From the IMG/VR virus record IMGVR_UViG_3300025646_000343, positions 1 to 24,812 of that record: a stretch of 24,812 nucleotides of DNA, one strand, 5' to 3'. The notes beneath the pieces were generated by a model. It was given only the letters and a program-made list of their open reading frames with translations, was not told where the DNA came from and did not search any database. Within the stretch, counting starts at the first letter, position 1, and the number at the start of each line of letters is the position of its first letter. The translations under genes and the position numbers were made by a program. Source of the DNA: a virus. Of this stretch, positions 1-24,812 are shown piece after piece.

Positions 1-27
1 AAAGAACACTTAGGAAAAAATCAAACT

Positions 28-1428
28 ATGGCTAGGAAAAAAACCAAAACAGAAACTCCTGCTTCGGTGATCGAACACTCCGAAGGGGGAATGACTGTTA
101 ATATCAACATTGGTGGTGGCAAGTCCGGCGCCAATGTATATGACGATAGCGGAAATAAAGTTTCAGAAACCGGTGCTCCTGCCGATTATGAAATGGATTA
201 TGGCATGGATGCAGATATGCCTCCTTCCGATCCCACAATGAGCATGGCAGATGACGCCGATCCCACCGCAGATGGTGGTGATGGCGGAGATATGCCTCCT
301 GCTGATCCTACCGAAGACGGTGGTGATGACATGGGTGGTGATGATATGCTTACTGATGACACCGATTCAGACGATATGGGCGGTGAAGATGGTGGTGAAG
401 GCGAAGATATGCCTCCTGCCGAGCCTTCTGAAGAAGGTGGAGATGAGGGTCCTGAAATGGAAACAGATGATGTGTCTGGAGACATGGAGGACGATGATCA
501 AAAGATCGCTCAACTCGCCTCGGAATATGAAATTGATGAGTTAATCAAGGCTCTAGCTCTAAAAACCGATGCAGCTTCCATGATGGAAGGTGAGGATGGT
601 ATGTCCTATGGCGAAATGCCCGAAGGACTTAAAAAAGCCATCGAAGCTAAGAAAGGTGAGAAAGAAGAGGGAGATGAGGAAGAGGAAGAGAAAACCGAAG
701 ATATGGGCGAAACAGTGAAAGAAGGAGAAAAGCCCTCTGAAGCTGAACATCCCACCTCCGAGGAAGTAAAGGGCGCTGAAGAACCCAAGGGAGAGCAAAC
801 CTACGCCGAAGAGGAAGCCGAGGAAGAAACCGAAGTTTCTGATAATGGTGAGGGATGCAAAGACTACGAAGAGGATGAGGATGAGGATGAAGAGAAAAAG
901 AAAATGAGCGATATGGCCGAAGAGACCACTGAAGAGGCTACAGGAACTCTGGATCATAGCGAACGCGCTATGGGAGTTCAGAGCGATTTACAAGCTCGGG
1001 TAGCCGAATTGGAGGAAGAACTAGCCAGACAGAAGAAGTTGATGAGAGAGAAAGAAATCTCTGAATTCTGTGAAACTCTCTATGAGGGCGGTAAGCTTAC
1101 TCAGCAAATCGTTCCTAAGACCGATCTCGTACGGTTTATGGAGACTCTTAATAATAAGAACTCCGTGAACTTCTCCGAGTCAGGTAAAACTTCCCAATTT
1201 GATTTCTTCAAGAATGTCCTTGAGAATCTACCCTCAATGGTTAGTTTTGAAGAATACGCAACCCAGGCTTCAGCTCCAGCAGCTAAGAAGTCAATCACGC
1301 CATCAGCCGATGGGTACATCTACGACCCTTCTACAGCAGACCTCCATGCTCAGGCATTGGAATATGCTGAGAGCAAGGGAGTGGATTACACTATCGCCCT
1401 GAAGGCAATTATCTCAGATAACTCATAA
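28..1428 (+). CDS. capsid assembly scaffolding protein, highly acidic
   Basis: The 466-aa product probably scaffolds capsid assembly. Residues 55-160 and 210-300 are low-complexity Asp/Glu/Gly and Glu/Lys tracts. Residues 320-345 look like a coiled coil. The C-terminal part (about 345-466) resembles the scaffold portion of Mu I-like protease/scaffold proteins: a helical segment, then a strand-like segment around NFSESGKTSQ (381-390), a VSFEEYAT stretch near 405-412, and a terminal helix ending in IALKAIIS. No protease domain is present here; it would have to be a separate upstream gene. It lies 14 nt before the cement protein gene and just upstream of the major capsid gene, the usual position. 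The role rests on that position, acidity and C-terminal resemblance, so it is inferred rather than proven. Confidence 0.75.
   Translation: MARKKTKTETPASVIEHSEGGMTVNINIGGGKSGANVYDDSGNKVSETGAPADYEMDYGMDADMPPSDPTMSMADDADPTADGGDGGDMPPADPTEDGGDDMGGDDMLTDDTDSDDMGGEDGGEGEDMPPAEPSEEGGDEGPEMETDDVSGDMEDDDQKIAQLASEYEIDELIKALALKTDAASMMEGEDGMSYGEMPEGLKKAIEAKKGEKEEGDEEEEEKTEDMGETVKEGEKPSEAEHPTSEEVKGAEEPKGEQTYAEEEAEEETEVSDNGEGCKDYEEDEDEDEEKKKMSDMAEETTEEATGTLDHSERAMGVQSDLQARVAELEEELARQKKLMREKEISEFCETLYEGGKLTQQIVPKTDLVRFMETLNNKNSVNFSESGKTSQFDFFKNVLENLPSMVSFEEYATQASAPAAKKSITPSADGYIYDPSTADLHAQALEYAESKGVDYTIALKAIISDNS
214..429 (+). repeat. three in-frame DMPPxxPx repeats in the acidic tract
   Basis: Protein residues 63-70, 88-95 and 127-134 of the scaffold read DMPPSDPT, DMPPADPT and DMPPAEPS. 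They are separated by Gly/Asp-rich spacers. The DNA is correspondingly repetitive (gatatgcctcc recurs), which suggests expansion by slippage or unequal recombination. Confidence 0.8.
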
Positions 1429-1442
1429 GGAGTAAACTAAAA

Positions 1443-1928
1443 ATGGCAACTGACCCACGTTACATGTCTTTTGACCACCAGTACGTTGAAACTGTGCAGA
1501 CTACAGCCGCTGTAGAAGCCCACAGATTCGTAACTCGCGCTGGTGCTTATCCCGCTGGTGGCGCTTACGCCGCTGGTGTTAGTGTTTATGCAGCCCCTGG
1601 CCAAGGTGAACTCACCGCTAAGGGCTACCAGGTTGATGATGGTTCGACTCTCGTTTACGAAGGTCAACTCAATCCTTCCACAACCCCATTCAAGACCAGT
1701 GTATTCCCATACCAAGGTCTTCTTTCGATTGTTACCTCCGGTATTGCTATCGTTGAGGTAGATCCAACCGCTACCTTCGCTGTTGATGATGCTGTTGTTG
1801 CCAACGCCTCTGGCCAGGCTAACGATGGCGGAACAGGCGTGGTTCTTGGTCGTGCCCTAGATGCTATCACATCTGCCGGCGCTGGTCAATACATCCGCGT
1901 TAAGCTCGGTAACGAAGCTGGTGCTTGA
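1443..1928 (+). CDS. capsid decoration/cement protein, DUF2190-like
   Basis: The 161-aa product is a small, mostly beta-strand, Ala/Gly/Val-rich protein. Its C-terminal half follows the DUF2190 capsid cement pattern: a segment around AVDDAVVANASGQ, then a GVVLGRALDA strand, then a final strand IRVKLGN. Members of that family decorate the outside of HK97-fold capsids, and the gene sits between scaffold and major capsid, as expected. A good Shine-Dalgarno site (AAGGAG, 1427-1432) lies 10 nt before the ATG. The family call is from remembered pattern, so a different small head protein is possible. Confidence 0.65.
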   Translation: MATDPRYMSFDHQYVETVQTTAAVEAHRFVTRAGAYPAGGAYAAGVSVYAAPGQGELTAKGYQVDDGSTLVYEGQLNPSTTPFKTSVFPYQGLLSIVTSGIAIVEVDPTATFAVDDAVVANASGQANDGGTGVVLGRALDAITSAGAGQYIRVKLGNEAGA

Positions 1929-1959
1929 TAGATATCATTATTAAGGAGAACAAACTATC

Positions 1960-1983
1960 ATGATGAATTTAGATCAGGTCCGT
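1960..1983 (+). CDS. major capsid protein, exon 1 (8 codons)
   Basis: This short exon encodes MMNLDQVR. It follows a Shine-Dalgarno site AAGGAG at 1943-1948; the second ATG (1963) could equally be the true start. Reading on without splicing gives only GAA then a TAA stop, so no capsid protein can be made from unspliced RNA. Exon 1 ends in CCGT, which pairs with GCGG of the intron (1992-1995) with the U-G wobble at the splice site, as group I introns require. It joins in phase 0 to the exon starting at 2882. Confidence 0.8.
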
Positions 1984-2881
1984 GAATAATACGCGGCCTC
2001 TTTAGAATCAAATCCATGATAAAATAAGAAACATGATTAAATCCGGTATATACCTTATCAAACATAAATCTATTAAAAATTTAGTTTATGTGGGTAAGTC
2101 TGTTAATATCCATAAAAGATGGGAACAGCATAAAACCGGATTTAGATCTGCTAAAAAACTCCAAGAAGCATTTAAAAAATACGGAATCGATTTATTTGAA
2201 TTTTCTATCCTAGAGGAAATAAATAATCCTAAAGAAATGGGAAAGAAAGAAACTCAATATATTGATTTTTATGATTCTTGGAAGAATGGATTAAATGGTT
2301 CTAGAGCCGGTGGTGAGTGGGGATCATACGCGAGAAGTTTTGTAAAAAACTCAAGTTTTAAACATTATAACAAAACAGACGCGCACAAAATCTCCTCAAA
2401 GAAAGCCGGTTCGATAGGCGGATTAAGAGCAAAATCAAATCTCTATAAAATGTTCCATGAAAATAAAATTTATATCTTCATTGGAACAACAACACCGGCT
2501 CAGTTTTTTAATATAAATCCAAATACATTTAAAAACTGGGCGACAGCAGGTAAAAACTATAAAGTTTTAAATAAATCATCAATAGAGATTTTGGGCAAAG
2601 CAAAAAACTTTGATAACATCGCTCCTAATACGATCTATCAAGAGGAAAAATCGGGTGAATTGCTGGAAGTCTTCAGAAGGGCATAATCCCCAAAAGATAA
2701 TCAGCAGCCAAGCCAAGGAAGGGCTTAGTTTCCTTGGAAGGTTCAGAGACTAGGAGAATGAGTCCCAACAATAATTTCTCCCACGAGTGCCCGACATAAG
2801 AAAATAATTTCTTATGATGATATAGTCCGACACTCCGAGAAATCGGAGATCAGAGATAAAGAGCTCTGAATTAACAGATCG
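1984..2881 (+). ncRNA. group I self-splicing intron (IA-like) in the major capsid gene
   Basis: All core helices can be traced by eye. P1 is CCGU/GCGG. P3 is 2651-2655 with 2790-2794 (UCGGG/CCCGA). P4 is 2660-2665 with 2702-2707 (UUGCUG/CAGCAG). P6 is 2710-2714 with 2722-2726. P7 is 2748-2752 with 2823-2827 (GACUA/UAGUC). P8 is a 9-bp hairpin 2795-2803/2808-2816, and P9 is 2833-2838/2843-2848 with a GAAA tetraloop. An extra hairpin (2753-2758/2776-2781) between P7 5' and P3 3' fits subgroup IA. The last intron base is G2881. The first exon-2 bases GUA can pair with UAC next to the internal guide (P10), which fixes the 3' splice site. The intron carries a GIY-YIG endonuclease gene between P1 and P3. 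Confidence 0.9.
2033..2686 (+). CDS. intron-encoded GIY-YIG homing endonuclease
   Basis: The 217-aa protein has an N-terminal GIY-YIG nuclease domain: SGIYLIKH at 4-11, then LVYVGKS (YVG in place of YIG), then the conserved Arg in HKRWEQH and the downstream Glu in KKETQYID. The C-terminal half is Lys/Asn-rich and should bind DNA at the homing site, as in I-TevI-type enzymes. A segment around IGGLRAKS and TFKNWATAGKNY resembles the helix-turn-helix-like tails of such endonucleases. The gene lies wholly inside the intron and is much richer in A and T than the exons. No good ribosome site precedes the ATG. It should spread the intron into capsid genes lacking it. Confidence 0.92.
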   Translation: MIKSGIYLIKHKSIKNLVYVGKSVNIHKRWEQHKTGFRSAKKLQEAFKKYGIDLFEFSILEEINNPKEMGKKETQYIDFYDSWKNGLNGSRAGGEWGSYARSFVKNSSFKHYNKTDAHKISSKKAGSIGGLRAKSNLYKMFHENKIYIFIGTTTPAQFFNINPNTFKNWATAGKNYKVLNKSSIEILGKAKNFDNIAPNTIYQEEKSGELLEVFRRA

Positions 2882-3841
2882 GTAATTGACCCTATTCTTA
2901 CGCAACTCGCCCAGGGCTATAAGAACTCTGAAGGCGTAGCCACATTCTTCGCTCCTTCGGTATCTATGAATACCAGAGCTGGACGTACACTCGTTTTTGG
3001 TAAGGAGGCTTTTGCGGCTCAGTCGTTCCTCCGCGCTCCTGGAACTAACATCCAGAAGATCCAGAACGAATTCGGAACCCGTTCGTTCGCTCTCCGCCAG
3101 GAAGCGATCAGCTGGGAAATCGCCGAGGAAGTCGCTGCTGAAGCCAAGAACGGCGCTGCTCAAATTGACCTCCGTCAGTTTGCTGCTAAGGACGCTGCTA
3201 ATCGCCTCATGCAGTCTTGGGAAGTTCAGGTTGCTGATATCGTAACCGACTCCGCTCAGTACGAGACCGGTAACGTTCTCGATCTCTCCACCTATAATGG
3301 TGGTGCTGATCAGTTCAACAGCCCAACTGCTGACGTTGAGGTCCTCATGGACGACGCCAAAGAGCAAGTTCGCTCGCAGATCGGTGTCTATCCTAACAAG
3401 ATGGTGATCTCACCTGACGCCTTCAATGCCCTCAAGCGTAACAAGCGCATCCGTGACTTCATGCAGCGCGGTGTGCTCGTGGATGAGAAGACCCTAGCTC
3501 AAATCTTCGGTCTTGATGAGATCCGTGTTGCCCGTAGACTCAAGCTCAACCAGTCCACTGGTGCTCTTGAGAACATCTACAACAACGTTGCTGTTCTCTT
3601 CTACCATCCTTCGGGAGCAACTGATGGTTTCATGCCCGCTCTTGACGCCAACTATGGCAACCCTGCTTTCGCCTATACCTATACTCTCAGTGGTTATCCT
3701 ATCGCCACTCCTGAGCGTTTTAATATTGAGCGCAGAGTATTCACCGGCGACATCCTCGTTGAGCGTAGCTTCGAGCTCGTCGGCATGGGTGAAAATGGCA
3801 AGTGTGGTTCTGGTTTCATCTTCAACAATCCTGTTGCCTAA
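2882..3841 (+). CDS. major capsid protein, exon 2
   Basis: This exon encodes 319 aa, giving a 327-aa protein with exon 1. Translation from the first base reads VIDPILTQLAQGYKNSEG and continues openly to the stop, although the first ATG is only at 2966. The product looks like a HK97-fold-type major capsid protein: an N-terminal segment with SMNTRAGRTLVFGKEAF, then a central helix-rich domain, a conserved-looking NKMVISPDAFNALKRN stretch, and a C-terminal strand region with YPIATPERFNIERRVFTGD. Codon use is noticeably richer in G+C than the neighbouring endonuclease genes, as expected of a highly expressed late gene. It is followed by a strong terminator. The capsid call rests on gene order, sequence style and expression signals. 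Confidence 0.88.
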   Translation, partial: VIDPILTQLAQGYKNSEGVATFFAPSVSMNTRAGRTLVFGKEAFAAQSFLRAPGTNIQKIQNEFGTRSFALRQEAISWEIAEEVAAEAKNGAAQIDLRQFAAKDAANRLMQSWEVQVADIVTDSAQYETGNVLDLSTYNGGADQFNSPTADVEVLMDDAKEQVRSQIGVYPNKMVISPDAFNALKRNKRIRDFMQRGVLVDEKTLAQIFGLDEIRVARRLKLNQSTGALENIYNNVAVLFYHPSGATDGFMPALDANYGNPAFAYTYTLSGYPIATPERFNIERRVFTGDILVERSFELVGMGENGKCGSGFIFNNPVA

Positions 3842-3863
3842 GCCTAACTCACATATTACTTCT

Positions 3864-3889
3864 GAGGCCCCTAACCGGGCCTCTTTTTT
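3864..3889 (+). terminator. rho-independent terminator after the capsid gene
   Basis: A perfect 7-bp stem GAGGCCC/GGGCCTC (3864-3870 and 3877-3883) with loop CTAACC is followed by six T residues. It lies 23 nt after the capsid stop codon and should end the capsid transcript. Its T-tract touches the stop codon of the opposite-strand gene. Confidence 0.92.
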
Positions 3890-4202
3890 ATGTGATAAGT
3901 TCTTCTATTCTCTTTTTTAGAGAAGATATTTTCTGGATATTTATATCAAAAATATTTTTCTTTAGGTACTCGGTCTCACCAAACATCATATCCATACGAA
4001 TCTCAACCAGTTCCTCAGAGTCCAAGTAATCAATGATCTTCTGATGTAGATCCTTCAACGTTTGTTGATCAACCTCTGCCATAGAATCTAGTGCATTTTG
4101 GATATAATTAACTGTCTTCTTGATTACAAAAGTATCTACCCTGAGGTCTCTATTAATGGCCAAATCTAGTGCTTTTAAGTAGGCTTGGTAAAGAGAACTC
4201 AT
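3888..4202 (-). CDS. hypothetical 104-aa helical protein
   Basis: I do not recognise this family. The product is predicted to be all helical, with no membrane segment or cysteine, and ends in a Lys/Ile-rich amphipathic stretch (SSLKKRIEELIT). It starts 5 nt after the stop of the opposite-strand endonuclease at 4207-4977 and reads the same way, so the two are probably one transcription unit. Together they interrupt the + strand head operon. It may have travelled with the endonuclease or be an older gene beside which the endonuclease landed. Confidence 0.65.
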   Translation of the reverse strand: MSSLYQAYLKALDLAINRDLRVDTFVIKKTVNYIQNALDSMAEVDQQTLKDLHQKIIDYLDSEELVEIRMDMMFGETEYLKKNIFDINIQKISSLKKRIEELIT

Positions 4203-4206
4203 ACTA

Positions 4207-4977
4207 TTATGATATCATAGACCAACCCTTATATTCTTTTTTCTTACCACTAGCAACTTCCGATAACTTACTTTTATTGAGTGATAAAAAATTAAATTTT
4301 TCAACTAATTCGAATATTGCTAAATTTTTTTGAATTCCGTATAAGTCATGTTTCCAAGTTCTTAACTTGCAATTTGGATTTTTTCTTCCAGTATACATTC
4401 CTTTAGTTGATTCTGACATTTTCCTTTTTGCCTCTTTAGAATGTCCAACTCTATATAGCGGATGATTTTCACCTTTAAAAGCGCAGGAAATTTTTTTCTT
4501 TGTCTCCTCTGAATGCTTCCTTCCAAAGGCTTTATCAGCTATTTTCTTTCTAGTCTTTTCTGTATGTTTTTTTCCAAACATTCCATTTTTTGAACCTTTC
4601 CTAATTTCACTAAGTTTTGCTTTTGTTTCCTCAGACAGTGATTTACCTCTTAGAGCAAGAGATATTTTTTCTTTTCTTTCTTTCGTAAAAGGTATCGGTT
4701 TATAATATCCAAAATATCCGGCATTTAAGCATAGAGGATCATTTATAAAATGTTTAATAAGTCTATATTCCACATCTCTACATTGTTTATAACCTTCTTC
4801 CGTATAATCAAATATCTCTAAAATTTGTTTTTTTGGCGTGTACACATCCCAATACCATTTATTTGTTTTAGGAGATCCAAAATACTCTTCATTAAATATT
4901 TTTTCTTTTTTACTCCCAAAATAATAAAAAGGAACTTCCTCAAAGGTTATTTTATAAATGTATATCCTAGGTTTCAT
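4207..4977 (-). CDS. free-standing GIY-YIG-type homing endonuclease with NUMOD3 repeats
   Basis: The 256-aa product has a divergent GIY-YIG-like N-terminus: YIYKITFEE at 5-13 and FYYFGSKK at 17-24, with an acidic residue further on in RDVEYRLIKHF. From about residue 97 come several NUMOD3-type DNA-binding repeats: KERKEKISLALRGKS, EETKAKLSEIRKGS, NGMFGKKHTEKTRKKIAD, SEETKKKISCAFKG. The C-terminal part with NLAIFELVEKFNFL and KSKLSEVASGKKKEYKGW resembles the helix-turn-helix tails of this family. The gene is very AT-rich and on the strand opposite to the head operon, as expected for a mobile gene. It should nick or cut a target in related phages lacking the insertion. Confidence 0.87.
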   Translation of the reverse strand: MKPRIYIYKITFEEVPFYYFGSKKEKIFNEEYFGSPKTNKWYWDVYTPKKQILEIFDYTEEGYKQCRDVEYRLIKHFINDPLCLNAGYFGYYKPIPFTKERKEKISLALRGKSLSEETKAKLSEIRKGSKNGMFGKKHTEKTRKKIADKAFGRKHSEETKKKISCAFKGENHPLYRVGHSKEAKRKMSESTKGMYTGRKNPNCKLRTWKHDLYGIQKNLAIFELVEKFNFLSLNKSKLSEVASGKKKEYKGWSMIS

Positions 4978-5039
4978 GGGTGTAATCTATATTAGTTAGT
5001 TTAACTATATTTAAACCATAATGTTTAAAGTTAAAATAG

Positions 5040-5843
5040 ATGATTAAAGGTATGTCACAACCATATCCAGATAAATTTGGGTTATCTGACAATTGTAATC
5101 CCGCGTCTGTAGATTACTTTATTGAAATATTTGGTTATCAAGAAGCTTTGGAATTAGGATCAATAGACGATCCGACTAGGAATGATATCAACTACGATAA
5201 GATTCAAATAGCTCTTAACGATGCCGCAACTCTGATAAATAATTATATCCTTACGGCTCCGCCACAAGGCAAGATTCTTATTGCTGGGTCCTATCGTCGC
5301 ACCCAAGCTATCCTTGCTCGTTGGTACCTTGATACTCTCCGTCCACGTCAGCAGGTTATTGATGCCGCTGAGAAAGCTCTTCAACAACTTGAATTATGGG
5401 CTGCTAAAGCGTCCCCATCCACCGGACTTAAATGGCAAGAAGCATATCGCTATTGGAATAGCGCTTGCTCGATGACAAAAAGTTCCTACCGCAGAGGCAG
5501 AAGTTTTACCGAAAACTCTACCAATCGTTGGGTACAGAATGAAGGTGGAAATAACCGTTTCTTCCAATTCCCACGCAAAGAAGCAATGTCCTCCCCAAGG
5601 ATCCATTCAACTGCTTTGGATGGAAGTACTCTTGGAATCGAGTCTACTATGCCAGAGTCGACACTTGAAATCAACCAGTTGGTTGATGCCCTCGAGTCTA
5701 CCAGGGATCTATCTGCATTTACAAATACTTCAGATACAGTTGATCCGCAAGATGGTGATACAATTAATGCAACAAATACCACGGAATCTGCCGATGGTAA
5801 CCTTGACAATTATGACGGATTACAGATAGGAGATACATTCTAA
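5040..5843 (+). CDS. head-tail connector protein, Mu gp36-like (DUF1320-like), long C-terminal extension
   Basis: The 267-aa product carries a gp36/DUF1320-type core at residues 18-122: YDKIQIALNDAATLINNYIL, then AGSYRRTQAILARWYLDTL, then QQVIDAAEKALQQLELWAA. Such proteins join head and tail in Mu-like phages. The family is usually about 140-150 aa, so residues 140-267 are an extra, Ser/Thr/Asp-rich, probably disordered tail. The start at 5040 has little Shine-Dalgarno support; ATG at 5052 (MSQPYPD) is an alternative. The stop codon overlaps the ATG of the next gene. The family assignment is from pattern and position, ahead of the gp37-like gene. Confidence 0.72.
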   Translation: MIKGMSQPYPDKFGLSDNCNPASVDYFIEIFGYQEALELGSIDDPTRNDINYDKIQIALNDAATLINNYILTAPPQGKILIAGSYRRTQAILARWYLDTLRPRQQVIDAAEKALQQLELWAAKASPSTGLKWQEAYRYWNSACSMTKSSYRRGRSFTENSTNRWVQNEGGNNRFFQFPRKEAMSSPRIHSTALDGSTLGIESTMPESTLEINQLVDALESTRDLSAFTNTSDTVDPQDGDTINATNTTESADGNLDNYDGLQIGDTF

Positions 5844-6181
5844 TGGCAAATCAAACTTATGGTTATGACCCCTTCAACCCTGCCGCTGCTGACGGAGCAG
5901 GATTTTACCTCGTGGCAGATGGGTCTAGTGGTGGATGTTACTATGGTACCGGATATGGTGCCCTAGGTGGGAGGATTGGTGTCTTCCCAGATGGTTCGGA
6001 ATATAAGCAAGATGCTGCGTCTCTGAGACAGTATGTCATTGAGTTAGAGGCTAATCGTAAAATCCAAGATTTATCCAACGTACGTTTTACTCGTAATGTA
6101 AAACCTGGAGATGCATTACTCTACAACTATACTACCGGTTTCTGGGAGCTTCAAGATTTTATTAGTGGTGGGGAGTTCTGA
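5843..6181 (+). CDS. hypothetical head or tail protein, Gly/Tyr-rich
   Basis: The 112-aa product has a Gly/Tyr-rich N-terminal half (FYLVADGSSGGCYYGTGYGA) and a C-terminal segment reading IQDLSNV then KPGDALLYNYTTGFWEL. That pattern (a D-V-strand, then GD-L-Y-x-x-TG-W) recurs in phage virion proteins and fibres. The start ATG overlaps the TAA of the preceding gene (TAATG), so translation is probably coupled. A place between two Mu-like head-tail joining genes suggests a virion role, but I cannot name it. Confidence 0.75.
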   Translation: MANQTYGYDPFNPAAADGAGFYLVADGSSGGCYYGTGYGALGGRIGVFPDGSEYKQDAASLRQYVIELEANRKIQDLSNVRFTRNVKPGDALLYNYTTGFWELQDFISGGEF

Positions 6182-6184
6182 CCT

Positions 6185-7114
6185 ATGCTTTTGGAGATTG
6201 AAAATCAACTCCATAAGAGAGTCCACGGCACATTGGGGCAGAGTGCTGTTGTAATCCGTCTTGCAGAGGAATTAGATGATAGTGGAAGGGTTGCCGAACA
6301 GGCAATGATTATTGTTAGTTTTTCTTCCAGCTCGACTAATAATCCACATAAAGGAGCCTATATTCCTACTGTTAGAAACAGAAAACTGAGTTATACAATC
6401 ACTCTCATCCAAAAACAAACACAACGAGAAGGGCATAGTTTCTCACTCCCTATCCTCGATCTTATTGCTGATGCGGTGACTGGATGGGTGCCGGAGGTTC
6501 CTGGTCTTGAATTCCAGACAGGATTTGAACTTGAGAATGAGAGATTTGTCCAAGTAACCGAGGCATCTCAATTTATTTACGAGCAGACCTATGCCATCGA
6601 AGTACTTGTGGCAGATGGAAGATTTTACTCCCAGCCATGCGCTGCATTCGATCCCATCTCGATTGAGGATTTCTTGCCAAAAAGAAAATGCCTTCTATCC
6701 CCTGAACAAAGACTCACAGGCCTCGCTGTATGGAGAAGGGTAGTTAATACTGAATACACCGAGGAGTATATTGTCGAAGACTCTAGATGCCCTAGAGAGA
6801 TATCTGATATTCTTGAGTTGAACTGTGGCGCTGGACTTGATGGTTCTGCAACTTATAGGTTTATTCCAAGATATGCCTACTCTATGGACTCTAATGGCGA
6901 GAGAGTTGTTGATGAATCTAAAGTAACTTCAGGTACTCTTCAAAAAGTTTGGAAATGTTATAAAAATAATGTCGATCCTTACCCAGATTGGTTTAAGTTA
7001 AAAATAGACTCAGGACTCTGGAGAAATGAGGCTGGAACAGTCCCAAATTCAAATCCACTAACCTCAGCTTTACAAGAAATCTCCTTGGGAAAGGAGAAAG
7101 AGTACAATAACTAA
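6185..7114 (+). CDS. Mu gp37-like virion protein
   Basis: The first ~170 residues of this 309-aa product match the style of Mu gp37-type proteins: MLLEIENQLHKRVHGTLG, then a run of strands (YTITLIQKQTQREGHSFSLPI) and a helix (ILDLIADAVTGWVP). In Mu the gene follows gp36 and acts in head-tail joining or tail completion. The remaining ~130 residues are less familiar and hold a CPREISD segment and two further Cys residues. A GGGAG ribosome site sits 9 nt before the ATG. The family usually has roughly half this length, so the C-terminal half looks like an added domain. Confidence 0.65.
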   Translation: MLLEIENQLHKRVHGTLGQSAVVIRLAEELDDSGRVAEQAMIIVSFSSSSTNNPHKGAYIPTVRNRKLSYTITLIQKQTQREGHSFSLPILDLIADAVTGWVPEVPGLEFQTGFELENERFVQVTEASQFIYEQTYAIEVLVADGRFYSQPCAAFDPISIEDFLPKRKCLLSPEQRLTGLAVWRRVVNTEYTEEYIVEDSRCPREISDILELNCGAGLDGSATYRFIPRYAYSMDSNGERVVDESKVTSGTLQKVWKCYKNNVDPYPDWFKLKIDSGLWRNEAGTVPNSNPLTSALQEISLGKEKEYNN

Positions 7115-7117
7115 CTC

Positions 7118-7531
7118 ATGGAAGAAATTTTTTTACAAGCTTTAGAGCTACAGAATAATCTCCTTGGCGCCTCCCGCCTTGCTCATTGGAATATTGAGGG
7201 ATCTGATTTTTACCAATTCCACCTTCTTTTTGAAAGGATTTACGGGATGGTTGATGAAAAGGTAGATGGTCTTGCCGAACAAGCAAGAGGACTAGGGATT
7301 GAGATTAAAGCAAAAATTTTTAACTCAGTGCCAGAAATCGACTGGGCTACCTCTCAAGAACTTTGTGAAAATCTTCTCGGGTTGAATAAAGACTTTCAAG
7401 GAGGGTTAGAGAGACTCCGTGAAGAGGCAGAAGATTCCAAAATGTATGGCGTGGTTAATGTAGTAGAGGATATTCTTACAGATTGTAATGTAATCTCTTA
7501 TTTACTCAATTCTGTACTTAATGAACTTTAA
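7118..7531 (+). CDS. dps: Dps-family ferritin (DNA-binding/ferroxidase)
   Basis: The 137-aa product has the Dps core: RLAHWNIEG (20-28), FHLLFERIYG (34-43) and VDGLAEQARGLG (49-60). The intersubunit ferroxidase ligands align as His23, His35, Glu39, Asp50 and Glu54, against H51, H63, D67, D78 and E82 of E. coli Dps, so only one is a conservative Asp-to-Glu change. Dps oxidises iron with peroxide and shields DNA inside a 12-mer shell. The Lys-rich N-terminal tail that binds DNA in E. coli is absent; the protein starts almost at helix A. It is the last gene of the head operon, 3 nt after the gp37-like gene, and its end overlaps a converging endonuclease gene by 14 nt. Confidence 0.88.
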   Translation: MEEIFLQALELQNNLLGASRLAHWNIEGSDFYQFHLLFERIYGMVDEKVDGLAEQARGLGIEIKAKIFNSVPEIDWATSQELCENLLGLNKDFQGGLERLREEAEDSKMYGVVNVVEDILTDCNVISYLLNSVLNEL

Positions 7532-8126
7532 GTCTTCCCAATTTAAACCCTTCTAATACTTCAGTTGGTTTAAATCTTTTATTTATAGATCCATTATTAT
7601 ACCACTTAGTTCCCTTTATCGGATCATTGTTCTTATTTCTTTCAGCAAGATCAGGTCTATTTTTTCCGAACATCGGATTTAATTTTCCGGTAAATCTTTT
7701 GCCATAAAAATAGTTTTGTCTCTTATCAGAGAGTCTTTCTCTTGTGTTATCCGCGATAATTTTTTTAGATTCCTCTGTATGCTTTAATCCATAAAAAGGA
7801 TTATTTTCACCTCTCATGGATTTACTTTTATTTTTTCTCCAGTTATCATCGGGAATCCATCCACTGACTCCTTCACCACCATCAGTTCTATTCTGTAATA
7901 GTCCAGTTCCCAAATCTTTCCTTCCGTAAAAAAGAATTAAGTTTCTTTCATAATAAAACGCAGTATCTTCATTTAAATTTTTGTGAAGAATATGTATTCT
8001 TTGGGTATCTCTTGGGGGTTTTACTCCACTTTTTCTTTTCTTAAATGGTCTATTTGGACGACCTTTGCCAATATAGTAAAAGGTATTATTGGGTCTAGAG
8101 TAGGCATATACAACAAAATTATCCAT
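7518..8126 (-). CDS. free-standing GIY-YIG homing endonuclease with NUMOD3 motif
   Basis: The 202-aa product opens with FVVYAYSRPNNTFYYIGKG (4-22), the GIY-YIG signature with YAY and YIG. A basic helix follows (RPNRPFKKRKSG) and then a conserved Glu in FYYERNLILFYG. After that NRTDGGEGVSGW and a NUMOD3-type stretch (RGENNPFYGLKHTEES) lead to repeated GKLNPMFGKNRP-like DNA-contacting segments. The gene is AT-rich. Its ATG directly follows the T-tract of the terminator of the RlpA-like gene, so it was probably inserted between that terminator and dps. It overlaps the dps 3' end by 14 nt tail to tail. Confidence 0.9.
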   Translation of the reverse strand: MDNFVVYAYSRPNNTFYYIGKGRPNRPFKKRKSGVKPPRDTQRIHILHKNLNEDTAFYYERNLILFYGRKDLGTGLLQNRTDGGEGVSGWIPDDNWRKNKSKSMRGENNPFYGLKHTEESKKIIADNTRERLSDKRQNYFYGKRFTGKLNPMFGKNRPDLAERNKNNDPIKGTKWYNNGSINKRFKPTEVLEGFKLGRLKVH

Positions 8127-8152
8127 AAAAAAAGAGAGTAGATATACTCTCT
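8127..8152 (-). terminator. rho-independent terminator after the RlpA-like gene
   Basis: On the - strand an 8-bp stem AGAGAGTA/TACTCTCT (8152-8145 and 8140-8133) with loop TATC is followed by a run of seven T. It lies 19 nt after the stop codon of the RlpA-like gene and abuts the next start codon, which could leave downstream translation short of a ribosome site. Confidence 0.88.
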
Positions 8153-8171
8153 TAAACTTATATATTAGTAA

Positions 8172-8531
8172 TTACACTACAGAATAACATATTTTAGTTA
8201 CCCCACGACTTACTGCTGAAATTTTTCCAAAAGCTCCATAAGAAAGATCTAATACTCTACCTGCAATAAATGGCCCGCGATCATTAACTTTTACGATAAT
8301 AGACTTTCCATTGCGTTGGTTAGTAACAAGTAATCGAGTACCAAAAGGAAGACTTCTATGAGCGGTAGTCATAAGACTTGGATTCATAACTTCTCCGTTT
8401 GCTGTGGTTTTCCAAGCATAACCATCTCGATATCCGTAGTAACTTGCCTCTCCGCATTGTTGCCCAGCTTTTGCAGAAAAAGGAAGGAGAGAAAGGGTGG
8501 CAATGGCCAGGGTAACTAAAGTTTTTTTCAT
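8172..8531 (-). CDS. secreted RlpA-like double-psi beta-barrel protein
   Basis: The 119-aa product starts with a clear signal peptide (MKKTLVTLAIATLSLLPFSAKA, cleavage after residue 22). The mature part is an RlpA-type double-psi beta barrel: GEASYYG near 27, then TTAHRSLPFGTRL, then VKVNDRGPF and AGRVLDLS with the conserved Asp residues. RlpA proteins act on peptidoglycan. Here the exported barrel may serve cell wall attack at lysis or alter the host envelope. There is no lipobox Cys after the signal peptide, so it should be periplasmic rather than a lipoprotein. The ATG at 8531 is preferred over an upstream GTG because it opens the signal peptide; a GGAG lies 3 nt upstream of it. Confidence 0.87.
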   Translation of the reverse strand: MKKTLVTLAIATLSLLPFSAKAGQQCGEASYYGYRDGYAWKTTANGEVMNPSLMTTAHRSLPFGTRLLVTNQRNGKSIIVKVNDRGPFIAGRVLDLSYGAFGKISAVSRGVTKICYSVV

Positions 8532-8613
8532 AATCTCCAAAGTAAAGGACACAACGCTCCAGGGTCATCTTTGCAATCTGCAATTGTTTATAGATAAATT
8601 AGAGGCGCCATGA

Positions 8614-8652
8614 CGACAGCCCGTTAGGCAAGGAAATCCTAACAAACGGTCG
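8614..8652 (-). other. long RNA hairpin upstream of the RlpA-like gene
   Basis: On the - strand a 15-bp stem forms between CGACCGTTTGTTAGG (8652-8638) and CCTAACGGGCTGTCG (8628-8614) with a 9-nt loop. It has one C-U mismatch and three G-U pairs. The three wobbles occur only in - strand RNA (they are A-C mismatches on the + strand), which suggests selection for the - strand transcript. It lies in the 142-nt gap between two genes, about 80 nt before the RlpA-like ATG. No T-tract follows, so it is not a simple terminator. Confidence 0.7.
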
Positions 8653-8673
8653 AATTTAACTTTAAACTGATTC

Positions 8674-8952
8674 TCAGACCCTCGAGTAGAGTGGACGTTT
8701 GTCCTTGAGATTTGAGATCAGCGTGCCAAGGGAAATAGGTCTATGTCCCCCGTTCTCTACTCTACCATGAGAGCGGGGATACTTGGTCGTTGGTTTCCCG
8801 TTTCGTTTCAGAAGTGTAATATTTGGGTCTTGTGAGCCGACCCATCTTGCCACTTTTTTCTTTCTCATCATGAGGTAGGGTTCCTCGATGAGGTAGAGGG
8901 CGAAGCCATGCTCCGCCATGAAGTAATCGTTTATATCTTCAAAATTAGTCAT
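8674..8952 (-). CDS. hypothetical 92-aa protein
   Basis: The family is not recognised. The product has an acidic N-terminus (MTNFEDINDYFMAEHG) followed by a strongly basic middle and end (MMRKKKVARW, KRNGKPTTKYPRSHGR), which would suit nucleic acid binding. No membrane segment is seen. It is separated by 78 nt from the gene upstream, a gap in which I see no convincing promoter, and by 142 nt from the downstream RlpA-like gene. Confidence 0.65.
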   Translation of the reverse strand: MTNFEDINDYFMAEHGFALYLIEEPYLMMRKKKVARWVGSQDPNITLLKRNGKPTTKYPRSHGRVENGGHRPISLGTLISNLKDKRPLYSRV

Positions 8953-9030
8953 TTTGGATACGCATTTTCAAGTCCCCAGATCATAAAGCATAAGATCAAA
9001 GAGAGTATCAATAAAGTTTTTAATGATAGG

Positions 9031-9447
9031 CTAAGTATAGGACGGATATTGTTCTGATTTGGTAATATTTTCATAACTCTGTACTACTCCATTGACGAAG
9101 TGGACTCGGCAGGTGGGCCAGTCTTCCCACTTCCCCTCCCATTGAGCAGGATATACACAGACGTAGTCTGTGATACTCTGGGGCACCAACCTCCCATGTT
9201 TACCATTTGGGAGGAACTTGTATTTAAATATGGCGGTAATAGGCCTGCCATCATCCTCCCAGTCTGGATCCTCGCCAAAATCAAAAGCATCTCGGTAATC
9301 GACCATCCAGAGCTGGCCCGCAGGATCGATCCAGTACTGACTCATGGTCCCTCCGATCCCTCTTTCCATGTCTTTTGTCTGGAGCTCAGTGTCAACAAAC
9401 TCTTCCCCCAGGTAATAGGAGGACCGAACGTAGTCAAAAAGTCCCAA
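9031..9447 (-). CDS. conserved phage hypothetical protein (MGLFD type), TTG start
   Basis: The 138-aa product begins MGLFDYVRSSY and contains a QTKDM motif about residue 23 and repeated aromatic strands (YWIDPAGQLWMVDYRD, IFKYKFLPNGKHGRL). Small phage proteins that begin MGLFD or MGMFD and carry a QTKD motif are common, but their job is unknown to me. The start codon is TTG at 9447, supported by a perfect AGGAGGT site 8 nt upstream. The upstream gene ends only 1 nt before this start, so the pair is probably co-translated. Confidence 0.78.
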   Translation of the reverse strand: MGLFDYVRSSYYLGEEFVDTELQTKDMERGIGGTMSQYWIDPAGQLWMVDYRDAFDFGEDPDWEDDGRPITAIFKYKFLPNGKHGRLVPQSITDYVCVYPAQWEGKWEDWPTCRVHFVNGVVQSYENITKSEQYPSYT

Positions 9448-9448
9448 T

Positions 9449-9652
9449 TTACTTTACCTCCTCAAAACATACAGAGTTGAACTTACCAACTACTCCTCTC
9501 AATTCTACCTTAGTATGCCAAGTATGTACATCCACCCTTTCAACATAGTAAGTGTCTCCTATGAAAAGAACTGAGTTGGGATCATCGCAAGACCCCCAGG
9601 CCATCTGCTCCTTAGAGCATCCAATAAACCTAACCTTGGTCCCGCTCCGCAT
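9449..9652 (-). CDS. hypothetical 67-aa protein
   Basis: Family not recognised. The product looks all-beta, with strands GTKVRFIGCS, SVLFIGDTYYVERVDV and TKVELRGVVGKFNSVCFEEV, and resembles small SH3-like phage proteins. It has three Cys residues. An AGGAGG site 10 nt before the ATG gives good support for the start. The ATG lies inside the 3' end of the 52-aa gene upstream (23-nt overlap), and the stop is 1 nt before the TTG of the next gene. Confidence 0.75.
   Translation of the reverse strand: MRSGTKVRFIGCSKEQMAWGSCDDPNSVLFIGDTYYVERVDVHTWHTKVELRGVVGKFNSVCFEEVK
9456..9462 (-). promoter_or_regulatory. strong Shine-Dalgarno site deciding a TTG start
   Basis: AGGAGGT on the - strand, within the last codons of the preceding gene, lies 8 nt before TTG at 9447. 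It is the strongest ribosome site in the small-gene array and settles the choice of a rare start codon. Confidence 0.85.
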
Positions 9653-9788
9653 ACTTCTCGGCCTCCTCTATGATCGCTCGGACAAAGTCCTCCTCTGTCC
9701 AGGTATTTAGTTGACTTTCAACTGGATCCGTCTCATCCCATGAGATGGTAAGGGATTTGTTAGGGTTTTCAAACACTTGTATTGTCAT
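9630..9788 (-). CDS. small hypothetical protein, 52 aa
   Basis: A short open frame starts MTIQVFENPNKSLTISWD and ends EKYAERDQG. It reads as a short strand pair followed by an acidic helix (TEEDFVRAIIEEAEKYAER). The stop codon of the gene upstream overlaps its start (ATGA), and its own 3' end overlaps the next gene by 23 nt. Both overlaps and the even spacing of the array support a real gene. Function unknown. Confidence 0.65.
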   Translation of the reverse strand: MTIQVFENPNKSLTISWDETDPVESQLNTWTEEDFVRAIIEEAEKYAERDQG

Positions 9789-9940
9789 TTTAGTTTAGCC
9801 TCAAGGTCTTCGACTCGATCTACCAACTCTTGGATGATAGTAATCAGGCAATCATAGTCAATACTTTCATGATCGTTCCCGTATTCCATATCCACATAGC
9901 TGTAGTGGCAAAGTTCTTTTCTAATGTTACGATCAGTCAT
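9785..9940 (-). CDS. small hypothetical protein, 51 aa, coiled-coil C-terminus
   Basis: A short open frame starts MTDRNIRKELCHYSYVDMEYG and ends in an amphipathic helix IIQELVDRVEDLEAKLK with heptad Leu/Val spacing, which suggests a small dimerising protein. It starts with the recurrent ATGACTGA and its ATGA overlaps the stop of the 177-aa gene upstream. Its stop overlaps the next ATG in the same way. Function unknown. Confidence 0.68.
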   Translation of the reverse strand: MTDRNIRKELCHYSYVDMEYGNDHESIDYDCLITIIQELVDRVEDLEAKLK

Positions 9941-10470
9941 GATAGTTTACTCTTAATACGTTCTAGACAATCATTCCATCCTGTTACCATGTCCTCAACA
10001 CCAAGAGATTGAGAACCAGCAGCAGATTGTGGTTTTGGTAGCCATTCTTTGATTTGTTCTACCAAACTCTCAACATTTTGTCCTGAAGGATTACCATTCA
10101 CAAAGATTTCATCCCACCAATCAGCAATTACATCATACAGAGTAGGACCAAACATAAACTTGAGTGATCCATCTGGATTAGCAGCGATGTCAGCAGAGAA
10201 TAATTTCTCAAGCAGTCGGAATGTCTCAGCATCATCTACACGAGTTAGAATGCCACCTTCGTCGTTTTCGCGCCACCATTTAATCCAACCATTACTATGA
10301 CGATACTCTTGGCGGTAGTAGGTTACGTTGTTGTAATCAACACAGAACACACTACCATCTTTGAGTAGTTCCATCGCAGGGATTGGCATTTTTTCGGGTT
10401 CTACTACTCGTTGGTACTTTACTCCACCAATTTCAATGATTTCAGGTGGTTGTTGTTTTTGTTCAGTCAT
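9937..10470 (-). CDS. hypothetical protein, 177 aa, paralogue of the 14838-15272 product
   Basis: Function unknown. Features are an N-terminal strand pair (EIIEIGGVKYQRVVEPEKMP), a middle beta region with aromatic residues (FCVDYNNVTYYRQEYRH), and a C-terminal helix pair. The segment FGPTLYDVIADWWDEIF then VESLVEQIKEWL matches FVISEWWDTVF then VSKLVEQIIEL of the product at 14838-15272, also after an LGP/FGP motif, so the two genes share ancestry. It starts with ATGACTGA; the TGA of its stop lies in the ATGA of the next gene, and its own start overlaps the gene upstream by 4 nt. Confidence 0.78.
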   Translation of the reverse strand: MTEQKQQPPEIIEIGGVKYQRVVEPEKMPIPAMELLKDGSVFCVDYNNVTYYRQEYRHSNGWIKWWRENDEGGILTRVDDAETFRLLEKLFSADIAANPDGSLKFMFGPTLYDVIADWWDEIFVNGNPSGQNVESLVEQIKEWLPKPQSAAGSQSLGVEDMVTGWNDCLERIKSKLS

Positions 10471-10685
10471 TTTCCTCCATCATTCCAAGGGTAGTGATAA
10501 TCCACTTCAATACATTCTAAAAGTGTGCGGGCAAAGGTAATCTCACCATAATCAGAACCATCATCAAAAATATCCCAGTTATGGTCTGGATATGTATAAT
10601 CTGGATTTAGATTATAACAAGTTGGTTGTTCTGCGTAGTTTTTGAGAACTTTGATTAGATGTTGGAATTTTTCGGTGTCAGTCAT
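10467..10685 (-). CDS. hypothetical protein, 72 aa, acidic
   Basis: Family not recognised. The product starts MTDTEKFQHLIKVLKNYAEQ, contains many Asp/Tyr residues (NLNPDYTYPDHNWDIFDDGSD) and ends in a helix with ARTLLECIEVDYHYPW. The ATG at 10685 (motif ATGACTGA) is preferred over a GTG 48 nt upstream because the same start is used by several genes here, and the promoter elements at 10707-10735 would otherwise fall in the coding part. It follows a 69-nt gap, so it may begin a new transcript. Confidence 0.7.
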   Translation of the reverse strand: MTDTEKFQHLIKVLKNYAEQPTCYNLNPDYTYPDHNWDIFDDGSDYGEITFARTLLECIEVDYHYPWNDGGK

Positions 10686-10706
10686 AAGTTGGTTGCTTAT
10701 GAAGTC

Positions 10707-10735
10707 ATTATACGACCAAACACACCCCACCACAA
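10707..10735 (-). promoter_or_regulatory. possible sigma-70 promoter
   Basis: On the - strand a perfect -10 TATAAT (10712-10707) lies 17 bp after TTGTGG (10735-10730), a 3/6 match to the -35 box. It would start RNA about 15 nt before the ATG at 10685. It sits in one of the few real gaps of the array. Confidence 0.5.
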
Positions 10736-10748
10736 GGAGGAGTGTGCC
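10721..10748 (-). other. hairpin in the gap, possible weak terminator
   Basis: On the - strand CACACTCC and GGGGTGTG form an 8-bp stem with one G-U pair and a 10-nt loop, followed by TTTGG. It lies just after the stop of the 97-aa gene and overlaps the putative -35 box, so it could end one transcript before the next begins. The short T-tract makes termination uncertain. Confidence 0.4.
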
Positions 10749-10754
10749 AGTTCT

Positions 10755-11048
10755 TCAAGTGTACACGGAAACCTCAAAGGTGTAAGATTTTATGAAATGT
10801 TCCATATTCGCACTCACACTAACTACCTTTGCATCACCATTCTGGATTTTATTAGCAATATCTAAAAATATTTTACCCGTAGAAAAAGTATCATAAGTTT
10901 TGAGGCTTGAAACTGGAATGGTAGAAGTATCCCGAAGTTCTTTCAGTTCTTCTGCACATGACTTTTCGCCTTTATAATAATCTGGTTTTGGTTCTTCTTT
11001 TTTGCCGTACAGTTCGTTGTACTTATCAATAAGAGGATTAGAAGTCAT
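10755..11048 (-). CDS. hypothetical protein, 97 aa
   Basis: Family not recognised. The N-terminal third is charged (KYNELYGKKEEPKPDYYKG), with a helix EELKELRDTSTI after it and a C-terminal strand region (AKVVSVSANMEHFIKSYTFEV). No membrane segment. Its ATG overlaps the 3' end of the aromatic-rich gene upstream by 11 nt. It is the last gene before the 69-nt gap with hairpin and putative promoter. Confidence 0.7.
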   Translation of the reverse strand: MTSNPLIDKYNELYGKKEEPKPDYYKGEKSCAEELKELRDTSTIPVSSLKTYDTFSTGKIFLDIANKIQNGDAKVVSVSANMEHFIKSYTFEVSVYT

Positions 11049-11220
11049 AATAAGTTGTAGTATTGCCGTAGTTGATATAATGCCAGAACAAATCTCTCAT
11101 TCGTTCTTCATTTGGAAATTTATCAAGGTGGTTCCACATATGGTTCCTCCAAGACCACACACAAAACTCAAATAATGAAATAGAAGTCCAGATTGTCCAG
11201 CGTTTGAATGTGTCAGTCAT
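11038..11220 (-). CDS. small aromatic-rich protein, paralogue family member
   Basis: The product is 60 aa from ATG 11220 (MTDTFKRWTIWTSISLFEF). It is rich in Trp (several WxxW spacings) and carries DLFWHYINYG near its end. This matches FWYMLNLSW, FWYSLNHGW and FFEELNYGW of three other small genes in this window. The start with ATGACTGA is favoured over a more upstream ATG because it gives an 8-nt overlap with the gene before. Function unknown. Confidence 0.72.
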   Translation of the reverse strand: MTDTFKRWTIWTSISLFEFCVWSWRNHMWNHLDKFPNEERMRDLFWHYINYGNTTTYYDF

Positions 11221-11449
11221 CACAAAAATCCATAGGTGGGTAGTATGCTCTGGTGTCACCAGTTGCTGAGGTCATCTTATCATTCATTTCAAACCAGGAC
11301 AAGTTCAGCATGTACCAAAAGGTTGCCCAGTATCCATCATACCATGTGAGACCATCACCTTCATCAGCAGCATGAGCCCAGATGTTAGTTTCTACTGGAA
11401 CTCTCATCCAAATCTTCCAGTAATCAAAAATCATTCGTGTGAGTTTCAT
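11213..11449 (-). CDS. small aromatic-rich protein, paralogue family member
   Basis: The product is 78 aa from ATG 11449 (MKLTRMIFDYWKIWMRVPVE). It contains six or more Trp residues and the shared motif WATFWYMLNLSWFEM. The chosen start overlaps the upstream gene by 4 nt; a longer form from 11470 would overlap by 25 nt. It ends 8 nt into the next family member, so two paralogues stand in tandem. Its role is unknown. The aromatic density may mean a compact soluble domain or a membrane-surface protein. Confidence 0.72.
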   Translation of the reverse strand: MKLTRMIFDYWKIWMRVPVETNIWAHAADEGDGLTWYDGYWATFWYMLNLSWFEMNDKMTSATGDTRAYYPPMDFCDD

Positions 11450-11634
11450 AATGTTCCGTTTTGAATACAAGTGTCTTGATATCCCTTAAGAATCACTCCA
11501 CCATTATCAACACATTCCTGTCTAGATACATTGGTTTGATGCTGGAAATAAATTGCCGTTCCAACTACAAGTAGGAGTGAAATAATAGCAGGTAAAAGTG
11601 CTTTAAATAAAATTAAAAATTCTTTAGGTTTCAT
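11446..11634 (-). CDS. small membrane protein with one helix, 62 aa
   Basis: A basic N-terminus (MKPKEFLILFK) is followed by one clear membrane helix (LLPAIISLLLVVGTAIYF, about 13-30) and a short polar tail with exactly two Cys (QECVDNGG, DTCIQNG). This gives an inner-membrane protein whose tail is probably periplasmic, with a possible disulfide. Genes at 14085 and 17760 share the layout. Candidates would be a lysis accessory or superinfection-exclusion protein, but nothing in the sequence decides. Confidence 0.75.
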   Translation of the reverse strand: MKPKEFLILFKALLPAIISLLLVVGTAIYFQHQTNVSRQECVDNGGVILKGYQDTCIQNGTL

Positions 11635-11640
11635 AATACT

Positions 11641-11892
11641 TCAATACTTCTCTACACAAATAAACTGATTTGATTTAAAGGAAACATAATACCACTTATG
11701 CTTTGGTGTGAAATCTCTATAAGACCAAGTTTTCTCAATCAGGATATAATCATCATCATACCAAGAATGAAGATTATTCACAAACTTCCTCATTTTCTTC
11801 ACACTATAAAAGCATTTTGTATGTCTACTTTCAGCACCCCACCAGATGACTTCGTAAAAAATCCTGCGTTTAATTTTTTTAGTTAGTTTCAT
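11641..11892 (-). CDS. hypothetical basic protein, 83 aa
   Basis: Family not recognised. The product is very basic and aromatic: MKLTKKIKRRIFYEVIWWG at the start, then KKMRKFVNNLHSWYDDDYI and KHKWYYVSF. It starts like the 78-aa aromatic-rich protein (MKLT) but lacks the FWYxLN motif, so I do not count it as a paralogue. The ATG overlaps the stop of the 58-aa gene upstream by 4 nt. Two Cys are present. Nucleic acid binding is possible from charge only. Confidence 0.7.
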   Translation of the reverse strand: MKLTKKIKRRIFYEVIWWGAESRHTKCFYSVKKMRKFVNNLHSWYDDDYILIEKTWSYRDFTPKHKWYYVSFKSNQFICVEKY

Positions 11893-12065
11893 AATGCTCT
11901 ATACTCATCAAAACCTTGAGGATTGAAATGTCCTATGGTTAGTTTTATAGTTTCACCAGTAAGTTCGTGTTCCAACACTACTCTATGAGAATACTGTTCT
12001 TTCACAACATAAACATCATTTGAGGTCTTATGTTTCCATTTAGAACCCATTTCAAGTTCTTTCAT
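11889..12065 (-). CDS. small hypothetical protein, 58 aa
   Basis: An open frame starts MKELEMGSKWKHKTSNDVYV and ends GHFNPQGFDEYRAL. It reads as a small beta-rich domain (strands KWKHK, YVVKEQY, RVVLEHE, TIKLTIG). It ends with the ATGA overlap to the 83-aa gene downstream, which supports it. Function unknown. Confidence 0.66.
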   Translation of the reverse strand: MKELEMGSKWKHKTSNDVYVVKEQYSHRVVLEHELTGETIKLTIGHFNPQGFDEYRAL

Positions 12066-12075
12066 TGGTCATTTT

Positions 12076-12225
12076 TTATTGGGGGTCTTTACCTTTCACC
12101 CAAATCGTATGAACCTTTCCAACTACTTCATAACTGGGAGTATCCAACACATAATCTAATAGTGTCTCATAAGTGTCCTCATAGACAGTCCTGATAACGA
12201 TGGTTTCTTTATTTGGATATTTCAT
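12076..12225 (-). CDS. small hypothetical protein, 49 aa
   Basis: An open frame starts MKYPNKETIVIRTVYEDTY and ends VHTIWVKGKDPQ, with a strand-helix-strand look. Its ATG overlaps the TGA of the 190-aa gene upstream (4 nt). It ends 10 nt before the next start, so it fits the array exactly. Function unknown. Confidence 0.65.
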   Translation of the reverse strand: MKYPNKETIVIRTVYEDTYETLLDYVLDTPSYEVVGKVHTIWVKGKDPQ

Positions 12226-12794
12226 TTTTCATCAACCCACCGAAGAGCAAGACAAGTTTTCATAAAGAACCGAGCAATCACATTTGGTTTAGTCGGCATA
12301 TAATACTTGATATATCGTCCATTACCAAAGGTATAATAACCTTCGTGTTTGTTTCCTTGTTTGATTACAAAAGAGGTTTCATAAGAACCAGCACTCAATC
12401 CAGTTCCATAAGTAAGTGTTAGTTTGGGTCTGAATTCCCCGTGCTTCTTCGCATACTCAAAGTCCTGAATAATCCCAGCAAACTTTGCGTTGTAATGATA
12501 CTCTGCGGTTTGTTTGGATACAGCAAACTTTCTCTTGGTTTTTACCAAAAGTTCATCCATCTTCCCATCAAAATCTTGTTGGAGTTCTTCAATACTCTTT
12601 CGTGGTGCTGGGATTGTTAGTTCTTGTGGTTCTTGTGGAATTGTAAAATACTCACTCAAATAATAGTTCTCGTCCTCTGGGTCATCTGCATCATAATATC
12701 CAATAAAACGGATACTATCAAAAACATTCTTTACATCTTGTAGTGTTTTGATTTTATCTACATCTAAACGATAATTTTTTCTGTTTTCAATCAT
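12222..12794 (-). CDS. hypothetical protein, 190 aa
   Basis: Family not recognised. N-terminal region with helix KIKTLQDVKNVFDSIRFIG and an acidic loop (YYDADDPEDENYYLSEYF), a Pro-rich linker around 52-62, a long charged helix (KSIEELQQDFDGKMDELLVK), then a beta region with TYGTGLSAGSYETSFVIKQG and a basic C-terminus. It is one of the longer genes of the array. Its start uses ATGATTGA and overlaps the stop of the 55-aa gene upstream (TAATG). Confidence 0.75.
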   Translation of the reverse strand: MIENRKNYRLDVDKIKTLQDVKNVFDSIRFIGYYDADDPEDENYYLSEYFTIPQEPQELTIPAPRKSIEELQQDFDGKMDELLVKTKRKFAVSKQTAEYHYNAKFAGIIQDFEYAKKHGEFRPKLTLTYGTGLSAGSYETSFVIKQGNKHEGYYTFGNGRYIKYYMPTKPNVIARFFMKTCLALRWVDEK

Positions 12795-12961
12795 TACAGT
12801 TTCTCCAATTCCTCAATAATGCTCACCAATTCAAAAAACACACACCAGTCGTCAAACTGTTTATTCAATTCACGAATAGCAGCAACAACTCCATCCTTTG
12901 GAAAGTTGTAAGTGTCCTCTGCTTCGTATGCGTCCATAATTCTTTTTGCTCGGTCAGTCAT
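12794..12961 (-). CDS. small hypothetical protein, 55 aa
   Basis: An open frame starts MTDRAKRIMDAYEAEDTYNF and ends in an acidic helix (ELVSIIEELEKL). It is predicted helical throughout. It begins with ATGACTGA, overlapping the stop of the gene upstream by 4 nt, and ends in TAATG shared with the next gene. The tight fit on both sides supports it. Function unknown. Confidence 0.68.
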   Translation of the reverse strand: MTDRAKRIMDAYEAEDTYNFPKDGVVAAIRELNKQFDDWCVFFELVSIIEELEKL

Positions 12962-13140
12962 TTCGTTGCCCTCATAGCATTAATCACAGCATCACGAGCA
13001 CTTTTACCTTTTGCTCTACTCATAGGAAATCCAATATTGATAAACACCCAATCATTCTCACCATTCATTTTAAGAGAATGTGGTTTGAACTGATTGAGTA
13101 GAAACTCAAGGATTTCTGTGTCTGATGGTTCGTTAATCAT
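12958..13140 (-). CDS. small hypothetical protein, 60 aa
   Basis: The product starts MINEPSDTEILEFLLNQF, has a central strand pair (WVFINIGFPMSR) and ends in a basic helix (KSARDAVINAMRATK). Family not recognised; size and charge would fit a small nucleic acid or protein binder. Start and stop each overlap a neighbour by 4 nt. Confidence 0.7.
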   Translation of the reverse strand: MINEPSDTEILEFLLNQFKPHSLKMNGENDWVFINIGFPMSRAKGKSARDAVINAMRATK

Positions 13141-13304
13141 TTAGTATAAACCCTCGCCATAAGAACATTTCTACCATTTCGTGGTTCACGGTAGATTTCA
13201 TACTTCCAACCATTTCCAACAGCATCTGCCATTTGAACCAAGATTGCTTCTTGTTCTGATGGTGTGAATTCTTGGTCTATAATAGTTTTTAGATAGTTAG
13301 TCAT
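13137..13304 (-). CDS. small hypothetical protein, 55 aa
   Basis: An open frame starts MTNYLKTIIDQEFTPSEQEA and continues with a helix (ILVQMADAVGNGWKY) and a strand pair with many Arg (REPRNGRNVLMARVY). The stop overlaps the next ATG by 4 nt, and the start overlaps the gene upstream by 8 nt. Function unknown. Confidence 0.67.
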   Translation of the reverse strand: MTNYLKTIIDQEFTPSEQEAILVQMADAVGNGWKYEIYREPRNGRNVLMARVYTK

Positions 13305-13587
13305 CATCAGTTCCAATAAAGTTTGCGAGTTCTTGAATAGTCATTTTACGGAGGTCTTCATATTGAATTGCGTTTGCTTCTACGGTTTTTATTCCCCATT
13401 CATAACCAGCTTTATATCCTTCTTTCCGTGCCTCATCAAATACTCCATTCCGTTCTATGTTTAGATTTCGTAGATGTCTATGACTTTCAATTAGTCGGGC
13501 AACAGTCATTTCACCTTGTTTTGCGTATTGTTTATGAAGTTCTTTGTTGTATTCTTCAAGTAGTTGTTTGTCTGTTGGTTCAATCAT
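13297..13587 (-). CDS. hypothetical protein, 96 aa, charged helical
   Basis: From ATG 13587 the product starts MIEPTDKQLLEEYNKELHKQ and is mostly charged helix (ESHRHLRNLNIERNGVFDEA, RKEGYKAGYEWGIKTVEA), ending in a short acidic tail. An upstream ATG at 13605 would add six residues. I prefer 13587 because it shares the 11-nt start ATGATTGAACC with the next gene upstream and overlaps that gene's stop by 8 nt. Function unknown. Confidence 0.68.
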   Translation of the reverse strand: MIEPTDKQLLEEYNKELHKQYAKQGEMTVARLIESHRHLRNLNIERNGVFDEARKEGYKAGYEWGIKTVEANAIQYEDLRKMTIQELANFIGTDDD

Positions 13588-13726
13588 AGTTTTCAAATTT
13601 TTCATATAATTCTAACACATCATCATAAATCACAGGGAAATAGTCCAAAGAGTAAGAAGTGCTACCTCCATAAACATCATCAAACTCTATAAATGCTTGT
13701 TGGATTTTGTAATCTGGTTCAATCAT
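13580..13726 (-). CDS. small hypothetical acidic protein, 48 aa
   Basis: An open frame starts MIEPDYKIQQAFIEFDDVYG and ends VLELYEKFENYD. It is very acidic and Tyr-rich. Its first 11 nt are identical to those of the next gene downstream, and each end overlaps a neighbour by 8 nt through the sequence ATGATTGA. Function unknown. Confidence 0.65.
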   Translation of the reverse strand: MIEPDYKIQQAFIEFDDVYGGSTSYSLDYFPVIYDDVLELYEKFENYD

Positions 13727-13889
13727 TTTCAATCTCCTCTGCTTTTACCCATTCGGCAGTTTCCCAACCACTCCATTCAACCAACTTCCAGTCGGCACCC
13801 ATCCACTGTTCATCCTCTGGTAGTTTATACCGATACTGAAAATCTGGACGGCACATCGGTCCATTATCAATAATTCTCATTTCAATCAT
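13719..13889 (-). CDS. small hypothetical Trp-rich acidic protein, 56 aa
   Basis: From ATG 13889 the product starts MIEMRIIDNGPMCRPDFQYR and contains five Trp (EQWMGADWKLVEWSGWETAE). The ATG lies 1 nt after the stop of the gene upstream, so this start is preferred to an ATG 60 nt further up inside that gene. The layout of strand, then QYRYKL and a W-rich strand, recalls small phage beta-barrel proteins such as those with a WxxVE pattern. Function unknown. Confidence 0.68.
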   Translation of the reverse strand: MIEMRIIDNGPMCRPDFQYRYKLPEDEQWMGADWKLVEWSGWETAEWVKAEEIEND

Positions 13890-13890
13890 G

Positions 13891-14088
13891 TCAAATACCT
13901 GCGTCAGCATCAATTGTGTATTCTGGAGTGTCTGTGATAATCTCCACATTCATATTATACATAATACTCTCAATTTTTCTCAAGACCCTCTCTCTAGATT
14001 CCTTGGTAGTGTTCCCGTAGTTAAGAACATTCAAAGAATGTGATAGAGCATCTAAAATAACATAACAATCAACTGCTGATAACTTCAT
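13891..14088 (-). CDS. hypothetical protein, 65 aa, helical
   Basis: The product starts MKLSAVDCYVILDALSHSLN and is mostly helical (ESRERVLRKIESIMYNMNVE) with a short acidic tail. It resembles small regulatory helix pairs in size but no DNA-binding motif is clear. The ATG overlaps the stop of the membrane protein gene upstream by 4 nt. Function unknown. Confidence 0.68.
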   Translation of the reverse strand: MKLSAVDCYVILDALSHSLNVLNYGNTTKESRERVLRKIESIMYNMNVEIITDTPEYTIDADAGI

Positions 14089-14321
14089 TTTCCTACAAAA
14101 TCTCCAATTTGAGGGATAGTACCACAGACATTATCAATGTAACGAGTATCTCTGTCTTTGTAAGCAATACGACACTCCATAGATTTGTCGTAAGTTTCTT
14201 GGAATAAGTGTCTTTGATTTTGAGAATTCAAATAATCAATCCCAAATACTGCAACAAGAAGTATAGAAAATCCACCAAAAACACATAAAATAACAATTAC
14301 ATCATCACCAAGTTCTCTCAT
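14085..14321 (-). CDS. small membrane protein with one helix, 78 aa
   Basis: Residues 8-28 (VIVILCVFGGFSILLVAVFGI) form one membrane helix. The tail holds two Cys (MECRIAY and NVCGTIPQIG) in a pattern that suggests a disulfide loop, like the one-helix proteins at 11446 and 17760. A GGAG site lies 7 nt before the ATG, one of the better ribosome sites of the array, with a 12-nt gap to the gene upstream. It probably sits in the host inner membrane. No more precise role can be read. Confidence 0.75.
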   Translation of the reverse strand: MRELGDDVIVILCVFGGFSILLVAVFGIDYLNSQNQRHLFQETYDKSMECRIAYKDRDTRYIDNVCGTIPQIGDFVGK

Positions 14322-14333
14322 TTGTTTTCTCCA

Positions 14334-14522
14334 TCAAATATCGTAAGGATGCTGAGGGTCTCTGGTCCATACTTTTTGGTAGGTTAACCACTTTTCTTGA
14401 TGTGGTGTCATTTCAGCAAACCAGTGCATCCCATCCTCTGAAACAGCATCAAGATAGTGGATTTGTGTTCTGGGACAAATAGTGCGTGTTACACTAACAA
14501 ACTTTACTTTTTCAACAGTCAT
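14334..14522 (-). CDS. hypothetical protein, 62 aa
   Basis: Three ATG codons stand in a row (14528, 14525, 14522). The last is chosen because GGGAG then lies 7 nt upstream. The product starts MTVEKVKFVSVTRTICP and has a YLDAVSEDGMHWFAEM segment and a basic, Trp-containing end (EKWLTYQKVWTRDPQHP). It looks like a small beta protein with one helix. It overlaps the gene upstream by 11 nt. Function unknown. Confidence 0.68.
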   Translation of the reverse strand: MTVEKVKFVSVTRTICPRTQIHYLDAVSEDGMHWFAEMTPHQEKWLTYQKVWTRDPQHPYDI

Positions 14523-14841
14523 CATCATTCTCCCAGAAGTCCTTCCATTCTTCCTTGTCCTCATCAGTCATCTCTTCAACTTCAAAGCCACTCACATCTA
14601 ATTGAGTACGACCAAAATCGTTGATGATTAGATTTGCTACATCATTTGCCAGATAATGACCAAAATCTTCTGAACTTCTCAAAGAAGTATATGTGTGCAT
14701 AGCAGGATTGAACTTCACACAGAAGGTGATTTTATAACCTTCAACGCACTCTTTTGACTTACGCAGCGCCTCTTTGCGTTGCTCAATCTGCTTTTCAAGT
14801 TGTTGGAGTTCTTTGTAAGAAAATTTAGAGAGGTCAGTCAT
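14512..14841 (-). CDS. hypothetical protein, 109 aa
   Basis: The N-terminal 30 residues (MTDLSKFSYKELQQLEKQIE) form a charged coiled coil typical of phage proteins with a DLSKFSxKEL start. A strand region follows (GYKITFCVKFNPAMHTYTS), then a helix DFGHYLANDVANLIINDFG, and the end is extremely acidic (EEMTDEDKEEWKDFWENDDD). It starts with ATGACTGA, overlapping the stop of the gene upstream by 4 nt. Function unknown. Confidence 0.75.
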   Translation of the reverse strand: MTDLSKFSYKELQQLEKQIEQRKEALRKSKECVEGYKITFCVKFNPAMHTYTSLRSSEDFGHYLANDVANLIINDFGRTQLDVSGFEVEEMTDEDKEEWKDFWENDDDC

Positions 14842-15272
14842 AACTCCTCAGGCTCCTCAAGTTCGATAATTTGCTCAACCAATTTAGAGACTTCCTCCTC
14901 TTTATCTAGTCGTTTTGGTCTCTGAAATACTGTATCCCACCACTCTGATATGACAAAGTGGAGTTCTTTTTTCCTATCAGTCACCTTTGCACTTGGACCT
15001 AGAAACACCTTGAATGTCCGCCCGTCGTCTTGTAGACTGACCTGGACATCTGAGCAATCATACCGGACAAACTCTCGGCCATTGTTGGTAATGACCTCGA
15101 CTCTGGTGACATTGGGATGGGGTTTAATGTAGTCTCCGTTGGGCATTTGGAAGGTCTCTTTCATTTTAGAGAGTTTTTCTTTGGCATAAGCGGAAAGTTC
15201 ACGTTTTTTAACGCGGAGTTCGTCAACCTCTTGTTGGGTCAACCCAATGACCCAGGGCATGTCTTCATTCAT
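14838..15272 (-). CDS. hypothetical protein, 144 aa, paralogue of the 9937-10470 product
   Basis: From ATG 15272 the product starts MNEDMPWVIGLTQQEVDELR. A basic helix (KKRELSAYAKEKLSKMK) is followed by strands (VTRVEVITNNGREFVRYDC) and a C-terminal ISEWWDTVF plus SKLVEQIIEL block shared with the 177-aa protein at 9937-10470. The start overlaps the upstream gene by 8 nt; GGAG directly touches the ATG, so MPWVIG at 15260 is an alternative. Its function is unknown. The shared block may be a common interaction module. Confidence 0.75.
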   Translation of the reverse strand: MNEDMPWVIGLTQQEVDELRVKKRELSAYAKEKLSKMKETFQMPNGDYIKPHPNVTRVEVITNNGREFVRYDCSDVQVSLQDDGRTFKVFLGPSAKVTDRKKELHFVISEWWDTVFQRPKRLDKEEEVSKLVEQIIELEEPEEL

Positions 15273-15507
15273 CTCCCCATTGTACCGCGACTTCTTCAAA
15301 CTGCTTGACATCGGTATAGTCCATGGCAGACCCATCCCGCCCCACATCGTCTAGGAGGATGTCAAAGAAATGATCAAGGGCATGGCTCTCAAACCCCTCT
15401 TGAGTGGGTTCTATGTCCCAGTCCTCAAACATCCAGCTTTCAGGGACAAATGAGCAGGTTTTGGTATAGGTGATGGTGATCGCTTTGAGCGAGATTTGCT
15501 TAGTCAT
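15265..15507 (-). CDS. hypothetical protein, 80 aa, acidic
   Basis: The product starts MTKQISLKAITITYTKTCSF, a basic strand pair, then is strongly acidic with a helix ESHALDHFFDILLDDVGRDG and an end FEEVAVQWGDE. It has the look of a small alpha/beta domain. Family not recognised. Its start overlaps the gene upstream by 8 nt and its end overlaps the next gene by 8 nt. Confidence 0.7.
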   Translation of the reverse strand: MTKQISLKAITITYTKTCSFVPESWMFEDWDIEPTQEGFESHALDHFFDILLDDVGRDGSAMDYTDVKQFEEVAVQWGDE

Positions 15508-15709
15508 CGTTCAGATACTCGTGTTGGTGTGCTTGCCATCGTAGCAAAGTTGGGATGCAGGATGGTGTGATACCCATAGATTGTAGCACTTCTTCAAACC
15601 AATCAGCAGTAGCATCAATTACTGCTTGTGCTTCTGCTTCCTCATTAGGTGGTGCTGTTTGGAGAGCATTCTCAATCATTTTGAGTAGTTTAGTTTTGTC
15701 AGCAGTCAT
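15500..15709 (-). CDS. hypothetical protein, 69 aa, helical
   Basis: From ATG 15709 the product starts MTADKTKLLKMIENALQTAP and is nearly all helix, with EEAEAQAVIDATADWFEEVL in the middle and a terminal LLRWQAHQHEYLNDD. The start overlaps the stop of the gene upstream by 11 nt, as others in the array do. Function unknown. Confidence 0.7.
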   Translation of the reverse strand: MTADKTKLLKMIENALQTAPPNEEAEAQAVIDATADWFEEVLQSMGITPSCIPTLLRWQAHQHEYLNDD

Positions 15710-15980
15710 ACTTTGCCTCAACTTCCTTTACATTTAGAAGAAAACTATCATTACCATGATCCCCAGAATATAGGTAATCAATATGCCTCATGATCTCTGC
15801 CATCTTACGCAGTTTAGGTAGCTGTGCCTCAAGGTAATCAATCACATCAGGATCAAAGTTATACTTGTCACCATATTCATTTACTGTATTGTTAGCAGCA
15901 ATCTCTTCTTCCAACTCATCAGCAAATTGTATTACCTTGTAGTAAGTGTAACCACAATCATTAAAATGCCCACCACTCAT
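15699..15980 (-). CDS. conserved phage hypothetical protein (MSGGHF type)
   Basis: The 93-aa product opens MSGGHFNDCGYTYYKVIQFA and carries a second conserved-looking block MRHIDYLYSGDHGNDSFL. Phage proteins with an MSGGHF start and a later ID-L-SGD-G-(E/D)-(S/T)F block are frequent in my memory; their role is not known to me. Between the blocks are helices (DELEEEIAANN, VIDYLEAQLPKLRKMAEI). Start and stop overlap neighbours by 4 and 11 nt. Confidence 0.8.
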   Translation of the reverse strand: MSGGHFNDCGYTYYKVIQFADELEEEIAANNTVNEYGDKYNFDPDVIDYLEAQLPKLRKMAEIMRHIDYLYSGDHGNDSFLLNVKEVEAKYDC

Positions 15981-16159
15981 TTCCCTTCCTCCTCAAGTCC
16001 GCCGATACCAATATCTACACAGGTTGATCCGTCCACATCCTCAAAAAGTTGGATGTCAAAATCTCCCTCATAAAAGTGATATCTCCACCCATCTGTAATC
16101 TTTACTTCAAGATCTGGTGGATATTTCATCAATTTCATCATCATTTCAGCGACAGTCAT
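15977..16159 (-). CDS. conserved phage hypothetical protein, 60 aa
   Basis: The product starts MTVAEMMMKLMKYPPDLEVK and has ITDGWRYHFYEGDF, IQLFED and VDIGIGG strands. This is the layout of a widespread small phage protein family: a helix, PxDLEV, two or three strands and a final I-IGG. Its role is unknown. Its ATG overlaps the stop of the gene upstream by 4 nt. Confidence 0.76.
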   Translation of the reverse strand: MTVAEMMMKLMKYPPDLEVKITDGWRYHFYEGDFDIQLFEDVDGSTCVDIGIGGLEEEGK

Positions 16160-16365
16160 TTGCCCTCCAACTCATTGAGTTTTAAATTTACAATATCGGT
16201 TATATCAATCGTATTCAAATCGATCCCGGCATCTTGGCAATCCATGATAAACTCCATAAATGCTCCTAGAATGAGGCAGGCGCGATGGTGATCATGTGCT
16301 GTAAGAGTGGTATGTGGCATGGCAACATACCCTACTACATGATTGTAGAGTTCATCATAGGTCAT
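16156..16365 (-). CDS. hypothetical protein, 69 aa, helical
   Basis: The product starts MTYDELYNHVVGYVAMPHTT and is helical with a His-containing segment TAHDHHRACLILGAFMEFIM and a final helix DIVNLKLNELEG. The cluster of His and Cys residues could bind metal, but no finger pattern is complete. Start and stop overlap neighbours by 4 nt. Function unknown. Confidence 0.7.
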   Translation of the reverse strand: MTYDELYNHVVGYVAMPHTTLTAHDHHRACLILGAFMEFIMDCQDAGIDLNTIDITDIVNLKLNELEGK

Positions 16366-16580
16366 TTGAAAAAACCCTGGAGAAGGAGAATGATGAAGAC
16401 AATGGCAAAGAAACCTAGGGCGATTAAGGCGCTAATCCACAGGGGTGATAGCACCCACCACCAACTCCATGTAATATGGCCGGTGAGTTTTAGGCCGATG
16501 AAGAGTACAGTGAGGAGACCGGGGAATCCGATCCCACTAGAGGAAGATGAAGAGGACATGAGTCGTCGTGATTTTTTCAT
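16362..16580 (-). CDS. small membrane protein with two helices, 72 aa
   Basis: From ATG 16580 (MKKSRRLMSSSSSSSG) the basic, Ser-rich start is followed by two membrane helices, about GFPGLLTVLFIGLKLTG and ISALIALGFFAIVFIILLLQ, with a Trp-rich turn (ITWSWWWVLSPLWI) between them. ATG at 16559 (MSSSSSSS) is a possible alternative. Small two-helix proteins of this sort are common in phages. Two helices and a short polar end would fit a holin, but many other roles are possible. It is the first gene after the ligase and a 51-nt gap. Confidence 0.72.
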   Translation of the reverse strand: MKKSRRLMSSSSSSSGIGFPGLLTVLFIGLKLTGHITWSWWWVLSPLWISALIALGFFAIVFIILLLQGFFK

Positions 16581-16631
16581 AAGACTATTATAGACCAAAA
16601 ACCCCTTGGTTAGGAGGGTCGTTGTGACAGT

Positions 16632-17504
16632 TTACATATCGTCCGGGTCGCGAAACCCCAAGAAAACAGGGTGGCGCGGGAGTTCCTTAATGCCCTGAGG
16701 GAAGTACTTATACTTCACCCAGGAGCCAAGGTATTTCGCCTTGTTATCCCAGATATCTTGCCGGAGTTCGTCATTGAGGCCAGAACCAATACGTAATTCC
16801 CGACCTTGCTTATCACGAACAATGAGTGTCCCTGCAGTGCCCATGGGTACGAGTCCCTCTATAGAGGCACTACGTTTGGCATAGCCAAAGGCGTCTTTTT
16901 CTTGAGGGTTTTGGTTGCTGGTCTTCTCCTCGATGTCAATAAGCTCCGCCTCATCATCCACAAACCTCTTCAATTTGAGGAGGATATTTTCGCGGACGGT
17001 AGACCGGCCAAACTTATAAGTGCCATCAGGATCGCGAACCATCGCCCCCTCATATCCCGCATCCAAGCAGCCTTGTTCATACTGAGCAAGATCCTCAAAA
17101 GACTCTACTCTGGTCCCACTAAGGATCTCTAGATCGAATGGGGCAGAAATGCTTGGCATATTAATCATCCGTAGATAGAACGGATCGATCTCATCCTTAT
17201 TAGGATCGACGTAATCAAAAATCCAGACTTTGAAAGATGGTTCGCCCTTAATCTTCATGATTGCAGAAGTAGAGGACTGAAAAGTATCTCCAGATGTCAG
17301 TTCTCCATCAACCCCGTCGGGAAGATAAGTAGAAAGGAGGGTCTGAATGCGGGTATTGCGGATGGGTTTGAAGGTGCGGGACATTGCAACCCCTCCTACC
17401 ATCAGGAAGCGGATACCGTCGATCTTAGGAGCGGCAATGTAAGGAAACTTAGCAACTGCGGGATCAAAACTCCCGGCAAGCATGGGTTTTTGGATCTGAG
17501 GCAC
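16632..17504 (-). CDS. ATP-dependent DNA ligase, short phage type
   Basis: The 290-aa product seals nicks in DNA through a ligase-AMP intermediate. Motif I is APKIDGIRF (25-33) with Lys27 the adenylated residue. Motif III is DGVDGELTSG, motif IV is YEGAMVRDP, and motif V is LLKLKRF. A compact OB-like C-terminal part follows (GTAGTLIVRDKQGRELRIG). The length is that of small phage ligases with no extra DNA-binding domain. The start is GTG at 17504, because the in-frame TGA only a few codons upstream excludes a longer form; an ATG seven codons in is an alternative. It lies downstream of the polymerase in the same direction and should work in joining Okazaki fragments or in repair. Confidence 0.92.
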   Translation of the reverse strand: MPQIQKPMLAGSFDPAVAKFPYIAAPKIDGIRFLMVGGVAMSRTFKPIRNTRIQTLLSTYLPDGVDGELTSGDTFQSSTSAIMKIKGEPSFKVWIFDYVDPNKDEIDPFYLRMINMPSISAPFDLEILSGTRVESFEDLAQYEQGCLDAGYEGAMVRDPDGTYKFGRSTVRENILLKLKRFVDDEAELIDIEEKTSNQNPQEKDAFGYAKRSASIEGLVPMGTAGTLIVRDKQGRELRIGSGLNDELRQDIWDNKAKYLGSWVKYKYFPQGIKELPRHPVFLGFRDPDDM

Positions 17505-17562
17505 GGATTGATAGGTCAGTATGGATTCATTTTAGACCATCTGATCCCAGAAAAGTTGGTGG

Positions 17563-17587
17563 GGTGGACAGTTCAGCCACTGTCCCC
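17563..17587 (-). terminator. hairpin after the 65-aa gene, possible terminator
   Basis: On the - strand GGACAGT and ACTGTCC form a perfect 7-bp stem (17585-17579 and 17572-17566) with loop GGCTGA, lengthened by GG/CC around one bulge. It starts directly after the stop codon of the 65-aa gene, and a TTTT lies about 7 nt beyond the stem. The separated T-tract makes it a weak terminator or a processing signal. It would separate ligase from polymerase transcripts. Confidence 0.55.
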
Positions 17588-17785
17588 TCAGAACTCTTTA
17601 AGTTTATACGTATGGGTCATATGTTCCCAACCATGATTGAGAGAATACCAAAAATCGTAGTAGAGGTGGCGGTCATCAAGTCTCCAGCCGCGATGGTTGA
17701 TGAGTCTATACCAACTCCATAAAATTGTATGCTTAATCGGAGAATATCCGATTATCCACCTATTTATCGACGTTAGGAGATCCAT
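17588..17785 (-). CDS. small aromatic-rich protein, paralogue family member
   Basis: The 65-aa product starts MDLLTSINRWIIGYSPIKHT and carries YYDFWYSLNHGWEHM near its end. That is the motif also seen in the products at 11038, 11213 and 18004. Trp residues are spaced through the first half (WSWYRLINHRGW). The ATG lies inside the end of the membrane protein gene upstream (26-nt overlap). Function unknown; the hairpin at 17563 follows its stop. Confidence 0.73.
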   Translation of the reverse strand: MDLLTSINRWIIGYSPIKHTILWSWYRLINHRGWRLDDRHLYYDFWYSLNHGWEHMTHTYKLKEF

Positions 17786-18017
17786 TGGTAGGGCAATGTA
17801 AGAAATAATGGTATTCGGTGAGTTGGTCGTACTGCCATTGTACTATATCACAATCTTCGTACTTACCAACCACCTTTGTTCGGGAATTGGTTGAGTTAGG
17901 CGGTTCACTTTGGGCCCCAATAACAACAATAAATAAAATAAAAGCAATCAAGACCCCTATCACCGCAACCACTCCTCTTAGGAACTCTTTTAAGGCCTCT
18001 TTATCATCTTTGGTCAT
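17760..18017 (-). CDS. small membrane protein with one helix, conserved phage type, 85 aa
   Basis: A charged start (MTKDDKEALKEFLRG) leads into one membrane helix (VVAVIGVLIAFILFIVVIGA, about 16-35). The tail carries KVVGKYEDCDIVQWQYDQLT then YHYFLHCP. The pattern K/RYExCxVxxW ... YFLxC is familiar from small phage proteins, with the two Cys probably bonded outside the membrane. Role unknown. Its ATG overlaps the gene upstream by 14 nt. Confidence 0.77.
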   Translation of the reverse strand: MTKDDKEALKEFLRGVVAVIGVLIAFILFIVVIGAQSEPPNSTNSRTKVVGKYEDCDIVQWQYDQLTEYHYFLHCPTNGSPNVDK

Positions 18018-18255
18018 AGTTAATTCTCAATTTACGTTCTGGGGAGGCCCTTTTAATGTTATATGGGTCGTCGTATGGATAAATGTTCATGGCATACCAA
18101 CCATAATTTAGTTCTTCAAAGAATTCTCTATAGAGAAGTTGTTGGTAACCTGGCGTGCAACTACTACACATCAATACTCCTCTCCAGAGGTCAAATGCCA
18201 ATTCAAAAGTCATTAGACTCTCATCAACCCAGATTGCAATCTTCTTCATCTTCAT
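18004..18255 (-). CDS. small aromatic-rich protein, paralogue family member
   Basis: The 83-aa product starts MKMKKIAIWVDESLMTFELA and contains REFFEELNYGWYAMNIYPYD. That matches the FWYxLNxGWxxM motif of the products at 11213 and 17588. Two adjacent Cys-containing residues (MCSSCTPG) are peculiar to this copy. The start lies 32 nt inside the gene upstream, and a second ATG two codons on is an alternative. Function unknown. Confidence 0.72.
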   Translation of the reverse strand: MKMKKIAIWVDESLMTFELAFDLWRGVLMCSSCTPGYQQLLYREFFEELNYGWYAMNIYPYDDPYNIKRASPERKLRINYDQR

Positions 18256-18499
18256 TATGAATCATGTAGCTATCAGGCCAGGTATATCCTGCAATGTCAA
18301 ATGAAATGCCAAATCTTCCGATGCTAAGAAGGAAACTAAATGCCCTACCCATTCCAGAGCTTATCTGGAGATAGGGCCAACCACCATAGTCATTCCAGTC
18401 GAGAGATAACTGGAGTACAGAATACTTTCTCCCTTTGAACAGAGAGATTATTACCTCATGCCCAAAATCATACTGATGTTTAAATTCAATGAGTTTCAT
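18224..18499 (-). CDS. hypothetical protein, 91 aa, beta-rich
   Basis: The product starts MKLIEFKHQYDFGHEVIISL and reads as a run of strands: YSVLQLSLDWNDYGGWPYLQ, then GMGRAFSFLLSIGRFGISFD. The WPYLQIS-x-G-x-G pattern is shared, as far as I remember, by other small phage proteins of unknown role. The end is very acidic (NEDEEDCN). Its ATG overlaps the stop of the gene upstream by 4 nt. Confidence 0.73.
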   Translation of the reverse strand: MKLIEFKHQYDFGHEVIISLFKGRKYSVLQLSLDWNDYGGWPYLQISSGMGRAFSFLLSIGRFGISFDIAGYTWPDSYMIHNEDEEDCNLG

Positions 18500-18819
18500 T
18501 CATCAATCTCCACATCTTCAACAAGTTCCATAATCCGCTTCATTTGTTTTTCATCAAGAGAGATTAATTCTTCCTCGCCTCTATCGACCCTATCACAAAG
18601 ATCTTGGAGGTACTCAAGGAATTCCTTAGGATAGACTTCATCCTCGCCCAAACTAGCCCAGAACCATCCACGGCATTCCTCAAACGGATCGTCTTCTTGG
18701 AGCAGGGTATAGTCGGCAAAGTTATTAGTCATTAGGTCCTTCCAGATTCTGAACGCAGACACAATTGAATGCCATCCGGTCGGAAAAACATGAGTGACGT
18801 AATATTCCACCCACCCCAT
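18496..18819 (-). CDS. hypothetical protein, 107 aa, after the polymerase
   Basis: The product starts MGWVEYYVTHVFPTGWHSIV at ATG 18819, 1 nt after the polymerase stop with AGTAGG just upstream, an arrangement typical of coupled translation. A longer form from ATG 18879 would overlap the polymerase by 59 nt and add a Ser/Gln-rich start. The body is helical and acidic, with FRIWKDLMTNNFADYTLLQE in the middle and a C-terminal MKRIMELVEDVEID. Function unknown; position suggests co-expression with the polymerase. Confidence 0.72.
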   Translation of the reverse strand: MGWVEYYVTHVFPTGWHSIVSAFRIWKDLMTNNFADYTLLQEDDPFEECRGWFWASLGEDEVYPKEFLEYLQDLCDRVDRGEEELISLDEKQMKRIMELVEDVEIDE

Positions 18820-18820
18820 C

Positions 18821-21511
18821 CTACTCGAAGAGGGAGTTGATGGTTGGGATGAGTTCTTGGATTGTTCTTGATTGTCCATCGGGTTCGGTTTTTTGTTGAG
18901 AGACGGTCTTAGTGTTGGCAGTGGCTGCTTTGCGGAAGATGTTATCAATCTCGATAGATGATAGCCAGGCGTTTGCCACCGGGAGCTCATAGATGCCATA
19001 ATTATACCGCATCCAAGCCCAACACCAGGCATGAGCCACCTGGAAGAGGGCCGCGACCTTTTCGGCCTGGGATTCTGGACAGAGATAGAGGATGCTATCA
19101 TGGACACTCATACAAAACTCTGCGTCCAAGCCATATTCCTTATTCAACCACTCCATCGCAGTCATAAAGGCATGGAGCATTGCACTTCCGGTGGATTGGA
19201 TGCACCAATTGTTTCTCATGGTCCAGAAATCGGTCCCCACTGAAGTAGGGCGGAAGGCTGTGGACATCTTAGTCCCACTGAGGGGGTTGATAGGGCAGGG
19301 CATATTAGCAATCCGAGCCATCTCATTATAGGCGTAGGAATCCGATCCGCCGATAAGAGTCTGAGAGGTACGGGATGCCTTAGTACCCTTCTTAATCTTA
19401 ATAAGTTTATTTCCCATGTCAATAGCCTGCTTCATAGGGATGTTTTTATTACCCTTACGGATGGTATTTGCAAGAGTCTTAGCACCGCATCCATACAACA
19501 TACCATAATTACATCCTTTCGCAATAGCTCGAGAAATACCAATAGCCTTGGCGGTCATAGAGTGCATATCACTTCCATCATCTTTAGAACCAGCAAGGAT
19601 GGAGTGGGAGAACTGAGTACTTCCTGCTACTTTATGGTGAGAGTCCGCAAAGATAGAGGCAATTACGGCCTCTTGGGCATCAAAATCGGACTGGACAAAC
19701 ACATATCCCTCAGGAGCTTGAACACGGGTCTTGATTTCGCTGCCGATCTTGTCATATTTAGGATCAGGAACGGTCAACCAGAGGTTTTCCCCTGCTCGGT
19801 TGGTAGAGGTATTGTGCGGCACTGCAGCAGGAACAATCATCTTAAACTCCTCGCCCTCTGGGGTCTTAATCACCTCCACGAGTTGCTCTCTCACCCTGCT
19901 TCTCACCGAAGTCCAATAAGCAACGTTAATTGCCAACTTGATAAGCTCTTTTGCCTCTGGGAGATCGGAACTAAGTTGACCTGACTCAAAATCATCAGCA
20001 TAGTCCTTAGTCAACAACCCACCAACATTTACACCTTCTCCATCTGGATGAGGGATGCGGATATAATCGCCCAACTCCTCATCCATAAAGCACCAGCCCT
20101 TATCAGTAAAGAAGTGGATGGGTTGATCGTTCCACTTAAGACGGAGAAGGATGTGAGATAGCCGGTTTTTGGTGGAAATACCTTGAATGACGGGTTTTCC
20201 ATCCACGAGATCCTTAGATGAAGCACTCCTCACCCATTTGGGCACCCCATACCACTTCGAGCTGGGTTTTCCAGCCTTGGTGAGTTTGAAGTTTGCTTCC
20301 CAGTCTAACTGGGATAGCCACGGATCTGCCTTGATATCATCGTCAGTTAGCTCTCCTTCATTCCACGACTGATACACTTCTTGTGCTATCTTGCTGAGAA
20401 TCTCTTCTTGGCGAGAAATCGAATCCTCCCATTGCTTTTCGCAATCTGCGAACCATTTCTCCCAATCATTGACCACAGGAAGATGGGCAGAAGAGATACC
20501 AAAATGTCCAATCAGAGTCGTGAGTGAAGGATTGTTTTGGATGTACTTGAGAAATAAGATCGAGTATAACTCGAAAGTGATCTTTACGTCGTTAAGTGCA
20601 TAGGCAATGAGATCATCACGTTCGGGGACAAATTCCTCCATAGAGGCGGCATCTACGAAGATATTACGAATCTTTTTATCCTCTGCTTCGAGAGGGACCA
20701 TAGGTTGGCAATGGAAGTTGTAGCAATCAATAAGGTTATTCATTGAACCCTTATCAGCCCACACTGGATCGGCCTTATAGGTGGCTTTCTTGGCAGCTTT
20801 TTGCAAATACCACCACCTCTGGCCTGAAGCCAACCCACTCACGTTAATATGAGCAGACATAGTATCAAACCATGAGTTTGTTTTGCCAAGAGTATATGCC
20901 TCTTGAGTACGAGCTCGGTCAAATGCTACGTTATGAGCAATGAGAATCTTATCTTTTCCACCGATAGGCACGAGAGTTGGTTGGTAGTCTTTCTTGGCAT
21001 TTACAAACGCCTCATGCATCCAAATATAATAAGCTTTCGGAGTAACAGCAGTGGCCAAGATGGGATGACCAAACTCACTACCCTTTACAAATGTCTCACA
21101 GTCATAGATAGCAATATCTTCCTCAATCCCATCCACTACCTCAGGTGAACCATCGAATGGATATTTAACCCATCCGGCATATAAAAAGAAGTTTGTTTTA
21201 TCTGGTGCGTCGGGAATATCAGTATAGGCAAAATCTTTCATCACCTTGATCTGATCATCCGCAAGTTCCTTGGAGATCTTATCAAAATGATCTTTGATAT
21301 TACCAGCCTTCAGCTGGGGCAGAGAAAAGTCCTCAATAAAGAAATTATCTGGGTTTTTTACAGGAAACTCAACCCCAAACTTTTCCATCTCTTCCTTGAT
21401 AGAGGAAAGTTTCTTCTCATCAAGAGAAGATGACGGAACTTCATCTCCAAATACCCTGGAGTTCATTGTATCTGAAAGAACAACGTACCCAAGAGAGTTC
21501 AGCTTTGACAT
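18821..21511 (-). CDS. DNA polymerase, family A, mitochondrial Pol gamma-like, with 3'-5' exonuclease
   Basis: The 896-aa product is a replicative polymerase. Exonuclease motifs: Exo I AIYDCETF (Asp137, Glu139), Exo II IAHNVAFDRA (Asp198), Exo III YALNDV (Asp308). After Exo II it reads WFDTMSAHINVSGLASGQR, close to the Pol gamma stretch LDTMSMHMAISGLSSFQR. Polymerase motif A is QSDFDAQEAV (Asp609), motif B RAIAKGCNYGMLYG (Arg661, Lys665, Tyr669), motif C SVHDSI (Asp805). DMHSMTAKAIGISR and the ending YELPVANAW then IEIDNIFRK also match Pol gamma (DLHSKTATTVGISR; VDIDRCLRK). It is shorter than animal Pol gamma, mainly in the spacer between the two domains. Tyr669 is the type of residue found in T7 polymerase. 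No Shine-Dalgarno site precedes the ATG. Confidence 0.95.
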   Translation of the reverse strand: MSKLNSLGYVVLSDTMNSRVFGDEVPSSSLDEKKLSSIKEEMEKFGVEFPVKNPDNFFIEDFSLPQLKAGNIKDHFDKISKELADDQIKVMKDFAYTDIPDAPDKTNFFLYAGWVKYPFDGSPEVVDGIEEDIAIYDCETFVKGSEFGHPILATAVTPKAYYIWMHEAFVNAKKDYQPTLVPIGGKDKILIAHNVAFDRARTQEAYTLGKTNSWFDTMSAHINVSGLASGQRWWYLQKAAKKATYKADPVWADKGSMNNLIDCYNFHCQPMVPLEAEDKKIRNIFVDAASMEEFVPERDDLIAYALNDVKITFELYSILFLKYIQNNPSLTTLIGHFGISSAHLPVVNDWEKWFADCEKQWEDSISRQEEILSKIAQEVYQSWNEGELTDDDIKADPWLSQLDWEANFKLTKAGKPSSKWYGVPKWVRSASSKDLVDGKPVIQGISTKNRLSHILLRLKWNDQPIHFFTDKGWCFMDEELGDYIRIPHPDGEGVNVGGLLTKDYADDFESGQLSSDLPEAKELIKLAINVAYWTSVRSRVREQLVEVIKTPEGEEFKMIVPAAVPHNTSTNRAGENLWLTVPDPKYDKIGSEIKTRVQAPEGYVFVQSDFDAQEAVIASIFADSHHKVAGSTQFSHSILAGSKDDGSDMHSMTAKAIGISRAIAKGCNYGMLYGCGAKTLANTIRKGNKNIPMKQAIDMGNKLIKIKKGTKASRTSQTLIGGSDSYAYNEMARIANMPCPINPLSGTKMSTAFRPTSVGTDFWTMRNNWCIQSTGSAMLHAFMTAMEWLNKEYGLDAEFCMSVHDSILYLCPESQAEKVAALFQVAHAWCWAWMRYNYGIYELPVANAWLSSIEIDNIFRKAATANTKTVSQQKTEPDGQSRTIQELIPTINSLFE

Positions 21512-21542
21512 AGAGGAGGTGGCAGATAGGAATATTCTATCA

Positions 21543-21556
21543 TAGCCCGTAGGCTA
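21543..21556 (-). other. small UACG-tetraloop hairpin between phosphatase and polymerase genes
   Basis: On the - strand TAGCC-TACG-GGCTA forms a 5-bp stem closed by the very stable C(UACG)G tetraloop. It lies between the phosphatase stop (21558) and the polymerase ATG (21511). No T-tract follows, so an mRNA 3' end or processing role is more likely than termination. Confidence 0.6.
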
Positions 21557-21557
21557 G

Positions 21558-22202
21558 TTAGTAGTAGATTAAAAACTCTTCACGATCGGTGTAGTAAACG
21601 CCCACACCTTCAAAGTTAGTTGCATCAATGATTTTGAGGTTCTTGCGGAAGTAAGGATAGCCATAATGGCCAAAAAAATACTCCGCATCAGGTTTGATAT
21701 GGTCTTCCAACTTATCCAGCTTAAACCAAGGATATCCTATGCCAGTAAGAACAGAGTTACGGGTCTCTGGTGTATAGTTGGGGTTGTAGTAGGCATGGGC
21801 GCAGCGATAAAGCTTACCATACGACTCAAATTCTAAAGTAAGCGGTGATGTGGTTAGCCAGTGGAGATAATCCAGTCTCTCATCGAGAGATAAGTCCCTC
21901 AGGCACCCTAGCGTATACTTAACTTCTTTTTGAAGAATGTTTTCTTCAGGTAAGAGAAGGTTTTTGAGAATGTAATTCTCATTATTACCGAGTATAAATA
22001 ACGCGTCTCCAGACTTTACTAACTTCTTGACTTTATGAAGCATTCGAAGTGGTGAAGTGCGTTTGGATCGGCGGAAGAATGGCTTATGGTGGATAGTATC
22101 TCCCATAAAGACGTACTTATACCCACTCGATTTATCTAATATCTTGTCTAGAGTATCAACTCGACCATGCAGATCTCCAATAAGGCAATATTTAGTACTC
22201 AT
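21558..22202 (-). CDS. metallophosphoesterase / PPP-type phosphatase, divergent
   Basis: The 214-aa product has the calcineurin-like metal motifs in order: GDLHG (9-13), GDTIHH (34-39, usually GDxxDRG) and GNNE (72-75, usually GNHE), then a CAHAYY and FGHYG with the later His ligands. It could act on phosphoproteins, nucleotides such as diadenosine polyphosphates, or DNA ends. The changed second and third motifs lack the usual DRG and HE residues, so activity or substrate may differ. The ATG overlaps the end of the gene upstream by 11 nt, and the polymerase gene follows. Confidence 0.83.
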   Translation of the reverse strand: MSTKYCLIGDLHGRVDTLDKILDKSSGYKYVFMGDTIHHKPFFRRSKRTSPLRMLHKVKKLVKSGDALFILGNNENYILKNLLLPEENILQKEVKYTLGCLRDLSLDERLDYLHWLTTSPLTLEFESYGKLYRCAHAYYNPNYTPETRNSVLTGIGYPWFKLDKLEDHIKPDAEYFFGHYGYPYFRKNLKIIDATNFEGVGVYYTDREEFLIYY

Positions 22203-22716
22203 CTTTTGCTTCTAGGAGACAACTAGGCGCCCACCAGTCTGGTTCTTCAGTTTTCCAAGTAGCAAAACGCCACTTAGTCCAGTTGTAATAGTTCCGGTAG
22301 GCTTTAACCGGGTTGCTAGGAACTTTGCAGAATTCAGGCATGGCCTGGGCGGGTAGGGTATAACCTACTTCAGGGTAGTCACTTAATACTCCCTCAAGAT
22401 CAATAGAACGGAGGCTGTCTTTACCAGAATGCTCTTTGCCATAACGTATCTTGAATTCCTCACAAAGGTGCCAGGTAAGTTTCCATGTCCAGACAAAGTT
22501 AGGCATTGATTCCTTAACCCATAGGGTACATGGGTGGTTTTTAAACCCACGAACTTTGTAAAACTCTCCATCCTTCTTCCGAGCTGGATCAAATCCGTGG
22601 TGGGCGAGGGCAACGCTCATCATCTGGAGGTGTTCAATAATCATCTTGTTGACATGCTTATCGCAGTGATATTCCGCGGCAGTCTTTGGATCATGATCAA
22701 GGAAGAAGATGTTCAT
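22192..22716 (-). CDS. phage protein of the pyrimidine-dimer-glycosylase-like type
   Basis: The 174-aa product starts MNIFFLDHDPKTAAEYHCDK at ATG 22716, chosen over a start 33 nt upstream because the N-terminus then matches the family pattern: IFFLDxDPxxAAxYHCDKHVxKM. Further conserved blocks are HPCTLWVKES, a CEEFKIRYGKEHS stretch, and AYRNYYNWTKWRFATW. Phage annotators often label this family pyrimidine dimer DNA glycosylase; I cannot confirm that activity from sequence. A strong promoter lies 22-51 nt upstream of its start, so it should head the polymerase block. Confidence 0.8.
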   Translation of the reverse strand: MNIFFLDHDPKTAAEYHCDKHVNKMIIEHLQMMSVALAHHGFDPARKKDGEFYKVRGFKNHPCTLWVKESMPNFVWTWKLTWHLCEEFKIRYGKEHSGKDSLRSIDLEGVLSDYPEVGYTLPAQAMPEFCKVPSNPVKAYRNYYNWTKWRFATWKTEEPDWWAPSCLLEAKDEY

Positions 22717-22737
22717 GGCAAAAAAATCCCTAGAGCG

Positions 22738-22767
22738 ATCATACCCCAAGGACGAGGGTCATGTCAA
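22738..22767 (-). promoter_or_regulatory. near-consensus sigma-70 promoter
   Basis: On the - strand TTGACA (22767-22762, 6/6) and TATGAT (22743-22738, 5/6) are separated by 18 bp. RNA would start about 15 nt before the ATG at 22716. Host-type elements this good suggest transcription by host RNA polymerase early in infection, covering the glycosylase-like, phosphatase and polymerase genes. Confidence 0.8.
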
Positions 22768-22774
22768 GAGGCGT

Positions 22775-22900
22775 TTACACGTCGTATTCAATGCACTCCA
22801 GAGCCTCTGGATGTCGCTTACAATACTCCTCAAGAGTATTTTGAGAAGAGGCGGGTTTATTTTCCTCCACCTGTGAGGCAGTATTATCTTTTTCTATCAT
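22775..22900 (-). CDS. small conserved phage protein, 41 aa
   Basis: From ATG 22900 the product starts MIEKDNTASQVEENKPASSQ and ends EEYCKRHPEALECIEYDV. The C-terminal pattern EYCxxHPxALECxVYDV is one I recall from many phages; its job is unknown. A longer reading would begin inside tRNA-Val, so the inner start is preferred. Two Cys residues are conserved in the pattern. Confidence 0.72.
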   Translation of the reverse strand: MIEKDNTASQVEENKPASSQNTLEEYCKRHPEALECIEYDV

Positions 22901-22939
22901 ACTTCTAAGAATCATAAGTAATATCAGGGTTTCCTGACA

Positions 22940-23011
22940 TGGGAGATACTGGATTCGAACCAGTGACATCTTGCTTGTAAGGCAAGCACTCTACCGCTGA
23001 GCTAATCTCCC
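22940..23011 (-). tRNA. tRNA-Val (UAC)
   Basis: The - strand folds as a full cloverleaf: acceptor GGGAGAT/ATCTCCC, D-stem GCTC/GAGT, anticodon stem CTTGC/GCAAG around CTTACAA (anticodon TAC), T-arm ACTGG-TTCGAAT-CCAGT. The discriminator is A and no CCA is encoded. Only five bases fill the variable loop. Confidence 0.95.
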
Positions 23012-23157
23012 TTGGAGACACAAATCTTTAACCAGTTGACTAGGTTATTATACCCTAAAGTATCAAAATCTTGAACCTCTTTATGTGATTCCAGATAGTA
23101 CTCGAGGGCTTCTATAACCCGATCATAATCTTGTTTTGAAAGAAGGCCCATATTCAT
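23002..23157 (-). CDS. small hypothetical protein, 51 aa, ending in the tRNA-Val gene
   Basis: An open frame starts MNMGLLSKQDYDRVIEALEY and continues helical to NLVNWLKICVSKGD. The stop codon is the TAG of the tRNA-Val 5' part (10 nt overlap). The protein starts inside the gene upstream. MGLLSK at 23151 is another start. The amphipathic helix content supports a real gene, though it is the weakest of this cluster. Confidence 0.58.
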   Translation of the reverse strand: MNMGLLSKQDYDRVIEALEYYLESHKEVQDFDTLGYNNLVNWLKICVSKGD

Positions 23158-23278
23158 TGTCCTCTAGATCATCTTCGTAGGTCGATGGTTCTTCAAACAA
23201 TTCGCGAAGTTTAAGTTCTTGAGCCATCTCTGATAATCTCTTAAACTCTTCCTCGGTGATCAGTCGTTTTTCAGCCAT
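23123..23278 (-). CDS. small hypothetical protein, 51 aa, charged
   Basis: An open frame starts MAEKRLITEEEFKRLSEMAQ and continues as charged helix (ELKLRELFEEPSTYEDDLED). The start overlaps the 102-aa gene upstream by 19 nt, and its 3' end overlaps the next gene by 35 nt. Function unknown. Confidence 0.62.
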   Translation of the reverse strand: MAEKRLITEEEFKRLSEMAQELKLRELFEEPSTYEDDLEDNEYGPSFKTRL

Positions 23279-23568
23279 GGTGGAGCTTTAAACCAACGAG
23301 CAAGAGTATCTGGATCCTGTGGTCCGATGAGATGGTTGGAGGGATCAGGATCTCCCAAATCAAGATCATTCATAAACTCATCTAAGGAGTCTTTTTCAGG
23401 TACTCCGTTGATGGACACTCTACGGGCTTTATTTAAAATCGAAGCAGCTGAGCGATTATTATCTGCCCACTTTTGCGCCCATTGCATTTCTTCAAAAGAT
23501 ACCTCTTCATGATTTGCGATTTTTTGCGCGATAGCCTCGAGCCGTAGTCTTGTTTGTGTTGAGAGCAT
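23260..23568 (-). CDS. conserved phage hypothetical protein, 102 aa
   Basis: The product starts MLSTQTRLRLEAIAQKIANH and holds EVSFEEMQWAQKWADNNRSA, then ARRVSING, then KDSLDEFMNDLDLGDPDPSN. I recall these blocks (the EVSFExMxWAQKWADxNR and LDLGDPDPS motifs) from other phage proteins, but no function goes with them. The end is aromatic and basic (RWFKAPPWLKND). An AAGGG site lies 4 nt before the ATG. It sits between tRNA-Val and tRNA-Leu. Confidence 0.8.
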   Translation of the reverse strand: MLSTQTRLRLEAIAQKIANHEEVSFEEMQWAQKWADNNRSAASILNKARRVSINGVPEKDSLDEFMNDLDLGDPDPSNHLIGPQDPDTLARWFKAPPWLKND

Positions 23569-23612
23569 AAAACCCTTTGCAATAAGAGTCTTTAATCTAA
23601 AAAATTAGTTGA

Positions 23613-23693
23613 TGCCCGAGGGGGGACTCGAACCCCCACGCCTTTTGGCAATTGATTCTAAGTCAATCGTGGCTACCATTACACCACCCGGGC
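23613..23693 (-). tRNA. tRNA-Leu (UAG)
   Basis: Cloverleaf on the - strand: acceptor GCCCGGG/CTCGGGC (one G-U-like pair at the inner end), anticodon stem ATTGA/TCAAT around CTTAGAA (anticodon TAG), a long variable arm with GCC...GGC, T-arm TGGGGG-TTCGAGT-CCCCC. The discriminator is A; no CCA is encoded. Confidence 0.93.
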
Positions 23694-23697
23694 AAGG

Positions 23698-23770
23698 TGC
23701 TCCTTGAGGGGATCGAACCCACCTTAGATCGATTATGAGTCGATTGCATTCACCAGATTGCTAAAGGAGC
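23698..23770 (-). tRNA. tRNA with CAU anticodon, probably elongator Met
   Basis: Acceptor GCTCCTT/AAGGAGC is fully paired, so the G1-C72 pair argues against an initiator tRNA. The anticodon stem is ATCGA/TCGAT around CTCATAA (anticodon CAT). The T-stem GTGGG/CCCTC has one mismatch. A lysidine-modified Ile tRNA is possible in principle, but a UAU Ile tRNA is present nearby. Confidence 0.88.
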
Positions 23771-23821
23771 GGGTGGGTAGGTGGCACTTCTGGTTTATCT
23801 TTCCAGCGCGGGCTACCCAAG

Positions 23822-23893
23822 TAGGACTGCGGAGAATTGAACTCCGTTCACACCGTTATAAGCAGTGGGCCTTAACCAATAGGCGACAGTCCC
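23822..23893 (-). tRNA. tRNA-Ile (UAU)
   Basis: Cloverleaf on the - strand: acceptor GGGACTG/CAGTCCT (G-U at the end), anticodon stem CACTG/CGGTG around CTTATAA (anticodon TAT), T-arm CGGAG-TTCAATT-CTCCG, discriminator A. A UAU anticodon reads AUA directly. Most bacteria use a lysidine-modified CAU tRNA for that codon. Confidence 0.9.
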
Positions 23894-23897
23894 AAAC

Positions 23898-24032
23898 TCA
23901 TTTACCAGAGTCCTGGTGAATGTACATTATACCATAGATCGGGACAAACACCAAGAGGAAACCTAAAACCCCTACAATTCCCCATCTATAAGTATGAAGC
24001 GTCTCGTGAATCCACGGGGATAATTGAGCCAT
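23898..24032 (-). CDS. very small membrane protein, 44 aa
   Basis: An open frame starts MAQLSPWIHETLHTYRWGIV and contains one membrane helix (WGIVGVLGFLLVFVPIYGIM, about 17-36) before a short end HQDSGK. The ATG is inside the end of the gene upstream (47-nt overlap), and the stop lies 5 nt before tRNA-Ile. A clean membrane helix in an otherwise unexplained stretch supports it. Role unknown. Confidence 0.62.
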   Translation of the reverse strand: MAQLSPWIHETLHTYRWGIVGVLGFLLVFVPIYGIMYIHQDSGK

Positions 24033-24147
24033 TGGAGTCTTTAACAAGAAATATGGCATAATAACCTGGGAATTCAACAGATATGCACTGTATTATACCA
24101 CTTTTCCAGACATTTTTATATATAAATCCGATTCTTTTCCCCCTCAT
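23986..24147 (-). CDS. small hypothetical beta-rich protein, 53 aa
   Basis: From ATG 24147 the product starts MRGKRIGFIYKNVWKSGIIQ and reads as a small barrel-like run of strands (CISVEFPGYYAIFLVKDSNG, IIPVDSRDASY). The ATG overlaps the stop of the gene upstream (ATGA), so a longer reading from 24249 is rejected. It resembles small SH3-like phage proteins in strand pattern only. Function unknown. Confidence 0.65.
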   Translation of the reverse strand: MRGKRIGFIYKNVWKSGIIQCISVEFPGYYAIFLVKDSNGSIIPVDSRDASYL

Positions 24148-24560
24148 TTGCCGGAATGTATGGACGGAGGCGAAGGGAACATTGATTCTAGGACATTTAC
24201 TTGGCCGGTTATTATACCTACAACCAATAGTACCCCAGCAAAAATCCAACGAAATTTAGACAATTCATCAACCCGAACATTGAGAGCAATAAACTTTGTT
24301 TTTGTTTGCTCACATTCTTTTTCTTGAGATTTTTTTAACTCCTCAAGGAGTTTCATTATGGCGTTATCAGACTGGATGCTTTGATCAAGTCGCTCCTCAT
24401 GGCGGACTAGGATTTTTGCAACGTTCTGATTAGCTTCAGAAATCTTATCTACAGCTGTCTCGAGTTTGGCAAGCATCTCTTTGGAGAGTTCTTCGTAGAC
24501 GTCAAGTTTTTCCTCAAGAACGGCCAGTCTTACATCGGAGCCGCGAAAAGGATTGGCCAT
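24144..24560 (-). CDS. coiled-coil protein with C-terminal membrane helix, 138 aa
   Basis: The first 100 residues form a long coiled coil (VRLAVLEEKLDVYEELSKEM, AKLETAVDKISEANQNVAKI, HEERLDQSIQSDNAIMKLLE). A membrane helix follows (FRWIFAGVLLVVGIITGQV, about 103-121) and then a short tail. The layout, coil then one C-terminal helix, recalls XhlA-like holin-associated and other phage membrane-tethered proteins. I recall similar MANPFR/MTNPFR coils in cyanophages. It is separated from the tRNA-Ser genes by 46 nt. Confidence 0.78.
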   Translation of the reverse strand: MANPFRGSDVRLAVLEEKLDVYEELSKEMLAKLETAVDKISEANQNVAKILVRHEERLDQSIQSDNAIMKLLEELKKSQEKECEQTKTKFIALNVRVDELSKFRWIFAGVLLVVGIITGQVNVLESMFPSPPSIHSGK

Positions 24561-24606
24561 TATGTATTATTGATTACAAACTATTTTCAATAATACCTTT
24601 AAACAA

Positions 24607-24691
24607 CGGAGGGAGGGGGAATCGAACCCCCAAGGCTTTTACACTCAACTGTTTTCAAGACAGGTTCCGTCGCCAATCGGATTGTCCCTCC
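24607..24691 (-). tRNA. tRNA-Ser (UGA)
   Basis: Acceptor GGAGGGA/TCCCTCC, anticodon stem CTGT/ACAG around CTTGAAA (anticodon TGA), a long variable arm, T-arm with GGGGG-TTCGATT-CCCCC. The discriminator is G, as usual for serine. No CCA is encoded. Confidence 0.93.
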
Positions 24692-24695
24692 AAGG

Positions 24696-24787
24696 CGGAA
24701 GTGGTTGGATTTGAACCAACGGTGCCGGGATAACCGACACGGAATCTTAGCAGGATTCTGCAATAAGCCTGACTCTGCCACACTTCC
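24696..24787 (-). tRNA. tRNA-Ser (GCU)
   Basis: Acceptor GGAAGTG/CACTTCC, anticodon stem GAATC/GATTC around CTGCTAA (anticodon GCT), a very long variable arm (TGTCGG...CCGGCA), T-arm GTTGG-TTCAAAT-CCAAC. The discriminator is G. It lies 4 nt from tRNA-Ser (UGA). Confidence 0.93.
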
Positions 24788-24789
24788 AA

Positions 24790-24812
24790 TGGAAACAACT
24801 GGACTCGAACCA
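24790..24812 (-). tRNA. partial tRNA, 3' end only
   Basis: The last 23 bases read, on the - strand, a T-arm ending TGG-TTCGAGT-CCAGT followed by TGTTTCC and discriminator A, the 3' half of an acceptor stem. The rest lies beyond the window, so the amino acid cannot be told. Confidence 0.75.

What the first reader, a model, noticed from the sequence alone, without database searches (positions are those of the whole stretch)
7118..7531. A Dps ferritin encoded at the end of the phage head operon
Ferroxidase residues are conserved (His23, His35, Glu39, Asp50, Glu54) and the gene is 3 nt after a virion-type gene, so it is likely expressed late with capsid proteins. It lacks the DNA-binding Lys tail. 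A late phage Dps could protect genomes from Fenton damage during packaging, in a photosynthetic host in particular, or be packaged in the virion.
Basis: partly seen in the sequence, partly recalled or inferred. Interest (0 to 1): 0.8.

Follow-up and report, generated by a model that had tools for sequence, protein, structure and literature searches.

The report
Iron-oxidising mini-ferritin in phage head operon
A group of uncultured viruses related to cyanobacterial phage S-TIM5 carries, as the last gene of its head-and-neck gene cluster, a small iron-oxidising Dps-type protein that has stayed in exactly that place with its iron site intact, and Dps domains in several other phage groups are also placed beside, or fused to, head-building genes, which suggests a link between iron detoxification and virus assembly.

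Summary
ORF 7118-7531(+) is a Dps-family mini-ferritin: Pfam Ferritin E=1.2e-9, AlphaFold pLDDT 94, best Foldseek matches cyanobacterial Dps. There is no N- or C-terminal tail, and pI is about 4.3. The window is a fragment of an S-TIM5-like cyanophage. In 74 of 74 IMG/VR contigs found by a Dps profile, the gene directly follows the same putative tail-terminator gene at the end of the head-neck operon. It is usually closely coupled and is followed by a hairpin. The S-TIM5 clade proper lacks it, and one gain or loss explains this. dN/dS is about 0.03-0.11. Most phage Dps genes with published annotation that I inspected sit in nucleotide-metabolism modules. But elsewhere in IMG/VR I found Dps domains fused to prohead protease (6 proteins), genes ordered terS-Dps-terL (11 loci), and Dps after portal (3 solo loci plus one fusion). 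A late Fe(II)/H2O2 sink acting during packaging is the best reading. Packaging inside the virion is open and unproven. New variant of a known kind.

The parts
7118..7531 (+). Dps-type mini-ferritin, 137 aa; ferroxidase residues H23, H35, (E39), D50, E54; no DNA-binding tail
6185..7114 (+). Gene directly upstream, 309 aa; putative tail-terminator/neck protein (low-confidence model; homologue of S-TIM5 gp156)
   Evidence: weak phrog_209 in 16 of 22 members; Foldseek to phage tail terminators, model pTM only 0.39
5843..6181 (+). 112-aa gene; the S-TIM5 homologue is annotated virion structural protein
5040..5843 (+). Head-tail adaptor/neck protein
   Evidence: phrog_195 E=9.7e-25
2966..3841 (+). 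Major capsid protein as listed from its first internal ATG; exon 2 runs from about 2885; 86% identical to S-TIM5 MCP
   Evidence: phrog_1005
1443..1928 (+). Gene between protease and MCP; the S-TIM5 gene in this place is annotated virion structural protein
28..1428 (+). Head maturation protease / scaffold-like protein
   Evidence: phrog_976 E=1.4e-20
7518..8126 (-). GIY-YIG homing-endonuclease-like gene overlapping the last 14 nt of dps; it sits where relatives have a short intergenic hairpin
8172..8552 (-). Convergent RlpA-like (DPBB) lytic transglycosylase gene downstream, next to dps in most relatives
   Evidence: PF03330 E=8.7e-24

Best explanation
The gene makes a tailless (Dpr-like) Dps mini-ferritin. 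Shown here: the fold, the inter-subunit-type ferroxidase ligands, strong purifying selection, and a fixed place as last gene of the head-neck operon, in many genomes overlapping the upstream gene and followed by a hairpin. Inferred: it is made late together with capsid and neck proteins, assembles into 12-subunit cages, and oxidises Fe(II), probably with H2O2, storing the iron as ferric mineral. This would keep Fenton chemistry low while genomes are replicated and packaged in a cyanobacterium whose iron-rich photosystems are being taken apart. It is more likely to work as a soluble cage near assembly sites than by coating DNA.
For: Fold: Pfam, AF2 pLDDT 94.1 / pTM 0.89, Foldseek top hits Nostoc Dps4 and Thermosynechococcus Dps, TMq 0.84-0.89. 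Site: H23, H35, D50, E54 invariant in 29 of 29. Selection: dN/dS 0.03-0.11 where measurable. Place: 74 of 74 contigs with the same upstream gene. In the 29-protein set the start overlaps the upstream stop by 4 nt in 11 and lies 2-5 nt after it in 8. A hairpin lies between dps and the convergent RlpA gene in the 23 distinct loci listed. Presence and absence fit one change on the MCP tree. Host: MCP and DNA polymerase nearest S-TIM5-group cyanophages. No tail, pI 4.28-4.85. Literature: Dps cages consume Fe2+ and H2O2; Dpr homologues do not bind DNA (PMC7762939).
Against: No transcript, protein or activity data. The marine S-TIM5 clade does without the gene. The second-site carboxylate E39 is missing in 8 of 29. 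Other phage Dps genes sit in nucleotide-metabolism modules, so location need not mean a head function. Cyanobacteria have Dps proteins of their own.
Confidence: 0.58

Rival explanations
1. The Dps is a virion or prohead component. It is enclosed in the head during assembly and protects the packaged genome, or is delivered into the next cell to blunt the oxidative burst or seize iron at infection.
For: Fixed head-operon place. In other phages Dps domains with intact H/H/D/E are fused to prohead/head-maturation protease: Pfam S78 in L312, L297, L270, L246; PHROG in L294 and L254. Dps lies between terS and terL in 11 loci and directly after portal in L302, L317, L248 and fusion L280. BFVD also names such proteins 'Prohead protease'. 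Precedent: enzyme domains fused to portal/MuF head proteins, or solo beside late structural genes, are thought to be packaged (PMC5512222).
Against: No targeting extension at either end of the S-TIM5-like Dps. No virion proteomics of a Dps+ member; S-TIM5 lacks the gene. Fused multidomain head proteins may be cut after assembly.
Confidence: 0.3
2. The place is accidental: an auxiliary gene inserted once at the junction of two convergent operons and kept there, with a general cellular function unrelated to assembly.
For: One gain or loss explains the distribution. The gene sits at a convergent operon boundary beside a variable region (RlpA-like gene, homing endonuclease). Operon ends are common places for added genes (inference).
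Against: 74 of 74 contigs keep the position at 44-100% Dps identity; further head/packaging associations in other phages.
Confidence: 0.22
3. It manages iron as a resource, storing iron from dismantled photosystems for late steps or for loading into virions.
For: Dps proteins store iron (PMC7762939). Iron in phage tails and the Ferrojan Horse idea are known to me from memory only.
Against: No sequence feature points to delivery of iron to virion proteins; nothing here tests it.
Confidence: 0.08
4. The four-helix protein is a co-opted structural part with no ferroxidase activity.
For: E39 is lost in 8 of 29 and variable in fusions.
Against: H23, H35, D50, E54 invariant in 29 of 29 and in 9 of 9 fusions, and present in 66 of 69 solo phage Dps.
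Confidence: 0.04

Closest known systems
Cellular Dps/Dpr mini-ferritins (Nostoc punctiforme Dps4, Thermosynechococcus Dps, Borrelia NapA, Listeria Dps)
   Same: Four-helix ferritin fold, H-x11-H ... D-x3-E ferroxidase motif, short BC helix
   Different: Only about 25% identical to Dps4, lacks all N-terminal residues before helix A, scores far below NCBIfam equivalog cut-offs, encoded in a phage head operon
Phage-encoded Dps of PHROG 3636/858 (Salmonella 7-11, Aeromonas LAh_9, crAss cr127_1, Streptomyces Bmoc, Synechococcus S-SRM01)
   Same: Dps-like protein; the window copy matches PHROG 3636 and 858
   Different: Except for S-SRM01, those I inspected lie among ribonucleotide reductase, thymidylate synthase or polymerase genes; S-SRM01's lies between a porin and a tail-fibre gene; none in a head operon
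Phage Dps reported in gut Gratiaviridae/Flandersviridae and in Lactobacillus phages (PMC8008677, PMC6669764)
   Same: Phage Dps proposed to raise oxidative tolerance of the host
   Different: Lactobacillus genes are near DNA metabolism; the passages of the gut report seen here do not mention head-operon synteny
Polyvalent / capsid-packaged phage effector proteins (PMC5512222)
   Same: Enzyme domains encoded with or fused to head-assembly proteins, as in L254, L294, L297, L312
   Different: The paper's main text does not mention ferritin or Dps; the S-TIM5-like Dps is a solo gene
Cyanophage S-TIM5 head operon (NC_019516.2)
   Same: Same gene order protease-virion protein-MCP-neck-gp155-gp156
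   Different: No dps; gp156 is followed directly by the convergent gp157

Membership tests
Dps/Dpr mini-ferritin family | Ferritin-type four-helix bundle with short BC helix | tested here: met
   PF00210 above cut-off; AF2 pLDDT 94.1, helices 2-25, 31-58 (broken at 47-48), 65-69, 79-106, 110-136; Foldseek to Dps, prob 1.00
Dps/Dpr mini-ferritin family | Inter-subunit ferroxidase ligands His, His, Asp/Glu, Asp, Glu at Dps spacing | tested here: met
   H23, H35, D50, E54 invariant in 29 of 29; the middle carboxylate E39 in 21 of 29, present in the window
Dps/Dpr mini-ferritin family | Assembly into a 12-subunit cage | not testable with these tools
   Only a monomer was modelled
DNA-binding Dps in the strict sense | Positively charged N- or C-terminal tail | tested here: not met
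   H23 is residue 23 in all 29; protein starts and ends within helices; pI 4.28-4.85, net charge -8 to -16
NCBIfam Dps equivalogs | Score above curated cut-off | tested here: not met
   31.9 bits against a cut-off of 114 for PRK09448
24-mer ferritin / bacterioferritin | Intra-subunit di-iron site with ExxH motifs in helices B and D | tested here: not met
   Only two histidines (H23, H35) in the window protein; no ExxH in helix D
Virion structural / packaged proteins | Present in purified virions | not testable with these tools
   No proteomics of a Dps+ member

The most novel reading that the evidence does not exclude
Tailed phages have repeatedly recruited Dps ferroxidases into the head-assembly and DNA-packaging machinery: as the last gene of the head-neck operon in S-TIM5-like cyanophages, fused to the prohead protease in other phages, and between terminase subunits in a third group. 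The cage or domain would work in or at the prohead, protecting the genome from Fenton damage or travelling in the virion.
Probability: 0.35. Interest if true: 0.82.

Novelty: new variant of a known kind. Interest (0 to 1): 0.62.

Why it matters
Phage Dps proteins have been read as helpers of host oxidative tolerance. Here the gene is tied to the head operon over a broad clade of viruses related to cyanophage S-TIM5, and other phages place Dps domains on or beside prohead protease, portal and terminase. If real, this makes oxidative protection part of virion assembly and gives a direct test: look for Dps in purified virions.

Tried and rejected
(1) Chance or decayed ORF: rejected by profile hits, model confidence and dN/dS. 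(2) 24-mer ferritin or bacterioferritin: VIA-align scores them as high as Dps, but the His/ExxH ligands are missing. (3) Recent transfer from a host: the best plasmid-borne cellular hits with good coverage are about 30% identical, and the single genome-contig hit (L133) lies among phage-type genes (endolysin and others) in an actinobacterial MAG; origin unresolved. (4) Late promoter: the generic sigma-70 scan (31 sites against 23 expected) was uninformative. (5) First motif scan used the wrong spacing (FxxH) and is ignored; one search has the right one. (6) The root of the MCP tree, hence gain against loss of dps, is not settled: outgroup branch 8.8 changes per column. (7) Fold of the 309-aa gene: pTM 0.39, so tail terminator is only a lead.

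Full report
What is there. The ORF at 7118-7531(+) encodes 137 aa and starts 3 nt after the stop of the gene 6185-7114. It hits Pfam Ferritin (E=1.2e-9, over the cut-off), PHROG 3636 and, as a 29-sequence profile, Dps proteins in the PDB (58 sequences, best E=6.6e-13). AlphaFold2 on the orthologue alignment gives pLDDT 94.1 and pTM 0.89. The best Foldseek matches are cyanobacterial Dps (Nostoc Dps4, 25% identity, TMq 0.89). The ligands H23, H35, E39, D50, E54 keep the spacing of the Dps inter-subunit ferroxidase site (identification of these residues as ligands is established knowledge of the family). In 29 distinct orthologues H23, H35, D50 and E54 never change, while E39 is Q, G or A in eight. 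The window protein has no other histidine, is acidic (pI 4.30), and has no tail before helix A or after helix D. So it is a tailless, Dpr-like Dps.

Where it is. The window is a 24.8-kb virus record. Its MCP is 86% and its DNA polymerase 72% identical to the S-TIM5 group of cyanophages. The + strand operon reads: head maturation protease, a gene whose S-TIM5 counterpart is annotated virion structural, MCP, neck protein, a 112-aa gene, a 309-aa gene, Dps. S-TIM5 has the same order ending in gp156, without Dps. The 309-aa gene resembles phage tail terminators (Mu, T5, lambda gpU) in a low-confidence model.

How conserved it is. A scan of IMG/VR with the Dps profile found 74 contigs. In all 74 the Dps gene directly follows the 309-aa homologue, at 44-100% identity to the window copy. 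In the 29 distinct proteins the ATG overlaps the upstream stop by 4 nt in 11, lies 2-5 nt after it in 8 and 18-47 nt after it in 9; one case at 136 nt has a shortened upstream frame. In the 23 distinct loci listed, the 32-73 nt between dps and the convergent RlpA-like gene folds into a hairpin in both directions, a likely shared terminator; in the window a GIY-YIG gene sits there instead. dN/dS for close pairs is 0.03-0.07, and 0.11 for one more distant pair; many other pairs have saturated dS. Dps distances track those of the 309-aa gene (Mantel r 0.66, 0 of 999 permutations). Among MCP-selected loci, those lacking dps are nine IMG/VR loci plus S-TIM5 and S-TIM54. They lie on the other side of one branch of the MCP tree (SH-aLRT 99). 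One gain or loss suffices; the root is unsure. Many loci are fragments, and some come from the same contig through two searches, so the counts are of contigs and rows, not of independent events.

Comparison with other phage Dps. Annotated Dps genes in phages 7-11, LAh_9, cr127_1 and Bmoc lie among thymidylate synthase, ribonucleotide reductase, ligase or polymerase genes; S-SRM01's lies between a porin and a tail-fibre gene. Papers report Dps in gut and Lactobacillus phages as helpers of oxidative tolerance (PMC8008677, PMC6669764). The open-access searches made here found none describing Dps in S-TIM5-like phages or in a head operon.

An unexpected lead. Foldseek against viral models returned Dps domains inside proteins named 'Prohead protease'. 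Nine encode Dps inside proteins of 371-891 aa. Six of these carry a head-maturation protease or related head domain as well: L312, L297, L270 and L246 by Pfam S78, L294 and L254 by PHROG. L294 lies between a portal/head-morphogenesis gene and an MCP gene, L254 next to an MCP gene, L280 after a portal gene. All nine keep H, H, D, E. Of 68 solo loci, 11 have terminase small subunit directly upstream and terminase large subunit directly downstream, one more has terL downstream, and three follow a portal gene. On the Dps tree the S-TIM5-like proteins form one group (SH-aLRT 82) apart from the fusions, but with 144 columns the deep branches are weak. The association thus seems recurrent; independence of each case was not tested statistically.

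Mechanism. Shown: fold, ligands, selection, position. Inferred: late co-expression, cage formation, ferroxidase activity. The favoured role is to remove Fe(II) and H2O2 while genomes are packaged in a photosynthetic cell. Enclosure in the head is the main rival, raised by the protease fusions, since prohead proteases act inside the prohead (established knowledge), and by the polyvalent-protein precedent (PMC5512222).

Verdict. The finding is real and stronger than stated in its synteny, but its function is untested. It is a new variant of phage-encoded Dps.

Noticed in passing
window 1961-2966: The MCP gene is split by a group I intron (RF00028 core 2559-2849) carrying a GIY-YIG homing endonuclease gene (2033-2686). 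Exon 1 encodes MMNLDQVR and exon 2 resumes VIDPILTQ at about 2885; relative L001 is uninterrupted.
   Followed up: partly
window 4207-4977(-) and 7518-8126(-): Two more GIY-YIG endonuclease-like genes, free-standing and antisense, lie between MCP and neck genes and over the end of dps; three such genes within about 6 kb in one head operon.
   Followed up: partly
L254, L294, L297, L312, L270, L246: Dps domains fused to prohead/head-maturation protease in uncultured phages, all with intact His/His/Asp/Glu.
   Followed up: partly
L242, L251, L253, L258, L259, L286, L290, L293, L296, L315, L197: Dps gene lies exactly between terminase small and large subunit genes.
   Followed up: partly
window 8172-8552(-): RlpA-like lytic transglycosylase (DPBB) beside dps; also absent from the S-TIM5 clade and evolving much faster than dps (dN/dS 0.19-0.31).
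   Followed up: partly
window 22192-22749(-): Protein matching pyrimidine dimer DNA glycosylase (PF03013), another DNA-protection function.
   Followed up: no
window 22940-24787(-): Cluster of six tRNA genes (Val, Leu, Met, Ile, Ser, Ser); Rfam calls the tRNA-Ser at 24608-24691 a tRNA-Sec just above threshold, probably a false call.
   Followed up: partly
L133: A Dps+ phage-like contig (endolysin, NMN-adenylyltransferase-like, SpeD-like genes by eye) sits in an actinobacterial MAG, probably mis-binned; its Dps is 39% identical to the window's.
   Followed up: partly
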